Below are positions 1-64,000 of a DNA stretch of 64,000 nucleotides, one piece after another. The DNA is taken from NCBI RefSeq assembly GCF_018860165.1, contig NZ_JAHKNG010000019.1, forward strand, positions 1 to 64,000, given 5' to 3'. Source of the stretch: Paracoccus marinaquae. GTDB taxonomy: Bacteria > Pseudomonadota > Alphaproteobacteria > Rhodobacterales > Rhodobacteraceae. Below the pieces are notes generated by a model, which did no database searches, had not been told where the DNA came from, and saw only the letters and a list, made by a program, of their open reading frames with translations. A program made the translations under genes and the position numbers. Position 1 is the stretch's first letter. Every line of letters starts with the position of its first letter.

Positions 1-94
1 GAACACCATACGGGCCCGCGGCATGACCAAGGCCGCATCAGAGGCCGGACACATGTCAGCACCCGGTGACGCGCGGAAAGCAGCTCTGAAATTA

Positions 95-110
95 CCCCTT
101 GCGCAAGGGG
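95..110. repeat. 16-bp perfect palindrome in left-edge spacer
   Basis: The palindrome ccccttgcgcaagggg lies in the roughly 200-bp stretch before the first clear gene and is followed by an AT-rich patch near 120-140. On the minus strand an open frame could start near 54 and run off the left edge, so the palindrome and AT patch could be its control region. That frame is too short to identify. I see no other gene in 1-200. Confidence 0.35.
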
Positions 111-200
111 CGGTTACACATGTTGCATAAATAAATAAACGAAGGGCGGTCCGAATTTGCCGCCTTCCCCTCAACTGTCAGGCGGGCGCAGGCAGCGCGG

Positions 201-635
201 TCAGGTCCAGATCGCCGGGTCGGCCAGTTCGATCGAGTTTCCGGCCGGATCGCGGAAATAGATCGAGCGCGCGCCGTTCGGCCAGCGAAAATCGGCTTCG
301 ATGACGATGCCGCTCGCAACAAGGTGTTCGCGCCAGACATCCAATGTCTCGGGCGCGGCGGCGAGGCAGAAATGACCGGGACCGCGTGCGCCATGGGGCG
401 GGACCGGCAAGCGGGCATCAGGGGCGGCCGGCCTTGCGGTCGCCTCGGCGCGAAAGACCAGAAGCACCTGCGGGCGCGGGCTGTCGGTCACGCGGAAAAA
501 GACATGCCGGCCGGGGACCGTCTGAAAGGCCTGAAGCCCGATCACCCCCTGCCAGAAGGCGGTCGCGGCCTCGAGGTCGTCGGCGTAAAGGGCCGTTTCC
601 AGCGTGCCCAGCAGGGGTGGGATCGGTTCCGTCAT
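201..635 (-). CDS. VOC-family (glyoxalase/dioxygenase fold) protein
   Basis: A 144-residue protein with the single paired beta-alpha-beta-beta-beta layout of the vicinal oxygen chelate family. An N-terminal LETALYADDLEAATAFW stretch is typical of the first module. A central GPGHF and a C-terminal YFRDPAGNSIEL place a His and a Glu where family members bind a metal. The family includes glyoxalase I, fosfomycin-resistance proteins and extradiol dioxygenases, and the substrate cannot be read from sequence. The ATG has GAGGG just upstream. It stands alone, divergent from the HNH gene. Confidence 0.85.
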   Translation of the reverse strand: MTEPIPPLLGTLETALYADDLEAATAFWQGVIGLQAFQTVPGRHVFFRVTDSPRPQVLLVFRAEATARPAAPDARLPVPPHGARGPGHFCLAAAPETLDVWREHLVASGIVIEADFRWPNGARSIYFRDPAGNSIELADPAIWT

Positions 636-818
636 GCCCTCAGACTGCCATTCCGGCGGGGCGCGGGCAATCTGTCATGGCGCTGTCACCAACAGGGGTT
701 AATTCATCCACAGATCGAGTACATCCGGGGGCTTGCCAGAGCCGAGACACGATATATAGTCGGCGGCAGGATTCCAAGAATGCGAAGGCAGTAGAGACGA
801 GGTCAGCGGGAAGGCGGC

Positions 819-1418
819 ATGCTGGACGAGCATCATCAGACGGACTTCCGGACGCAATTCGTGCGTGAGCCTGCGGGACTGCGCCATTTCCCGGCGCTGG
901 TCCTGAATGCCGACTACCGGCCGCTCAGTTACTATCCCCTGTCGCTCTGGCCCTGGCAGGAGGCGATCAAGGCGGTGTTCCTCGACCGCGTCCAGATCAT
1001 CGCCGAATATGAGGAGGTGGTGCGAAGTCAGCGCCAGGCATTCCGGATCCCCTCGGTCGTCGTTCTGAAAGATTATGTAAGACCCCAGAAGCGCGTGGCA
1101 TTCACGCGCTTCAATCTTTTTCTGCGGGACGAATTCTGCTGCCAGTATTGCGGCGCCAAGGGGGATCTGACCTTCGATCATGTCGTGCCACGCTCACGCG
1201 GGGGGGTGACCAGTTGGGAAAACGTCGTGGCCGCCTGTTCGCCCTGCAACCTGCGCAAGGCCAATCGCAGCCTGCGCCATTCCGGCCTGTCGCTGCGCCG
1301 CAAGCCGCGCCAGCCGACCCCGGAAGAGATGCATGCCGTGGGCCGGCGCTTTCCGCCCAACCACCTGCATGACAGCTGGATGGACTTCCTCTACTGGGAC
1401 GCCGAACTGGAAAGCTGA
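819..1418 (+). CDS. HNH endonuclease family protein
   Basis: A 199-residue protein. The C-terminal half holds a zinc-braced HNH nuclease core: CQYCG, then FDHVVPRSRGG with the catalytic His, then NVV and CSPCN as the second Cys pair. The N-terminal LVLNADYRPL and YPLSLWPWQEAI are characteristic of a common stand-alone bacterial HNH subfamily whose role is unsettled. The start follows an aagg-type ribosome site. The last 28 bases overlap the convergent DUF1638 gene. No restriction methylase or phage gene is adjacent, so a housekeeping or repair role is as likely as defence. Confidence 0.88.
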   Translation: MLDEHHQTDFRTQFVREPAGLRHFPALVLNADYRPLSYYPLSLWPWQEAIKAVFLDRVQIIAEYEEVVRSQRQAFRIPSVVVLKDYVRPQKRVAFTRFNLFLRDEFCCQYCGAKGDLTFDHVVPRSRGGVTSWENVVAACSPCNLRKANRSLRHSGLSLRRKPRQPTPEEMHAVGRRFPPNHLHDSWMDFLYWDAELES

Positions 1419-2032
1419 GCCAGGACGGCGGGCAGGTCGCCATAGCCGGTGGCGCGACGCTCATAGCGCAGGCCCAGCCGCGCGGCCGCCTCGGCCGCCT
1501 TGGCGTCCAGCGCCGGATCGTCGGTCTGGGCCAGATAGATCAGCCGCTCGTAATGGGCAAAATACATGTCGCGCAGCTCGGGATGCCGGTCCAGCCCCAT
1601 CGAACGCCAGACGAAAGCATCGAACTGGCGGACGAGGAAATCGGTCAGGTAGAAGGCGGTGAACTCATCCTCGGCGCGGGCGGCATGGGCTTCAAGCCCG
1701 TCGAAGAAGGCATAGCAATGCGGGCCGGGGATCATCTCGATGCCCAGCTCCGCGCAACGCGCCTGCAGCAACCCGCCGGTGCCGCAATCGGCATAGACGA
1801 CGATGATCCGGTCATAGCCGTCGCGGTGACGCCTCACCGCCGTTTCGACGGCATCGGGGATTCTTTCGGGGCGCAAATGCAGTTCGGCCGGCAGGCAATG
1901 CAGATCCAGATGCGACCAGCCATTCGCATCGCGGATCGCCAGCAGTTCGCGCGCCAAGGCACCGCAGGCCAGCATCAGGCATCGAGGCGGGGCGGAACCG
2001 GGGTCCGGGCGGGGCTCAGCCCTTGTGGTCAT
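1391..2032 (-). CDS. DUF1638 family protein
   Basis: A 213-residue protein recognised as DUF1638 by LACGALARELLAI near the N-terminus, IIVVYADCGTGG in the middle and GPHCYAFFDG further on. These three segments each carry a conserved Cys, which hints at metal or cofactor binding (inference). Family members often begin close to the LACGAL motif, so the start could be an internal Met about 19 residues in. The annotated start overlaps the end of the upstream small membrane protein gene by 17 bases, suggesting one operon. Biochemical function is not established. Confidence 0.8.
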   Translation of the reverse strand: MTTRAEPRPDPGSAPPRCLMLACGALARELLAIRDANGWSHLDLHCLPAELHLRPERIPDAVETAVRRHRDGYDRIIVVYADCGTGGLLQARCAELGIEMIPGPHCYAFFDGLEAHAARAEDEFTAFYLTDFLVRQFDAFVWRSMGLDRHPELRDMYFAHYERLIYLAQTDDPALDAKAAEAAARLGLRYERRATGYGDLPAVLAQLSSSASQ

Positions 2033-2189
2033 GTCCGTTGCGATGGCCCAGATGCACCAGTGCCGCGGCGCTGAGCGCGATCAGCACGAGGGCAAGTTCC
2101 GGCACCCCGGTCGCAATGGACGCCCAGAGCGTTAGGAAAGCCGCCACGAGGACGGCCATGATCAGCAACAGAAAATGCGGCAATGGCAT
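2016..2189 (-). CDS. Small two-helix membrane protein
   Basis: A 57-residue protein starting MPLPHFLLLIMAVL, with two hydrophobic segments and a polar His-rich tail (LGHRNGHDHKG). A longer in-frame extension exists, but the ATG at 2189 is preceded by GAGGAG at good spacing, so I chose the short form. It overlaps the DUF1638 start by 17 bases and is probably cotranscribed with it. I do not recognise the family. The terminal His cluster could bind a metal, but this is inference. The 200 bp upstream hold no gene. Confidence 0.6.
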   Translation of the reverse strand: MPLPHFLLLIMAVLVAAFLTLWASIATGVPELALVLIALSAAALVHLGHRNGHDHKG

Positions 2190-2391
2190 GACATGTAACT
2201 CCTCGCCTTCAATATGGGCGCGGGACGGCCACTTGAAAAGCCTGCGCAGACAATTCGCGCGAATTTCGGCCGCCCGGACCTGCGGACCGACCCGGCGACT
2301 GCCCCGCAATCCGGCAGACGGCGCCCGCGCCGCCCAGTCGCTGCCAGTCCCTGCCGGTCTTCAGGCATCCGCCGCCCGGTGATTCGGGACT

Positions 2392-3027
2392 CTACCAGCG
2401 CAGCAGATAACGTCCCATCAGCGCGCCGGCGGCACCGACGATCAGGATCGCAAGACCGTACCAGGTCAGGAAGAACAGCGGCGAATCCTCGTTGCAGTGC
2501 AGCGCGTAGAGGGCGGCGCTCAGGCCGCCGACCCCCAGCCCCAGCAAGCCGCCGCTGCGCATGGGCGCCGGGCTGGCCCCCGCGCGCAGCACCATCAGGC
2601 CCAGCCCCAGCGGCACCGCCGAGATCAGGGTGATCGTGGTCAGGCAGATCACCAGCGAATTCCCCCGCATTTCCGGCCAGAGCGTACCGGGCGCCGCCGC
2701 AAGCATCGACAGGATCAGCCAGATCGCGCCCGCCGCCAGCGCCGCGGCGACCAGATGCTGCGCCGGCACGCGCCGCGGCTGCGGTCGCGTCAGCCGCAGC
2801 GCGGCGCGCAGCGCCGGCAGCGCGATGGCCAGCGGCAGCAACCATTTCATCAGCACCACCGGATCGCCAAGCGCCGCCACCAGATCGGCCCGGATCCCGA
2901 GGATCGACAGCGCGACCGTGGCCGAACCCAGCAAGGCCAGTCCGGACCACAGGAAAAGGCGCGGCGCCACCGCCTGCGGCGGGGTATCGTCCTGCGCCAG
3001 AAGATCGATCAGGCATTCGGTCTTCAC
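2392..3027 (-). CDS. nrsF: Membrane anti-sigma factor, DUF1109/NrsF type
   Basis: A 211-residue protein with about six membrane helices after a short cytoplasmic N-terminus (KTECLIDLLAQ). This is the layout of DUF1109 anti-sigma factors such as Caulobacter NrsF. The GTG start overlaps the sigma-factor stop (GTGA) and has AGGAGG seven bases upstream. Two cysteines, C128 in NSLVICLT and C178 in LHCNED, are 50 residues apart. As I recall, Caulobacter NrsF has two cysteines at the same spacing that are needed for its metal response. Predicted role: hold the ECF sigma at the membrane until metal or oxidative stress. Confidence 0.85.
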   Translation of the reverse strand: MKTECLIDLLAQDDTPPQAVAPRLFLWSGLALLGSATVALSILGIRADLVAALGDPVVLMKWLLPLAIALPALRAALRLTRPQPRRVPAQHLVAAALAAGAIWLILSMLAAAPGTLWPEMRGNSLVICLTTITLISAVPLGLGLMVLRAGASPAPMRSGGLLGLGVGGLSAALYALHCNEDSPLFFLTWYGLAILIVGAAGALMGRYLLRW

Positions 3028-3581
3028 TGGCCGTCCTCCTGCCTCAGCCTTGCCAGCCGCTGCAGGGCGCGGTGCAGCGCCACCCGCAGCGCCCCCGGCG
3101 ACAGGCCGAGCCGGGCGCCGCATTCGGCCTGCCCGCGCTCCTCCAGCGCAAGACAGCGCAGCAGCGCGGCATCGCGTGCGGGCAGCCGGTCGATCAGGGT
3201 CGCCGCATCGCGCCTCTCGATCCCGTCCGGTTCCGGTGCGGCCTCCAGCGTCTCGGCAAAATCCTCGACCGGCAGATGCACGGCCCGCCCACGGCGGCGA
3301 AAGGCATCGACCAGCTTGTGACGGGCGATCGCATAGACCCAGGGGCGCAGCGGCTGATCGCTGTCCCAAGTGGCCCGCTTCAGATGAATCGCCATCAATG
3401 TCTCCTGCACCACATCCTCGCACCAGCCATCGTCCATGCCGCCGGCACGCGCCCGGATCAGCCCGCGCAGCACCGGCGCCATCCGGGTCAGCAACAGCCG
3501 ATAGGCCGGCCGATCGCCCGCCATGGCGGCGCGCATCAGTTCCGACCAACCCGGTCCGGCCTCTCCGCCGTCATGTCCCAT
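3024..3581 (-). CDS. sigF: ECF sigma factor, SigF-like
   Basis: A 185-residue ECF sigma factor. Region 2 contains DVVQETLMAIHLKR followed by PWVYAIARHKLVDAFRRR; region 4 contains LPARDAALLRCLALEE and a helix-turn-helix ending VALHRALQRL. It is directly coupled to a DUF1109 anti-sigma and divergent from a buf operon, the arrangement of Caulobacter SigF-NrsF. A GTG one codon upstream (3584) is an alternative start. The predicted promoter ends so close to the start that the mRNA may be nearly leaderless. It probably drives its own operon and bufABC-doxX. Confidence 0.88.
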   Translation of the reverse strand: MGHDGGEAGPGWSELMRAAMAGDRPAYRLLLTRMAPVLRGLIRARAGGMDDGWCEDVVQETLMAIHLKRATWDSDQPLRPWVYAIARHKLVDAFRRRGRAVHLPVEDFAETLEAAPEPDGIERRDAATLIDRLPARDAALLRCLALEERGQAECGARLGLSPGALRVALHRALQRLARLRQEDGQ

Positions 3582-3591
3582 CACCTGTCCC

Positions 3592-3617
3592 TACGTCTGA
3601 CCCCGCCCCGGCGTTAC
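3592..3617 (-). promoter_or_regulatory. Predicted ECF promoter of sigma/anti-sigma operon
   Basis: On the minus strand GTAACG (3617-3612) is followed after exactly 16 bases by CGTA (3595-3592). It differs by one base in the -10 from the promoter facing bufA. As I recall, SigF promoters in Caulobacter follow GTAACC-N16-CGAA. The transcript would start within a few bases of the sigma-factor start codon. Confidence 0.6.
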
Positions 3618-3662
3618 ACCATCAGGCCACGCCCCTGCGCATATCACGACTTCGTGAGGGCG

Positions 3663-3688
3663 GTAACGCCGCCTGCCGCCCCGCCGAA
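3663..3688 (+). promoter_or_regulatory. Predicted ECF promoter of buf operon
   Basis: GTAACG (3663-3668), 16 bases, then CGAA (3685-3688), about 50 bases before the bufA start. Element and spacing match the promoter on the opposite strand of the same spacer, as expected when one ECF sigma drives both directions. Confidence 0.68.
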
Positions 3689-3738
3689 TGGCCCGGTGGG
3701 ACGGCGATGCCGCCCGTTCAGCAACGAGGAGTGAGAAG

Positions 3739-4026
3739 ATGAGCCCGAAACTTGCAGCCGCCATCGCCACCGCCATCGGTCTGGCCGCCGCCGCCGCCCA
3801 TGCCCAGGACGCCATGGACGACATGGCCAGCGATGAGATGGAAAAATGCTACGGCGTCGCCATGGCGGGCCAGAACGACTGCGCCGCCGGTCCCGGCACC
3901 ACCTGCGCCGGCACCGCGACCATGGATTATCAGGGCAATGCCTGGAAGCTGGTTCCGGCCGGCACCTGCACCGGCATCGAAACCCCGGCCGGCCATAACG
4001 GCGCGCTGGAGCCGATCGAGATGTAA
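3739..4026 (+). CDS. bufA: BufA-type RiPP precursor (DUF2282), bufferin
   Basis: A 95-residue preprotein. A signal peptide runs to about AHA-QDA (residues 20-23), followed by a short acidic linker and a core with four cysteines: C37 in EKCYGVA, C48 in GQNDCA, C56 in TTCAG and C77 in PAGTC. This is the DUF2282 pattern. Known family members are modified by a DUF692 enzyme on cysteines and bind copper in the periplasm (bufferins; also the gold-induced gig operon). The chosen ATG has GAGGAG seven bases upstream; a longer frame upstream has no such site. It is the first gene of the operon. Confidence 0.87.
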
Positions 4027-4084
4027 TGCCCTGCGGGCGGGCACGCGGCCCGCCCGATCCAGCCCCTGTCTTTATGAGGTCGCC

Positions 4085-4927
4085 ATGCCCCTGCCCCTCG
4101 CCTCCGGCCTCGGCTTCAAGCCGCAGCATTTCCCGGCCATCCGCGACGGCCGCCCCGATCTGGGGTTCTTCGAGATCCATGCCGAGAACTACATGGGCGC
4201 GGGCGGTGCCCCCCATGCCATGCTGCGCGCGATCAGGCAGGATTACGCGCTGTCGATCCACGGCGTCGGTCTGTCGATCGGCGGACCGGCGCTGGACGAA
4301 ACCCATCTCGCCCGCGTCAGGACGCTGTGCGACCGCTATGAGCCGGACAGCTTTTCCGAGCATCTCGCCTGGTCCAGCCATGGCGCCGAATATCTGAACG
4401 ATCTGCTGCCCCTGCCCTATACGCGGCACACCCTTGATCGCGTCTGCGATCATGTGGACCGGGTGCAGGAGGCGCTGGGCCGGCGCCTGCTGCTGGAAAA
4501 CCCGGCCACCTATGTGATCTTCGCGCAGAGCGAGATGCCCGAGGCCGAATTCCTGACCCGGATCGCGGCGCGCACCGGCTGCGGGCTGCTGCTGGACATC
4601 AACAACGTCTTCGTCAGCTGCACCAACCACCGCACCGATCCGCTGGCCTATCTGGATGCCTTTCCGCTGGATCGGGTGGGCGAGATTCATCTGGGCGGCC
4701 ATGACGAGGAAGACCTGCCCTCGGGGCCGCTGCTGATCGACTCGCATGGGCGGGCGGTGGCGGAACCGGTCTGGGCCCTCTATGCCGCGCTTCTGGATCG
4801 CAGCGGGCCGCAGCCGACGCTGATCGAATGGGACAATGACGTGCCCGACTGGCCGGCACTGGCCGCCGAGGCCGCCCGCGCCGAGGCGATGATCGCGGAT
4901 CGGAGGCACCATGCTGCAGCCGAGTGA
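4085..4927 (+). CDS. bufB: BufB-type MNIO (DUF692) RiPP-modifying enzyme
   Basis: A 280-residue TIM-barrel protein of the multinuclear non-heme iron oxidase family. Likely iron ligands are visible: H59 (SIHGVGLS), E138 (LLLENP), D171 and an adjacent Asn (LLLDINNVF), H202 and H206 (EIHLGGHDE) and E248 (LIEWD). Relatives oxidise precursor cysteines to oxazolone/thioamide or thiooxazole groups. The start has gaggt close upstream; 58 bases separate it from bufA and its end overlaps bufC by 17 bases. Predicted to modify BufA before export. Confidence 0.9.
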
Positions 4928-5630
4928 CATCACCCCGGATGTCCGCGCGGCACTGGCGGGCGGGCCGGTGCCGGGCTTCATCACCGCGCGGCACCCGGCT
5001 GAGGCGGAACGACGCTTCGCCGTCTATCGCAACAACATCGCCCACAGCCTGCGCGAGGCGCTTGCCCGCCGCTTTCCGGTCATCCGGCGTCTGGTCGGCG
5101 CCGGGTTCTTCGGAGCGATGGCCGCCGAATTCATCGCCCGGCACCCGCCCCGCTCGCCGGTCCTGCAGGAATGGGGCGGCGATTTTCCGCATTTCCTCGG
5201 GCTTTTCGCGCCGGTCGCAACCCTGCCCTATCTGGGCGATGTCGCGCGGATCGAATGGGCGCGCGGCCAGGCCTATCACGCAGCCGACGCGCGCCCCTTG
5301 CCGCCCGAGCGGCTGGACGGGTCCGAACCGCTGCGCCTGCATCCGTCATTGCAACTGCTGCTGCTGAACCATCCGGCGGCAAGCATCTGGCAGGCCAACC
5401 AGCCGGGTCGGGATGGCCGGCTGCGCGCCACGGGGGCCGAAACGGCACTGATCTGGCGCCGCCCGGATTTCGAGGTCCGCGTGGCATCGCTGGCGCCGCT
5501 GGAGGCTGGGTTCATCGCGGCCCTGATGGGCGGGCGGACGCTGGAAACGGCCACGCTGCTGACCGATCCGGTGCCGATGCTGACGCTGCTGCTGCGCGAC
5601 GGCCTGATCTGCGGGGCAGAGGACGAATGA
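4911..5630 (+). CDS. bufC: BufC-type partner protein (DUF2063)
   Basis: A 239-residue protein with the DUF2063 N-terminal helical region ([18 protein letters not shown], then FPVIRRLVG) and a C-terminal domain that in relatives serves as precursor recognition element. MNIO enzymes of this group need such a partner to dock the precursor. It overlaps bufB by 17 bases and doxX by 4, indicating tight translational coupling. There is no signal peptide, consistent with action in the cytoplasm with BufB. Confidence 0.88.
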
Positions 5631-6094
5631 TGACGACATCTCCCCGGGGCATAGGCCTGGTCGCGCCGATCCGACGGCTGAACGAACGCGCCGGCCATAT
5701 CCCCTTCGCACTGGTCGGGCTGGCGGCGCGGCTGTTTCCTGCGGCGGTATTCTGGACCAGCGGGCGCACCAAGCTGGACGGGCTGACGCTGAAACCTTCG
5801 ACGCTCTACCTGTTTCAGAACGATTATGCGCTGCCCCTGATCCCGCCCGGCCTTGCCGCAAGGCTGGCCACAACAGCGGAACATCTGTTCCCTGTCCTGC
5901 TGCTGCTGGGATTGATGACGCGGATGTCGGCGCTGGCCCTGCTCGGCATGACGGCGGTGATCCAGATCTTCGTCTATCCCTCGGCATGGCAGATCCACGG
6001 GCTGTGGGCGGCCTGTTTCCTGATCCTCATCGCCCGCGGCCCGGGAAGCTGGTCGCTGGACGCAGCCCTCGGCCTCGACCGGGACGCTGGCTGA
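5627..6094 (+). CDS. DoxX family membrane protein of buf operon
   Basis: A 155-residue protein with about four membrane helices. Features are [26 protein letters not shown] near the first helix, [23 protein letters not shown] in the middle and a C-terminal helix around [12 protein letters not shown] (quoted only in part). DoxX proteins commonly end buf/gig operons; their role is unclear, and redox or quinone-linked functions have been proposed. The start overlaps the bufC stop (ATGA). A second Met follows directly, so the start may be one codon later. Confidence 0.85.
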
Positions 6095-6182
6095 GACCCG
6101 CAGGACCGAAGCCCCCACCTTCCCTGCGGAAATATCCCAAGGAGGAGCGGTCGCCGACCCCATCGAGGGGCCGGCAACCGCC

Positions 6183-6199
6183 GGGGGGCAAGGCCCCCC
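6183..6199. terminator. GC-rich hairpin between convergent doxX and dapA
   Basis: A seven-pair stem GGGGGGC/GCCCCCC with a three-base loop lies between the ends of two convergent genes. There is no T tract on either side, so intrinsic termination is uncertain. Confidence 0.4.
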
Positions 6200-6223
6200 G
6201 CGCCCGGATTCGCAGCGACGCGC

Positions 6224-7099
6224 CTAGATCAGGCCGGCATGCACCAGCGCCGCGTCGATCAGGCGGCGCGTGGGATCGGTCAGCGGCACCAACGGCAGGC
6301 GCACACGCTCATCGCAGAGCCCCAGCCGGGCCATGGCGTATTTCGCACCGACCAGCCCCGGCTCGACGAAGATCGCGTGATGCAAGGGCATCAGCCGGTC
6401 CTGATAGTCCAGTGCCGCGGCGTAGTCGCCGCGCAGCGTCGCCTCCTGGAACTCGGCGCAGAGCTTCGGCGCGACATTGGCGGTCACGCTGATGCAGCCG
6501 ACACCACCATGGGCGTTGAAGCCAAGCGCAGTCGCATCCTCGCCCGACAGCTGGATGAAATCCGCGCCGCAGGTGATTCGCTGCTGGCTCACCCGCTCGA
6601 GCCGGCCGGTCGCGTCCTTCACGCCCACGATCTGCGGCAGTTGCGACAGCACGCCCATGGTCTCGGGGCTCATGTCGATGACCGAGCGGCCGGGAATGTT
6701 GTAGATGATGATCGGCAGGTCCACCGCCTCGGCCAGCGCCGTGTAATGCGCGATCAGGCCGGCCTGGGTGGGCTTGTTGTAATAGGGCGTCACCACCAGC
6801 GCGGCATTGGCCCCGACCTCTGCGGCGTGGCGCAGAAGCCCGATCCCCTCGCGGGTCGAGTTCGATCCGGCCCCGGCGATCACCGGGACGCGCCCGGCGG
6901 CGGCCTTGATCACCTCTTCGACGACCAGCCGGTGTTCGTCATGGGTCAGGGTCGGGCTCTCGCCGGTGGTGCCGACCGGCACGAGGCCGTGGCTGCCCTG
7001 ATCGACATGCCATTCGACCAGCTTTTTCAGCGTGTTCAGATCCAGTTCGCCGTCCGCGGTGAACGGCGTGATCAGTGCGGGCATCGACCCTTTGAACAT
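6224..7099 (-). CDS. dapA: 4-hydroxy-tetrahydrodipicolinate synthase
   Basis: A 291-residue enzyme condensing pyruvate with aspartate semialdehyde, the first committed step of lysine and diaminopimelate synthesis. The Schiff-base lysine is K161 in GVKDATG. T44 and T45 (VGTTGE), Y133 and R138 (YNIPGR) complete the active site. Length and motifs are typical. The start has AAGGAG upstream. The gene is divergent from the lytic transglycosylase, so two cell-wall functions share a spacer of about 110 bp. Confidence 0.97.
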
Positions 7100-7208
7100 G
7101 ACACGCTCCTTGATGATCTTCGATTGTCGCGCCTAACTATCGCCGGGCGCGGGACTTGCCAAGGATGTGAATTGCTTCCCCGTGCCACGACGGCGACACA
7201 GGTGGGTG

Positions 7209-9278
7209 ATGCGACTTCTGCGCGACATGCTGACGGCGGGGCTGATCGCCGCCCTTCCCCTTGCCACGCCGGCCCTGGCCGAGAACCGGGGCGCGATGGC
7301 GCTGGCGCTGTCGGCGGCCGAGACAGGCGACTGGGTGACGGCGCGCGATGCCGCCCTGCGCGCCGGCCCGGTGGCCGAGGCGCTGGTCGGCTGGCAGGCC
7401 CTGCGCGCCGGCCATGGCAGCTTTCAGGACTATCTGGATTTCGCCCGCGCCCGCCCCGACTGGCCCGGCCTCGACCTGCTGCGCCAGCGCGGCGATGCTT
7501 TGCTGCCGCCCGACCTGCCGGCCGATGATGTCCGCGACTGGTTCGGCGACCGTCTGCCCATGACGCTGCGGGCCGAGACCGCCTATCTGAGCGCGTTGCA
7601 GGACGATGCCGCCCGCGCCGAGCGGGAACGGTTCTGGACCGCCACGCCGCTCGACGCGGCCGAGGAGAGCGCTTTTCTTGACGCCTATCCCGACCAACTG
7701 ACCCCGCTGCTGGCCGCCCGTGCCGCCGCGATGCTGGATCAGGGCGAATGGCGTCAGGCCGACCGGCTGCTGGCGAAACTGCCCGAAGCGGATCGGCCGC
7801 TGCTGGCGGCGCGCATCGCGCTGCAGGCCGGGCGCGGTGGCGTGGATGACCTGATCCTTGCCCTGCCCGAAACCACCCGCGCCGATCCCGGCCTGACGCT
7901 GGACCGGTTCCGCTGGCGCGTCCGCGCCAAGCTGCACGAGGGTGCGCGGGACCTGATGCTGGAAACCTCGACCAGTGCCGAGGCGCTGCGGCGGCCGGAC
8001 GAATGGGCGCAGATGCGGGTGGATTACGCGCGCCTCGCCATGCGCAACGGCGACTGGGCCCGGGCCGAGCAACTGGCCACGGCGCATTTCCTGCCCCCCG
8101 ACAGTCGCCACTATGCCGATCTGGAATGGCTGGCCGGATTCGCGGCGCTGAAACAGCAGGCCCCGGACCGGGCGCTGGCGCATTTCCAGCATCTGGAAAC
8201 CGTCGTCGGCAGCGCCATCAGCACGGCGCGGGCGCTCTACTGGCAGGGCCGGGCGCAGGAGGCGCTTGGTGACGAGGCGGCGGCGCGGGCGGCCTTCGCG
8301 CAGGCGGCCGAGAAGCCCGGCGTCTATTACGGCCAGCTTGCCTCGGAAAAGGTCGAGGGCGCGATGTCCCCGGACTATGCCGTGACCGGGCGCGGGACCG
8401 AAACCCTGCCCGACTGGCGCGGCGCGATGCGCGAGAACAGCGTCTTCCAGGTCGGGCTGTGGCTGCTGGCCACCGGCCGCGTGGATGAGGCGCAGCGCTT
8501 CTTCCTGCATCTGTCGGAAACCGCCCCGCCCGAGGATATCGCCCGCATGGCGCGGCTGATGATCGAGGCCGGCGCGCCCTGGCACGGGCTGCGCCTGTCG
8601 AAACGCGCCGCCGACCGGGGCGTGATCTATCCGGCGGCGCATTTCCCGCTGACCGGGCTGGAACAGGCCGATCTGGGCGTGCCGCCCGAACTGGTCATGG
8701 CCATCGCCCGCCAGGAATCCGAGTTCAACCATACCGTCAGCAGTCGCGTCGGTGCGCGCGGGCTGATGCAACTGATGCCGGCCACCGCCGAACAGATGGC
8801 GCGTCAGCTGGGTCTGCCCTATGACCTGCCACGGCTGACCGTCGATCCGGCCTATAACGCCCGGCTGGGCGCGACCTATCTTGGCGGGCTGCGCGACCGC
8901 TTCGGCGCCTCGACGGCGCTGACTGCCTCGGGCTACAATGCGGGACCGGGCCGGCCGGCGCGCTGGCTGCGCGATTTCGGAGACCTGCGCCAGAGTTTCG
9001 ATCCGGTCGAGTGGGTGGAACTGATCCCCTTCGACGAGACCCGCAATTACGTGATGCGGGTGACCGAAGCGGTTCCCATCTACCGCGCCCGCATCCAGGG
9101 CAAGCCCGCGCCCATCGTGCCGACATGGGATCTGACCGGCGGCGGGCTGATGCCCCCGCCCGCGGCGCGGCTGACGCTTGCACTGTCGGGCCGGCCTGCC
9201 GAGAAGCCCTTCATCGGCCCGCGGCTGCCGGCCGGCTGGACCGGGCCGGAAACCGACGCGGCCATCGCCTCGGACTGA
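7209..9278 (+). CDS. Soluble lytic murein transglycosylase
   Basis: A 689-residue periplasmic protein. A signal peptide ends near PALAENRG, a long alpha-helical superhelical region rich in Ala, Arg and Leu follows, and the catalytic SLT domain is C-terminal: MAIARQESEFN with the catalytic Glu, then GARGLMQLMPATA and SGYNAGPGR. This is the Slt70 architecture, cutting peptidoglycan to 1,6-anhydro-muropeptides. I placed the start at the ATG just before the signal peptide rather than at one 14 codons upstream, because an AGGTGGG-like site precedes it. Confidence 0.9.
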   Translation: MRLLRDMLTAGLIAALPLATPALAENRGAMALALSAAETGDWVTARDAALRAGPVAEALVGWQALRAGHGSFQDYLDFARARPDWPGLDLLRQRGDALLPPDLPADDVRDWFGDRLPMTLRAETAYLSALQDDAARAERERFWTATPLDAAEESAFLDAYPDQLTPLLAARAAAMLDQGEWRQADRLLAKLPEADRPLLAARIALQAGRGGVDDLILALPETTRADPGLTLDRFRWRVRAKLHEGARDLMLETSTSAEALRRPDEWAQMRVDYARLAMRNGDWARAEQLATAHFLPPDSRHYADLEWLAGFAALKQQAPDRALAHFQHLETVVGSAISTARALYWQGRAQEALGDEAAARAAFAQAAEKPGVYYGQLASEKVEGAMSPDYAVTGRGTETLPDWRGAMRENSVFQVGLWLLATGRVDEAQRFFLHLSETAPPEDIARMARLMIEAGAPWHGLRLSKRAADRGVIYPAAHFPLTGLEQADLGVPPELVMAIARQESEFNHTVSSRVGARGLMQLMPATAEQMARQLGLPYDLPRLTVDPAYNARLGATYLGGLRDRFGASTALTASGYNAGPGRPARWLRDFGDLRQSFDPVEWVELIPFDETRNYVMRVTEAVPIYRARIQGKPAPIVPTWDLTGGGLMPPPAARLTLALSGRPAEKPFIGPRLPAGWTGPETDAAIASD

Positions 9279-9284
9279 GGGGGA

Positions 9285-10241
9285 TCAGACCGATTTCACC
9301 CGCGCCCGCCACAGGGTGAACAGCCCGGCCGCGACGACGATGACGGTGCCAAGAACGACGTTCGGACGCAGCACCTCACCGAAGATCCCCACCCCCATCA
9401 TGCTGACCCAGACCAGTTGCGTGAAGGCAAAGGGCTGCAGCACCGACGCCTCGGCAAGCTCATAGGCCCGGATCATCAGGTAATGCGAGGTCATGCCGCA
9501 GATGCACAGGCCGGCCATCCAGATCCAGTCCACCGGCGCCAGCCATTCCCAGTCCCAGATGCCGACCAATGTGATCGCCGCGGCACCTGACACCCCGGTC
9601 CAGAAGAAGCTGACGATCGAGGGGTCGTCGCGGGCGACATGCCGCGTCAACAGTCCGTAGAGCGCGAACATCAGCGCCGCAACGAAGGGCAGCAACGCCT
9701 CGATCCGCATCACGCCGCTGCCGGGTTGCAGGATCACGAGGATGCCCGCAAAGCCGATACCGATGGCGGTCCAGCGCCGCCAGCCGACCCTTTCGCCCAG
9801 CACCGGCCCGGACAGGGCGGCGACCAGCAGCGGATAGGCGGCGAAGACCGCATGCGTTTCCACGAGGCCGAGGCGGACGAAAGCCTCGACCATGATCACC
9901 ACCTCGAGCGCGAGGATCGCGCCGCGGACAATCTGGGTGACCGGGCGGCGGGTGCGGATGGCGCGCTTCAGCCCGCCCGGCTGGCGCGCGACCAGAACGA
10001 TCACGAAGGCCGCGAAGATCCAGTAACGGATCATGACCACCAGCACCGGCGGATATGCCTCGCCCAGCACCCGCGAGAACCCGTCCTGCAGCGCGAAGAT
10101 GAACGAGGTCGCGCACATCAGCAGGATCGCAAGCCCGGTGCGATCCTGCAGCGGCGGCCGGGTCTTCGGCGGCAGGGGTGGCGGCGCCGAGGCAGAGGCT
10201 GCCGAGGCGGCATAGGGCTGGTCGGGCAGATCGTCTGGCAT
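9285..10241 (-). CDS. EamA/DMT-family transporter
   Basis: A 318-residue inner-membrane protein with about ten helices as two EamA repeats, preceded by a Pro- and Ala-rich cytoplasmic tail of roughly 35 residues. The second repeat ends with SVLQPFAFTQLVW and VVLGTVIVVAAGLFTLWRAR. The family exports metabolites or drugs; the substrate is unknown. The ATG at 10241 has GAGGAG upstream. It is convergent with the lytic transglycosylase, six bases apart. Confidence 0.88.
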   Translation of the reverse strand: MPDDLPDQPYAASAASASAPPPLPPKTRPPLQDRTGLAILLMCATSFIFALQDGFSRVLGEAYPPVLVVMIRYWIFAAFVIVLVARQPGGLKRAIRTRRPVTQIVRGAILALEVVIMVEAFVRLGLVETHAVFAAYPLLVAALSGPVLGERVGWRRWTAIGIGFAGILVILQPGSGVMRIEALLPFVAALMFALYGLLTRHVARDDPSIVSFFWTGVSGAAAITLVGIWDWEWLAPVDWIWMAGLCICGMTSHYLMIRAYELAEASVLQPFAFTQLVWVSMMGVGIFGEVLRPNVVLGTVIVVAAGLFTLWRARVKSV

Positions 10242-10344
10242 GGCGCGCTCCTCGGATGCCCCGCCCATGCGCCGCGGGCACGGCAAGGTCAAGGACAGCC
10301 GGGCTTGCACCGGCTGCAAGGCTTCGACAGGCGCGAGGCCGGGA

Positions 10345-11133
10345 TCAGTCGCGGGCGCGGATCACCTTGGCGAAGGATTCGAATATCTGCGCGTTGGCAC
10401 AGATCAGGCGCCCCGATTCCAGCGGATCGTCGTCATCGCGGATGCCTTCGACAAAGCCGCCCGCCTCGCGCACCAGCAGGATCCCCGCCGCCACGTCCCA
10501 GGGGTTCAGGCCACGTTCCCAATAGCCCTCGTAGCGGCCGGCCGCGACATAGGCGAGGTCCAGCGAGGCCGCACCGAAGCGGCGGACACCGGCGGTCAGC
10601 GGCATCAACCGCGCCAGATCCTGAATGGTCGCCGGCAGCGGGCCGCGCCCGGCAAAGGGAATTCCGGTCGCGAAGATCGATTCGATCATCTGCCGCCGTC
10701 CCGAGACGCGCAGGCGCTGATCGTTCATGAAGGCGCCGCTGCCCTTCTCGGCGATGAACAGCTCGTCCTTGGCGGCGTCGAAGACGACGGCGGCGACGAT
10801 CTCGCCCTTATGCTCCAGCGCGATGCTGACCGCCCAATGCGGCAGGCCATGCAGGAAGTTGGTGGTGCCATCCAGCGGATCGACGATCCAGCGGCGGGTC
10901 GGATCCTCGCCCGGCTCGGCGCCGGTCTCCTCGCCCAGCCAGCCGTAATTTGGACGGGCGGTGCGCAGGTCTTCCTTGATGATCCGCTCGGCCTCGCGGT
11001 CGGCACGGCTGACAAAATCGCCCGCGCCCTTGACGCTGACCTGCAGGTTCTCGACCTCGCGGAAGTCCTTGACCAGCGCGCGCCCGGCCTTGCGGGCGGC
11101 CTTGATCATGATGTTCAGATTGGCGCTTGCCAT
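10345..11133 (-). CDS. Inositol-monophosphatase family protein
   Basis: A 262-residue metal-dependent phosphatase. Motifs are GEETG (metal site), then WIVDPLDGTTNFLHGLP with the DPLDGT signature, and NPWDVAAGILLVREAGG near the C-terminus. Length fits SuhB or inositol-1-phosphatase. The alphaproteobacterial substrate could be inositol-1-phosphate, or the protein could have an rRNA-processing role as proposed for SuhB. The start MASANLN is chosen because GGAG precedes it at six bases; an upstream in-frame start lacks one. Confidence 0.9.
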   Translation of the reverse strand: MASANLNIMIKAARKAGRALVKDFREVENLQVSVKGAGDFVSRADREAERIIKEDLRTARPNYGWLGEETGAEPGEDPTRRWIVDPLDGTTNFLHGLPHWAVSIALEHKGEIVAAVVFDAAKDELFIAEKGSGAFMNDQRLRVSGRRQMIESIFATGIPFAGRGPLPATIQDLARLMPLTAGVRRFGAASLDLAYVAAGRYEGYWERGLNPWDVAAGILLVREAGGFVEGIRDDDDPLESGRLICANAQIFESFAKVIRARD

Positions 11134-11193
11134 CACACGCTCCGGGTAAAGGGTTGGCGGCGTCATAGGGGGCCGCGCGGCAAATGCCAAGGA

Positions 11194-12108
11194 TCACGCG
11201 GCGGCGCCGCGCAGCATCCGCAGCGGCTCGGTGCGCGCAAGCCGCAGCAGATGCGCCATGTAGGGCTGGCTCAGGTCGGTTTCGCGCACCGCCGCGTACA
11301 GGCGACGCAGCACGCCCTGCCGGCCCAGCGGCAGCATGGCGATCTCGGGATTGGCGGATTCGCGGCGCAGCACCCAGTCGGGCATCACCGCCACCCCGCG
11401 CCCCGAGGCGACCAGCATCAGCGCCACCGCGGTCAGCTCGACCGTGCGGCTTCGGGCAGGTTCGACCCCGGCCGGGGTCAGGAACTGGCTGAACACGTCC
11501 AGCCGGGCGCGGTCCATCGGATAGGTGATCAGCGTCTCGCCGGCCAGATCCCGCGGCTCGGCATAGCCCTTGGCGACCAGCGGATGGCCGGCCGGCACCA
11601 CCAGCGTCGGCGCATAGTCGAACAGCGGCTGATAGGTGACGCCCGGCACATCCTCGGGGTCGGAGGAGATCACCAGATCGACCTCTTCGCGGGCCAGCGC
11701 CGGCAGCGCGCCGAAGGCCAGGCGCTGGCGGATATCGACATCCACCTCGGGCCAGGCGCGGCGGAAGATGTCGAGGACCGGCAGCAGCCAGTCGAAACAG
11801 GCATGGCATTCCATGGCGATATGCAGCCGGCCCACCCGCCCCGCCTCGACGCCCTTGAACTCGGCCTCGGTCGCGGCGACCAGCGGCAGCACCTGCTCGG
11901 CCAGCCGCAGAAGCCGCATGCCCGCCGCCGACAACCGCATCGGCTTGGCCCGGCGCACGAACAGCTCGACCCCGGCCTGTTCCTCCAGCGCCTTGATCTG
12001 GTGCGACAGCGCCGACTGGGTGATGTGCAGAACCTCGGCGGCGCGCGCCAGCCCGCCCTCCTCATGGATCGCCCGGACGGTTCTGAGATGGCGCAGTTCG
12101 AGATGCAT
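11194..12108 (-). CDS. metR: LysR-type methionine regulator MetR
   Basis: A 304-residue LysR regulator: an N-terminal winged helix with ITQSALSHQIKALEEQAG, then an effector domain. It follows E. coli MetR closely along its length, including LFVRRAKPMRLS, MECHACFDWLLPVL, LITYPMDRARLDVF and RLYAAVRE. MetR senses homocysteine and controls methionine genes. It is divergent from metF, the expected target. A TTG five codons upstream is an alternative start; the ATG matches the MetR N-terminus better. No clear ribosome site is visible for either. Confidence 0.9.
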   Translation of the reverse strand: MHLELRHLRTVRAIHEEGGLARAAEVLHITQSALSHQIKALEEQAGVELFVRRAKPMRLSAAGMRLLRLAEQVLPLVAATEAEFKGVEAGRVGRLHIAMECHACFDWLLPVLDIFRRAWPEVDVDIRQRLAFGALPALAREEVDLVISSDPEDVPGVTYQPLFDYAPTLVVPAGHPLVAKGYAEPRDLAGETLITYPMDRARLDVFSQFLTPAGVEPARSRTVELTAVALMLVASGRGVAVMPDWVLRRESANPEIAMLPLGRQGVLRRLYAAVRETDLSQPYMAHLLRLARTEPLRMLRGAAA

Positions 12109-12140
12109 ATGAGAGTGATTCAACTTGATCTTGAAGATTA

Positions 12141-12153
12141 TGAATTTGTCTCA
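12141..12153. promoter_or_regulatory. Possible MetR-binding site in metR-metF spacer
   Basis: TGAATTTGTCTCA differs at one position from the enterobacterial MetR consensus TGAA-N5-TTCA and lies 45 bases before metF. A second inverted pair, ttcaa and ttgaa seven bases apart, lies at 12119-12135. Confidence 0.4.
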
Positions 12154-12198
12154 CAGAGGCATCCGTGGCACAAGAGGCCCGAGCAAAAAGGAATCGCC

Positions 12199-13077
12199 AT
12201 GACCCGCGCCGCGCCGAAAATCAGCTTCGAGTTCTTCCCGCCGAAGACCCTGGATGCTTCGTTCCGGCTATGGGAAACGGCCCGCGCGCTGGCCCCACTT
12301 GCGCCGGATTTCGTCTCGGTCACCTATGGCGCCGGCGGCACCACCCGCAAGCTGACCCATGAGGCGGTGACGACCATCAACCGTCATTACGGCGTGAACG
12401 TGGCCGCCCACCTGACCTGTGTCGAGGCTACCCGCGACGAGACGCTGGAGATCGTGCAGTCCTATGCCGATGCCGGCATCACCGAGATCGTGGCGCTGCG
12501 TGGCGATGCGCCCAAGGGTCAGGACCGTTTCACCCCGCATGCCGACGGTTTCGCCAATTCGGTCGAACTGATCGAGGCGATCGCGGCGCGCGGCGACATG
12601 ACCATCCGCGTCGGCGCCTATCCCGAACCGCATCCCGATTCGACCGGCACCGACGCCGATGTCGCCTGGCTGAAGCGCAAGATCGATGCCGGCGCCAGCA
12701 GCGCGATCACCCAGTTCTTCTTCGAGGCCGAGACCTTCTTCCGCTTCCGCGACAAATGCGCAGCGGCAGGTATCGACGCACCGATCATCCCCGGCATCCT
12801 GCCGATCCAGGGCTGGGCCGGCGCCAAGCGTTTCGCGCAAAGCTGCGGCACACGGATCCCGCAATGGGCCGAGGAAGCCTTTGCTGCGGCCATCCGCGAC
12901 GGCGGCGACCGCGAACGGCTGCTGGCCACCGCGATCTGCACCGAGCTTTGCGACCAGTTGCTTGAGGGCGGCGTCGACAGGCTGCATTTCTACACGCTGA
13001 ACCGCCCGGAAATGACCCGCGATGTCTGTGCGGCGCTTGGCATCCAGCCGACCCGCGAATTCGCCGCGGTCGCCTGA
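12199..13077 (+). CDS. metF: 5,10-methylenetetrahydrofolate reductase
   Basis: A 292-residue FAD-dependent TIM-barrel enzyme reducing methylene-THF to methyl-THF for methionine synthesis. Signatures are SFEFFPPKT at the N-terminus with the catalytic Glu, VSVTYGAGG, LRGDAPKG, ITQFFFEAE and PGILPI. AAGGA precedes the ATG. It is divergent from metR and convergent with the DUF2235 gene. Confidence 0.96.
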   Translation: MTRAAPKISFEFFPPKTLDASFRLWETARALAPLAPDFVSVTYGAGGTTRKLTHEAVTTINRHYGVNVAAHLTCVEATRDETLEIVQSYADAGITEIVALRGDAPKGQDRFTPHADGFANSVELIEAIAARGDMTIRVGAYPEPHPDSTGTDADVAWLKRKIDAGASSAITQFFFEAETFFRFRDKCAAAGIDAPIIPGILPIQGWAGAKRFAQSCGTRIPQWAEEAFAAAIRDGGDRERLLATAICTELCDQLLEGGVDRLHFYTLNRPEMTRDVCAALGIQPTREFAAVA

Positions 13078-13104
13078 TCCGACAAGGTCCGGGCGGCTTT
13101 CGAT

Positions 13105-13122
13105 CCGGCCCCGCAAGGCCGG
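13105..13122. terminator. Hairpin between convergent metF and DUF2235 gene
   Basis: CCGGCC and GGCCGG form a six-pair stem around a six-base loop, abutting the DUF2235 stop codon. No T run follows, so it is only a candidate terminator. Confidence 0.35.
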
Positions 13123-14247
13123 TCAGGCGCCCTCGGGCTCGGCCCCGGTTTCGCCGGCTGACGGGAGCGAGCCGGTGTCCTCGCGGCCGGACCGCCGGCG
13201 AAGATAGCCGCGTCTTGGCCGCTTGCGCTGATCCTCGGGCGCCAGATGGCCGACCAGCAGCGCCGGGCCGTCATAGTCGCGCGGATCGATCCCCGGAGAC
13301 AGCACCTCGGTCTCGTAATGGCCGGCCATCCGCGGGGCGCGGGCCAGAAACGCCTTGCCCCAGCCGCGCCAGTTGCCGACCGACGGCGCCGCCGGGTCGC
13401 AGGGAAATCGTTTGCGCCACCCGTCCGGCAGGGGCAGCCCCACCGATTCGGCGCTTTCCAGTATCCAGACCAAGGGGATATTGGCCAGCGGGCGCGAATC
13501 CTCCCGCCCGCTCAGTTGCCCACCGATATCGGGATGGGTGCCGCGAAACCACATCTGCTCGATGCGCCCGTTGACGCGGTTGTCGTCCCACAGCATCGGT
13601 GCGAAGGCGGCCCGCGTCTCGTCCAGCGCCAGCGCCTGAAACCCGTATTCGACCACCGAAACCAGATGCGCGTCATGAAAGCGGAAATGCGGCTCGGTCA
13701 GCATCCAGACCAGCGGCAGCCGCACGCCCAGGGCCATCACCGTGTCGAAACAGCCAAGCATGCGGATGGTCGCGCCGGGATGGCAGCGCCGGCGCCGGAA
13801 CGCCGACAGGGCCTCTTCGGATCCGCCATTGCGGTAATAGTTCCAGGCCGTGCGGATGTTGCGTTCCGCCGCCGCCTCGGCCCGCAGCAGGCCGATCCGG
13901 CCGATCATGCCGGCCAGGCTGCGCACCGCGAAAGCCCCGCGGGAATAGCCGATCAGATAGATCTGGTCGCCCGCGCGATAGCCCGAGGCCAGCCAGCCAT
14001 AGGCCTCGATGATGCGCCGCTCCAGCACCCCGCCCATGGCCAGTTCCGGCAATGTCCGCCAGCGGTTCCATTGCTGGCCGGTACCGTAATGCACGCGCAG
14101 CCGGGTATCCGCGTCCGGCAGCGTCCGCATCCTGCCGCCCAGAAGCCGGTGAATGCGCCCGATCGAACTGCGCCGCCCCTCGGCAAGCGAGGCGAAGGTG
14201 CCGTCCATAAGCACCACGTGAATCGTACTCGGGCGAATCGTTGACAT
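13123..14247 (-). CDS. DUF2235 (Tle1-like) alpha/beta hydrolase
   Basis: A 374-residue protein with the alpha/beta-hydrolase nucleophile elbow LIGYSRGAFAVRSLAG (Ser102) and a later Asp in MLGCFDTVMALG, typical of DUF2235. The best-known members are the Tle1 phospholipase effectors of type VI secretion; many others are uncharacterised. The C-terminal 40 residues are Arg-rich and low-complexity. No vgr, hcp, immunity or other secretion gene is adjacent, so I do not call it a T6SS effector. Confidence 0.82.
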   Translation of the reverse strand: MSTIRPSTIHVVLMDGTFASLAEGRRSSIGRIHRLLGGRMRTLPDADTRLRVHYGTGQQWNRWRTLPELAMGGVLERRIIEAYGWLASGYRAGDQIYLIGYSRGAFAVRSLAGMIGRIGLLRAEAAAERNIRTAWNYYRNGGSEEALSAFRRRRCHPGATIRMLGCFDTVMALGVRLPLVWMLTEPHFRFHDAHLVSVVEYGFQALALDETRAAFAPMLWDDNRVNGRIEQMWFRGTHPDIGGQLSGREDSRPLANIPLVWILESAESVGLPLPDGWRKRFPCDPAAPSVGNWRGWGKAFLARAPRMAGHYETEVLSPGIDPRDYDGPALLVGHLAPEDQRKRPRRGYLRRRSGREDTGSLPSAGETGAEPEGA

Positions 14248-14281
14248 GGCCCGAGGCTAGCACGGGCTGGTGGCGAAATGG

Positions 14282-15436
14282 TTACCTCAGGGACATGACC
14301 GTCGCATTTGTCATCTGCCCGAAACCGTTGAAACGCGTGTTCGTGACCGTCGAATAGGCCCCGGTGCCATGGAAGACGATGTAATCCCCCTCGGCGATGT
14401 CGCCGGGCAGGCTGATCTCGCCGGGCAGACGATCCAGCGAATCGCAGGTGGGGCCGAAAACCACCCGCCCCGAAGGATCACCCCGGCGCGGCAGCCCTCG
14501 CGGGGTCAGCACCTCGATGCGATCCAGGTTCCCCATGACGGGCAGTTCGGACAGCCCGCCATAGACGCCATCATTCAGGAACACGGCGCCGCCATCACGC
14601 AGCGCCTTGACCCGGGTGATCAGCGAGAAGGCATCGGCGCACATCCCCCGGCCCGGTTCGCAGACCAGCGCGGGGGCATCGTCGCCAAAGCTGCGGGCCA
14701 GCGCGTCGCCGATCCTGCCGAAGATCGCCGACAGATCGGGCTCGACCCCGGCAACACGATGCGAGGGGAAACCGCCACCGACATTCAGACGCCGCGCGCG
14801 CACACCGGCCCGGTCGCAGATCTCGCGGGCGACCGTGATATAGCTGGCCCAGGCGGCCGGATCGGCGCATTGCGTGCCCGGATGGAAGGTCAGCGAGGGA
14901 ACATAGCCCCGCCCGGCCACCCGCGCGAGCAGTTCGGCCGCAAGCTCGGGCGTGGCGCCGAACTTCGAGCCGAAGTCATAGGCGGCCCCCAGTACCGGCA
15001 GCTTGAAGCGCGGCGAGATTTCGACGCCCTCGCCACCGATTTCGGTCGGCACCAGGTCAAACAGCTTCTCCATCTCGCTGCGGCTGTCCACCGACCAGGC
15101 CCTGACCCCGGCCTCGACCGCATGCGCGATCTCGGGCCGGGCGCGGACCGGGTTGTGATAGTGGCGAGCGGCACCCGGCGCGATCCGTCCGATCAGATCG
15201 ATCTCCCAGGGTGAGGCAACGTCGAACCCGGTGATGCCCGCCGTCACGAGGTTCTGGATGAGGGCCTCGTCCGGGTTGGCTTTCACCGCATAGGTGACCA
15301 GCCCCGGAAAACCGGCGAGGAACTGCCGCGCCTTGTCCTGCAGCATTGCCGGCGCGAAGGCCATCACCGGATGATCGGGTTGCAACCGGCGGATCAGGTC
15401 GGCCGGATTGTCCCAGACGGTCTTGCTGTGCTGCAT
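14282..15436 (-). CDS. Type III PLP-dependent decarboxylase (ornithine/lysine decarboxylase-like)
   Basis: A 384-residue fold-type III enzyme. The PLP lysine is K52 in VTYAVKANPDEAL. HPGTQC, LNVGGGFP, CEPGRGMC and FGPTCDSLDRL match eukaryote-type ornithine decarboxylases, the last carrying the catalytic Cys at the dimer interface. Product is probably putrescine or cadaverine. AAAGGA precedes the chosen ATG; a long upstream in-frame extension has no ribosome site and overlaps the divergent regulator. The adjacent Lrp-type gene is its likely regulator. Confidence 0.88.
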   Translation of the reverse strand: MQHSKTVWDNPADLIRRLQPDHPVMAFAPAMLQDKARQFLAGFPGLVTYAVKANPDEALIQNLVTAGITGFDVASPWEIDLIGRIAPGAARHYHNPVRARPEIAHAVEAGVRAWSVDSRSEMEKLFDLVPTEIGGEGVEISPRFKLPVLGAAYDFGSKFGATPELAAELLARVAGRGYVPSLTFHPGTQCADPAAWASYITVAREICDRAGVRARRLNVGGGFPSHRVAGVEPDLSAIFGRIGDALARSFGDDAPALVCEPGRGMCADAFSLITRVKALRDGGAVFLNDGVYGGLSELPVMGNLDRIEVLTPRGLPRRGDPSGRVVFGPTCDSLDRLPGEISLPGDIAEGDYIVFHGTGAYSTVTNTRFNGFGQMTNATVMSLR

Positions 15437-15607
15437 CGGCTGTCCTTTCGCGCGTTCAGGGGGGCCGGACCGAAAGACGCGGCGCCTACCTTCAGGATGG
15501 CGCCGTTCCACACCCAATTCACCGATGAAAAAGATAGAATTGCGGTTCATATTGGTTATTATGACGAAGAGAGACGACGAATTGACGAAACGCGACGGAA
15601 AGCACCC

Positions 15608-16039
15608 ATGGACGATCTGGACCGGAACATCCTCGCCCTTCTGTCTCAGGACGCGCGGATGTCCGTCGCCGTGCTGTCGCGCCGGCTGAAGGTCGCCCGC
15701 TCGACCCTGCAGGCGCGGCTTGAGCGGCTGGAGACCTCGGGCGTGATCGCCGGCTATACGCTGCGGCTGGGGGAACAGGGACGGATCGCGCATATCCGGG
15801 CGACGGTACTGTTGACGATCGAACCGCGCAGCCAGGCCGGCATCCTTGCGCGGCTGAAGGCCATGGCGCAGGTGGAACGCATCCACACCACCAGCGGCCG
15901 GGTCGATTTTCTGCTGCAACTGGCAACCAGATCGACCGCGGAACTGGACGACACGCTGGACCGGATCGGCGGGATCGAGGGGGTGCGATCCTCGGAAAGC
16001 CTGATCCATCTGTCCACCAAGCTGGACCGCGCCGTCTGA
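15608..16039 (+). CDS. Lrp/AsnC-family transcriptional regulator
   Basis: A 143-residue regulator: an N-terminal helix-turn-helix (LDRNILALLSQDARMSVAVL, then LKVARSTLQARLERLE) and a C-terminal RAM/AsnC ligand-binding domain (HTTSGRVDFLLQLATRS). It is divergent from the decarboxylase with a 170-bp spacer containing short GACGA/GACGG repeats, so it probably senses an amino acid and controls that gene and itself. GGAAAG precedes the start. Confidence 0.9.
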   Translation: MDDLDRNILALLSQDARMSVAVLSRRLKVARSTLQARLERLETSGVIAGYTLRLGEQGRIAHIRATVLLTIEPRSQAGILARLKAMAQVERIHTTSGRVDFLLQLATRSTAELDDTLDRIGGIEGVRSSESLIHLSTKLDRAV

Positions 16040-16042
16040 CCG

Positions 16043-16696
16043 CTATCGGCGCAGGTCGAACAGACCGACGAAATCCTGCGCCGCCACCGCGTCTCCGGTC
16101 AGCGAGATCACCCCGTCCGCCGCCAGCGCCGCGATCGGTGCCGGGCCGTAAACCGCCCGGGCCAGCGCGTTTCCGTCGCCCTCCAGCACGAAAGGCGCCT
16201 CGATCTCGTAGGCCGTCTCGACCCGCAGGATGCCATCGCTGCCCAGCCGCTGGATGAAACCGTCATTGCCGGAACGGAACCCGGCCACGGCGATCTGCCC
16301 CCGCGCCGCACCGGGATCGATCATCGCGGTCATCGAGATCATCAGCGCGGTCGGGCTGATAAAGCGGCGCGGATCATGGCCCGGATGCTGCGCGCCCCAT
16401 CGGCACATGGCCTGCAGCACCGGCATCAGCCCGCGCCCCGAGGCGGTCAGTGCATAGGCCCCCAGATCGGGCAACTGCAGCACGACCCCCTCGGCGATCA
16501 GGTGCCGCAGCCTTTGCGTCAGCACGCCCGCCGTGATCCCCGGCAGGCCGCTGCGGATCGCCTGAAAGCGCCGGGGCGCAAACATCAGTTCACGCACCAC
16601 CAGAAGCGCCCAACGGTCGCCGATGACGTTCAGGGCATGCGCCCCAAGGCATCCCTCGTCATAGCGGAGTCGCGTCTTTTCGCCGGTTTCAGTCAT
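16043..16696 (-). CDS. HxlR-family transcriptional regulator
   Basis: A 217-residue regulator. The N-terminal winged helix of HxlR type has IGDRWALLVVRELMFAPRRF and GITAGVLTQRLRHLIAEGVV. A C-terminal extension of about 100 residues, longer than in minimal HxlR proteins, may be a ligand-binding domain. It ends three bases from the convergent Lrp gene and is divergent from the DUF1428-VOC-GST-GST operon, its likely target. Members usually respond to reactive electrophiles or oxidants. Confidence 0.88.
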   Translation of the reverse strand: MTETGEKTRLRYDEGCLGAHALNVIGDRWALLVVRELMFAPRRFQAIRSGLPGITAGVLTQRLRHLIAEGVVLQLPDLGAYALTASGRGLMPVLQAMCRWGAQHPGHDPRRFISPTALMISMTAMIDPGAARGQIAVAGFRSGNDGFIQRLGSDGILRVETAYEIEAPFVLEGDGNALARAVYGPAPIAALAADGVISLTGDAVAAQDFVGLFDLRR

Positions 16697-16783
16697 GTTA
16701 CAATACTATTAGTTGCTTTTTCATACTTCAAGCAGGAAGCTGCGACTCGCAAGTTCCGTGAACAGGATCACTGGGAGGTTGGA

Positions 16784-17500
16784 ATGACCTATTACTCCGG
16801 CATGGTCGCGGCGGTGCCGACGGCCAACAAGCAGGCCTATATCGACCACGCGGCATCCACCTGGCCGATGTTCAAGAAGCTGGGCGCGCAGCGGATGGTC
16901 GAGGCCTGGGGCGAGGATGTCCCACATGGCAAGGTGACCGATTTCTTCCGCGCCACGCAGGCCGAGGACGGCGAAACGCCGGTCTTTTCCTGGATCGAAT
17001 GGCCCGACCGCGCCACCGCCGACACGGCATGGCAGGCGATGATGGATGACCCCGAGATGCAGAACATGCCCGAGATGCCCTTCGACGGGAAACGCATGTT
17101 CTGGGGCGGGTTCGCGCCGATCTACCAGTTCGGCAGGTCCGAACCCGGCCGCTATATTCAGGGCTTCGTCCTCGCCGTGCCCGAGGCGAACAAGCAGGCC
17201 TATGCCGACATGGCCCGCAGCGCCGAAGAGATGTTCCGCCGCTTTGGCGCGACCCATATGGTCGAGAACTGGGGCGAGGACGTGCCGCATGGCAAGCTGA
17301 CCGATTTCTATCGCGCCGCCGATGCCCGTGACGGCGAGGTGCCGATGTTCTCATGGGTCGAATGGCCCGACCGCGCCACCTGCGACGAGGCCGGCGAGAA
17401 GATGGCCGCCGAGATGGAAGGACAGGAGATGCCCGAAATGCCCTTCGACGGCATGCGCATGTTCTGGGCCGGCTTCTCGCCCATTCTGGACCGCTCCTGA
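16784..17500 (+). CDS. Tandem DUF1428 protein
   Basis: A 238-residue protein made of two DUF1428 repeats, each of about 115 residues. WGEDVPHGK, EWPDRAT and EMPFDG followed by RMFW occur in both halves. Single-domain DUF1428 proteins (YbaA-like, ferredoxin-like fold) are usual, so this is a fused duplication. GGGAGG precedes the ATG. First gene of an operon with a VOC protein and two glutathione transferases, divergent from HxlR, pointing to detoxification of an electrophile. Reaction unknown. Confidence 0.85.
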   Translation: MTYYSGMVAAVPTANKQAYIDHAASTWPMFKKLGAQRMVEAWGEDVPHGKVTDFFRATQAEDGETPVFSWIEWPDRATADTAWQAMMDDPEMQNMPEMPFDGKRMFWGGFAPIYQFGRSEPGRYIQGFVLAVPEANKQAYADMARSAEEMFRRFGATHMVENWGEDVPHGKLTDFYRAADARDGEVPMFSWVEWPDRATCDEAGEKMAAEMEGQEMPEMPFDGMRMFWAGFSPILDRS

Positions 17501-17515
17501 CGAAAGGTTCGCGCG

Positions 17516-18307
17516 ATGACGACACTGCATGGCAGCCCCTGCTGGTACGAACTGACCTCTGCCCCGGGAAGGCTGAGGGCGGCCGAGGACTTCTATGCCC
17601 GGGTGCTGGGCTGGAGGGTCGAGGACGCCGGGATGGAGGGGTTCGACTATCGCCTCGCCGTCTCGGATGGCGACATGGTGGCCGGGATGATGGAGATGCC
17701 CGAGGATGTCGCGGACATGCCGCCATTCTGGCTGCTCTATGTCGCGGTCGAGGATGCGGATGACGCCGTCGCGCGGATCGAGGCCGCCGGCGGCAGCGTT
17801 CATCGCGCGGTGCAGGTGATCCCCGGCACGGGCCGCTTCGCGATTCTGGCCGATCCGCAGGGCGCGGCGATCGGCATCCTCGAACCCGAGCCGATGGAGG
17901 ATGAGGAGACGCAGGGCAACGCCTTCGACCAGGGCAAGGAGGGGCATGGCAACTGGCACGAGCTGATGTCGCCCGACCCCGAGGCCGGCTTCGCCTTCTA
18001 TGCCCGGATCTTCGGCTGGCAGAAATCCGATGCCATCGATATGGGCGAGATGGGCCTCTATCAGCTGTTCTCGCATGACGGCGCCGATATCGGCGGCATG
18101 CAGGGTCTGGGCAACGCGCCCTGCCCCTGCTGGCTGGTCTATTTCGGCGTGAACGGCGTCACCGAGGCCTTGGCGCGCATCACCGGCAATGGCGGCAACA
18201 TCATCCACGGCCCGCAAGAGGTTCCGGGCGGCGCCTTCATCGCCATCGCGCAGGATCCGCAGGGCGCGGCCTTCGCCGTGGTCGGACCAAGGGAGCATAC
18301 GGCATGA
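17516..18307 (+). CDS. Two-domain VOC (glyoxalase-like) protein
   Basis: A 263-residue protein with two VOC modules. The first begins SPCWYELTSAPG, the second HGNWHELMSPDPEAGFAFY; both end in a DPQGAA motif followed by a short tail. Such fusions are common and substrates vary. The last four bases overlap the first glutathione transferase gene (ATGA), so they are translationally coupled. Operon context suggests a role in handling a thiol adduct or reactive carbonyl. Confidence 0.88.
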   Translation: MTTLHGSPCWYELTSAPGRLRAAEDFYARVLGWRVEDAGMEGFDYRLAVSDGDMVAGMMEMPEDVADMPPFWLLYVAVEDADDAVARIEAAGGSVHRAVQVIPGTGRFAILADPQGAAIGILEPEPMEDEETQGNAFDQGKEGHGNWHELMSPDPEAGFAFYARIFGWQKSDAIDMGEMGLYQLFSHDGADIGGMQGLGNAPCPCWLVYFGVNGVTEALARITGNGGNIIHGPQEVPGGAFIAIAQDPQGAAFAVVGPREHTA

Positions 18308-18963
18308 CACGCGATCCGATCATCCTGACCACCTATGACTGGGTGCCCGATTTTCCGCGCGGCCATGTCCGCGATATCCGCATCCGCTGGCTGCTGGAGG
18401 AAATCGACCGCCCCTACAGGATCGAAACCGTCCCGTTGCAGAAAAAGACCCCCGAACACCTGGCCCGCCAGCCCTTCCATCAGGTGCCGATGATCCGCGA
18501 TGGCGAGTTGTCGCTGTTCGAATCCGGCGCGATCCTGCTCTATCTGGCCGAAGGCACCGATCTGATGCCCGGGGGCGACGACCGGATGCGCACGATCCAA
18601 TGGCTGATCGCGGCGCTGAACTCGGTCGAGTTCTATTCGGCGGCCTGGCTGGTCGGGAAGTTCTTCCACAAGAACGAGCAGAGCGCGGCCGAGTTCGGCA
18701 AGATCGCGCAGGACAAGCTGGCCCATCTTCAGGATGTCCTCAAGGGCCGCGACTGGCTGGTGGCCGGGCGTTTCACCGTCGCCGATCTGCTGATGGCCGA
18801 TATCCTGCGGCTGCCGGCCCAGCACGGCCTGCTGGACGGTCTGCCCGACCTCAGGGCCTATCACGACCGGGCACTGTCGCGACCGGCGTTTCAGAAGGCG
18901 CTTGCCGACCAGATCGCCCATTTCAGGGCGGCGGACGCGGCCATGGCTCAGGCTTCGGCCTGA
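18304..18963 (+). CDS. Glutathione S-transferase family protein
   Basis: A 219-residue GST: thioredoxin-fold N-terminal domain with HQVPMIRDGELSLFESGAIL giving the cis-Pro and glutathione-binding Glu-Ser, then an all-helical C-terminal domain with LVAGRFTVADLLMADI. It overlaps the upstream VOC gene. The N-terminal segment (WVPDFPRGHVRDIRIRWLLEE) is less canonical than in most GSTs. Substrate unknown; context suggests electrophile detoxification. Confidence 0.9.
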   Translation: MTRDPIILTTYDWVPDFPRGHVRDIRIRWLLEEIDRPYRIETVPLQKKTPEHLARQPFHQVPMIRDGELSLFESGAILLYLAEGTDLMPGGDDRMRTIQWLIAALNSVEFYSAAWLVGKFFHKNEQSAAEFGKIAQDKLAHLQDVLKGRDWLVAGRFTVADLLMADILRLPAQHGLLDGLPDLRAYHDRALSRPAFQKALADQIAHFRAADAAMAQASA

Positions 18964-19000
18964 CCTTGCGGCAGGCCGGCTATCCGGAAAGGAAGCGGAA

Positions 19001-19669
19001 ATGACCCTGACATTCTTCGGACATCCCCTGTCCTCCTATACCCACAAGGTGCTGATCGCGCTTTATGAAACCGGTGCGGAGTTCACCTTCCGCCAGATCG
19101 ATCCGTCGCAATCCGGGGATCGCGAGCTGATGGGAAGGCTGACGCCCCTGGGCAAGATGCCGGCGCTGCGCGACGACAGGGCCGGCGTGACGCTGGCCGA
19201 AAGCGCGGTGATCATCGAATGGCTGGACCGCCACCATCCCGGCCCCGCGCCACTGCTGCCGCGTGACCCCGACGCGGCGCTGGAGGCGCGGGTCTGGAAC
19301 GGCATCTTCGACTACCATGTCCATCGCGAGATGCAGCAGATCGTGGATGCGCGCCTGTTCATGGATGACGTGGCCGAGGACCCCGTGGGCCGCTTTGCCC
19401 GGACCTCGCTGGACCGCGCCTATGCCGCCATCGACCGCCACATGACGGATCGCGACTGGGCGGCAGGGGAGTTCGGCCTTGCCGATTGCGCCGCGGCGCC
19501 GGCCCTGTTCTATGCCGGGTTCCTGCATCCCTTCAACGGATACCCCAACCTCGCAAGTTATTTCGAACGGCTGATCGCCCGGCCCTCGATCGCCCGCGTG
19601 CATGACGAGACAAAGCCATGGCTGCACCTGTTTCCCTTCCCCGAACGCATCCCCGCCCGGTTCCGCTGA
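19001..19669 (+). CDS. Glutathione S-transferase family protein
   Basis: A 222-residue GST starting MTLTFFGHPLSSYTHKVLIA, with GKMPALRDD and LAESAVIIEWLD forming the glutathione site and FGLADCAAAPALFYA in the helical domain. It differs clearly from the GST just upstream. AAGGA lies upstream of the ATG, which I preferred over a longer frame. Last gene of the HxlR-linked operon; it ends four bases from the convergent dctM. Confidence 0.9.
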   Translation: MTLTFFGHPLSSYTHKVLIALYETGAEFTFRQIDPSQSGDRELMGRLTPLGKMPALRDDRAGVTLAESAVIIEWLDRHHPGPAPLLPRDPDAALEARVWNGIFDYHVHREMQQIVDARLFMDDVAEDPVGRFARTSLDRAYAAIDRHMTDRDWAAGEFGLADCAAAPALFYAGFLHPFNGYPNLASYFERLIARPSIARVHDETKPWLHLFPFPERIPARFR

Positions 19670-19673
19670 GCCG

Positions 19674-21062
19674 TCACCGCAGGATCACCTCGGGGCCCAT
19701 CATCAGCGTCGGCAGCCAGGTGCTGATCCACGGCACATAGGTGACGATGATCAGGAACACGAACAGCACCGCCAGGAAGGGCAGTGCGGCGCGGACGACG
19801 CGCATCATCGACATGCCAGCCACGCCCGAGGTCACGAACAGGTTCAGCCCGACCGGCGGGGTGATCATGCCGATCTCCATGTTCACCACCATGATCACGC
19901 CCAGATGAATCGGGTCCACGCCCAGTTCGATGGCGATGGGAAAGACCAGAGGCGCCACGATCAGGATCAGGCCCGACGGCTCCATGAACTGACCGCCGAT
20001 CAGCAGGATCACGTTCACGATCACCAGGAACATGATCTTGCCGAAACCGGCATCCAGCATCGCGCCGGCGATGTCCTGGGGGATCTGCTCGTCGGTCAGC
20101 ACATGTTTCAGGATCAGCGCATTGGCGATGATGAACATCAGCGTGATGGTCAGCCTGCCCGCCTCCAGCAGCACGTCGCGGGTGCCCGGATGAAAGAAGG
20201 CCGTGACCAGCGCCTGCGGCTTTTTCCACAGCGGGATCCGCGTCTCGCCGTCGCGCAGCGGCCCCATGTCGCGATAGATGAAGATCGCGACGATGAAGGA
20301 CCAGATCGCGGCGACGGCGGCGGCCTCGGTCGGGGTGAAGATCGCCTTGGTGACACCCGGAATACCGTAGAGCCCGACCATGATGACGACGATCAGCATC
20401 AGCCCCCAGAAGGCATCGCGAAAGCTGGCCCAGATCTCGGCCCAGCCCTGCCATTTCTCGCGCGGCATGCCCTTCCAGATGGCGAAGAACAGGATCGTCA
20501 CCATCAGCATGCCCCCGGCCAGCAGCCCCGGAACGACGCCGGCCAGGAACATCCGCCCGACCGAGACATCGGTGGCGCTGGCATAGACGACCATGACGAT
20601 CGATGGCGGGATCAGGATCCCCAGCGTACCGGCATTGCAGATCACCCCGGCGGCGAAATCCTTGCTGTAGCCGACCTGCCGCATCGCCGCGATGACGATC
20701 GAGCCGATGGCGACCACGGTGGCGGGCGAACTGCCCGAGAGCGCCGCGAACATCATGCAGGCGAACACCCCGGCAATCGCCAGCCCGCCCGGCAGATGCC
20801 CGACGCAGGCGATCGAGAAACGGATGATCCTTTGCGCCACGCCGCCCGTGGACATGAAGCTGGAGGCGAGGATGAAGAAGGGAATGGCCAGCAGCGTCGC
20901 ATGACCCTCCATCGCCTGATACAGCGTCTGCGCGATCGAGGCCAGCGAAGTGTCGGAAAACCACAAGAGGAACAGCGTCGACGACAGGCCAAGCGCGATG
21001 GCGATGGGCACGCCCAGCAGCATCAGCCCGATGATCAGGACGAACAGCAGAATGACGTCCAT
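19674..21062 (-). CDS. dctM: TRAP transporter large permease DctM
   Basis: A 462-residue membrane protein with about 12-13 helices: LLFVLIIGLMLLGVPIAIAL at the N-terminus and the family features FILASSFMSTGG, GTLGILIPPSI and GMITPPVGLNLFV. It forms the transport path of a TRAP system with DctQ, driven by an ion gradient. Starts three bases after dctQ ends. Substrate set by DctP. Confidence 0.95.
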   Translation of the reverse strand: MDVILLFVLIIGLMLLGVPIAIALGLSSTLFLLWFSDTSLASIAQTLYQAMEGHATLLAIPFFILASSFMSTGGVAQRIIRFSIACVGHLPGGLAIAGVFACMMFAALSGSSPATVVAIGSIVIAAMRQVGYSKDFAAGVICNAGTLGILIPPSIVMVVYASATDVSVGRMFLAGVVPGLLAGGMLMVTILFFAIWKGMPREKWQGWAEIWASFRDAFWGLMLIVVIMVGLYGIPGVTKAIFTPTEAAAVAAIWSFIVAIFIYRDMGPLRDGETRIPLWKKPQALVTAFFHPGTRDVLLEAGRLTITLMFIIANALILKHVLTDEQIPQDIAGAMLDAGFGKIMFLVIVNVILLIGGQFMEPSGLILIVAPLVFPIAIELGVDPIHLGVIMVVNMEIGMITPPVGLNLFVTSGVAGMSMMRVVRAALPFLAVLFVFLIIVTYVPWISTWLPTLMMGPEVILR

Positions 21063-21065
21063 CGC

Positions 21066-21746
21066 CTAGTCCCCGCGATTCATGTGGCTGACATCCTCGA
21101 CCGCGTCCTCGGCCTCGTGGCTGACGATCAGGCTTGCCCGTTCGCCCGTCCAGATCATCCAGACCGCCTGCAGCAGCCGGAACAGCAGCAGCGCCACCCC
21201 CAGCGGCAGCGCGAAATAGGGGATCAGGCGGGGCATCTTCTCGTAGGCCTCGCCCTGATTGAACACATCGCCCATCCAGGCCAGAAAGCCGGGCATCGGG
21301 ATCTGCTCGGTCTCGTAGAAGGCCCGGTCGCGGGTCTCGATGAAGCCGGTCGGGAACCAGCGCCCGCCGGTCTGCTGATAACCCGCAAAGGGCGCCCAGT
21401 AGTCCCAGGCGCCCTTCATCAGCAGCAGCGCATAGATGATGCAAAGCCCGCCCGCCACCAGCGCGAGGATCCGGCGCGCGGGGGGCGGCAGCAGGTTGAT
21501 CATGGCATCCACGCCCAGATGCGCGTTGACCTTGACCGCGTAGGACACGCCCAGCAGCACCAGCCAGGCAAACAGCGCCAGCGTCACCTCGAGCCCCCAG
21601 ATCAGCGAGCTTTGAAAGACATAGCGCATGACCACGTTGACGAAGGTGACAAGCGTCATCAGGCCCAGGAGGATCGCGATGACATTTTCCTCGAGTCCAT
21701 GCACGAAACGACCCAGCGGGCCGCGCGGCTCATAGCGGTGGCTCAT
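21066..21746 (-). CDS. dctQ: TRAP transporter small permease DctQ
   Basis: A 226-residue four-helix membrane protein with VMRYVFQSSLIWGLEVTLAL and HLGVDAMINLLP, typical of DctQ. It is longer than the usual 160-190 residues because of a roughly 50-residue hydrophilic insert (around ETRDRAFYETEQIPMPGFL) between helices 3 and 4. It works with DctM. A strong hairpin separates it from dctP. Confidence 0.93.
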   Translation of the reverse strand: MSHRYEPRGPLGRFVHGLEENVIAILLGLMTLVTFVNVVMRYVFQSSLIWGLEVTLALFAWLVLLGVSYAVKVNAHLGVDAMINLLPPPARRILALVAGGLCIIYALLLMKGAWDYWAPFAGYQQTGGRWFPTGFIETRDRAFYETEQIPMPGFLAWMGDVFNQGEAYEKMPRLIPYFALPLGVALLLFRLLQAVWMIWTGERASLIVSHEAEDAVEDVSHMNRGD

Positions 21747-21769
21747 CGCCCCTGCCCCCCGATATGGCT

Positions 21770-21805
21770 GGCGCCCGCCCCGCCTGTCGTCGCGGAGCGG
21801 GCGCC
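21770..21805 (-). promoter_or_regulatory. Intercistronic hairpin between dctP and dctQ
   Basis: Nine perfectly paired bases, GGCGCCCGC and GCGGGCGCC, flank an 18-base loop in the 64-base gap between dctP and dctQ. There is no T run. A hairpin here can protect the dctP mRNA or partly stop transcription, giving more binding protein than permease. Confidence 0.6.
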
Positions 21806-21810
21806 TTGCC

Positions 21811-22815
21811 TCAGTGCTTTTCGTTGATCGCCTGCGCGGCGTCGATATTGTCCTGACCGACGCCCTCGGCGAACTGGTCCCAGACCGGTTTCATCGCATC
21901 GACCCAGGCCTGCCGCTGCGTGTCGTCCAGTGCGCGGATTTCGCTGCCCGCATCCAGGATCGCCTGCCGCGCCGCCATGTCGACATCGTTCACGGCCGCG
22001 TTCCGTTCGGTGGTGACCTCGTTCAGTATGGTCAGCATCTGGTCCTTCACCGCCGGATCGAGGCTGTCCAGCCAGTCGGTCGAGGCGACCACCATATAGT
22101 CGAGCACGCCGTGATTGGTCTCGGTGGTGCCGTCCTGAACCTCGTAGAATTTCTGGCCATAGATGTTCGACCAGGCGTTTTCCTGGCCGTCCACGACGCC
22201 GGTCTGCAGGGCGCCGTAAACCTCGGCGAAGGCCATCGGCTGGGCCGAGGCGCCGATCGCCTCCATCTGCGCGATGATCACGTCCGAGGGCTGCACGCGA
22301 AATTTCAGCCCCTTGGCATCCTCGGGCGTCAGCAGCGGCTTGTTGGCCGACAGCTGTTTCAGGCCGTTATGCCAGAATTCCAGCCCCATCAGGCCGCGTC
22401 GCTCCATGCTGGCCTTCATCGCCTGCCCGGTCTCGGAGGCCTGGAATTCATCCACCGCGGCGATATTCTTGAACATGAAGGGCAGATCGAAGATCTGAAA
22501 GACCTTGGTGAAAGTCTCGAACTTCGACAGCGAGGGCGCACCCAGCTGCACATCGCCCTGCAACATCGCCTCGAGCAGAACATCGTCGTCGTAAAGGGTC
22601 GAGTTCGGATAGACCTCGACGCACATCGTGCCTTCCATCTCGGCGTTCACCCGTTCGGCGAACAGCGAGGCAGCGATGCCCTTGGGGTGCTTGTCGGCAT
22701 TGGTGACGTGGCTGAACTTCACCACCGTTTCGCCATCGTCGCAGCCGGCGGGGTCGGCCAGGGCGCCGGTCGCCATCATCGCAAGCCCGCAGGTTGCGGT
22801 CAGCAGGGTCTTCAT
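21811..22815 (-). CDS. dctP: TRAP transporter substrate-binding protein DctP
   Basis: A 334-residue periplasmic binding protein. The signal peptide ends near GALADPAG. Family features are VVKFSHVTNADKHPKG, GLKFRVQPSDV with the conserved Arg that holds a substrate carboxylate, and QTGVVDGQENAWSN. GGAGGAAT precedes the Met at 22815, so I rejected the start five codons upstream. Ligand probably an organic acid; C4-dicarboxylate is possible but not shown. Confidence 0.94.
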   Translation of the reverse strand: MKTLLTATCGLAMMATGALADPAGCDDGETVVKFSHVTNADKHPKGIAASLFAERVNAEMEGTMCVEVYPNSTLYDDDVLLEAMLQGDVQLGAPSLSKFETFTKVFQIFDLPFMFKNIAAVDEFQASETGQAMKASMERRGLMGLEFWHNGLKQLSANKPLLTPEDAKGLKFRVQPSDVIIAQMEAIGASAQPMAFAEVYGALQTGVVDGQENAWSNIYGQKFYEVQDGTTETNHGVLDYMVVASTDWLDSLDPAVKDQMLTILNEVTTERNAAVNDVDMAARQAILDAGSEIRALDDTQRQAWVDAMKPVWDQFAEGVGQDNIDAAQAINEKH

Positions 22816-23019
22816 CGGTATTCCTCCCATAGAACCTTGATGCGGGCTCTTGCGGCCCGTCCGTTACACGTTCCGCATCACAACGGCGCAAGCCCACACA
22901 AGCAAGAAATATTTTTCCTGAATGTCAGCAAACTGCTCCGATACGTTGCGCGAAACACATGCGGTCGTTGGAAGCACGGGCGTTAACGTAGTATCCTGTT
23001 CAGCAGTCTGCGGATCTCG

Positions 23020-23379
23020 ATGCTGGAGCGTATGAATCAACTCGCCCGGTTGCCCATGTCTTGGGGCGCTGCGATCATGGACACCGCCGAAGGCTGGACA
23101 CTGGCACTGATCGGGTTGGTCGTTGCGCTCGATCTGTGGCTTGGGCTGAAGTCCAGGATCGCCCTGGTTTTCAACGTCATTCAGGTCGGCGGCCTCGTTG
23201 CCGGATTCTTCTGGACTATAGCGATTACTCGGCAGAACGATATTGCCGGCCCTTACGTGTGGGCCTTCGTGATCGGCATCTGGAGCGGCAGCGCATTCCT
23301 GTTTCACCTGTGGTTCTTTCTCGACGAATGGATTTGCCGAGATGCGCCGCGTGGCCTGACCAAAGGCGACGGGTCGTAG
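23020..23379 (+). CDS. Small membrane protein of unknown function
   Basis: A 119-residue protein with about three membrane helices (LALIGLVVALDLWLGL, FNVIQVGGLVAGFFWTIA, FVIGIWSGSAFLFHLWFFL). Starts at residue 5 or 13 are also possible, and no strong ribosome site is seen. Codon use is less GC-biased than in neighbours, which may indicate acquisition. It lies between dctP (divergent) and valS. I do not recognise the family. Confidence 0.55.
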   Translation: MLERMNQLARLPMSWGAAIMDTAEGWTLALIGLVVALDLWLGLKSRIALVFNVIQVGGLVAGFFWTIAITRQNDIAGPYVWAFVIGIWSGSAFLFHLWFFLDEWICRDAPRGLTKGDGS

Positions 23380-23545
23380 CTGACGGCTGGCGCTGCAAAG
23401 GCGGGAACGGCGCGCTGGAACGAGCGCGGGCTTGCCGCCACGATATACCGCCCTCCCCGCTTTTCTCCCCGGCTTTCGGGGAACAGCATGTCTTGGCCTT
23501 TTCGCCGCGCTTCGCTAAGCCATCCTCAAGCAAGAGGGCCGCCAG

Positions 23546-26500
23546 ATGACGATGGACAAGAGTTTCGACGCCGCAACCGCCGAGGCGCGGATCGCCGCTG
23601 AATGGGAAAGGCGGAATGCCTTCGCCGCCGGGGCCAATGCCTCGCGCGCCGAGACCTTCACGGTGATGATCCCGCCCCCCAACGTGACCGGCAGCCTGCA
23701 TATCGGCCACGCCTTCAACAACACGCTGCAGGACATCCTTGTCCGCTGGCACCGGATGCGCGGATTTGACACACTCTGGCAGCCCGGTCAGGACCATGCC
23801 GGCATCGCCACGCAGATGGTCGTCGAACGCCGCATGGCCGAACGGCAGGAGCCGGGCCGGCGCGACATCGGGCGCGCGGCCTTCACCGAAAAGGTCTGGG
23901 CCTGGAAGCAGGAATCCGGCGACACCATCATCAACCAGCTGAAGCGCCTCGGCGCCAGTTGCGACTGGTCGCGCAACGCCTTCACCATGTCCGGCGCGCC
24001 GGGGGCGCCCGCGGGCGAGGAAGGCAACTTCCACGACGCGGTGATCCGGGTCTTCGTGGACCTATACAACAAGGGCATCATCTATCGCGGCAAGCGGCTG
24101 GTGAACTGGGATCCGCGCTTCGAGACCGCAATCAGCGATCTGGAGGTCGAGAACCGCGAGGTTCCCGGCCATATGTGGCATTTCAAGTACCCGCTGGCCG
24201 CCAATCCTGAAACTGGCGAACGCGAAACCTATGAATATGTCGAGCGCGACGAGGACGGCAACGTCACCCTGCGCGAGACCCGCGACTATATCAGCATCGC
24301 CACGACCCGGCCCGAAACCATGCTGGGCGACGGCGCGGTGGCGGTGCATCCGGGTGATGCGCGCTACGCCCCGATCGTCGGCAAGCTGTGCGAAATTCCG
24401 GTCGGACCAAGGGAACATCGCCGCCTGATCCCGATCATCACCGACGACTACCCCGACCCGGATTTCGGCTCGGGCGCGGTCAAGATCACCGGCGCGCATG
24501 ACTTCAACGACTATGCTGTGGCCCTGCGCAACGATATCCCGCTTTACGCGCTGATGGATGGCAGGGGCGCGATGCGCGCCGACGGCCTGCCCTACGAGGA
24601 AAGCGCCGGCATCGCCACCAGCGCGGCGCAGGGCGAGGATGTCGGCGATGTCTCGAACGTCAACCTGGTGCCCGAGCATCTGCGCGGGCTGGACCGCTAT
24701 GGGGCCCGCCAGAAGGTGATCGAGGAGATCACCGCAGAAGGGCTGGCCGTCACCTATCTGCACAAGGAGATCGACCGCGAGACCGGCGCCGAGCATCTGG
24801 AACGGCGCCCGGTCGTCGATCACAAGCCGATCATGCAGCCCTTCGGCGACCGCTCGGGCGTGGTGATCGAGCCGATGCTGACCGATCAGTGGTTCGTCGA
24901 TACGGCCCGCATCGTCGGCCCGGCGCTGGCGGCGGTGCGCGACGGCCGCACCCGCATCCTGCCCGAGCAGCACCGCAAGGTCTATTTCAACTGGCTTGAG
25001 AATATCGAGCCTTGGACCATCAGCCGGCAGCTGTGGTGGGGCCATCAGATCCCGGTCTGGTACGGGCTTGACCTGTCGCTGGAAGGCCAGGTCGATGACG
25101 ACCATGACGGCGCGCTGGACGAGGTCGAGATCTTCGCGCTGCTGGAGGAAGGGCTGGTCCATCGCGACCAGATCCACCGCGCCGCGCCGAATTTCCCCGA
25201 GGTGGTCGAGCAGTTCCGCGACGCCATCGCCGGGCTGCCGCAGCCGCTGGAAATCAGCCGCATCATCGAGGTCGCGGATCGCGAGGCCGCAATCGACGCC
25301 TTCACGCAGGCGCTGGCCGATTACAACCTGACCCAGGACCCGACCAGGCTGGTCTATCCGGTCTGGCGCGACCCGGACGTGCTGGATACCTGGTTTTCCT
25401 CGGGCCTCTGGCCCATCGGCACGCTGGGCTGGCCCGAGCCGACCGATGAAATGCACAAGTATTTCCCGACCGATGTGCTGGTCACCGGCTTCGACATCAT
25501 CTTCTTCTGGGTCGCCCGGATGATGATGATGCAGCTTGAAGTGACGGGCGACGTGCCCTTCCACACGGTCTATGTCCACGGCCTCGTGCGCGACGAAAAG
25601 GGCGCGAAGATGTCGAAGTCGAAGGGCAATGTCATCGACCCGCTGACCCTGATCGACGATTTCGGCGCCGATGCGCTGCGGATGACGCTGACCAGCATGG
25701 CGGCAATGGGCCGCGATCCGAAGCTGGGCCCGCGCCATGTCGAGGGGTTCCGCAACTTCGTGACCAAGATCTGGAACGCCACCCGTTTTGCCGAGATGAA
25801 CGGCATCCGCGGCGGCGGCGCCCGGCCCGAGCCGCGCCATACCGTCAACCGCTGGATCATCGGCGAGGTCGCGCGCATCCGCATGGCGACCGACGAGGCG
25901 CTGGAAACCTATCGCTTCAACGACGCGGCGAACGGGCTTTACGCCTTTGTCTGGGGCAAGGTCTGCGACTGGTATGTGGAATTCTCGAAGCCCCTGTTCG
26001 ACGGAGAACATGCCGAAGAAACAAGGGCCACGATGGGCTGGGTTCTGGATCAGTGCTATCTGCTGCTGCATCCGGTCATGCCCTTCGTGACCGAGGAGCT
26101 TTGGGCGCTGACCGGCGATCGGGCGAAGATGCTGGTGCATGGCGACTGGCCCGACTGCGGCGCCGAACTGATCGACGCCGAGGCCGACCGGCAGATGAAC
26201 TGGGTGATCGCGCTGATCGAGGCGATCCGCTCGGCCCGGGCGCAGATGGGCGTGCCGGCGGGGGCAAGGCTCGATCTGCTGGTAACCGAGGCCGATCCGG
26301 CCGCGCAGGCGGCGCTGGCCGCGAATGGCCCCCTGATCGAGCGTCTGGCGCGGGTGAACACACCGCGCGACGGCGCCGCGGGCAAGGGCATGATCGCGGT
26401 CGCGGCGCAGGGGGCAAGCCTTGCCCTGCCGATCGGCGATGTCATTGATGTTGCCTCGGAAACTGCGCGACTGCAGAAGTCCTTGGCAAAGTCCGAGAAG

Positions 26501-26653
26501 GATGCCGAGGGGTTGCGCAGGCGTCTGCAGAACCCGCGCTTCGTCGAGAATGCCGAGGCCGAGGTGATCGAGGAAACCCGCGACAAGTTGGCGGCGCTGG
26601 ATGACGATATCGCCCGGCTGAAGGTCGCGCTGGCGCAGCTGGCGGCGATGTGA
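23546..26653 (+). CDS. valS: Valyl-tRNA synthetase
   Basis: A 1035-residue class I synthetase charging tRNA-Val. HIGH is at residues 52-55 ([10 protein letters not shown]) and KMSKS at 688-692. The CP1 editing domain lies between, with [10 protein letters not shown], and the C-terminal coiled coil ([20 protein letters not shown]) is the typical ValRS arm. AGAGGG precedes the start; a second ATG two codons later is possible. Confidence 0.97.
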
Positions 26654-26690
26654 GACGGCTTCTGCCGGGGTGCCGGCGGCGCGGGCGGGT

Positions 26691-26722
26691 GCCTCCGGCG
26701 GGGATATTTGAGTGAAGAAGAA
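26691..26722. repeat. Candidate Rhodobacterales intergenic repeat
   Basis: The stretch beginning gcctccggcggggatatttg and ending in a purine-rich gaagaagaag run lies between convergent valS and hisC. I recall near-identical intergenic copies in many Rhodobacterales genomes, often near gene ends. A weak five-pair GCCGG/CCGGC hairpin precedes it. Only one clear copy is in this window. Confidence 0.35.
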
Positions 26723-26828
26723 GCCGGGCGCGGCCCTGTCGTGGTGACGGTTCGGCAGCCGCACCGGGCGGGCACGGCGCGTGCACCGGATGTGCACAGC
26801 GCGTACACGGCTTGCGCGCGTTGCGCGG

Positions 26829-27929
26829 TCAGAGCCGGCGCAACACCTGCGGCAGGGTCCGGGCAAGAAGGTCAAGCTCGGGTTCCGGGCCGCAGCTGAT
26901 GCGGATGCAGCGGTCGAGCGGCGCCACGCCGGGCATGCGGATGAAGATGCCGTCCTCCTCGAGAGCCGCGACGAGGCGGCGGGCGAAGCCGCCGTCGCGG
27001 CCGGTATCGACGGCGACGAAATTGGTCGCCGAGGGCAGCGCCGCCATGCCGTTCCCGGTCGCGATCCCGGCGATGCGGTTGCGGGCGGCGGCGACGTGGC
27101 CCTGGACCTGCGCCAGCCAGTCGCCATCCGCCAATGCGGCCAGCGCGCCCGCCTGCGCCACGCGGTTGACGCCGAAATGGTTGCGGATCCGTTCGAACCC
27201 CGCGATCAGCTCGGGATGGCCGATGGCATAGCCGATGCGCGCGCCGGCCATGCCGTAAGCCTTGGAGAAGGTCCGCATGCGGATCACCCGCGAGTCATCG
27301 GCGGCGATCCGCGGCACGGCGCCGGCGGGGGCGAATTCGGCATAGGCCTCGTCCAGCACCAGCAGGCAGCCGGGGGGCAGGTCAGCCAGCATCGCCTCGA
27401 TCACCCGGCCCTCGTGCCAGCTGCCCATCGGGTTGTCGGGATTGGCCAGATACAGGAGCCGCGCGCCGACCTCATGGGCGCGCGCGATCAGCGCCGCGGG
27501 ATCCTCGGCATCGTCGCGATAGGGCACCTTGTGCAGCACGCCGCCGAAGCCCGCGACATGGTAGTTGAAGGTCGGATAGGCGCCCTCGGAGGTCACCACC
27601 GCGTCGCCAGGGGCCACCATCAGCCGCACCAGGAGCCCCAGAAGCCCGTCGATCCCCTCGCCCACCACCAGCGCCCCGGCCGGCACCGACAGATGCGCCG
27701 ACAGCGCCTGCAGCAGATCGAAGCTGGTCGAGTCGCCATATTGCCAGATCCCGGCAATGGCCGCGCGCATCGCCGCGACCGCCCGCGGGCTGGGGCCGAA
27801 GCCGTTCTCGTTCGCGCCAAGGCGCGCGGCGAAGGGCCGCCCGCGCCGGCGCTGCAATGTCTCGGGGCCGATGAAGGGCACGGTGGCGGGCAGGCCCGCC
27901 GGAATCGGGGCAAAGCGCGGGGGTGTCAT
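26829..27929 (-). CDS. HisC-like PLP aminotransferase
   Basis: A 366-residue fold-type I aminotransferase. The PLP lysine is in RTFSKAYGMAGARIGY; ANPDNPMGSW and VLDEAYAEFAP bind the cofactor, and the C-terminal RISCGPEPELD carries the substrate-binding Arg. Closest in form to histidinol-phosphate aminotransferase, but aromatic or other substrates are possible in duplicated copies, and no other his genes are nearby. A GTG ten codons upstream is an alternative start. Confidence 0.82.
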   Translation of the reverse strand: MTPPRFAPIPAGLPATVPFIGPETLQRRRGRPFAARLGANENGFGPSPRAVAAMRAAIAGIWQYGDSTSFDLLQALSAHLSVPAGALVVGEGIDGLLGLLVRLMVAPGDAVVTSEGAYPTFNYHVAGFGGVLHKVPYRDDAEDPAALIARAHEVGARLLYLANPDNPMGSWHEGRVIEAMLADLPPGCLLVLDEAYAEFAPAGAVPRIAADDSRVIRMRTFSKAYGMAGARIGYAIGHPELIAGFERIRNHFGVNRVAQAGALAALADGDWLAQVQGHVAAARNRIAGIATGNGMAALPSATNFVAVDTGRDGGFARRLVAALEEDGIFIRMPGVAPLDRCIRISCGPEPELDLLARTLPQVLRRL

Positions 27930-28148
27930 GGCACAGGCTTGTCCGATTTCCGCCCGCACCGCAAGCGGGCAGCGGGTTGGTGACCTTGCCCCGTGATCCG
28001 CGACCGGGAATTAATTCACTCTCGGGACAGAGGATCCATCATGAGCGAGGGGTCCGGCATTTTTTCGAGACAGGTCCAGGCGACGACAGCACCGGATTGC
28101 CGCCGCCATGGCAGATCGAAAAACCCGCCTTCATGCGCAACTGTAATG

Positions 28149-31100
28149 TTAACCGACCGCGGCCGGCAACGGCGCCTCGACCTCTTCGAACTTGTCGCCG
28201 CGCCCCAGAAGCCGGCGCATCAGGACATAGAACAGCGGCGCGAACAGGATGCCGAGGGCCGTCGCCGCCAGCGTTCCGCCGAGCACCGTCGCACCGATGG
28301 CGTTGCGGCCGTTGGCCCCCGCGCCGGTGGACAGCACCAGGGGCAGCACGCCCAGCGAGAAGGCGATCGAGGTCATGATGATCGGGCGGAACCGCTGCCG
28401 CGCGGCCTCGACCACGGCGTTGAAGAGCGGCATGCCATGCTGCGACTGCTCGCGTGCGAATTCGACGATCAGGATGGCGTTCTTGCCGGTCAGGCCGATG
28501 ACCGTCAGCAGCCCGACCTGGAAGAACACGCCATTGTCGAACTGCCCGGCCCAGGCCCCGGCCAGCGCGCCGAGGACGCCGATGGGCATGACCAGGATCA
28601 CCGCGAAAGGGATCGACCAGCTTTCATAGAGCGCCGCCAGACACAGGAACACCGCGGCCAGCGACAGCGCATAAAGCAGGGTGGTCTGGTCGCCGGATTC
28701 CTGCTCTTCCGCCGAAAGCCCGGTCCAGGCGACCGCGAAGCCGCCGGGGATCTGGGCCACCAGCCGCTCGACCTCGGCCATGGCCTCGCCGGAACTGACG
28801 CCGGGCGCGGGGCTGCCCTGGATCTGCATCGCCGGAACCCCGTTATAGCGGTTCAGACCCTGCGGCCCGAAGGTCCATTCCCCTTCGGCGAAGTTCGAGA
28901 AGGGAACCAGCCCGCCACCGGAATTGCGCACGCGCCACTTGTCAAGATCGCTGGGGCCGGCACGGGATTCGGCCTCGCCCTGGACATAGACCCGCTTGAT
29001 GCGGCCGCGATCGACGAAGTCGTTCACATAGGCCCCGGTCCAGGCGACCTGCAGCAGGTTGGCGACATCGGTGGCGGTCACGCCCATGGCGCCGGCCTTG
29101 CGCCAGTCGATGTCCAGCCGGTATTGCGCCGCATCCTCCAGACCCGAGGGCCGAACCTGCGCGATCATCGGGCTTTGCGTCGCCATGCCCAGAACCTGGT
29201 TGCGCGCCTCCAGCAACTGCTCGTGCGACTGGCCGCCGCGCGCCTGCAGATAGAAGTCGAAGCCCGAGACGTTGCCGAGTTCGATCACCGCCGGCGGCAC
29301 GATCGGGAAGACCATGGCATCGCGGATCTGCATCATGGCCGGGAAGGCGCGGCCGGCAACGGCCTGCACCGATTGCGCGGGATCGGGCCGCTGGCTCCAG
29401 TCCTTCATCCGGACGAAGGCCATGCCGACATTCTGCCCCTGCCCCATGAAGCTGAAGCCCGAGACCGCGAACATGGATTCGACCGAATCCGCCTCCTGCG
29501 TCATGAAGTAGTCCTCGACTTGGTCCAGCACGGCCGAGGTGCGGTCGCGCGTGGCCCCGGTCGGGGCGTTCACCAGCACGAACATGATGCCCTGATCCTC
29601 GTCGGGCAGGAAACCCTCGGGCGTGCGGATGAACAGCAGCACCATGACGGCGGCCAGCCCGGCATAGACCAGCAGCATCCGCAGCGGACGGCGGACCATC
29701 CAGCCGACGGCGCTCGTATAGCCGCGCGTCGTGCCGTCAAAGCCGCGGTTGAACAGCCCGAAAAGGCCGCGGCGCGGGCCATGAGCCGGTTTCAGCAGCG
29801 AGGCGCAGAGCGCCGGGGTCAGCGTCAGCGCCACCACCACCGACAGGCCCATGGCCGAGACGATGGTGATCGCGAACTGCTGGTAGATCACCCCGGTCGA
29901 GCCGCCGAAGAAGGCCATCGGCACGAACACCGCCGACAGCACCAGCGCGATGCCGACCAGCGCGCCGGTGATCTGGCCCATCGACTTGCGCGTCGCCTCG
30001 CGCGGCGACAGCCCCTCTTCCTCCATGATCCGCTCGACGTTCTCGACGACGACGATGGCGTCATCGACCAGCAGGCCGATGGCCAGCACCATGGCCAGCA
30101 TGGTCAGCGTGTTGATGGTAAAGCCGAGGGCCGCCATGATCCCGAAGGTGCCCAGCAGCACGATCGGCACCGCCAGCGTCGGGATCAGCGTCGCCCGCCA
30201 GCTTTGCAGGAAGATATACATGACGATGAAGACTAGCACGATGGCTTCGATCAGCGTCTTCACCACTTCCTCGATCGAGATCTCGACGAAGGGCGTGGTG
30301 TCGAAGGGAATGACGTAATCGACGCCTTCGGGGAAGAACTGCGCGAATTCCTCCATCCGGGCCTTGACCCGCTCGGCCGTGTCCAGCGCGTTGGCGCCCG
30401 GCGCGAGGCTGATCGCCATCCCCGAGGAGGGGCGTCCGTTATAGGTCGCCTCGGCCGAGTAATCCTCGGCTCCGACCTCGACCCGCGCCACGTCCTGCAA
30501 CAGCACCAGCCCGCCATTCTCTTCGGCCCGCAGCACGATCTGGCGGAAATCCTCGGGCGTGGTCAGCAGCGATTGCGCCGTGACCGTGGCGTTCAGCTGC
30601 TGGCCCGCGACCGCCGGCTGATCGCCGAAGGCGCCGGCCGAGATCTGCGTGTTCTGCGCCGAGACCGCGGCGACGACATCGCCCGGCGTGATCTCGTAAC
30701 CGGCCAGCTTCGAGGGGTCCAGCCAGATCCGCATGGCGTATTTCGCCCCGAAGACCTGAACGCTGCCGACGCCCTCGATCCGGCTCAGGTCGTCGACCAG
30801 GGTGGTGACCAGATAGTCCGAAAGGTCGGTCTGGTCGTAGTTCTCGTCCCCGATCAGGCCGATCACCATCAGGAAGCCCGAGGCCGATTTCTGCACCGTC
30901 ACCCCCTGCCGCTGCACCGGTTCGGGCAGAAGCGGCGTCGCCTGGGACAGCTTGTTCTGCACCTGCACCTGCGCGATATCGGCATCGGTGCCGGTCTCGA
31001 AGGTCAGCGTCGTCGAGGAACTGCCCGACGAGCTTGAACTCGAGGACATGTAGCGCAGGCCGTCCAGCCCGGTCATCTGCTGTTCGATGACCTGGGTCAC

Positions 31101-31280
31101 GGTATTGGCGATGGTTTCGGCCGACGCACCCGGATAGTCGGCCCGGATCGACACCGAGGGCGGGGCGATCTCGGGATATTGCGCGATCGGCAGCGACCGG
31201 ATCGACAGCACACCGATCCCCATGATGATGATCGAGATCACCCAGGCGAAAACCGGGCGGTCGATGAAGAAACGGGCCAT
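28149..31280 (-). CDS. RND multidrug efflux transporter, HAE1 (AcrB-like)
   Basis: A 1043-residue inner-membrane pump with 12 helices and two large periplasmic loops. Proton-relay residues are present: the Asp pair in GLLVDDAIVVVENVER and the Lys in GLTGKNAILIVEFA. The N-terminus MARFFIDRPVFAWVISII is typical. A Ser-rich run (MSSSSSSSGSSS) sits in the first loop where AcrB has a shorter one. It partners the adaptor encoded 42 bases upstream. No TolC-type channel is in the operon. Confidence 0.95.
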   Translation of the reverse strand: MARFFIDRPVFAWVISIIIMGIGVLSIRSLPIAQYPEIAPPSVSIRADYPGASAETIANTVTQVIEQQMTGLDGLRYMSSSSSSSGSSSTTLTFETGTDADIAQVQVQNKLSQATPLLPEPVQRQGVTVQKSASGFLMVIGLIGDENYDQTDLSDYLVTTLVDDLSRIEGVGSVQVFGAKYAMRIWLDPSKLAGYEITPGDVVAAVSAQNTQISAGAFGDQPAVAGQQLNATVTAQSLLTTPEDFRQIVLRAEENGGLVLLQDVARVEVGAEDYSAEATYNGRPSSGMAISLAPGANALDTAERVKARMEEFAQFFPEGVDYVIPFDTTPFVEISIEEVVKTLIEAIVLVFIVMYIFLQSWRATLIPTLAVPIVLLGTFGIMAALGFTINTLTMLAMVLAIGLLVDDAIVVVENVERIMEEEGLSPREATRKSMGQITGALVGIALVLSAVFVPMAFFGGSTGVIYQQFAITIVSAMGLSVVVALTLTPALCASLLKPAHGPRRGLFGLFNRGFDGTTRGYTSAVGWMVRRPLRMLLVYAGLAAVMVLLFIRTPEGFLPDEDQGIMFVLVNAPTGATRDRTSAVLDQVEDYFMTQEADSVESMFAVSGFSFMGQGQNVGMAFVRMKDWSQRPDPAQSVQAVAGRAFPAMMQIRDAMVFPIVPPAVIELGNVSGFDFYLQARGGQSHEQLLEARNQVLGMATQSPMIAQVRPSGLEDAAQYRLDIDWRKAGAMGVTATDVANLLQVAWTGAYVNDFVDRGRIKRVYVQGEAESRAGPSDLDKWRVRNSGGGLVPFSNFAEGEWTFGPQGLNRYNGVPAMQIQGSPAPGVSSGEAMAEVERLVAQIPGGFAVAWTGLSAEEQESGDQTTLLYALSLAAVFLCLAALYESWSIPFAVILVMPIGVLGALAGAWAGQFDNGVFFQVGLLTVIGLTGKNAILIVEFAREQSQHGMPLFNAVVEAARQRFRPIIMTSIAFSLGVLPLVLSTGAGANGRNAIGATVLGGTLAATALGILFAPLFYVLMRRLLGRGDKFEEVEAPLPAAVG

Positions 31281-31322
31281 GGATGATCCCTCGTTGCTCG
31301 GGTCCGGACTGTCGGTCCTGGG

Positions 31323-32492
31323 TCAGTTGCTTGCAGGTTCGGCGGTCGCCGCGGATTGCTCGGCCGCCTCGGCGCGCTCTTCGGGCGCGACGGTCATGCC
31401 GACGCCGATCTTCTGAAGTCCGGCGACGATGATCCGGTCGCCATCGGCCAGCCCGTCGCGCACGACCCAGCGATTGCCGCGATCCTGCACGATGTCCAGC
31501 AGCCGTTCCTCGACAACGTTTCCGTCATTGACGACAAGGGCGACCGGGCGGCCGCGCCGGTCGCGGCTGACCCCCTCCTGCGGCGCCAGGATCACGCCTT
31601 TCAGCTGCGCCTGCGGAATATCGGCCAGCACATACATGCCCGGCAGCAATACCCCGTCGGGATTGGCGAATTCCATCCTGAGCGTGATGACGCCCGTCGT
31701 CTCGTCCACATGCGGCTCGGCCCCGGTCAGCGAGCCGGAATGCTCGTAGATCGAGCCATCGGCCAGGCGCAGCGTCACCGTGCGGTCAGTCCCGGCCGGC
31801 AGGGCCGCAGCCGCGCCCTGGCGCTGCCAGCGGATGATCTCGGCGGCAGACTGCGTCACGTCCACCCGCACCGGGTCGATCTTGCGGATCACCGCCAGCG
31901 GGCTGGCCTGACCCGCCGTGACCAGAGCCCCCTGGCTGGTCAGCGCCAGACCGATCTCGCCGCCGATGGGGGCGGTGACGGTGGTCCGGTCGAGGTCGAT
32001 CTGGGCGGCCTGCAACCGCGCCTCGGCGGCCTTCACGGCCGCCAGCGCCGCATCGCGCGCGGCGATGGCACTGTCCTGCGTCTGTTCGCTGGCCACGCGC
32101 CGGTCAAGAAGCGCCGCGGCGCGGTCAGCCTCGCGGCTGGCCGCATCGGCCTGTGCCCGGGCCTGCGCCAGCGCGGCATCCGCCTGCGCCAGCGCCGCCT
32201 CATAGGTGCGCGGGTCGATCCGGTAGAGCGGCTCGCCCTCCTCGACCGCGCTGCCCTCGTCGAACAGCCTTTCGGTGATGATGCCGCCGACCTGGGGGCG
32301 AAGCTCGGCCTCGGCCGAGGCCACGACGCGCCCCGGCAGACTGACGGTCAGCGTCGCATCCTCGGCCCGCAAGGTGACCACGGTCACGGCGGGCGGCGGC
32401 GCCTCGCCAGCCTGCTGCGCCGAAACCGGCTGGACGAACAGGGGGGCGACCAGCAGCGCGGTCATCACAGGAATTCGGATCAGCGAGGTCAT
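31323..32492 (-). CDS. RND efflux periplasmic adaptor (AcrA-like)
   Basis: A 389-residue membrane-fusion protein: signal peptide to about VSAQQ, lipoyl half-motif (LRPQVGGIITERLF), a long Ala-rich coiled-coil hairpin (about residues 95-165), a second lipoyl half and beta-barrel domains. There is no lipobox Cys, so it is probably not lipid-anchored, unlike AcrA. First gene of the pump operon; an AT-rich spacer lies upstream. No adjacent TetR-type regulator is visible. Confidence 0.92.
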   Translation of the reverse strand: MTSLIRIPVMTALLVAPLFVQPVSAQQAGEAPPPAVTVVTLRAEDATLTVSLPGRVVASAEAELRPQVGGIITERLFDEGSAVEEGEPLYRIDPRTYEAALAQADAALAQARAQADAASREADRAAALLDRRVASEQTQDSAIAARDAALAAVKAAEARLQAAQIDLDRTTVTAPIGGEIGLALTSQGALVTAGQASPLAVIRKIDPVRVDVTQSAAEIIRWQRQGAAAALPAGTDRTVTLRLADGSIYEHSGSLTGAEPHVDETTGVITLRMEFANPDGVLLPGMYVLADIPQAQLKGVILAPQEGVSRDRRGRPVALVVNDGNVVEERLLDIVQDRGNRWVVRDGLADGDRIIVAGLQKIGVGMTVAPEERAEAAEQSAATAEPASN

Positions 32493-32697
32493 GCTGTCAG
32501 GTCCGCTTCTTGGGGAAGGTTCTCGGTTAAAGGTGATGCCGACGCAGCCCCTGCGTCACAACACCGCGACCACGCTATCGCGCCGCGCGACCAGTGGCAA
32601 CCTGCCTTGATTCAGAGGCATCCGGGGCTTCCTCTGGCCCTGCCCGGCCAATGCGGACCTGCACCGCCCCAGTCGGGGCACCGATTTCAGCCACAAT

Positions 32698-32756
32698 GAC
32701 GTTTATGTATGAGATAAAAATATTATATATATATAATAATTAGTTATACGAAAATC
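32698..32756. promoter_or_regulatory. AT-rich block with 18-bp palindrome before efflux operon
   Basis: About 55 bases of mostly A and T stand out in the 286-bp spacer upstream of the adaptor gene. At 32721-32738 is the perfect palindrome tattatatatatataata. On the minus strand it includes a TATAAT. It could be the efflux promoter, a regulator site, or an unwinding or terminator region for the upstream SDR gene. The rest of the spacer shows no gene. Confidence 0.5.
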
Positions 32757-32778
32757 CTGCGGCGACGCCAAGCGCGGC

Positions 32779-33585
32779 TCAGAGGACCTGAGCCGCCACC
32801 GGATCGGCAAGGCTGCGCCCGCCATCCACGGTGATGATCTGGCCGGTCACGAAACGCGCACCTTCGCTGACGAGATAGTGAACAGTGTCGGTCAACTCGT
32901 CCGCGGCTGCGATCCGGCCAAGCGGCGTGCCGGCAATGATCTTGTCGCGAAGCCCGGCATCTTCCTTCAGCGCGCATTGCAGCTCGTGCGACATGACGCT
33001 GCTGAAGCTGACGCCGTTGACCCGGATGTTGTGCGGCGCCAGCGCCAGCGCCAGCCCGCGCGTGGCCTGTTCCTGCGCCGCGCAGGCGATGGAATAGCCC
33101 AGCATCGCCGGAACCGGACGACAGGCCGCCAGCGTCGAGACGTTCACGATCGCGCCGGCCTGCACCAGATCGGTCTGCCCCTGGGCCTGCCGGATCATCC
33201 GCTTGGCGACCATCTGCGACAGGCGCAGGCCGGCAACCATGTTCTGGCGCAGCATCTCTTCCAGAACGCCGGGGTCGGTATCCAGCGGATCGGAATCCTT
33301 CACGAAGCGATGCGCGTTGACGAGGATGTCGATCCTCTCGAATGCATCAAGCGTGGCGGAGATCATGTTGGCCATCGCCAGCTTCTCGGAAATGTCGCCG
33401 GCGAATTTCAGCACCTGCGAGCGGTCGTCGCCCCATTCCGCGAGGGCCGCGTCCAGCGCCCCCTCGTCGGCACCGGCAAACATGACGTTCGCGTCGCGCT
33501 CGACGAAATGCCGGGCGATGGCCAGGCCGATGCCGCGCCCGGCGCCGGTCACGATGGCGGTCTTTCCCTGGATGGACAGGCTCAT
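32779..33585 (-). CDS. SDR-family protein lacking the catalytic lysine
   Basis: A 268-residue Rossmann-fold protein of the short-chain dehydrogenase family. TGAGRGIG (residues 13-20) binds NAD(P), and the C-terminal VTGQIITVDGG is standard. The active site is not: Ser150 and Tyr164 are present, but the YxxxK lysine is Cys168 (GYSIAC), and the usual NNAG is NAHR (residues 90-93). It may be a non-reducing or regulatory homologue. AAGGAGG precedes the start, which overlaps the methyltransferase end by four bases. Confidence 0.85.
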   Translation of the reverse strand: MSLSIQGKTAIVTGAGRGIGLAIARHFVERDANVMFAGADEGALDAALAEWGDDRSQVLKFAGDISEKLAMANMISATLDAFERIDILVNAHRFVKDSDPLDTDPGVLEEMLRQNMVAGLRLSQMVAKRMIRQAQGQTDLVQAGAIVNVSTLAACRPVPAMLGYSIACAAQEQATRGLALALAPHNIRVNGVSFSSVMSHELQCALKEDAGLRDKIIAGTPLGRIAAADELTDTVHYLVSEGARFVTGQIITVDGGRSLADPVAAQVL

Positions 33586-34589
33586 CCGCGGCCTCCTTTT
33601 CGGATCGCGCCCCGGCCCGCGCCGCTGGCCTCGATGATCTTGTAGCGGCTGTCGCCGCCGATTTCGGCGACCTGCGCGAAATGGCCCGCCAGCACGGTTT
33701 CGTAGGGAAGATGGCGATTGGCGACCATCCACAGCCGACCGGCGCCGGTCAGCAGCCGTGCCGCGGTCGCGATGAAGGCCGCGCCCAGCTTCGGATCGGC
33801 CCGGCGCCCCTCATGAAAGGGCGGGTTCATGATCACCCCATTGACCGGTTCGGGCAGCGCGAAATCGCGGGCATCGGCCCAGTGAAAGCGCGCGCGCGGA
33901 TCGGTGATGTTCTCGCGCGCCGATTCCAGCGCCTCGTGACCGGCCTCGACCAGATGCATCACCTCGACACCGGGATGGCTCAGGGCCTGCGCCGCCAGCC
34001 AGCCCCAGCCCGCGCCCAGATCGACCATCCGGGCCGGCAGCCGCTCGGGCAGATGCCGCGCCAGCAAGGCCGAGCCGGGATCGATCCCGTCGGCCGAGAA
34101 CACCCCGGGACGGGTGACGAAGCCCGGCGCGGCCTCGTGCGCCTGCGCCGCCCAGTCCGTGGGCAGCCAGTCCCCCTCGGGCAGCGTGACGCGGAAGATC
34201 TTGCCATGCGCCTTGCTGTGCACCTCATCGATCGGGGCAAGGCTCCGCAGATCCTTCAGCATCGAGTCGACGCCATCGGTCTTCTGCCCGTCGATCCACA
34301 GCGCCGCCCCCGGCGCCAGCCGCGCCGCGGCATCGGCGATCCGTGCCCGCGCCTCGGGCTTGGCGCGCGGCAGCACGACCAGCGCCGTGTCGAACCCGCC
34401 CTCGACCCTCGGCGCGACCTGAAAGCCGCGGGCGGTGAGGGCGCGGTGATCGGGAAACTGGCCCTGCTGAATCACCGTCATGGCCGGAACCAGCGGCAGC
34501 AGGTCATCGCCCGCAAGCGCACCGACGATCAGAAGACGGCCCTCGGGCTGGCCGTCGGGGAAGGCCAGCGCTAGTCTCGATGCGGACAC
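33582..34589 (-). CDS. RsmC/RlmG-like rRNA methyltransferase
   Basis: A 335-residue protein with two related halves as in RsmC: a degenerate N-terminal half and a C-terminal SAM-dependent domain with MVDLGAGWGWLA (SAM-binding loop) and MNPPFHEG (NPPF motif of N2-guanine methyltransferases). Likely methylates a guanine of 16S or 23S rRNA. The start is a GTG four bases after clpS; there is no better in-frame start downstream. Confidence 0.85.
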   Translation of the reverse strand: MSASRLALAFPDGQPEGRLLIVGALAGDDLLPLVPAMTVIQQGQFPDHRALTARGFQVAPRVEGGFDTALVVLPRAKPEARARIADAAARLAPGAALWIDGQKTDGVDSMLKDLRSLAPIDEVHSKAHGKIFRVTLPEGDWLPTDWAAQAHEAAPGFVTRPGVFSADGIDPGSALLARHLPERLPARMVDLGAGWGWLAAQALSHPGVEVMHLVEAGHEALESARENITDPRARFHWADARDFALPEPVNGVIMNPPFHEGRRADPKLGAAFIATAARLLTGAGRLWMVANRHLPYETVLAGHFAQVAEIGGDSRYKIIEASGAGRGAIRKGGRG

Positions 34590-34593
34590 GGGG

Positions 34594-34923
34594 CTACTCT
34601 TTTTCCATGGTGCATTGCAGCGGATGCTGCTGGCGCCGCGCAAGTTCCATCACCTGCGCGACCTTGGTTTCGGCGACCTCGTGCGAAAAGACCCCGACCA
34701 CCGCGACGCCCTTGCGGTGCACGGTCAGCATGATCTCGATCGCCTGCGCATGCGACATGCCGAACAGCCGCTCGAGCACATGCACGACAAACTCCATGGG
34801 CGTGAAGTCGTCGTTCAGCATCAACACCTTGTACATCGGTGGACGCTGCGGCCGGGTATGCGTCTTTACGGCCAGATCCGACTTTTCGTCGGGCTTGTCG
34901 TGATCGGTCATCCAATGCGTCAT
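34594..34923 (-). CDS. clpS: ATP-dependent Clp protease adaptor ClpS
   Basis: A 109-residue adaptor delivering N-degron substrates to ClpAP. Signatures are [20 protein letters not shown] and [15 protein letters not shown] with the residues that hold the N-terminal amino acid and contact ClpA. A second Met at position 5 may be the real start; no clear ribosome site decides. First gene of clpS-rsmC-SDR. No clpA is in the window. Confidence 0.95.
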
Positions 34924-35167
34924 CGGGTCTCGGGCCTGGCCTGCCGGGGCGGGCGACTACGGTTCGTGCCGCAATTCCTGCGACCGCTGCAAAGCGGAAA
35001 TATAGTCGATTCTTGCCTGGATGAAAGCCCCGCCGAAGATCGCGGTCAGCGCGGTGAAATAAGTCAAATGCCCGGTTACATGCGAAAACGTCCCGTGCTA
35101 TTATCCACTTATTAAGGACGGGTGCGCGATAAATGATGCGCCCGCACGAGGCAGAGAGACCGCGACA

Positions 35168-36841
35168 GTGACCCGATTTTCCCAGACAGCCCGGCTGTGG
35201 GCGTTTATCCTGTTGGCCGCTCTGGCGCCCGCAGGCCTGTCGGCTGCCCCCTTCGCCGCCTATGTGATGGACGCGCGAACCGGCCAGCCGATCTACAAGC
35301 AGAATGCGGATACCAAGCTGCATCCTGCTTCGCTGACCAAGATGATGACACTCTACATGGCCTTCACGGCCATCGAGCGGGGGCAGGTCCGGCTGGATTC
35401 GAGGTTCCCGATCTCGTCCAATGCCGCGGCCGAGCCGCCCTCGAAGCTGGGCCTGCGCGCCGGGCAAAGCATCGAGCTGCGCTATCTGATCCGGGCGGCG
35501 GCGATCAAGTCGGCCAACGACGCCGCAACCGCGATCGGCGAGGGGCTGGCGGGATCCGAGCCTGCCTTTGCCCAGCAGATGACCGCCATGGCGCGGGCAC
35601 TGGGCATGCGCAACACGCAGTTCCGCAACGCGAACGGGCTGACACAGGACGGGCACTATTCGACGGCCCATGACATGACCATCCTAGGGCGCCGCCTGTT
35701 CTATGATTTCCCGCAATATTACAACCTGTTCTCGCGCCGCGAGGCGGATGCCGGCATCGCCAAGGTTTCCTCGACCAACAAGCGGTTTCTGGACAACTAT
35801 CCGGGCGCCGACGGCATCAAGACCGGCTATACCCGCGCGGCGGGCTTCAACCTGACCGCCTCGGCCCAGCGGGGTCGGAAGCGGCTGGTCGCCACCGTTT
35901 TCGGCGGCACCTCGACCGCGCAGCGCAACCAGGTCATGGCGCAGCTTCTGGATGCGGGCTTCAGCCGCGTGCCCAGCCGCGCCCGCGAGGTGCGCCCGGA
36001 ACCGCCGCAGCTTCTGGCACAGAAGGTGGTGCGGCGCGCCAAGGTCGAGCCGACGCCGGCGGCGACACAACCGAAGACGCTGGTTCTGGCCGCGTCCGAG
36101 CCGCCCACGCGGGCGCAGCGCGCCTCGACCGCCGCCGTGGCATCTGCCGCCAACCCGCGCGATCCGCTGGCCGACGCGGTCCGGCAGGCCCAGGCGGCGC
36201 CGCTTTCGGCCAGCGCGCTGCGACTGACCTCAAGCGCGCGGCCGAGCCTGCGCCCAGCGGCCCGTGGCGGCGCGGTCGAACAGGCCATCGCCAGCGCCGT
36301 GGAAACGATCGCACCGGCCGCGCAGTCGGCCAGCCTCGCGGCGCCGGTGCTGGCGGCCTCGTCGCGCCCGCTGCCCGCGCCACGTTCCCGTGCCGGGCAG
36401 GCCAGCACCGCCTCCGTCGCGCAAGCCGGCACTGACAGCGCCGATGCCATCGCGGCGGCGGTTGCCGAGGCCAATACCGGATCGCTGTCCCTGCTGGCCT
36501 CGCCCGCGCCGAAGCCGCGCTCAGACACCGTGATCCTCGCCGCGATGGGCGAAGGCGATATCTCGAACCCCGAGGCGCTGGAGATCGTGTCGCGACCGGG
36601 CGGCAGCGGCCGCAACTGGGGCGTGTCGCTGGGGCTCTATCGCTCGCAGGTCGAGGCGAACAAGCTGCTGCTGCGGACCGCGCTGCAGGACGGCACGGTG
36701 CTTGGCGGCGCGCAACGCCATGTCGCCGATACCAAGCGCGGCTTCGAGGCGAATTTCGTCAACCTCACCAGGGCCGATGCGCAGCTTGCCTGCGAGCGGC
36801 TGCAGGCGCGCGCCCAGACCTGCACGGTCACCGGCCCCTGA
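35168..36841 (+). CDS. D-alanyl-D-alanine carboxypeptidase with SPOR domain
   Basis: A 557-residue S11 peptidase (PBP5 family) trimming pentapeptide stems. Signal peptide to about LSAAP; active-site SLTK at 55-58, SAN at 115-117, KTG at 218-220. The PBP5 C-terminal domain is replaced by a roughly 190-residue Ala-, Pro- and Arg-rich linker (about 280-470), then a C-terminal SPOR domain (WGVSLGLYRSQVEANKLLL) that would bind denuded septal glycan. GTG start. The 244-bp spacer from clpS holds no gene. Confidence 0.92.
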   Translation: MTRFSQTARLWAFILLAALAPAGLSAAPFAAYVMDARTGQPIYKQNADTKLHPASLTKMMTLYMAFTAIERGQVRLDSRFPISSNAAAEPPSKLGLRAGQSIELRYLIRAAAIKSANDAATAIGEGLAGSEPAFAQQMTAMARALGMRNTQFRNANGLTQDGHYSTAHDMTILGRRLFYDFPQYYNLFSRREADAGIAKVSSTNKRFLDNYPGADGIKTGYTRAAGFNLTASAQRGRKRLVATVFGGTSTAQRNQVMAQLLDAGFSRVPSRAREVRPEPPQLLAQKVVRRAKVEPTPAATQPKTLVLAASEPPTRAQRASTAAVASAANPRDPLADAVRQAQAAPLSASALRLTSSARPSLRPAARGGAVEQAIASAVETIAPAAQSASLAAPVLAASSRPLPAPRSRAGQASTASVAQAGTDSADAIAAAVAEANTGSLSLLASPAPKPRSDTVILAAMGEGDISNPEALEIVSRPGGSGRNWGVSLGLYRSQVEANKLLLRTALQDGTVLGGAQRHVADTKRGFEANFVNLTRADAQLACERLQARAQTCTVTGP

Positions 36842-36867
36842 GAACCGCATCTTCGGAAACCGACCAG

Positions 36868-36899
36868 AACGGGGCGGGACCGCAAGGACCCGCCCCGTT
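36868..36899 (+). terminator. Intrinsic terminator after the carboxypeptidase gene
   Basis: Eleven paired bases (AACGGGGCGGG with CCCGCCCCGTT) around a ten-base loop that itself adds two pairs, followed by a short T run. It lies 26 bases after the stop codon and could also serve the convergent ccoS transcript. Confidence 0.75.
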
Positions 36900-36964
36900 T
36901 CCTATCGACCGGGCGTCCCGAATGCCGGACCGGATTGCGATCACCCCGACAGCGCGGGCATGGC

Positions 36965-37126
36965 TCAGTCCGGGCGCGGATGATCGTCCCATTCATCGCT
37001 GAGGATCCGCTCGGCATCGCCCTTGGGATCCTCGAACTGCCGCGAGCGCAGCGCCCAGACGAACGCCACCAGCCCCAGGGCCCCAAGGCCCAGAGAAACC
37101 GGAATGAGGATCGTGAGGATTTCCAT
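36965..37126 (-). CDS. ccoS: cbb3-type oxidase assembly protein CcoS
   Basis: A 53-residue protein with one membrane helix (MEILTILIPVSLGLGALGLV) followed by WALRSRQFEDPKGDAERIL, the conserved CcoS/FixS pattern. It is needed for maturation of the cbb3 oxidase, probably for copper or heme insertion. AAGGGA precedes the ATG, and it lies 11 bases after ccoI. This is the last gene of ccoGHIS. Confidence 0.93.
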   Translation of the reverse strand: MEILTILIPVSLGLGALGLVAFVWALRSRQFEDPKGDAERILSDEWDDHPRPD

Positions 37127-37137
37127 GTCCGTTCCCT

Positions 37138-39339
37138 TCAGCGGCGCAGGCGCAGCGCGTTCAGCGTCACCGTGATCGAACTGACCGACATGGCGAGGGC
37201 CGCGATCAGCGGCGTCGCAAGGCCGGCCATGGCCACCGGGACGGCGACGATGTTGTAGAGGATCGAGATCGCGAAATTCTCGCGGATGCGGGCGGTGGCA
37301 CGGCGCGCGGTGACCAGCGCATCGGCCACCGGCGACAGGTCCTGCCCGGTCAGCACCATGTCGCTGGCCACCCGCGCCGCGTCCAGCGCCGAAGCCGGCG
37401 AGATCGAGGCATGGGCGCGGGCCAGCGCCGCCGTGTCGTTCAGCCCGTCACCGACCATCAGTACATGCGCCCCCTCGCCGGCCAGCGCCTCGACCGCCGC
37501 CGCCTTGCCAAGCGGGTCCACGCCGGCGCGGTATTCGGCGATGCCCAGACGCGCGGCCAGATCGGCGACGGCGGCGGGACGATCGCCCGACAGCAGGATC
37601 ACCCGCTTGCCATCGGCATGCAGGGCGGCCACGCAATCCTCGGCGCCGGGGCGCAGCCGGTCGGTGAAATCCAGCCGGATCGGTGCCTTCTCCCCGACCG
37701 AAAGCCAGGTGGCGCTGCCGGCCCGGCCGGCCTCATCGTCGCGCACCCCCAGCCAGTCGGCGCGGCCCAACCGGACCTCGCGCCCCTGCCAGCGGGCAGA
37801 GACGCCATAGCCCGGATGCTCCTGCTGGTCCTGCAGCGGCGCCGGGGCTTCCCCGGCCAGCGCCGCCGCCAGCGCCCGCGACAGGGGATGGGCCGATCCC
37901 TCGGCCAGGGCCAGCGCCACCAGGCGCAGTTCCACGGGCAGCCCCTCGGCCGAGACCAGCCGCGGCTGCTCCATGGTCAGGGTTCCAGTCTTGTCGAAAA
38001 CCACGGTATCGACCTGCGCCAGCCGTTCCAGCGCGGTGCCGTCCTTGATCAGCAGTCCGCGCCGGAACAGCCGCCCGGATGCCGCGGTCGCCACCGCCGG
38101 CACCGCCAGCCCGAGGGCGCAGGGACAGGTGATGATCAGCACCGCCGCGGCGATATTGACCGCAAGGCGCAGATCGCCCGTCGCCCAGAGCCAGCCCGAG
38201 AAACTGGCCAGCGCCAGCAGATGCACGACCGGCGCATATCCGCGCGAGGCCCGCTCAGCCAGCGAGGTATAGCGCCCGCGCGCCGCCTCGGCCGCCTCGA
38301 CCAGCGCGGTCAGGCGCGCCAGCGAACTGTCGCGCCCCGCCGCCGTCACCCGCAGGGTCAGCGGCCCGGTCAGGTTCACTTCGCCCGCCGACAGCATCAG
38401 CCCCGGCGCCGCGGCCACGGGCAGCGTCTCGCCGGTCAGCAGGGCGCGGTCGATCTCGCTGCGGCCTTCGGTGATCTCGCCATCGGCGGGCACGCGGTTG
38501 CCGGGGCGGATGCGGATCAGGTCGCCCGGGCGCAGGCTGGCGACCGGCACCACCTCTTCGGCGCCATCCCGCAGCCGCGTGGCGCGCGGCACCTCGAGCG
38601 CGGTCAGTTCGGCCGCGGCGGATCGCGCGATGGCGCGGGTGCGATGGTCGAGGTAGCGGCCGACCAGCAGGAAGAAGCACAGCATCACCGCCGCGTCGAA
38701 ATAGGCATGCTCGCCCGAGGCGCTGGTCTCGAACAGCGAGATCGCGGTCGCCAGGATCAGCGCCAGCGAGATCGGCACATCCATGCCCAGCCGCCGCGCC
38801 TTCAGCGCCGCATAGGCGCTGGAAAAGAAGGGCTGGCCGGCGAAGGCGATGGTCGGCAGGGCGATGGCGGCGCTGATCCAGTGGAACAGGTCGCGGGTCG
38901 CGGCCTCGGCCCCCGACCAGACCGCGACCGACAGGATCATGATGTTCATCATCGCAAAGCCCGCGACGCCGATCCGCATCAGCAGGTCGCGGCCCTGCCG
39001 GTCGGCGGCGGTGGCGCTCAGTGCCTCGGGGTCCAGTTCATGCGCCTCATAGCCGATCCGGCCCAGGACCGGGATCAGGTCATCGGCGCCCAGTCCCGGC
39101 GCATCGACCGTCACCCGCCGCAGCGTCAGGTTCACGCGCGCCGAACGCACCCCGGGCAGCCCGATCAGGGCGCGCTCCACATCCGAGATGCAGGTGGCGC
39201 AATGCGCCGTGGGCAGCGACAGGATCAGCGTGCCATCGGCCTGCGCCGCATGGGCCGCGGGATCGGCCAGACGTTCGGCGAGGGGCGCCGCATCGCAGGC
39301 AGGACAGGCACTGATCCGGGCAAGGCCGACATCCGTCAT
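37138..39339 (-). CDS. ccoI: Copper-exporting P1B ATPase CcoI
   Basis: A 733-residue heavy-metal ATPase feeding copper to cbb3 oxidase assembly. An N-terminal CPAC (12-15) precedes the HMA domain, whose metal site is CATC (47-50). Eight helices include TCPCALGLAVPAV; DKTGT carries the phosphorylated Asp; TGETLP and GDGLND complete the actuator and ATP motifs. It starts one base after ccoH. Confidence 0.95.
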   Translation of the reverse strand: MTDVGLARISACPACDAAPLAERLADPAAHAAQADGTLILSLPTAHCATCISDVERALIGLPGVRSARVNLTLRRVTVDAPGLGADDLIPVLGRIGYEAHELDPEALSATAADRQGRDLLMRIGVAGFAMMNIMILSVAVWSGAEAATRDLFHWISAAIALPTIAFAGQPFFSSAYAALKARRLGMDVPISLALILATAISLFETSASGEHAYFDAAVMLCFFLLVGRYLDHRTRAIARSAAAELTALEVPRATRLRDGAEEVVPVASLRPGDLIRIRPGNRVPADGEITEGRSEIDRALLTGETLPVAAAPGLMLSAGEVNLTGPLTLRVTAAGRDSSLARLTALVEAAEAARGRYTSLAERASRGYAPVVHLLALASFSGWLWATGDLRLAVNIAAAVLIITCPCALGLAVPAVATAASGRLFRRGLLIKDGTALERLAQVDTVVFDKTGTLTMEQPRLVSAEGLPVELRLVALALAEGSAHPLSRALAAALAGEAPAPLQDQQEHPGYGVSARWQGREVRLGRADWLGVRDDEAGRAGSATWLSVGEKAPIRLDFTDRLRPGAEDCVAALHADGKRVILLSGDRPAAVADLAARLGIAEYRAGVDPLGKAAAVEALAGEGAHVLMVGDGLNDTAALARAHASISPASALDAARVASDMVLTGQDLSPVADALVTARRATARIRENFAISILYNIVAVPVAMAGLATPLIAALAMSVSSITVTLNALRLRR

Positions 39340-39340
39340 G

Positions 39341-39805
39341 TCACTTCACCACCGAGCCGGCATAATGATCCAGCCGCTGCCGGAACTCGGTCCCGTCCGG
39401 GGCGGTGGCAGTGACATGGATGTTCCAGATCCCGGGCTCGAGCACCAGCGGGGCGCGGAACAGCCCGCCCTCGAAGGTGAAATCCGGGCTCAGATCGGCG
39501 CGTTCATGCGTCGGCCGGCCGATCGTCGCGGCAAGGCTTTCGACCGGTGCCGGAAGGCCCTCGTCATCGGTCACCGACAGGGTCAGTTCCCGGCCGTCGT
39601 AATTCGGCGTGACCGTCCAGCCAAGCGCGTCCTGAGCGGCCCGTTCCCTGTCGAAGCCTTGCGAGGCGACATAGGAATTCTTCACCTCCAGCCCCGGGAA
39701 GGTTCCCACCGCCATGAACGCCATGACCAGGTTGACGGCGATGATCACCCCAAAGGCGGCCAGCGTGATCGCCAGCACATGCCGGCCGGTCAGTTCGCGT
39801 CGCAT
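39341..39805 (-). CDS. ccoH: cbb3 oxidase assembly protein CcoH (FixH)
   Basis: A 154-residue membrane-anchored protein. One N-terminal helix (HVLAITLAAFGVIIAVNLVM), then the FixH signature GLEVKNSYVASQGFDRE and a periplasmic beta domain. GGAGG ten bases before the Met at 39805 fixes the start; longer frames run into ccoG. CcoH stabilises the oxidase assembly intermediate. Confidence 0.92.
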   Translation of the reverse strand: MRRELTGRHVLAITLAAFGVIIAVNLVMAFMAVGTFPGLEVKNSYVASQGFDRERAAQDALGWTVTPNYDGRELTLSVTDDEGLPAPVESLAATIGRPTHERADLSPDFTFEGGLFRAPLVLEPGIWNIHVTATAPDGTEFRQRLDHYAGSVVK

Positions 39806-39809
39806 TCCG

Positions 39810-41243
39810 TCAGTTCCTCCCATGGAACACCGTCCCGACCGAGGCGCTGCCCTCGCCCGAGCGGTCCTCGACGGCAAGATCGACGCCGCTGCTCTGCAGG
39901 CCGGTCAGCGGTGATCCGGCCGGGGCGGTCAGATACAGCCGCGCGCTCAGCGTCTCGTCGGCGGGGACCTCGACGATATTGCCCTCGACCCCCTCGATCG
40001 CCAAGACCAAATCCCCGGCATCCGCCCCGGAGACGGTGAAGGCATAGTCCCGGTTCTCGTGCCGCTTGTTGCGCAGCCGGACCTCGTAGGTGTTGCGGAT
40101 GGCGCCGTCGGACATGGTCACGAACAGCGGGTTGCGCACCGGCGAGACGTTCAGATCGACGGGCGAGCGCATGAACAGCGCCACCACCAGCGCCACGCCG
40201 ATCCCCGACCAGAGGGTGAAATATAGGATCGTGCGCGGCCGCAGGATATGCTTCGTCAGCGGCTTGGGTGCGGCGCCGGCGCGTTCGGCCGTCTCGTCCT
40301 TCAGCGCCATGTAGTCGATCAGCCCGCGCGGCTTGCCGACCCGGTCCATGATCTCGTCGCAGGCATCGATGCACAGCGCGCAGGTGATGCATTCCAGCTG
40401 CTGGCCGTCGCGGATGTCGATACCCATCGGGCAGACATTCACGCAGGCCATGCAGTCGATACAATCGCCATGCGCCGCAGCATCGGCACCCTTGCGCGCA
40501 GCACCGCGCGGCTCGCCCCGCCAGTCGCGATAGGCAACGGTCAGGGTGTCCTCGTCCATCATCGCGGCCTGGATGCGCGGCCAGGGACAGGCATAGATGC
40601 AGATCTGCTCGCGCGCGAAGCCGCCGAAGAGGAAGGTCGTGGCGGTCAGGACCGCGATGGTCGTATAGGCGACCGGATGCGCCTGCCCGGTCACAAGATC
40701 GCGCATCAGCGTCGGCGCGTCGGTGAAATAGAACACCCAGGCCCCGCCGGTGCCCAGGGCGATCAGCAGCCAGACGGTGAACTTGACCAGCCGCAGCCGG
40801 ATCTTCTGGCCGTTCCATTCCTGCCGGTGCAGGCGGATGCGGTTGTTGCGGTCACCCTCGATCCAGCGCTCGACAAGAATGAAAAGATCGGTCCAGACCG
40901 TCTGCGGGCAGGCATAGCCGCACCAGACCCGCCCCAGGGCCGAGGTGAACAGGAACAGCCCCAGCCCCGCCATGATCAGCAGACCCGCAACGAAATAGAA
41001 CTCCTGCGGCCAGATCTCGATCCAGAAGAAGAAGAAGCGCCGGTTCGCCAGATCGACCAGCACTGCCTGATCGGGCATGTTCGGGCCGCGATCCCAGCGA
41101 ATCCAGGGCGTGACGTAATAGATCGCCAGCGTGATCGCCATGACGATCCATTTCAGGTTCCGGAACCGGCCCTTGACGCGCTTGGGGAAGATCGGCTCGC
41201 GCGCGGCATAAAGGCTGGGCGGGTCCAGCTGAGGTGTGGACAT
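39810..41243 (-). CDS. ccoG: cbb3 oxidase accessory protein CcoG (FixG/RdxA)
   Basis: A 477-residue membrane protein with polyferredoxin domain. CGYACPQTVWTD and CIYACPWPRIQ flank helices, and the cytoplasmic clusters are CIDCMACVNVCP and CITCALCIDACD, two 4Fe-4S sites. The C-terminal part is an Ig-like periplasmic domain. CcoG reduces Cu(II) for oxidase assembly. AGGAG precedes the chosen ATG. First gene of the operon; an FNR-type site lies 55 bases upstream. Confidence 0.95.
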   Translation of the reverse strand: MSTPQLDPPSLYAAREPIFPKRVKGRFRNLKWIVMAITLAIYYVTPWIRWDRGPNMPDQAVLVDLANRRFFFFWIEIWPQEFYFVAGLLIMAGLGLFLFTSALGRVWCGYACPQTVWTDLFILVERWIEGDRNNRIRLHRQEWNGQKIRLRLVKFTVWLLIALGTGGAWVFYFTDAPTLMRDLVTGQAHPVAYTTIAVLTATTFLFGGFAREQICIYACPWPRIQAAMMDEDTLTVAYRDWRGEPRGAARKGADAAAHGDCIDCMACVNVCPMGIDIRDGQQLECITCALCIDACDEIMDRVGKPRGLIDYMALKDETAERAGAAPKPLTKHILRPRTILYFTLWSGIGVALVVALFMRSPVDLNVSPVRNPLFVTMSDGAIRNTYEVRLRNKRHENRDYAFTVSGADAGDLVLAIEGVEGNIVEVPADETLSARLYLTAPAGSPLTGLQSSGVDLAVEDRSGEGSASVGTVFHGRN

Positions 41244-41297
41244 GGAAATCGCTCCTGTTTCGCACCCTTGCTTTAGGGCTGGGGTCGGGAAACCGCT

Positions 41298-41311
41298 TTG
41301 ACCTGTATCAA
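41298..41311 (-). promoter_or_regulatory. FNR/FnrP-type site upstream of ccoG
   Basis: TTGATACAGGTCAA on the minus strand differs by one base from TTGAT-N4-ATCAA. It lies 55 bases before the ccoG start, compatible with class II activation (site near -41). Low-oxygen induction of cbb3 genes by FnrP is established in Paracoccus. Confidence 0.75.
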
Positions 41312-41469
41312 GCGATGGCGCGGCTATATTCCATAGCACGAATTCATGAACTCCGACAGGTTGTCGCAGCGGCCCGGCCGGGGCTTTGCGATCAACCGGC
41401 TTTTCCTCGTCACGCGCGGCCGCTAACCTGCCCGCCTGCAGGACAGGACATGTTGGTAAGGACCCCGCC

Positions 41470-42129
41470 ATGCTGACCATTCACGGCGTCACCCGCTCGC
41501 GCGCCTCGCGCATCATCTGGCTGTGCCACGAGATCGGCCTGCCCTTCCGGCAGGTTCCGGTGATCCAGGCCTATCGCCTGCCGGCCCCGGATGCCCCCGA
41601 CGCGCCCCTGAACACGCGCTCGCCGGCTTTCCTGAAACTGTCGCCCGCCGGCGCCATCCCGGTGATCGAGGATGACGGGCTGGTGCTGAGCGAATCGATG
41701 GCCTGCACGCTGTATCTGGCGCGCAAGCATGGCCAGCCCTTCGGTCCGGCCGACAGCGCCGAGGACGCGCTGATGCTGCAATGGAGCTTTTATGCCACCT
41801 GCGCCATCGAGGCCGACGCCCTGACCATCCTGTTCCTGCACAATCCGGGCAAGACCCTGAACGGCAGCGACGCCGCCGCCGTCAGCACCGCCGCCGAACG
41901 GCTGCTGCGGCCGCTGGCGGTGGTCGAGGCGCATCTGTCGGCCCAGGGCCACATGGTCGGCGGGCGCTTCACCGTCGCGGACCTCAACATGGCCGAGGTG
42001 CTGCGCTATGCCCAGCCCTACGCGCCCCTGATGGACCGATTCCCGACGCTGCGCGCCTGGCTGGAGGATTGCCAGGCCCGCCCGGCCTTCCGCAGGATGT
42101 GGGAGGCGCGGCTGGCCGAGCCGGAATAG
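41470..42129 (+). CDS. Glutathione S-transferase family protein
   Basis: A 219-residue GST: MLTIHGVTRSRASRIIWLCHE opens the thioredoxin fold, GAIPVIEDDGLVLSESMAC gives the cis-Pro and Glu-Ser glutathione site, and GGRFTVADLNMAEVL is the C-terminal helical motif. AAGGA lies eight bases before the ATG. Divergent from ccoG. Function unknown. Confidence 0.9.
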   Translation: MLTIHGVTRSRASRIIWLCHEIGLPFRQVPVIQAYRLPAPDAPDAPLNTRSPAFLKLSPAGAIPVIEDDGLVLSESMACTLYLARKHGQPFGPADSAEDALMLQWSFYATCAIEADALTILFLHNPGKTLNGSDAAAVSTAAERLLRPLAVVEAHLSAQGHMVGGRFTVADLNMAEVLRYAQPYAPLMDRFPTLRAWLEDCQARPAFRRMWEARLAEPE

Positions 42130-42163
42130 ACATTGAAATGCATATTCCAAAGTGCGATATTAT

Positions 42164-42186
42164 TGGTATCTGAAAGGACGATACCA
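42164..42186. promoter_or_regulatory. Candidate Phd operator overlapping the phd ribosome site
   Basis: TGGTATC and GATACCA form a perfect seven-base inverted repeat with a nine-base spacer. It covers the ribosome site (aaagga) and reaches the first base of the phd start codon. A looser ggaata/tattcc pair lies upstream at 42123-42148. Phd proteins repress their own operon through such palindromes. Confidence 0.55.
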
Positions 42187-42434
42187 TGACGCGCCTGCTG
42201 ACCAATCATATCTGCACCATGACCGAACTGCGCGAACCGCATAAGGTTCTGGAACGTTCGGGTGGCAAGCCGGTGGCGATCCTGAAGAATTCGCAACTGG
42301 TCGGTTATCTGGTGCCGGAAGAGGCGACGGATAAGGGGCAACATCGTTACGCGACTCGGGAAGAGGTAATGGCCTCGCTTGAGCGGACGCAGGAACGCGC
42401 GCAGCCTGTCCTCGACTATCTGCGCGACAAGTAA
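42186..42434 (+). CDS. phd: Phd/YefM-family antitoxin
   Basis: An 82-residue antitoxin. The N-terminal Phd fold (TNHICTMTELREPHKVLERSGGKPVA is cut here to TMTELREPHKVLE and KPVAILKNSQLVGYLVP) binds DNA, and the charged C-terminal part (REEVMASLERTQERAQ) should wrap the toxin. It ends three bases before doc. Neutralises Doc and represses the operon. Confidence 0.88.
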   Translation: MTRLLTNHICTMTELREPHKVLERSGGKPVAILKNSQLVGYLVPEEATDKGQHRYATREEVMASLERTQERAQPVLDYLRDK

Positions 42435-42437
42435 GCC

Positions 42438-42818
42438 GTGTCCGAATGGTTGTTGCCCTCGGCCGAAATGGTCGAGATCATTCACGATGCCGTTCTGAAT
42501 CCGGGCGAGTTGACCGGCACGGCGCTGGACAAATCGCTGGAAGGTGCGCTGGCCCGGGTCGAAAACCGGCTGGCCTTCGGCATGATCGACGATGTATTTG
42601 CGCTGGCCGCAGCCTGTGCGAAGGCCGTCGCGCAAGGACATTGCTTCAACGACGCCAACAAGCGAACCGCCTATCGCGTCATGCTGATCGTGCTGGACAT
42701 GAACGGAGCGCGGGAACCAGGCGTGCCCGAGGATATAATCGGCCAGAAAATCATCGCACTCGCCCAGGGCAAGATCGAAGACGGCGATTTGGCGGATTGG
42801 CTGCGCGATCCCCGCTGA
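42438..42818 (+). CDS. doc: Doc-family toxin (Fic fold kinase)
   Basis: A 126-residue toxin with the Doc version of the Fic motif, HCFNDANKRTA (H68 to R76), as in phage P1 Doc, which phosphorylates EF-Tu. The Gly-rich loop of AMPylating Fic proteins is absent (Lys follows the Asn), supporting Doc. GTG start three bases after phd. Motifs are intact, so probably active. The pair separates a GST from parE and is likely acquired. Confidence 0.92.
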   Translation: MSEWLLPSAEMVEIIHDAVLNPGELTGTALDKSLEGALARVENRLAFGMIDDVFALAAACAKAVAQGHCFNDANKRTAYRVMLIVLDMNGAREPGVPEDIIGQKIIALAQGKIEDGDLADWLRDPR

Positions 42819-42925
42819 CCGCTATCCCTTGCGGCGGGGATAAAACCCTCCACCATCACTTGCGCCGTGCCCCCCTGACATGAGATAGTCCGCCGAAGCA
42901 CGACAAGACAAACGAGCAGCGCCCG

Positions 42926-44887
42926 ATGGCCGACGACCTCCTTTCCGCCGCAGATGTCCATGCGGACAGCTATTCCGCCGCCTCCATCGAGGTGCTGGAA
43001 GGGCTGGAGCCGGTCCGCAAGCGCCCCGGCATGTATATCGGCGGCACCGATGAACGGGCGCTGCACCATCTGGTCGCCGAGATCCTCGACAACTCGATGG
43101 ACGAGGCGGTGGCCGGACATGCCAGCCGGATCGAGGTCGAGCTGCAGGCCGATTTCAGCGTGGTGATCCGCGACAACGGGCGCGGCATCCCCATCGACCC
43201 GCATCCGAAATTCCCCGGCAAGTCGGCGCTGGAGGTGATCCTCTGCACGCTTCATGCCGGCGGCAAGTTCTCGGGCGATGCCTACCAGACCTCGGGCGGG
43301 CTGCATGGCGTCGGCGCCTCGGTGGTGAACGCGCTGTCCGACAGCATGGTCGTGCAGGTCGCCCGCAACAAGGAACTGTTCGAGCAGCGTTTCTCGCGCG
43401 GGATCCCCGAAGGCCCGGTGGTGAAGATCGGCGCCGCCCCCAACCGGCGCGGCACCACCGTCACCTTCCATGCCGATGAACAGATCTTCGGCCATCACCG
43501 TTTCCGGCCCGCCCGGCTGCTGAAGATGGTGAAATCAAAGGCCTATCTGTTCTCGGGCGTCGAGATCCGCTGGAAATCGGACATCGACGACGGCGAGACG
43601 CCGCTTGAGGCCACGTTCCATTTTCCCGGCGGGCTGGCCGATTACCTGTCCGAGACGCTGAACGGCACCACCACCTATGCCGACCGCCCCTTCGCCGGCA
43701 GCGTCGATTTCAAGCGCTTCAACACCCCGGGCAAGGTCGATTGGGCGATCAACTGGACGCCCTCGCGTGACGGCTTCATCCAGTCCTATTGCAACACGGT
43801 GCCCACGCCCGAGGGCGGCACGCATGAGGCCGGGTTCTGGGCTGCGATCCTCAAGGGCGTGCGCGCCTATGGCGAGCGGGTCAGCAACAAGAAGGCCGCC
43901 CAGATCACCCGCGAGGATCTGCTGACCGGCGGCTGCGCGCTGGTCAGCTGCTTCATCCGCGAGCCGGAATTCGTCGGCCAGACCAAGGACCGGCTGGCCA
44001 CGACCGAGGCTGCGCGGCTGGTCGAGGGGGCCGTGCGCGACCATTTCGACACCTGGCTGGCGGCGGATACGAAATCCGCGGGCGCGATCCTCGATTTTCT
44101 CGTCCTGCGCGCCGAGGAACGACTGCGCCGCCGGCAGGAAAAGGAAACCGCCCGCAAATCCGCGACCAAGAAGCTGCGCCTGCCCGGCAAGCTGGTCGAT
44201 TGCTCGGCCACCAACCGCGACGGCACGGAACTGTTCATCGTCGAGGGCGACTCGGCGGGCGGTTCGGCCAAGATGGCGCGCGACCGCACCAATCAGGCGC
44301 TGCTGCCGCTGCGCGGAAAGATCCTGAACGTGCTGGGTGCGGCCTCATCGAAGCTGGGCTCGAACCAGGAGATCAACGATCTCTGTCAGGCGCTTGGCGT
44401 CGGCATGGGCAGCCGTTTCAACGTGGACGATCTGCGCTATGACAAGGTCATCATCATGACCGATGCCGATGTGGACGGCGCCCATATCGCCAGCCTGCTG
44501 ATGACCTTCTTCTTCACCCAGATGCGGCCGCTGATCGACAAGGGGCACCTGTATCTGGCCTGCCCGCCGCTTTACCGGCTGACGCAGGGCGCGCATCGCA
44601 TCTATGTCGCCGACGATGCCGAGAAGGAGCGGATGCTGGCCAAGGGTCTGGGCGGCAAGGGCAGGATCGACGTGCAGCGCTTCAAGGGCCTGGGCGAGAT
44701 GGACGCCAAGGACCTGAAGGACACGACGATGAACCCGAAGACGCGCAAGCTGATCCGGGTCAGCATCGACGACGAGGACGGCGGCGAAACCGGCGATCTG
44801 GTCGAGCGGCTGATGGGCAAGAAGCCGGAACTGCGCTTCGAATACATCCAGGAAAACGCGCGTTTCGTCGAGGAACTGGACGTCTGA
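42926..44887 (+). CDS. parE: DNA topoisomerase IV subunit B
   Basis: A 653-residue type IIA topoisomerase ATPase subunit. GHKL motifs are EILDNSMDEA, IRDNGRGIP and LHGVGASVVNALS; the TOPRIM domain has VEGDSAGGSAK and TDADVDGAHI. Length and lack of a long insert fit ParE rather than GyrB. With ParC it decatenates daughter chromosomes. No parC nearby. Confidence 0.95.
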   Translation: MADDLLSAADVHADSYSAASIEVLEGLEPVRKRPGMYIGGTDERALHHLVAEILDNSMDEAVAGHASRIEVELQADFSVVIRDNGRGIPIDPHPKFPGKSALEVILCTLHAGGKFSGDAYQTSGGLHGVGASVVNALSDSMVVQVARNKELFEQRFSRGIPEGPVVKIGAAPNRRGTTVTFHADEQIFGHHRFRPARLLKMVKSKAYLFSGVEIRWKSDIDDGETPLEATFHFPGGLADYLSETLNGTTTYADRPFAGSVDFKRFNTPGKVDWAINWTPSRDGFIQSYCNTVPTPEGGTHEAGFWAAILKGVRAYGERVSNKKAAQITREDLLTGGCALVSCFIREPEFVGQTKDRLATTEAARLVEGAVRDHFDTWLAADTKSAGAILDFLVLRAEERLRRRQEKETARKSATKKLRLPGKLVDCSATNRDGTELFIVEGDSAGGSAKMARDRTNQALLPLRGKILNVLGAASSKLGSNQEINDLCQALGVGMGSRFNVDDLRYDKVIIMTDADVDGAHIASLLMTFFFTQMRPLIDKGHLYLACPPLYRLTQGAHRIYVADDAEKERMLAKGLGGKGRIDVQRFKGLGEMDAKDLKDTTMNPKTRKLIRVSIDDEDGGETGDLVERLMGKKPELRFEYIQENARFVEELDV

Positions 44888-44997
44888 TCCTGGGTCGGAA
44901 CAGGCTTGGCAGCGCTGTCCGGGCGGCAACTGGAACACCGCCGCGCCGGGATGGACGCCCCTTGCCCGGCCTGACGCGGTGACATCATCCCTGCAGG

Positions 44998-46377
44998 TCA
45001 GCCGGCCGCAGGGCCGTTCCCTGCGCCGGCGGATGGATCGCGCCGGAACACCCGCAGCCAGACGCCCCCGTGCGGCCGCAGGGTCAGGATCATCCGCGGC
45101 TCGGGTTGGCGGTCGGGCAGCGGCTCGAAACGAAAGCGGGCCAGCAGGGTGGCCAGGATGATCACCGCCTCCTGCAGGGCGAAGCTTGCGCCGATGCAGA
45201 TCCGGGGGCCGGCGCCGAAGGGCAGGAAGGCAAAGCGGTCGGGTGCAGTCACAAAGCGGTCGGGGTCAAAGGCGTCGGGGCGGTCCCACAGCAGATGGTG
45301 GCGGTGCAGCGCATAGATCGGCAGCATCACCGTGTCGCCGGGCCGCACCTCGCGCCCGCACAGCCGGTCATGCGCCCGGGCAGTGCGCGACAGGAAGGCC
45401 GCCGGAGGGTAGAGACGCAGGGCCTCGTTGACAATCCGGCCGGTGAAGGACAGGGCACCAAGATCGGCGGCAGTGGCTGCCCGGTCGCCAAGGGCTGCCC
45501 GCGCCTCGGCGGCCGCACGCTCCTGCACGGCCGGATCGAAGGCGCAGAGATAGAGCGCCCAGGCAAGCGTCAGCGCCGTCGTCTCGTGGCCGGCGACGAT
45601 GAAGGTCAGCAGATTGTCGCGCAATTCGTCGCGCGTCATCCGGCGCCGGGTCTCGGGATCCTCGGCGTCCAGCAGCAGGTCCAGCAGATCGGGTGCGCCG
45701 GCGCGCGGATGGCTGGCGCGGGCGGCGATGGCCTGATCCGCGATCCGCTTCACCCGCCTGAGATCGCCGCCCGCGAAAATCCGGCCCGGGCGCGGCAGCC
45801 ATGCCGGCAGACCCAGCACGTCCATCAGCGAGACCCGGGCGGTCTGGGCGATATAGCCGTCGATCGCGTGATGCACCGCCGCCCGGTCGAAGGCCGCATC
45901 GCCCGACAGGGTGACATCCGAAATGACCTCGAAGGTCGCCGCCACCGTTTCCTCGAACAGGTCCACCGGCCCGCGGGCCGCGGCCAGCCTGCTGCTGGCA
46001 GCCTCGGCGGCGGCCGTCATCACCGGGCCGAGGGCGGTGACATGGCGATGCGCGAATGCCGGCGCCAGCGCCCGGCGCTGCCAGCGCCAATGCGCGCCCT
46101 CGGCCACGAACAGGCTTTCGCCCACCGCCGGCTTCAGGATCAGCTTGGTGGCGACCGATTTCGGATAGTCCTCGACCCGGTCCTTGAGGATATGGCGCAG
46201 GCTTTCGGGATCCATGACCATGTGCCAGCGGATCCCGGTCCGGCCCGAGATGATCGGCTGGCGCAGCGCCAGCCCGGGGATGATCCCCAGCAGGTTGCGC
46301 CGGGCGATCGTCACGGTTTCCAGAATGCCCGTCGGCCGGATGGCCAGCGGCACCTTGACAGGCTCGGCCATGCTCAT
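44998..46377 (-). CDS. Cytochrome P450
   Basis: A 459-residue P450. The I-helix has AGHETTA, the K-helix NEALRLYPP (ExxR), and the heme loop is [14 protein letters not shown] with the Cys thiolate ligand. It resembles the soluble bacterial branch related to CYP102/fatty-acid-type enzymes more than the short camphor type. A second Met two codons later is possible; no ribosome site is evident. No ferredoxin or reductase gene is next to it. Substrate unknown. Confidence 0.93.
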
Positions 46378-46442
46378 GCCGCAAGGATAGCCGGCACCGG
46401 GCGCCGCCTCAATCCGTCCCGGACTCGCGGCCATGTGACGAT

Positions 46443-46500
46443 CTGTCAGTTGATTCAGCGGCGGCATCCACCTGTCAGTTGATTCAGCGGCGGCATCCAC
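46443..46500. repeat. Perfect 29-bp direct tandem duplication
   Basis: Two identical 29-base units, each beginning ctgtcagttgattcagcggc and ending catccac, lie head to tail at 46443-46471 and 46472-46500. They fall between the P450 start and the Cys-rich gene. There is no spacer, so this is not a CRISPR unit. Confidence 0.95.
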
Positions 46501-46545
46501 GCATTCTGCGCCCCGGACGTGTTTTGACGGAGGAGCCGGCCGGGC

Positions 46546-46866
46546 ATGCGGCTGATCCTGATCCTGCTGACGGCCCTTGCGGTCTCGATCGCCTCGCTCG
46601 GGGCGGCATCGGTCGTGGTCAAGGCAGGCGGTCCGACAGTCACCCATCAGGTTTCCGAAGGCATCCAGACCGGGCATCCCTGCTGTCCCGAGGGCGAGGC
46701 GGGCGCCGCCGCCCATCCCTGCGCCGTCTGTGCGCCGGTGCTGACGCAGCGTGCGGCCTTCATCCCGGCTGCCGATCCGCCGCGGCGCCCCGCCCCGGCG
46801 CCGGACGGCGTCGGCCTGATGTCGCGGGCCGCCGAGGTTCCATCTCCACCGCCGCGGGCGGGCTGA
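46546..46866 (+). CDS. Small exported Cys-rich protein
   Basis: A 106-residue protein with a hydrophobic N-terminus (RLILILLTALAVSIASLG) that may be a signal peptide or anchor. A Cys/His cluster follows (TGHPCCPEGEAGAAAHPCAVC), and a Pro- and Arg-rich tail ends the protein. AGGAG lies ten bases before the ATG. It precedes a DUF411 gene on the same strand, so periplasmic metal binding is plausible. Family not recognised. Confidence 0.6.
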   Translation: MRLILILLTALAVSIASLGAASVVVKAGGPTVTHQVSEGIQTGHPCCPEGEAGAAAHPCAVCAPVLTQRAAFIPAADPPRRPAPAPDGVGLMSRAAEVPSPPPRAG

Positions 46867-46921
46867 TCGCACCACGCCGGGGCCCTGCCCCGTCCTGACG
46901 AACAGTTCAAGGAGATACCAG

Positions 46922-47383
46922 ATGAACCACACAACTCTGAACCGCCGCCATTTTCTGGGCGCAACCGCAATGCTGGCCGTGCTTGGCCCGATGGCGGCCC
47001 GGGCCGCGACCGACGCCCCGGCGATGCATGTCGTCAAGACCCCGACCTGCGGCTGCTGCGGCGCCTGGGTGGATCTGGCCCGCCAGACGGGCTTCGAGGT
47101 GACGGTGACCGACACTGATGATTACGACGGCATGAAGTCCGCCCAGGCGGTCCCCGAGGCGCTTTGGTCGTGCCATACCGCCACCGTCGCAGGCTATGTG
47201 ATCGAGGGTCATGTGCCCTTCGCCGCGATCCGCAAGCTGCTGTCGGACCGGCCCAGGATCACCGGGCTTGCGGTGCCGGGCATGCCCGGCGATTCGCCCG
47301 GCATGGCGGGCGGTGCCGATGCGGTGGTCCCGGTCGTCGCCTGGGGCGGCGATGCCGGCGACGCGGCTCCGTTCAGCTTCTGA
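46922..47383 (+). CDS. DUF411 family metal-binding protein, Tat-exported
   Basis: A 153-residue protein with a twin-arginine-like leader (NRRHFLGATAM), then the DUF411 core: VVKTPTCGCCGAWVDL and SCHTATVAGYVIEGHVP, whose Cys and His residues are thought to bind copper. DUF411 genes usually lie in copper-resistance regions. A Gly/Met-rich loop (GMPGDSPGMAGG) adds possible metal ligands. AAGGAG precedes the start. Confidence 0.88.
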   Translation: MNHTTLNRRHFLGATAMLAVLGPMAARAATDAPAMHVVKTPTCGCCGAWVDLARQTGFEVTVTDTDDYDGMKSAQAVPEALWSCHTATVAGYVIEGHVPFAAIRKLLSDRPRITGLAVPGMPGDSPGMAGGADAVVPVVAWGGDAGDAAPFSF

Positions 47384-47488
47384 CGAAAGCACGCGGCAGC
47401 GCATGGCAAGGGGCGGCGGTCGATTGACAATGCCGTCCCGACGCCGCAAAGGCGCCCCTGGACGGAACAAGGGACGCGCGGACGGGCA

Positions 47489-48040
47489 ATGACCGCAAAG
47501 ATGCTGAGCGACGACTGTTCGCGCTGTGCGGCGCTGTGCTGCATCGCGCATGCCTTCGACAAGGGGCCGTCCTTCGCCTATCACAAGCCTGCCGGCCTGC
47601 CCTGCCGGAACCTGTCCGATGACGGAAACTGTCGCATCCACGACCGGCGGACGGCTGCGGGCTTTCCCGGCTGTGTGCGCTACAGCTGCCACGGCGCGGG
47701 CCAGCGGGTGACGCAGGAGGTCTTTGGCGGCCGGTCCTGGCGCGACCATCCGGACCTGACCGAACGGATGATGCAGGCGTTTCAGCGGGCGCGGCAACTG
47801 CATCTGTGGCTGTTGCTGCTGGCCGAGGCGGCGAAGCTGCCCCTGTCACCCGAACAGCGGGCCGAGGCGGGCCGGCTGACCCTGCTGCTGACCCCGGCGG
47901 GCCGGCTGTCCGAAGCATGGCTTCGTGACACCGTCCAGAAGACCACCGAGGCCGGAATCACCGCCTTCCTGACCTCGCTGCGTCAGGTGGCTGCGGCACG
48001 GCGGCATGCGGCGTCAGGGCAAGGCGCCTTCCCGCACTGA
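47489..48040 (+). CDS. YkgJ-like Cys-cluster protein
   Basis: A 183-residue protein with an N-terminal Cys pattern CSRCAALCC, then PCRNL, GNCRIH, PGCVRYSCHG, typical of the YkgJ zinc- or iron-binding family. The C-terminal half is helical and Ala/Leu-rich. No signal peptide. Function unknown in the family. It lies 105 bases after the DUF411 gene and may be cotranscribed. Confidence 0.75.
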   Translation: MTAKMLSDDCSRCAALCCIAHAFDKGPSFAYHKPAGLPCRNLSDDGNCRIHDRRTAAGFPGCVRYSCHGAGQRVTQEVFGGRSWRDHPDLTERMMQAFQRARQLHLWLLLLAEAAKLPLSPEQRAEAGRLTLLLTPAGRLSEAWLRDTVQKTTEAGITAFLTSLRQVAAARRHAASGQGAFPH

Positions 48041-48080
48041 CGGATAGGCGCGGTGCCGGGGCCGTTCATCGGCCCCCGGA

Positions 48081-49085
48081 TCAGGCGAACAGCTTCGATA
48101 TGGTCGCGCTTGCGCCAGCGATGGTGGCCAGCTCGGGCAGAATCCCGACCAGCCCATCCCAGGACCGCCGCAGCAATGATTTGCGCGGCTCGGGGCTGGC
48201 CAGTTCCGCGTTGAACTGATCCAGCAATTCGCCCGCCTCGGCATTGCCCGAGGCGGCGACAGCCTCGGCCACCTGCATCAGGGCCTCCGACGCCTCGGGA
48301 CCGCCGATATTGCCGGCCGCGATCATCGCGTTCTCGACATGTGAGCGGTTCACGATGGTCGCGTTGTTGATATTCGCGAATGTATCACCCATGAAATTCC
48401 CCCTTCGTTGATCGACATAGCGCTGGTCCACGGTCTCGGCGAACAGGATCTGCTGGCGGTTGTCGGCCTCGGTCGTGGTGATCTCCATCAGCCCGGCATG
48501 CCCCGACAGGCCGAGGATGCGCGCGTTCAGGTCGTGCATCTGTTCGAGGTCGGCCCGCAGCGCCATCGCCTGCGCGCGGGCGGCCCGGCGCAGATCGTCC
48601 AGCCGCGCAGGCTCCACCCCCTCCAGCATATCGCCAACCTCGTTGACGCAGGTATGAACGCGCAGGATGATCTCGCCCTCGTATTCGTTCAGCAGCACGA
48701 ACACCTCGGCCCAGGGGCCGGTCGCGATACCCTGTTCGACGACGATCGGCTCGATCGTCTCGGCATACATGGCTTCCAGATGGCGCAGGCGCGAACAGAT
48801 CTCGGCCGCGTCGCGGAAATGGCTCTTGGCGAGGATCAGGTCCAGTTCCTTGCGCAGTTGCAGCGGGCGGTCACGGGCCAGATCCTCATTCGTCAGATAG
48901 GCAATGTCGATCAGCAGCGCATAGACCGGCTCGAAACACTGATCGACGACCTGCACGACCTCGCCGACGAAACGCAGGATCCGGCGCAACTGGAAGGAAT
49001 CGGCGCCAGAGCCTGCGGCAGACCGGGCCATCTCGCGCAGGGCGCGCGCAATGTCCTGAATGGGACCGCCTGCTGTTTCGGGCAT
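48081..49085 (-). CDS. Uncharacterised helical protein with NINNATIVNRS-type C-terminal module
   Basis: A 334-residue soluble protein. Residues 1-220 are charged helices, with a Cys in SRLRHLE-adjacent and RVHTCVNE segments. A short GDTFANINNATIVNRSHVEN stretch is followed by an Ala/Glu-rich helical region and a tail ending SWDGLVGILPELATIAG. I do not recognise the family; I recall similar tails on assorted bacterial signalling proteins. The Met at 49085 has AAGGGA six bases upstream, so I rejected longer forms. It stands alone. Confidence 0.65.
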   Translation of the reverse strand: MPETAGGPIQDIARALREMARSAAGSGADSFQLRRILRFVGEVVQVVDQCFEPVYALLIDIAYLTNEDLARDRPLQLRKELDLILAKSHFRDAAEICSRLRHLEAMYAETIEPIVVEQGIATGPWAEVFVLLNEYEGEIILRVHTCVNEVGDMLEGVEPARLDDLRRAARAQAMALRADLEQMHDLNARILGLSGHAGLMEITTTEADNRQQILFAETVDQRYVDQRRGNFMGDTFANINNATIVNRSHVENAMIAAGNIGGPEASEALMQVAEAVAASGNAEAGELLDQFNAELASPEPRKSLLRRSWDGLVGILPELATIAGASATISKLFA

Positions 49086-49239
49086 CGGCATTCCCTTCGC
49101 TGCGACCAGGGCGGAACGGCACGGAAATCGGCCTCGCCCGGTCATGTTGAAGGGAATATTCTACCCGACTGGGCGTCCATCGGCCAGTGGCACCCCCATG
49201 CCCCCGGTGATGCGCCGGGTCAGACGACCTCCAGACAGC

Positions 49240-49267
49240 AAAAAGGCCCGCCGGGGCGAGCCTTTTT
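49240..49267 (-). terminator. Intrinsic terminator of rpmI-rplT
   Basis: An eight-pair stem AAAAAGGC/GCCTTTTT with GC pairs inside lies 23 bases beyond the rplT stop. T runs flank both sides, so it may work in both directions. Confidence 0.85.
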
Positions 49268-49290
49268 CCGTCCATGCCTGTCGCCCGGTG

Positions 49291-49650
49291 TCAGGCGGCA
49301 GCCTTGGCCTTCTCGACGATGGCGCCGAAGGCTTCGGGTTCGTTCACGGCCAGATCGGCCAGAACCTTGCGGTCAACCTCGATGCCGGCCTTCGCCAGCA
49401 GGTTGATGAAACGCGAATAGGTCATTTCGGCATCGACCGCGCGCACCGCGGCGTTGATCCGCTGGATCCACAGGGCGCGGAAATTGCGCTTGCGGTTCTT
49501 GCGGTCGCGGGTGGCGTACTGGTTGGCCTTGTCGACGGCCTGCGTGGCGGTGCGGAAATTGCGCGACCGGGCGCCGTAATAGCCCTTGGCCTGGTCCAGC
49601 ACCTTCTTGTGACGGGCGTGGGTGACCTTGCCGGATTTAACTCGTGCCAT
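49291..49650 (-). CDS. rplT: 50S ribosomal protein L20
   Basis: A 119-residue basic protein, clear L20: [18 protein letters not shown], then [13 protein letters not shown] and [13 protein letters not shown]. It binds 23S rRNA early in large-subunit assembly and often represses its own operon. It follows rpmI by 17 bases. infC is not upstream and pheS is not downstream, as they are in some relatives. Confidence 0.98.
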
Positions 49651-49667
49651 GTGTCAGTCCTCCAAGA

Positions 49668-49868
49668 TCAGCGGTTATAGGGCATGTATTTCTTGACGAT
49701 CTTGGCATCCGCGTCCGACAGGACGGTGGTGCCGCGCGCGTCACGAATGAACTTCGTGGTGCGCTTGATCATGCCGTGGCGCTTGCCGGCCTGGGAGGAT
49801 TTCACCTTGCCCGAGGCCGTCATCGAGAACCGCTTCTTGGCGGCCGACTTGGTCTTCATCTTCGGCAT
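49668..49868 (-). CDS. rpmI: 50S ribosomal protein L35
   Basis: A 66-residue basic protein: [14 protein letters not shown] and [19 protein letters not shown] are standard L35. AAGGAG six bases before the Met at 49868 fixes the start, two codons inside a longer frame. Operon rpmI-rplT. Confidence 0.97.
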
Positions 49869-49977
49869 TTTCATCTCCTTCGTTCAGAGTGAACGCGCGA
49901 CTCGGCAATGCCATTCCGGCCGGCCGCGCGGGTAGGAAGCGCGCCATATAAGCGGGCGCGCGGGGATTGGCAAGGGG

Positions 49978-50208
49978 TCAGGGCGCGGGCGCGGGCGCCC
50001 CGGATGCAACGCGGTCCCAGGCGGCGCCGATATCCTGCAGCTTGAACGGTTCGGGCTGCAGATAGGCGGCGGCGAAGATCGCCACGATGCCCAGGATCAG
50101 CGTGATCATCGCCGCGCGCGGCGGCTGCGCCTGCAGCAGCTGGACCACGGCATAGATCAGCGAGAGCACGCACAGCGCCACGCCGCCCAGCAGCAGAAAG
50201 TCGATCAT
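49978..50208 (-). CDS. Small two-helix membrane protein
   Basis: A 76-residue protein with two hydrophobic helices (DFLLLGGVALCVLSLIYAVV and AMITLILGIVAIFAAAYL) and an Ala/Pro tail. It lies between pyk and rpmI on the same strand, 33 bases after pyk, so it may be cotranscribed with pyk. Ribosome site weak (AGGT). Family not recognised. Confidence 0.6.
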   Translation of the reverse strand: MIDFLLLGGVALCVLSLIYAVVQLLQAQPPRAAMITLILGIVAIFAAAYLQPEPFKLQDIGAAWDRVASGAPAPAP

Positions 50209-50241
50209 GGGAGCACCTGCTTTTCGTTTGCCTGCAGGGTT

Positions 50242-51687
50242 TTATTCCGGATCGGTCGCGTAAATCAACCGCTCGTCGCAAGGGGCGATGCGCAGGATAT
50301 TGGTCGTTCCGGGCACGTTGAAGGGCACACCGGCCATGACCACCACCTGCCGGGTCTCGTCGGCAAAGCCGAAATCGCGGGCGGCGCGGGTCCCGTTGAC
50401 CACCGCCTCCTTGAACCGGTGCAGCCGCGGGGTGACGACACAATGCGTCCCCCAGGTCAGCGTCATGCGCCGCAGCACCGGCTCGAGCGGGCTGAGCGCG
50501 ATGACCGGAACCCTGGGACGTTCGCGCGCCACCAGGCTGACCGTCTTGCCGGACTGGCTGAAGGCGCAGATGGCGGCGACATCCGTCGTCTCGACGATCT
50601 CGCGCGCGGCGGTGACGATGGCATCGGCCACACTGTGCAGCTTGGCGACGCGGGACGCCTCGATGATGGTGCGATAGTTCGGGTCGGCCTCGACCGAGCG
50701 GGCGACGCTGTCCATCGTCGTCACCGCCTCGACCGGGTAGGAACCGGCCGCACTCTCGGCCGACAGCATCACGGCATCGGCGCCCTCATAGATCGCATTG
50801 GCCACGTCGCTGACCTCGGCCCGGGTCGGCATCGGGCTCTCAATCATCGATTCCAGCATCTGGGTGGCGACGATCACTGGCTTGGCCGCCGCACGGCACA
50901 GGCGCACCAGCCGTTTCTGGATCGGCGGCACCGAATGCACCGGCAGTTCGACCCCCAGATCGCCGCGTGCGACCATGATCCCGTCAGAGACCGCCAGAAT
51001 CTGATCGAAGGCGCGCACGGCGGCGGGCTTCTCGATCTTCGACAGGACGGCCGCCCGACCCTGCGCCAGGGCAATGGCCTCCTCGACATCCTCGGGACGC
51101 TGCACGAAGGACAGGGCCAGCCAGTCGACGCCCAGTTCGCAGGCGAATTCCAGATCGTCGCGGTCCTTCGCCGACAGCGCCGCCAGCGGCAGCACCACAT
51201 CGGGCACGTTCACGCCCTTGCGGTCGCTGATGGTGCCGGCCACCGTCACCGTGCAATCGGCGAAATCGTGGCCGCAGCGGTCCACCCGCAGGCGGATCTT
51301 GCCGTCATTGACCAGCAGTTCGCTGCCCTCGGTCAGCGCCTCGAAGATCTCGGGATGGGGCAACTGCACCCGCCGGGTATCGCCCGGGGCGGAATCGAGG
51401 TCGAAGCGGAACCGATCGCCCACCGCCAGTTCCTGCGGGCCCGAGCCGAACTGGCCCACACGCAGCTTGGGCCCCTGAAGATCGGCCAGGATCGCGATCG
51501 GACGGCCGGTTTCGGCCTCGATCTCGCGGATCTCGGCATGGCGGGCGCGGTGGTCGTCATGGCTGCCATGGCTCATGTTCAGGCGAAAGACATCGGCCCC
51601 GGCCTCGAACAGGGCGCGGATCATCTCCTTGCTGCCGGAGGCCGGCCCCAGCGTCGCCACGATCTTCACATTGCGATGTCGTCTCAT
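50242..51687 (-). CDS. pyk: Pyruvate kinase
   Basis: A 481-residue glycolytic enzyme. KIVATLGPAS and FRLNMSHGSH at the N-terminus; catalytic Lys region SKIEKPAAV; metal and phosphate sites VARGDLGVELP; ATQMLESMI and the C-terminal allosteric domain complete it. A gagggg site lies 10 bases before the start. Makes pyruvate and ATP from phosphoenolpyruvate. Confidence 0.97.
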   Translation of the reverse strand: MRRHRNVKIVATLGPASGSKEMIRALFEAGADVFRLNMSHGSHDDHRARHAEIREIEAETGRPIAILADLQGPKLRVGQFGSGPQELAVGDRFRFDLDSAPGDTRRVQLPHPEIFEALTEGSELLVNDGKIRLRVDRCGHDFADCTVTVAGTISDRKGVNVPDVVLPLAALSAKDRDDLEFACELGVDWLALSFVQRPEDVEEAIALAQGRAAVLSKIEKPAAVRAFDQILAVSDGIMVARGDLGVELPVHSVPPIQKRLVRLCRAAAKPVIVATQMLESMIESPMPTRAEVSDVANAIYEGADAVMLSAESAAGSYPVEAVTTMDSVARSVEADPNYRTIIEASRVAKLHSVADAIVTAAREIVETTDVAAICAFSQSGKTVSLVARERPRVPVIALSPLEPVLRRMTLTWGTHCVVTPRLHRFKEAVVNGTRAARDFGFADETRQVVVMAGVPFNVPGTTNILRIAPCDERLIYATDPE

Positions 51688-51807
51688 TCTCTCGTCCCCT
51701 CGTCCCGGCCGCGCCCCGGCCACCCATGGTTTAGCGCTATCAATGCCACAAGCGCCCGCCCGCGGCAACTGGCCTCTGGCGCATCTCTGACATAGACAGA
51801 CTGCGAC

Positions 51808-52566
51808 ATGAAGGATGACAGGGACATGAATGAGCGCGCCTTCCGGATCGCCGGCGAAAAGCGGCCGTCGCGCTGGCTGATCACCTGCGATCACGCAACT
51901 AACCGGGTGCCCCACTGGGTCAATGGCGGCGATCTGGGCATCGCGGCGGCGGACATGTCCCGCCACATCGCCTATGACATCGGTGCCGCGGGGCTTGCCG
52001 AGCATCTGGCGCGGCGGCTGGATGCGGCCGCGATCCTGTCCGATTTCTCGCGGCTGGTGATCGATCCGAACCGTGGCGAGGATGATCCGACCCTGCTGAT
52101 GCGGCTTTATGACGGCACCGTGATTCCGGCCAACCGGCAGGCAGGCCCGGCCGAGCGTCAGCGCCGCCTTGAACGCCTCTACCGTCCCTATCACGCGGCG
52201 CTGGAACACCTGGCCTCGCAGCGTCCGGCCTGCTGTCTCTGCGCGGTACACAGCTTTACCCCGCAGTTGCGCGGGCGCCCGCCCCGGCCCTGGCAGGTCG
52301 GCATCCTCTATTCGCACAAGGATGCCCGCCTCGGCCCGGCGATGGTTCAGGCCTGCCGCGATGAAGGATGGGTGACCGGTGACAACCAGCCCTATGCCGG
52401 CCATCTGGACGGGGATTCGATCGACCGCCATGCGCTGGCCCAGGGACGCCCCAACATGCTGATCGAGATCCGCAACGACCTGATCGCCTCCGAAGCCGGC
52501 CAGATCGAATGGGCCGGCCGCCTCGCCCCGGTCATCACCCGCGTCCTGGCGGCAACCGGCCTCTGA
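51808..52566 (+). CDS. N-formylglutamate amidohydrolase family protein
   Basis: A 252-residue zinc hydrolase family member. WLITCDHATNRVP, SRLVIDPNR and VHSFTPQLRG contain the expected His and acidic ligands, and IEIRNDLI the C-terminal motif. HutG-type enzymes release glutamate from formylglutamate in histidine breakdown, but no other hut genes are nearby, so the substrate is uncertain. The Met at residue 7 is an equally plausible start. Divergent from pyk. Confidence 0.85.
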   Translation: MKDDRDMNERAFRIAGEKRPSRWLITCDHATNRVPHWVNGGDLGIAAADMSRHIAYDIGAAGLAEHLARRLDAAAILSDFSRLVIDPNRGEDDPTLLMRLYDGTVIPANRQAGPAERQRRLERLYRPYHAALEHLASQRPACCLCAVHSFTPQLRGRPPRPWQVGILYSHKDARLGPAMVQACRDEGWVTGDNQPYAGHLDGDSIDRHALAQGRPNMLIEIRNDLIASEAGQIEWAGRLAPVITRVLAATGL

Positions 52567-52645
52567 GCGTCACTCTGGCCCAAACTGAAAAGGCAGGCGC
52601 CCAGCCTTCTGTGAAGGCGGGGCGCCCGGTTCTTCTGTGCGGTTC

Positions 52646-53992
52646 CTATTCGGCCGGCTGCGACGGCACGACCTCATCGTGCAGTTCCCGCTCGCGCCCC
52701 GGAAGGACCAGGTTCAGCACGATGGCGACGACCGCACCGGCGATCAGGCCCGAATCCAGCATCGCCCTGACCCCTTCCGAGGCACCCGCATACAGATCCG
52801 GCTGCGCCTTCAGACCGAGGGCGACCGCAATCGACACGCCGGCGACGACCATGTTGCGCTTGTTCAGATCGACCAGCGACAGCATCTTGATCCCGGCCGA
52901 GGCGATCATGCCGAACATGATGATGACGGCGCCACCCAGCACCGCGCTCGGAATGGTCGTCACGATGGCGCCGACTTTCGGGAACAGGCCGGCAAAGACC
53001 AGGAACGCGCCGCCGATGGCGACGACATAGCGGCTGGCGACGCCGGTCAGCGCGACAAGGCCCACATTCTGGCTGAAGCTGATCTGCGGGAAGGCGTTGA
53101 AGATGGCGGCAAAGCTGCTGCACAGACCGTCAGCCATCACGCCCCCGGACAGTTCCTTCGAGGTCGGCTCGCGGTTGGCGCCGCCGATGACGGTGCCGGC
53201 GATGTCACCGATGGATTCCGCCGTGGTCACAAGCGACATGACGACCACGCTGATGATCGCCACCGGAACGAATTCCAGACCGATCGCGAAGGGCCTGGGC
53301 AGTGCGGCCCAATCGGCCTGCGCGACGCCCGAAAAACTGATCAGCCCCATCGGAAGCGCCACCAGATAGCCCACGATGATGCCCGCGAGGATCCCCATCT
53401 CGGACATGAAGCCCTTGAAGAACTGGTTCACGCCGAGGGTCACGACCAGGACCAGAAAGGCCAGCCACAGATGCCGCGCGTCACCGAAATCCGCGGCGCC
53501 GAAGCCGCCGCCGGCATAGGCGAACCCGACCGGCAGCAGAATGATCCCGGTCAGCAGCACGAAGGTGCCGGTCACGACCGGGGGAAACAGGAAACGCACA
53601 TGGCGGATGAAGTAACCCACCAGGGCCATCGCCAGACCGCCGGCGAAACAGGCCCCCATCGCGGCGGGCAGGCCGCTGTTCTGCGCGATCGGGATCAGGA
53701 CCGGGACGAAGCTGAAGCTGGTGCCCATGACGATGGGTACCTTGGCGCCGACGGGGCCGAGGCCCAGCGTCTGCACCAATGTGGCGAGACCGGCGACGAA
53801 CATCGCCGCCTGCACCAGAAAGACCGTCATCTCGGGCGGTGCGTCGATGGCGTTGGCGATGATCAATGGTGGGGTGACGTTGGCGACGAACATCGCCAGC
53901 ACATGCTGAATACCCAGGGGTATCGCCTCGAATAGTGGCGGCATGTAGTTGACGTCGGTCGCATGTTCCTTGCTGTGCTCGTGCGAAAACAC
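52646..53992 (-). CDS. NCS2-family xanthine/uric acid permease
   Basis: A 448-residue membrane protein with about 14 helices. The family signature SQNVGLVALTGVASR, with Gln-Asn and the TG variant, favours xanthine or uric acid over uracil. AIPLGIQHVLAMFVANVTPP is the usual N-terminal segment. GTG start with a weak site. Probably a proton or sodium symporter for purines. No purine-degradation genes are adjacent. Confidence 0.9.
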   Translation of the reverse strand: MFSHEHSKEHATDVNYMPPLFEAIPLGIQHVLAMFVANVTPPLIIANAIDAPPEMTVFLVQAAMFVAGLATLVQTLGLGPVGAKVPIVMGTSFSFVPVLIPIAQNSGLPAAMGACFAGGLAMALVGYFIRHVRFLFPPVVTGTFVLLTGIILLPVGFAYAGGGFGAADFGDARHLWLAFLVLVVTLGVNQFFKGFMSEMGILAGIIVGYLVALPMGLISFSGVAQADWAALPRPFAIGLEFVPVAIISVVVMSLVTTAESIGDIAGTVIGGANREPTSKELSGGVMADGLCSSFAAIFNAFPQISFSQNVGLVALTGVASRYVVAIGGAFLVFAGLFPKVGAIVTTIPSAVLGGAVIIMFGMIASAGIKMLSLVDLNKRNMVVAGVSIAVALGLKAQPDLYAGASEGVRAMLDSGLIAGAVVAIVLNLVLPGRERELHDEVVPSQPAE

Positions 53993-54152
53993 CTCTGGCT
54001 CTCCCCAGTTTTGCTACGATCCTCAGCTTTTATACTCTGTGCAGGATTCCAATTATGTGCGATGTATTGAAAGAGTTTTAGGCGCCCTGCCCGGGACCTG
54101 TTGCATTTTCCCGTCAGTGTGGCCGGCAGGATACCTTGCGCGCCCGTCGTCG

Positions 54153-54305
54153 ACGCCTGAGAGAACACCGTCTGCCGGACCTCTATCTTCCCGCGCCGGC
54201 GTAAAGTGCCGCCGGACTTCCGCGTCCCCGGCCCCCTCTTCTGCGTGGCTTCCCCGCCATGTCGTTTCGCCGTCATGTCGTCGCGTGTAGTCGATATCGG
54301 GCAAC
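54153..54305 (-). pseudogene. Decayed second copy of the lepA 3' end
   Basis: Translated on the minus strand this reads MTAKRHGGEATQKR, then GKIEVRQTVFSQA. The intact LepA end reads [14 protein letters not shown], then [13 protein letters not shown]. About half the residues match and the copy is two codons shorter in the middle. DNA identity is clear in tgcgtggcttccccgcc. The match extends a few codons further (STTRDDM against SAMRKDV) and then stops. It has the same orientation as lepA and lies on the far side of the DUF2971 gene. The rest of the 343-bp gap (53993-54335) has no gene. Confidence 0.8.
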
Positions 54306-54335
54306 GACCGCACGGCGGTGTTGAACCCGTCCCTT

Positions 54336-55201
54336 TTATGTAGAAATCCCCGATAACTTGAGGGCAAACCGTTCCTTATCCAGTATAACTTGCTTTACAG
54401 AAATCGTATCGGAAACTGTCGAAATGATTTTTTCTCTAAGATCTTTCGCAATCCCGCAACCACATATAATTTCGACTGGCTTCAAGCTTTCCACCCTCAC
54501 GTAACCGCTGGCACGATGATTAATAATCCTCCACTCTCTTTCATACGACCACTCCACTGACTTCGTAAGCCAAATCGATTTAAAGACACGATCAGAAACC
54601 TCGGAATCCTTAATTACAGACAGACGAGAACCAAACCTCAATATATCAGTTTCTGCAATTAACGGCCTCTCTTCTGCATATCGCACCCGAACTGGGTTTA
54701 GAAAATCCCCTCTCTGAATAGCAGAATCGTCAAATTCATATACCATTACAACGCCTTCGTGCGCGCCGGCATAATGTGCCCACATCAATAATGAATCTGA
54801 TACCTCTGAAAGGCAGATCAGACTATGCTTGTTCCTGATCTCATGGAACAGCTTTCTGGTGGTTTTCTTTAGTTCACGAGCGGCGTTAACAGAAGACCTA
54901 AATCTTTTATTGTAAGCGGCCTTGCGCCGCTTGTTATTACGTCCCGAAAGATCAACCGCCGTTCCAGTAAGGAGGGTATTTTTCCCTCGAACGCTCGCAC
55001 ATATTCAACAAGTTTTTTTATATCGACCAGCTTACTGTCGACGCACTGTGGTTGCGCCTCAAACGGATCATTCATACTACTATAGGTTGAAAAATATATA
55101 TTCCTCTTAACCGCTTGCGCCAGCTCTTCTAGAAAGTATCCGGTGCGAGCGGATCTATACCGATACAGGCGTTTTGGTGGACGATTCAGAATTTCCACCA
55201 A
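54336..55201 (-). pseudogene. DUF2971 gene split by a -1 frame change
   Basis: The first frame (55201 to about 54980) gives a DUF2971 N-terminus: KRLYRYRSARTGYFLEELAQ and STYSSMNDPFEAQP. That frame stops at 54869. The rest continues in the -1 frame, open from 55004 to 54336: HSLICLSEVSDSLLMWAHYAG, WSYEREWRIINH, ICGCG. The second frame has no ATG or GTG start until well inside the domain. Joined, about 288 residues, normal for the family. TTG start, seven bases after the lepA stop. Clearly AT-richer than its neighbours. Either a frameshift mutation or programmed frameshifting. DUF2971 function is not established. Confidence 0.85.
54979..54986 (-). other. GGGAAAAA slippery sequence in DUF2971 gene
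   Basis: In the first reading frame the bases are G GGA AAA, a standard X XXY YYZ slippery heptamer, inside the only region (54872-55004) where both frames are open. A -1 slip here joins the two halves. No close downstream stem or pseudoknot is obvious. Confidence 0.55.
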
Positions 55202-55207
55202 AAGCTC

Positions 55208-57004
55208 TCACTCCATCTTCAGTGCCTGAATGAAGGCCGTCTGCGGAATCTCGACCTTCCCAAACTGGCGCATCTTCTTCTTACCGGCCTTCTGCTTCTC
55301 CAGCAGCTTTTTCTTCCGCGTGGCGTCCCCGCCATAGCATTTGGCGGTCACGTCCTTGCGCATCGCCGACAGCGTTTCGCGGGCGATGACGCGGGACCCG
55401 ATGGCCGCCTGGATCGGGATCTTGAACATGTGCCGCGGGATCAGTTCCTTCAGCTTTTCGACCATGACCCGGCCACGCGCCTCGGCGCGGTCGCGGTGGA
55501 CCATGATCGACAGCGCGTCCACGGGTTCGTCATTCACGAGGATCGACATCTTGACCAGAAAATCCTCGCGGTATTCGCTGATCTGATAGTCGAACGAGGC
55601 ATAACCCTTGGTCACCGATTTCAGCCGGTCGTAGAAGTCGAACACCACCTCGGCCAGCGGCAGGTCATAGACGACCATGGCGCGCGACCCGGCATAGGTC
55701 AGGTCCAGCTGGATGCCGCGCCGGTCCTGGCACAGTTTCAGCACGTCGCCCAGGTATTCGTCGGGGACCATGATCGTGGCCTTGATGCGCGGCTCCTCGA
55801 TATGATCGACATGGGTCAGGTCGGGCATGTCGGCGGGGTTGTGCAGGTCGCGCACCTCGCCGTCGCGCATGTGCAGCCGGAACACCACCGAAGGCGCGGT
55901 GGTGATCAGATCCAGATCGTATTCGCGTTCCAGCCGGTCGCGGATCACCTCGAGATGCAGAAGGCCGAGGAAGCCGCAGCGGAAGCCGAAGCCAAGCGCG
56001 GCCGAGGTTTCCATCTCATAGCTGAAGCTGGCGTCGTTCAGGGCCAGTTTCTCGATCGCGTCGCGCAGCGCCTCGAAATCGTTGGCATCGACCGGGAAGA
56101 GGCCGCAGAAGACCACCGGCTGCGCGGGTTTGAAGCCGGGCAGCGCGGCGGCGGCGGGCTTCCTTTCGTGGGTGATGGTGTCGCCGACGCGGGTGTCGCG
56201 GACCTGCTTGATCGAGGCGGTGAAGACGCCGATCTCGCCGGGGCCAAGCTCGTCGATATCCTTCATGGCGGGCGTCAGCACGGCCAGCTTGTCGAGGCGA
56301 TAGGTGGCGCCGGTCTGCATCATCTTGACCTGATCGCCCCTGCGGATCACGCCATCCATCACCCGGATCATGACGACGACGCCCAGATAGGAGTCGTACC
56401 AGGAATCGACCAGCATCGCCTTCAGCGCCGCGTCGCGGTCGCCCCTGGGCGCGGGCAGGCGCTGGACGATGGCCTCCAGCACCTCGGGGATGCCGAGGCC
56501 GGTCTTGGCGCTGATCTCGACCGCGCCGCTGGCATCGATGCCGATGACATCCTCTATCTGGGATTTCACCCGCTCGGGCTCGGCCGCCGGCAGGTCGATC
56601 TTGTTCAGGACAGGGACAATGTCGTGATCGGCGTCGATGGCCTGATAGACATTGGCCAGGGTCTGCGCCTCGACCCCCTGCGTGGCATCCACCACCAGCA
56701 GGCTGCCCTCGACCGCGCGCATGGACCGGCTGACCTCATAGGCAAAGTCCACATGGCCCGGCGTGTCGATCAGGTTCAGGACATAGGTGCGCCCGTCCTT
56801 CGCCGGATAGGCGATGCGGACGGTGTTGGCCTTGATGGTGATGCCGCGCTCGCGCTCGATATCCATGCTGTCCAGCAGCTGCGCCTTCATGTCGCGCTCG
56901 GCAACGGTGCCGGTCAGCTGGATCAGCCGGTCGGCCAGCGTGGATTTGCCGTGGTCGATATGGGCCACGATGGAGAAATTGCGGATCAGGTCAAGGTCGG
57001 TCAT
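55208..57004 (-). CDS. lepA: Elongation factor 4 (LepA)
   Basis: A 598-residue translational GTPase. G-motifs [23 protein letters not shown] and SAKTG, then the LepA-specific C-terminal domain ending [17 protein letters not shown]. It back-translocates or rescues stalled ribosomes. Start at the [10 protein letters not shown] Met, since an upstream extension is Pro/Ala-rich and unlike the family. The stop codon lies six bases before the DUF2971 start, and a decayed copy of its 3' end lies 0.9 kb downstream. Confidence 0.97.
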
Positions 57005-57165
57005 GGCCGGGCTATACAAGGGCGCAAGGGGCGCGGAAAGAGGGATTTGCAGGGCCGTCCGGGCCGCATGCGGCGGGGCGCATGGCCCCGCAGCCTCGCC
57101 CGCCCCCTCGATGGGGGCGGGCGAGGCTTCCGCGGGCCGGGACGGAAACCCTGCGGCGGGCGGGA

Positions 57166-58278
57166 TCAGGGCAGGCGCGCGTCGCGCAGAACCGCGGCCA
57201 GCTGATCGGCCTCGACCTCGTCGCTGACGAAAGCCTCGCCGATGCCGCGGGCCAGAACAAAGCGCAGCTGCCCGTCGACCACCTTCTTGTCCTGCCCCAT
57301 CAGCTGGATCAGCCCGGCATCGTCCGGCAGATCGCCGGGGATCTGCGACAGCCGCGCCGGCATGCCCATCTGCCGCAGATGTTCCAGCACCCGGCTTGGC
57401 GCCTCCTGGCTGCACAGCCCCATCCGCGCCGACAGATCGAAGGCCAGCGCGCAGCCGATCGCCACCCCCTCGCCATGCAGCAGCCGGTCGGAATAGCCGG
57501 TCGCGGCCTCCAGCGCATGGCCGAATGTATGGCCCAGATTGAGCAGCGCGCGCTCGCCCTGCTCGGTCTCGTCGCGGGTCACGATCCCGGCCTTCATCGC
57601 CACGGAATGCGCCACCGCCTGCTGGCGCAGTGCCATGTCATCGCGCAGCTTCGGTGCATTTTCCTCAAGCCAGGCGAAGAACCCGGCATCTCCCAGAAGC
57701 CCGTATTTCGCCACCTCGCCATAGCCGGCCAGGAAATCGCGCGGGCGCAGCGTGTCCAGCACCGCGATATCGGCCAGCACCAGCGCCGGCTGGTGGAAGG
57801 CGCCGATCAGATTCTTGCCATGCGCGCTGTTGATGCCGGTCTTGCCGCCGACGCTGCTGTCCACCTGCGCCAGAAGGGTCGTGGGGATCTGCACGAAACG
57901 CACGCCGCGCCGCAGGATGGCCGCCGCAAACCCCACCAGATCGCCGATCACGCCGCCGCCGAAGGCCAGGACGATATCGCGCCGCTCGACCTTCTGCTGC
58001 AACAGCCATTCCACCGTGCGGGTCAGATGCGGCCAGCTCTTGGTGGCCTCGCCCGCCGGCAGGGCCAGCGCCTCCGAGTCGATCCCCCCGGCCGACAGCG
58101 CCCGGCAGAGCCGCTCCAGATGCAGCCCCGCCACCGTCTCGTCGGTCACGATGGCGACGCGGGGGCGGCGCAGCAGCGGCGCGATCTCTGCGCCCGCGCG
58201 GTCGATCAGCCCGGCGCCGATGCGGACATCATAGGCGCGATCGCCCAGGGGAACGTGAACGGTGACGGGATCGGTCAT
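57166..58278 (-). CDS. aroB: 3-dehydroquinate synthase
   Basis: A 370-residue shikimate-pathway enzyme. NAD-binding FGGGVIGDL, zinc and substrate residues in [28 protein letters not shown] and [12 protein letters not shown]. Makes dehydroquinate from DAHP. Its start overlaps the aroK stop by four bases (ATGA), so the two are translationally coupled. The 160-bp gap to lepA shows no gene. Confidence 0.97.
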
Positions 58279-58823
58279 CTCTGCTCCAGCAGTTCGGGTT
58301 CGGCGGCGTGAATGGCCTCGATCAGACGGGTGGCCGAGGTCTCGACACTGTCGGCCGGGCGGGCGGGAAAGTTCAGATCGGCCCTGGCATAGACCGGATA
58401 GCGCTGCTCGATCAGCGCGGCCAGCGTGCCCTTGGGATCGGCGGTCTTCAGCAAGGGCCTCGTGCTGCGCTGCCGGACCCGGTGCCACAGCGTCTCGAGA
58501 TCGCAGTTCAGCCAGACCGACAGCCCGTGGGCGCGGATCAGCTCGCGGTTCTCGCCACGCATCCAGGCCCCCCCCCCGGTCGAGACCACGCCCGGCGGAC
58601 CGCCCAGGACCCGGGCCAGAACCTGGGTCTCGCGGTCGCGGAAGAAGGCCTCGCCATCGCGGGCGAAGATCTCGCTGATGGTCATAGCGGCGGCGGCCTC
58701 GATCTCGGAATCGACATCGGTGAAGGGCACGCGCAGGCGCCGGGCCAGTTCCGACCCGACCGCCGTCTTGCCCGCCCCCATCATGCCGATCAGCACGATA
58801 TGGCGCCTCAGCCGCTGTTTCAT
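58275..58823 (-). CDS. aroK: Shikimate kinase
   Basis: A 182-residue kinase. Walker A GMMGAGKTAVG, DVDSEIEA with the shikimate-binding Asp, STGGGAW and STRPLLK with the lid Arg. The Met at 58823 has AAGGGG seven bases upstream; upstream in-frame Mets do not. First gene of aroKB. Divergent from the small membrane protein at 58948. Confidence 0.96.
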   Translation of the reverse strand: MKQRLRRHIVLIGMMGAGKTAVGSELARRLRVPFTDVDSEIEAAAAMTISEIFARDGEAFFRDRETQVLARVLGGPPGVVSTGGGAWMRGENRELIRAHGLSVWLNCDLETLWHRVRQRSTRPLLKTADPKGTLAALIEQRYPVYARADLNFPARPADSVETSATRLIEAIHAAEPELLEQR

Positions 58824-58947
58824 GCACGTCCCCTTCCGCCGCATGACTGAATGGCGTGATCTTTCCGGAATTGCCATATATATTCCGCCCCAACCGGCGG
58901 GCGAAGCGCCGGAAAGCAACGAAATCCGGGCGAGCGAGGCAAATTCG

Positions 58948-59103
58948 ATGCGGTTGATCAAGGTTCTGGTGGTGCTGATTCTGGCGGGGCTGATCGGCCT
59001 CATCGGTTATGCCTATCTGGGCGATATGGAGCCCAGGCGGCAGGAGGTGCGCAGCCCGATCGCCGGCACCGTGACCGCGACGGACGGAGATGCGGGTGAC
59101 TGA
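58948..59103 (+). CDS. Small single-helix membrane protein
   Basis: A 51-residue protein: MRLIKVLVVLILAGLIGLIG as a membrane helix, then a short polar tail (RRQEVRSPIAGTVTATDGD). GAGG lies eight bases before the ATG. It overlaps the next gene by 14 bases and is followed by it and xerD on the same strand. The gene order recalls other Rhodobacterales. Confidence 0.7.
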   Translation: MRLIKVLVVLILAGLIGLIGYAYLGDMEPRRQEVRSPIAGTVTATDGDAGD

Positions 59104-60598
59104 CCGCCCTGCCCCTTCAATGCGCGGGACGCGCCGGGTGATCCCGGCGCTGGCCCTGACCTGTGCGGCCCTGTCGGGCGGACTGGCCCTGCCCGTCGCC
59201 GCGCGGGAACCGCTGTCGGCCAGCGACTGGCTGTCGGGCAGCGTGCAGGCCCCGCAGCGCGAGGCCTCGGCATGGCGGCCCGGGCAGCGCCCGCCGCGCA
59301 TCCCCGAACGGACCCAGCCGGTCGCGGCCAGCGGCGCGGTCGGTCCGGTGCAGGTCTCGCGGCTGGACGGCGGCAACCCGGATGCGGCGGGCACAATCAC
59401 CGCGCGCAGGGCCGGGCTGCCGATCGGGCTGTGGCAGGGCAGCGATGCGACCGGCCTTGCCGAACAGATCCTGCGGACCCCGGCGCGGCTGCCGGCGATG
59501 AATGCGCTGCTGCAACGGGTCCTGACCGCGCAGCTGACCCCGCCCACCGCGGATGGCGGCGCGCGCGGCGCGCTGTTTCTGGCGCGGGCCGACCGGCTGC
59601 TGGACATGGGCGCGCTGGATCAGGCGGCGGCGCTGCTGCTGACCGCCGGGCCCGGCGATGCCGAGGTGTTCCGCCGCCTGTTCGATATCGCGCTGCTGCA
59701 GGGCGACGAGGCCCGCGCCTGCGGCTTCATGGACAGCAGCCCCGGCGTCGCGCCCAGCTTTGCCGCGCGCATCTTCTGCCTCGCCCAGACCGGCGACTGG
59801 GCCGCCGCCGCGATCAGCCTACGCGGCGCCGAGACCCTTGGCCTGATCGACGCGCATCAGGCGCTGCTGCTGACGCATTTCCTGGACGATACCTTCGTCG
59901 ATGGCGGCGACACCCTCACCCCCGCGCCGCGCATGACGCCGCTGGAATTCCGCATCCACGAGGCCATCGGCCAGCCGCTGCCAACCACGCCGCTGCCGCT
60001 GGCCTTCGCGCAATCCGACCTGCGGCTGAACAATGGCTGGAAGGCGCGGCTCGAGGGGGCCGAGCGGCTGGCGCGGGCCGGCGCGATCCCGGCCACGCGG
60101 CTGCGCCAGATCTATGCCGAACAGAAACCCGCCGCCTCGGGCGGGGTCTGGGAACGAGCCGGCGCCATGCGGACGCTGGAGGCGGCCATCGCGGCGGGCG
60201 ATCCCCTGACCGCCCTGCCCCGCGCCTTCGACGAGTTCCGAAAGGCCGGCATGGCCGATGTGCTGGCGGCGATGATCGCGGCCGACCTGCCCGAGACCGG
60301 CTCGGCCGGGGATGAGGCCGGCGCGATCGCCAGCCGGCTGCGGCAATGGCAGGGCCTTGTGGTGCCGCAGCCCGAACCGGTGCTGCCGGAACTGCAGGCC
60401 GACACGCCCGCCCCCCCGGCCGAGCGGCAGGGCGAGGCGCTGCTGGCGGCGCTGACCGATATCGATGCCGGGATCGAGGGCGATCTGGCGCGGGCGGCGC
60501 GCGGTCTGGCCATGCTGCACGCGCTCGGGCTGGCGGATGACGCCGATCTGGCCGCGACGCAGCTGTCGCTGCGGCCGCAGATGACCGGGACGCCCTGA
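59090..60598 (+). CDS. Conserved exported protein between aroK and xerD
   Basis: A 502-residue protein with a signal peptide (VIPALALTCAALSGGLALPVAAR, quoted in part as CAALSGGLALPVAAR). The body is Ala- and Leu-rich helical hairpins like TPR or HAT repeats (ADRLLDMGALDQAAALLL, IFCLAQTGDWAAAAISL). A GTG two codons in (59096) has GGAG at six bases and may be the true start. Probably a periplasmic scaffold; function unknown. Two bases before xerD. Confidence 0.8.
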   Translation: MRVTDRPAPSMRGTRRVIPALALTCAALSGGLALPVAAREPLSASDWLSGSVQAPQREASAWRPGQRPPRIPERTQPVAASGAVGPVQVSRLDGGNPDAAGTITARRAGLPIGLWQGSDATGLAEQILRTPARLPAMNALLQRVLTAQLTPPTADGGARGALFLARADRLLDMGALDQAAALLLTAGPGDAEVFRRLFDIALLQGDEARACGFMDSSPGVAPSFAARIFCLAQTGDWAAAAISLRGAETLGLIDAHQALLLTHFLDDTFVDGGDTLTPAPRMTPLEFRIHEAIGQPLPTTPLPLAFAQSDLRLNNGWKARLEGAERLARAGAIPATRLRQIYAEQKPAASGGVWERAGAMRTLEAAIAAGDPLTALPRAFDEFRKAGMADVLAAMIAADLPETGSAGDEAGAIASRLRQWQGLVVPQPEPVLPELQADTPAPPAERQGEALLAALTDIDAGIEGDLARAARGLAMLHALGLADDADLAATQLSLRPQMTGTP

Positions 60599-60600
60599 CC

Positions 60601-61578
60601 ATGGCCCTGCCCGATCACCGCGCCATTTCAACCTTTCTGGACGCGCAGGCGGCCGAGTCCGGTGCCGCGCAGAACACGCTTTTGGCCTATGGCCGCGACC
60701 TGCGCGACCTGTCGGACTGGCTGTCCGGGCGCGGCGCGGCGCTGGCCGATCTGAGCCGCGAGACGGTCGAGGACTACCTCGCCCATTGCGACGCGCAGGG
60801 CCTGTCGCGGGCGACGCGGGCGCGGCGGCTGTCCTCGATCCGGCAATTCACCCGCTTCGCGCTGGAGGAAGGCTGGCGCGAGGACGACCCGGCGATAAGG
60901 ATCACCGGGCCCGGCCGGGCGCAGCGGCTGCCCCAGACGCTGTCGCGCGCCGAGGTCGAGGCGATGCTGGTGGCCGCGCCGAAGATCGGCCGCAACACCG
61001 AGGAACGCGCCCGCAACCTGTGCCTGATCGAGATGCTTTATGCCACCGGCATGCGGGTCAGCGAGCTTGTGGCCCTGCCCGTTGCAGCCTGCCGGGGCGA
61101 TCCGGCGGCGCTGCTGATCCGTGGCAAGGGCGGCAAGGACCGGATGGTGCCGCTGACGCCACCCGCGCGGCAGGCGCTGGCCGCTTGGCTGGCGCTGCGC
61201 GATCAGGCGCCCGGCAACAGCCGGCTGGGCCGGCTGGTCGCGGGGCGCGGCGCGCGCTGGCTGTTTCCGGCCCCAGCCGCCGGCGGCCACCTGCCGCGGC
61301 AGAGCTTTGGCCGGCTGCTGAACGACATCGCCGTTGCCGCCGGCGTCGATCCGGCCCGCGTCACCCCGCATGTGATCCGCCACGCCTTCGCCACCCATCT
61401 GCTGGAGGGCGGCGCCGATCTGCGCAGCATCCAGACCCTGCTTGGCCATGCCGATCTGGGCACGACCGAGATCTATACCCATGTTCTGGACCAGCGCATG
61501 CGCGATCTGGTGCTGAACCATCATCCCCTGGCCCGGCCCCGGATGCGGGACGGGTCACCCACCGACCGGAACCGATAA
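60601..61578 (+). CDS. xerD: Site-specific tyrosine recombinase XerD
   Basis: A 325-residue recombinase that resolves chromosome dimers at dif with XerC. N-terminal SAM-like domain (TLLAYGRDLRDLSDWL); catalytic residues are Arg in ATGMRVSEL, Lys in GKGGKD, HVIRHAFATHLLEGG, and His/Tyr in LLGHADLGTTEIYTHV. Standard XerD order next to aroKB. XerC is not in the window. Confidence 0.93.
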   Translation: MALPDHRAISTFLDAQAAESGAAQNTLLAYGRDLRDLSDWLSGRGAALADLSRETVEDYLAHCDAQGLSRATRARRLSSIRQFTRFALEEGWREDDPAIRITGPGRAQRLPQTLSRAEVEAMLVAAPKIGRNTEERARNLCLIEMLYATGMRVSELVALPVAACRGDPAALLIRGKGGKDRMVPLTPPARQALAAWLALRDQAPGNSRLGRLVAGRGARWLFPAPAAGGHLPRQSFGRLLNDIAVAAGVDPARVTPHVIRHAFATHLLEGGADLRSIQTLLGHADLGTTEIYTHVLDQRMRDLVLNHHPLARPRMRDGSPTDRNR

Positions 61579-61584
61579 GGACCC

Positions 61585-62916
61585 ATGGACGATCCCTCGA
61601 CTGTGTTCGACGCCGCCTTCTGGACCACCAGCGCGGCGATTCTTGTTCTGCTGCTGCTCTCGGCCTTCTTTTCCGGCTCGGAGACAGCCCTGACCGCCTC
61701 GAGCCGCGCCAAGCTGCGCGTCCGTGCCGACCGCGGCGATCCCGGCGCGATCGCGGCGGTGCAGCTTACCGAGGACAGCGAAAGGCTGATCGGGGCGATC
61801 CTGCTGGGCAACAATGTCGTCAACATCCTTTCGGCCAGCCTTGCCACGGCACTGTTCACCCGGCTGCTCGGCTCGAGCGGAGTGGCAATCGCGACGCTGG
61901 TGATGACGGTGCTGGTGCTGATCTTTTCCGAGGTGATGCCCAAGACCTATGCCATCTCGGCGCCCGAGGCGGTGGCCACCCGCGTCGCCCGGCCGATCCG
62001 CTGGGTCACGCTGATCCTGTCGCCGATCGTCGCCGTGGTAAGGCTGATCGTGCGCGGCATCCTTGGTCTCTTCGGGCTGAAGACCGATCCCGGCTCGCAT
62101 ATGTTCTCAGTCCATGAGGAAATCGCCGGGGCACTGTCCATCGGCCATGCCTCGGGCACGGTGCAGAAGGAGGATCGCGACCGGCTGCTGGGGGCGCTGG
62201 ATCTGGGCAACCGCACGGTCGAGGAAATCATGCGCCACCGTTCCGGCATCGAGATGATCGATGCCGCCCTGCCGGCGCCGCAGATCCTCGATCTGGTGCT
62301 CTCCAGCCCGCATACCCGCCTGCCCGTCTATCGGGGCGAGCGCGAGAATGTCGTCGGCGTGGTCCATGCCAAGGACCTGCTGCGGGCCGTCAACAAGGCG
62401 GTGCGCGAAGGCGCCGACCGCGCCGCGGTGCTGGAGGATTTCGACATCATGGCGGTGGCGATGAAGCCCTATTTCGTCCCCGACACCACGGCGCTGGACG
62501 AACAGATGCGCGAATTCCTGAAACGGCGGACGCATTTCGCGCTGGTGGTGGACGAATATGGCAGCCTTCGCGGGCTGCTGACGCTGGAGGATATCCTTGA
62601 AGAAATCGTGGGCGAGATCACCGACGAGCATGACACCGACGCCGACCAGACCCTGATGCCGAACGCGCAGGGCGATTACAGCGTCGATGGCGGCATGACC
62701 ATCCGCGACCTGAACCGGCAACTGGACTGGAACCTGCCCGATGACGAGGCCAATACCGTCGCCGGCCTGGTCATCCACATGGCCCAGTCGATCCCGGAAC
62801 CGGGTCAGGTCTTTTCCTTCCACGGCTATCGCTTCGAGGTGGTCACCCGGCGCGAGAACCGCATCACCCGCCTGCGCATCCGGCCGCTGCAACCGGCCGG
62901 CGGCACCCGCGACTAG
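61585..62916 (+). CDS. CNNM/CBS/CorC-domain membrane protein
   Basis: A 443-residue protein: CNNM-type N-terminal region with about four helices (SAFFSGSETALTASSRAKL), a pair of CBS domains (LPVYRGERENVVGVVHAKDLL, DEYGSLRGLLTLEDILEEIVG, each cut to fit) and a C-terminal CorC/HlyC domain. Family members are magnesium or cobalt transport proteins, often mis-called hemolysins. AAGG precedes the start, six bases after xerD. Confidence 0.92.
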   Translation: MDDPSTVFDAAFWTTSAAILVLLLLSAFFSGSETALTASSRAKLRVRADRGDPGAIAAVQLTEDSERLIGAILLGNNVVNILSASLATALFTRLLGSSGVAIATLVMTVLVLIFSEVMPKTYAISAPEAVATRVARPIRWVTLILSPIVAVVRLIVRGILGLFGLKTDPGSHMFSVHEEIAGALSIGHASGTVQKEDRDRLLGALDLGNRTVEEIMRHRSGIEMIDAALPAPQILDLVLSSPHTRLPVYRGERENVVGVVHAKDLLRAVNKAVREGADRAAVLEDFDIMAVAMKPYFVPDTTALDEQMREFLKRRTHFALVVDEYGSLRGLLTLEDILEEIVGEITDEHDTDADQTLMPNAQGDYSVDGGMTIRDLNRQLDWNLPDDEANTVAGLVIHMAQSIPEPGQVFSFHGYRFEVVTRRENRITRLRIRPLQPAGGTRD

Positions 62917-63006
62917 CCGGTCCTGCGCGGGCGCGGCGCGGTGCTTGCAACGGCGCGGCTTCGCCCCTAACAGGGCAGCAAAGCCTCTCAGCCCGAAGGA
63001 GCCGCC

Positions 63007-64000
<994 letters not shown>

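Follow-up and report, generated by a model that had tools for sequence, protein, structure and literature searches.

What governs the production of a bufferin, and what else does the same control govern? A compact, divergent cluster of six genes in the window (the whole 64,000-nucleotide stretch of Paracoccus marinaquae DNA analyzed here) raises both questions. We think it very probable, at about 0.85, that at this locus a SigF/NrsF (ECF16) switch for envelope stress controls a Buf1 bufferin operon, within a predicted regulon of three units: sigF-nrsF, bufABC-doxX and, elsewhere in the genome, msrPQ.

The present analysis itself establishes the genes, the conservation of the NrsF cysteines, the promoter sites and the association of msrP sites with NrsF. 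Read across from relatives, from which NrsF release, cysteine modification, copper binding and the identity of the inducer are all taken, the circuit would work as follows. NrsF, in the inner membrane, would hold SigF until copper, another soft metal or an oxidant attacks its cysteines C128 and C178. SigF, once freed, would transcribe the three units from promoters of the form GTAACG-N16-CGWA. BufB and BufC would together convert the two central cysteines of BufA into thiooxazoles, and BufA, on export, would buffer periplasmic copper. DoxX would help in some way, and MsrPQ would repair the oxidized methionines of periplasmic proteins.

Composition of the locus and its known counterparts

All six genes lie where the sequence-only reading had placed them (Table 1), sigF-nrsF on the minus strand and bufABC-doxX on the plus strand. 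That reading had described a complete six-part module—ECF sigma factor, DUF1109 anti-sigma factor, RiPP precursor, MNIO, DUF2063 protein and DoxX—and the Pfam matches, judged against gathering scores, exceed them throughout.

Table 1. Genes and promoter sites of the locus, with the right-hand flanking gene
Feature	Position	Strand	Evidence
nrsF, DUF1109/NrsF anti-sigma factor, 211 aa	2392..3027	-	Pfam NrsF 148 bits vs 26.8; GTG start overlaps sigF stop
sigF, ECF sigma of SigF/ECF16 kind, up to 186 aa	3024..3584	-	Pfam Sigma70_r2 and Sigma70_r4_2
SigF-type promoter of sigF-nrsF, GTAACG-N16-CGTA	3592..3617	-	Pattern match; comparable minus-strand sites in relatives
SigF-type promoter of bufABC-doxX, GTAACG-N16-CGAA	3663..3688	+	Pattern match; bufA ATG 50 bases downstream
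bufA, Buf1-type bufferin precursor, 95 aa	3739..4026	+	Pfam DUF2282 90.7 vs 22.4
bufB, MNIO bufferin maturase, 280 aa	4085..4927	+	Pfam MbnB_TglH_ChrH 348.7 vs 25; NCBIfam MNIO_BufB 380.1 vs cut-off 310
bufC, DUF2063 (HvfC-like) partner protein	4911..5630	+	Pfam DUF2063 87.8 vs 27.2; 17-base overlap with bufB
doxX, HvfX/GigT-like membrane protein	5630..6094	+	Pfam DoxX 63.2 vs 23.6; start overlaps bufC stop
dapA, right flank; marks buf-less site in three relatives	6224..7099	-	TIGR00674; synteny

The operon is of the Buf1 kind: its DUF2282 precursor has four cysteines, as had been claimed (residues 37, 48, 56 and 77, following a Sec-type leader read by eye), and it is accompanied by a BufB-kind MNIO, a DUF2063 partner and DoxX. 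BufB is related in sequence to the solved DUF692/MNIO chains 3bww and 8hci. BufA and BufB are the genome's sole DUF2282 and sole MNIO matches (E ≤ 0.001). Most of the narrower NCBIfam cut-offs are missed (BufA2, 21.3 vs 60; HvfC, 64.4 vs 142; HvfX, 50.4 vs 80).

The regulatory half is a SigF/NrsF (ECF16) pair, an ECF sigma factor with regions 2 and 4 adjoining, in an overlapping gene, a DUF1109/NrsF protein. SigF scores 196.7 bits against PRK12512, just under the cut-off of 198; NrsF, at 87.9 bits, misses the AntiSigF_NrsF cut-off of 300, and so is a member of the Pfam family outside that narrow equivalog. Six transmembrane segments are given as a feature of the NrsF family (PMC3511200). NrsF has cysteines at 5, 128 and 178, the last two being the pair 50 residues apart that the sequence-only reading picked out. 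In an alignment of 80 NrsF sequences that includes the window's own, C128 is present in 79 (the other has a gap there), C178 in all 80, and the exact 50-residue spacing in 78. Cys5 is private to this protein (1/80), and as a new sensor feature it was set aside for that reason. 

The combination is not new: the locus is a further case of the arrangement found in Caulobacter (SigF/NrsF) and in Cupriavidus (gigPABT-rpoQ-rsqA), the two precedents named from the outset, and it brings Paracoccus into the range of a known copper-tolerance circuit. In Caulobacter crescentus, according to the accounts in PMC3511200 and PMC8224329, NrsF has two conserved cysteines 50 residues apart, the operons CC3254-CC3257 and CC2907-CC2905 run DUF2282-DUF692-DUF2063-DoxX, and SigF-type sequences precede sigF, the buf operons and the YedY/MsrP gene, a regulon whose form—SigF promoters upstream of both buf and msrPQ—recurs here. 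The present case differs in having one bufferin operon rather than two, and in the extra Cys5 of NrsF. The gig locus of Cupriavidus metallidurans likewise pairs a divergent ECF sigma factor and membrane anti-sigma factor with a small four-cysteine periplasmic protein, a DUF2063 partner and DoxX-like GigT, although dependence on RpoQ was not demonstrated in that account (PMC10304878). The survey of Buf1 (DUF2282) clusters in PMC12452194 describes the same core set of RiPP, MNIO, DUF2063 and DoxX, and records sigma factor and NrsF genes in Buf1 clusters, not in Buf2; it is pitched at survey level, and promoters and the msrPQ link do not figure in the passages cited.

These precedents bear on the signal. 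In Caulobacter, copper induces SigF together with MsrPQ and the two buf clusters, and mutation of sigF makes the cells copper-sensitive (PMC8224329); the gig genes are induced by copper and gold, with the signal placed in the periplasm (PMC10304878). Following Caulobacter, induction of the Paracoccus locus by copper or a soft metal is likely. That such a metal acts as the main physiological signal by binding straight to the thiols of NrsF, as the earlier reading would have it, we rate as rather probable. The chromium, cadmium and copper response of Caulobacter SigF targets (PMC3511200, PMC8224329), and the very fact that the operon encodes a member of the bufferin family, speak for it. Direct binding of metal to NrsF is, however, not reported in the passages cited, and seven genomes (below) retain SigF-NrsF and the msrP site although a search for the DUF2282-type bufferin finds no such gene in them.

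Promoters of the SigF type

A site of the form GTAACG-N16-CGWA precedes each of the two transcription units, and this supports the earlier suggestion that the locus is autoregulated. The sequence listed as SigF begins with a GTG at 3584, 7 bases past the point where the match to its own promoter ends. The transcript would therefore have almost no leader, unless the true start is internal. It may be an internal methionine such as Met17, at about 3536.

Rarity alone is no argument for these promoters, because the reversed pattern matches more often than the pattern itself: 26 times versus 5 for the strict form in the 4.18-Mb genome, and 44 versus 10 for the relaxed. Position and conservation carry the argument instead. 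The SigF-type site upstream of bufA is kept at one spacing across genera. With relatedness ignored, GTAAC-N17-CGW is found there in 33 of 51 SigF-linked loci, against 0–4 of 51 at other spacings (12 to 23), and against 8 of 59 loci without a detected local SigF, where other spacings give 0–5 of 59. The remaining 18 of the 51 have no match to our pattern within 400 bases. The relaxed patterns (GTAAC, gaps of 16–17) were chosen after the first sites had been seen, with gaps of 12–23 as the control; two loci, L174 and L223, were dropped before counting as duplicates of L031 and L119.

Of the five exact matches in the genome, two are at the locus and one (L004) is before msrP. The genome's other matches to the SigF patterns were read against open reading frames and judged to be due to chance: L003 lies antisense within a transketolase gene, L348 and L349 are oriented against their neighboring genes, and L350, L351 and L352 lie within open reading frames. 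One more match, L005, is some 125 bases upstream of an integrase-like gene and points the same way. ARAGORN finds no tRNA at L005, which disposes of a tRNA-like reading of it, and the site was judged a chance match solely for want of support.

Constant and variable predicted outputs of the switch

The msrP-side promoter lies on another contig, and an msrQ-like gene, named by eye, follows msrP. It is here that the earlier reading fell short: module identity, compactness and autoregulation all stood, but its view of the regulon stopped at the bufferin half. Pooling both sets of Paracoccus genomes and ignoring relatedness, a SigF site precedes msrP in 20 of 26 genomes with NrsF and in 0 of 15 without; it is absent from the other 6 NrsF-bearing genomes. 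Genomes with no msrP match stand outside these counts (6 with NrsF, 3 without, 2 mixed; 30 genomes in each set). Outside Paracoccus, only 3 of 12 genomes have the site. Within the window's own SigF branch it is present in 16 of 16, among them all seven genomes that lack DUF2282 (G126, G155, G170, G174, G175, G195 and G197). This suggests that the SigF/NrsF switch also runs the MsrPQ repair enzyme, and that, of the two tasks of the switch, this repair is the one kept more constantly; judged by these sites, msrPQ is a more constant target in this branch than the buf operon.

The buf operon is the variable part of the regulon. In three species nrsF-sigF lies beside dapA-slt with no buf operon in between, and such empty sites allow clean fitness comparisons. 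DUF2282 occurs in 32 of 125 Paracoccus genomes, all 32 with NrsF over the cut-off (relatedness ignored), and in none of the 77 without. In the SigF tree, L366 is tagged 'nobuf' yet has a truncated bufB match; in the BufB tree, L151 was tagged SigF-linked by hand. Could the operon be a mere passenger, placed beside sigF-nrsF by an accident of transfer, with bufA driven from some other promoter? Its absence from the same site in some close relatives fits such a history, as do the similar bufferin genes that Paracoccus liaowanqingii and Gemmobacter fulvus carry on plasmids, where the DNA match covers 39% and 26% of the query, respectively. The constant spacing of the site before bufA and the strict co-occurrence of DUF2282 with NrsF in Paracoccus argue the other way, and we regard the idea as very improbable.

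The comparison separates a constant SigF output, methionine-sulfoxide repair, from a variable one, the bufferin. Oxidants remain a rival to metals, because of the msrPQ link and because ECF16 relatives are oxidant-induced. Bradyrhizobium EcfF-OsrA and Brucella ECF16 resemble the present pair in sigma factor, DUF1109 anti-sigma factor, cysteines (Cys129/Cys179), autoregulation and Msr-type targets, but the inducers are H2O2 and singlet oxygen for EcfF-OsrA and HOCl for BcrS, and neither main text contains the words DUF2282 or DUF692 (PMC3420878, PMC8315932). Perhaps, then, HOCl, H2O2 or singlet oxygen oxidizes the NrsF thiols as the main signal, MsrPQ repair is the main output, and the bufferin holds copper that is freed by, or aggravates, oxidative damage. 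Retention of the msrP site in the seven DUF2282-free genomes favors this, and so do other SigF-NrsF pairs in the genus, which adjoin, by eye, msrP-msrQ (L304), msrB-msrA and a Met-rich peptide (L317), or an MXKDX-like peptide (L305). The SigFs with Msr-type neighbors are divergent, however, 39–52% identical to the window's, and two of their genomes (G131 and G177) show no match to our pattern within 300 bases of msrP; moreover, Caulobacter SigF targets are reported not to respond to generators of reactive oxygen (PMC3511200, PMC8224329). Oxidants as the main signal thus seem to us possible but doubtful.

Bufferin operons possibly under other control

Among 120 genomes drawn from the family, 85 bear DUF2282, and NrsF was not detected in 70 of these. 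Of the bufA upstream regions taken from NrsF-free genomes, 20 have no SigF site and 15 carry a different, operator-like CGTGA array. L102, whose contig begins 12 bases before bufA, was excluded from this analysis; the shuffles preserved dinucleotides where the script's random walk succeeded, and single bases otherwise. A recurrent CGTGA-type match, GTGAACCACGGCCACGTGA, lies within rpsD and was dropped as coding.

The comparison points to a second mode of bufferin regulation in the family, through a putative other regulator. By a slim margin over even odds, we would picture the Rhodobacterales bufferin operon as a module open to exchange, under two or more regulators. The Paracoccus version would be under the SigF/NrsF switch, with MsrPQ as the constant output and buf apparently dropped several times while switch and msrP site were retained. 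In most of the family, where the genome has no NrsF, the operon would belong mainly to another BufB lineage and often carry, near the promoter, a conserved CGTGA-N2-CACG-N4-CGTGA array bound by another regulator. No conserved regulator gene was recognized beside the SigF-free bufferin operons, whose neighbors were named by eye. Those that recur resemble thrS, an Spx/ArsC-like gene, a cold-shock gene and ThyX.

Genes and predicted promoters of the locus

The six genes named by the sequence-only reading, sigF and nrsF on the minus strand and bufA, bufB, bufC and doxX on the plus strand, are all present in the window, each with a clear Pfam match. Among the narrow NCBIfam models only MNIO_BufB scores above its cut-off at the locus (380.1 vs 310); NrsF, BufA2, HvfC and HvfX are matched, but below their own cut-offs, and the sigma factor narrowly misses PRK12512 (196.7 vs 198) and passes the broad sigma70-ECF model (55 vs 42.9). 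The nrsF start overlaps the sigF end, bufB and bufC overlap by 17 bases, and doxX overlaps the bufC stop. The genome's one DUF2282 (BufA) match and one MNIO (BufB) match both lie inside the window, and the closest named relatives of BufB are from P. onchidii (77% identity) and P. homiensis (73%).

Coordinates of nrsF and of two genes to its left in the window
Feature	Position	Strand	Remark
HNH endonuclease gene	819-1418	+	recurs beside nrsF in several relatives
DUF1638 gene	1391-2032	-	recurs beside nrsF in several relatives
nrsF	2392-3027	-	

Between sigF and bufA lie 154 bases, with a SigF-type promoter sequence on each strand: GTAACG-N16-CGTA (minus) and GTAACG-N16-CGAA (plus). Genome-wide, GTAACG-N16-CGWA matches five times: twice at the locus, once upstream of msrP, and at two further sites, L003 and L005. 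Because the same pattern reversed gives 26 matches, we do not use rarity as an argument. L003 was set aside, being antisense within a transketolase gene; L005 (G000:C93:8422-8447), which we judge to be probably a chance match, lies some 125 bases upstream of an integrase-like gene, with no tRNA found there. Freeing the sixth base gives 10 matches (44 reversed), of which the five extra ones, oriented against genes or inside them, were likewise rejected. By eye, an msrQ-like gene follows msrP, resembling the gene after msrP in L304, a locus of the same genus.

Predicted SigF targets and the probable signal

We compared 110 distinct bufB loci besides that of the window, 12 and 20 from family genomes and 78 of a further 80. 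SigF lies within 4.5 kb in 51; in the other 59 none was detected in the available stretch. GTAAC-N17-CGW occurs within 400 bases upstream of the bufA match in 33 of the 51 SigF-linked loci versus 8 of the 59 others (Fisher 4e-8, uncorrected for relatedness), and control spacings from 12 to 23 yield 0–4 and 0–5, respectively. Some of the eight exceptions may have SigF elsewhere, or have lost it at a contig end.

The same kind of site precedes msrP. In a first set of genomes, msrP was matched in 24 of 30 with NrsF and 27 of 30 without, and the site was found in 10 of those 24 (seven at spacing 17, three at 16) and in none of the 27. In a second set, of Paracoccus, it occurs in 13/14 genomes with NrsF versus 0/14 without (Fisher 7e-7), always at –125 to –128. 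When both sets are pooled, Paracoccus has the site in 20/26 genomes with NrsF versus 0/15 without: 16/16 in the branch of the SigF tree to which the window belongs, and 4/10 among the NrsF-bearing genomes beyond it. Elsewhere in the family it occurs in 3/12 with NrsF and 0/26 without. The link between msrP and SigF is therefore strict in the window's branch, patchy outside it, and absent where NrsF is absent.

Three divergent SigF–NrsF pairs of the genus have other neighbors, named by eye: msrP-msrQ in L304 (G131), a methionine-rich, MXKDX-like peptide in L305 (G177), and msrB-msrA with a methionine-rich peptide in L317 (G152).

Two cysteines of NrsF are conserved across 80 aligned sequences, C128 in 79 and C178 in all; a third, at position 5, is found in the window's protein only. 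The Caulobacter counterparts of the two conserved residues, C131 and C181, are reported to influence repression (PMC3511200); in Bradyrhizobium, the response to H2O2 reportedly requires C179, and retention of the sigma factor requires C129 (PMC3420878).

For mechanism and inducer, the closest model is Caulobacter. There, copper is described as raising SigF, both buf clusters and MsrPQ in every condition tested, and a sigF mutant as copper-sensitive (PMC8224329); the 2012 study reports induction by chromium and cadmium and none by generators of reactive oxygen species (PMC3511200). Bufferin itself is described as acquiring thiooxazoles on central cysteines (PMC12452194). We consider copper or another soft metal to be the probable main signal, with a probability of roughly 0.6. 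Oxidants are a less likely main signal; Bradyrhizobium and Brucella relatives are stated to respond to them (PMC3420878, PMC8315932). MsrPQ also comes up in connection with copper stress in E. coli (PMC9302797), so its co-regulation cannot tell the two kinds of signal apart.

Sigma and NrsF genes within Buf1 clusters (PMC12452194) and the three-part regulon of Caulobacter (PMC8224329, PMC3511200) are already published. Among the matches listed from the open-licence PMC literature, we found no account of the Paracoccus regulon or of the sites that lack buf; our comparative points are modest additions to a known kind of system.

Presence and absence of the bufferin operon

Of 125 Paracoccus genomes, 48 score above the cut-off for NrsF and 32 for DUF2282, every one of the latter also having NrsF. 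A draw of 120 family genomes contains 18 with NrsF, 85 with DUF2282 and 15 with both, so that 70 of the 85 DUF2282 genomes show no NrsF. We retrieved 14 buf-bearing Paracoccus loci (L354–L367). Nine of them (L354–L362) share with the window the order nrsF-sigF-bufABC-dapA-slt, with doxX unmatched in L362; dapA was not seen in the stretches available for L363–L367. The HNH gene appears in six of the retrieved stretches and the DUF1638 gene in four.

In three species (loci L313, L315 and L316), nrsF-sigF adjoins dapA-slt with nothing of buf between, and the sigF promoter is kept; the dapA match of L316 is partial only. None of these three genomes has DUF2282, and the loci represent natural empty-site relatives. 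Four more genomes of the window's SigF branch (G126, G170, G174 and G175) have nrsF-sigF in other surroundings, without DUF2282. All seven buf-less genomes of the branch retain the site upstream of msrP.

Buf-bearing and buf-less rows are intermixed in the SigF tree (40 rows), which calls for at least nine changes; eight are forced by starred branches, and one is due to L366, which is labeled buf-less there but has a truncated bufB match. Within the window's SigF branch, loss of buf is the simpler reading. The operon may instead have been gained by transfer, a reading that we keep because P. liaowanqingii and Gemmobacter fulvus carry similar bufferin genes on plasmids (NZ_CP040764.1, NZ_CP076366.1).

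A possible second mode of regulation: an array upstream of SigF-free operons

In a BufB tree (FastTree, 124 rows), SigF-linked loci make up 60 of the 72 rows of one part and SigF-free loci 46 of the 52 rows of the other, though the branch between the two parts is weak (71). In 20 bufA upstreams taken from genomes without NrsF, the SigF site was never found. With up to two mismatches, 15 of these 20 upstreams (among L079–L103; L103, L101, L097, L088 and L080, for example) carry CGTGA-N2-CACG-N4-CGTGA near the promoter, in 14 cases 89–105 bases upstream of the start; the other five lack it. Only 0.3% of 600 shuffles reach this result, which is a strong lead and not a test, because the pattern was derived from the same related sequences. 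At one mismatch, in 12 genomes, the array is found upstream of bufA in 6 of the 11 without NrsF; other matches are scattered, rpsD among their places, and the window's own genome has six (the reversed pattern gives one). We recognized no linked regulator gene beside the SigF-free operons, and our literature matches, from searches not aimed at the array itself, listed no account of it. Two genomes, G007 and G100, have two adjacent DUF2282 matches; in the former (locus L093) these are two bufA genes preceding a single bufB.
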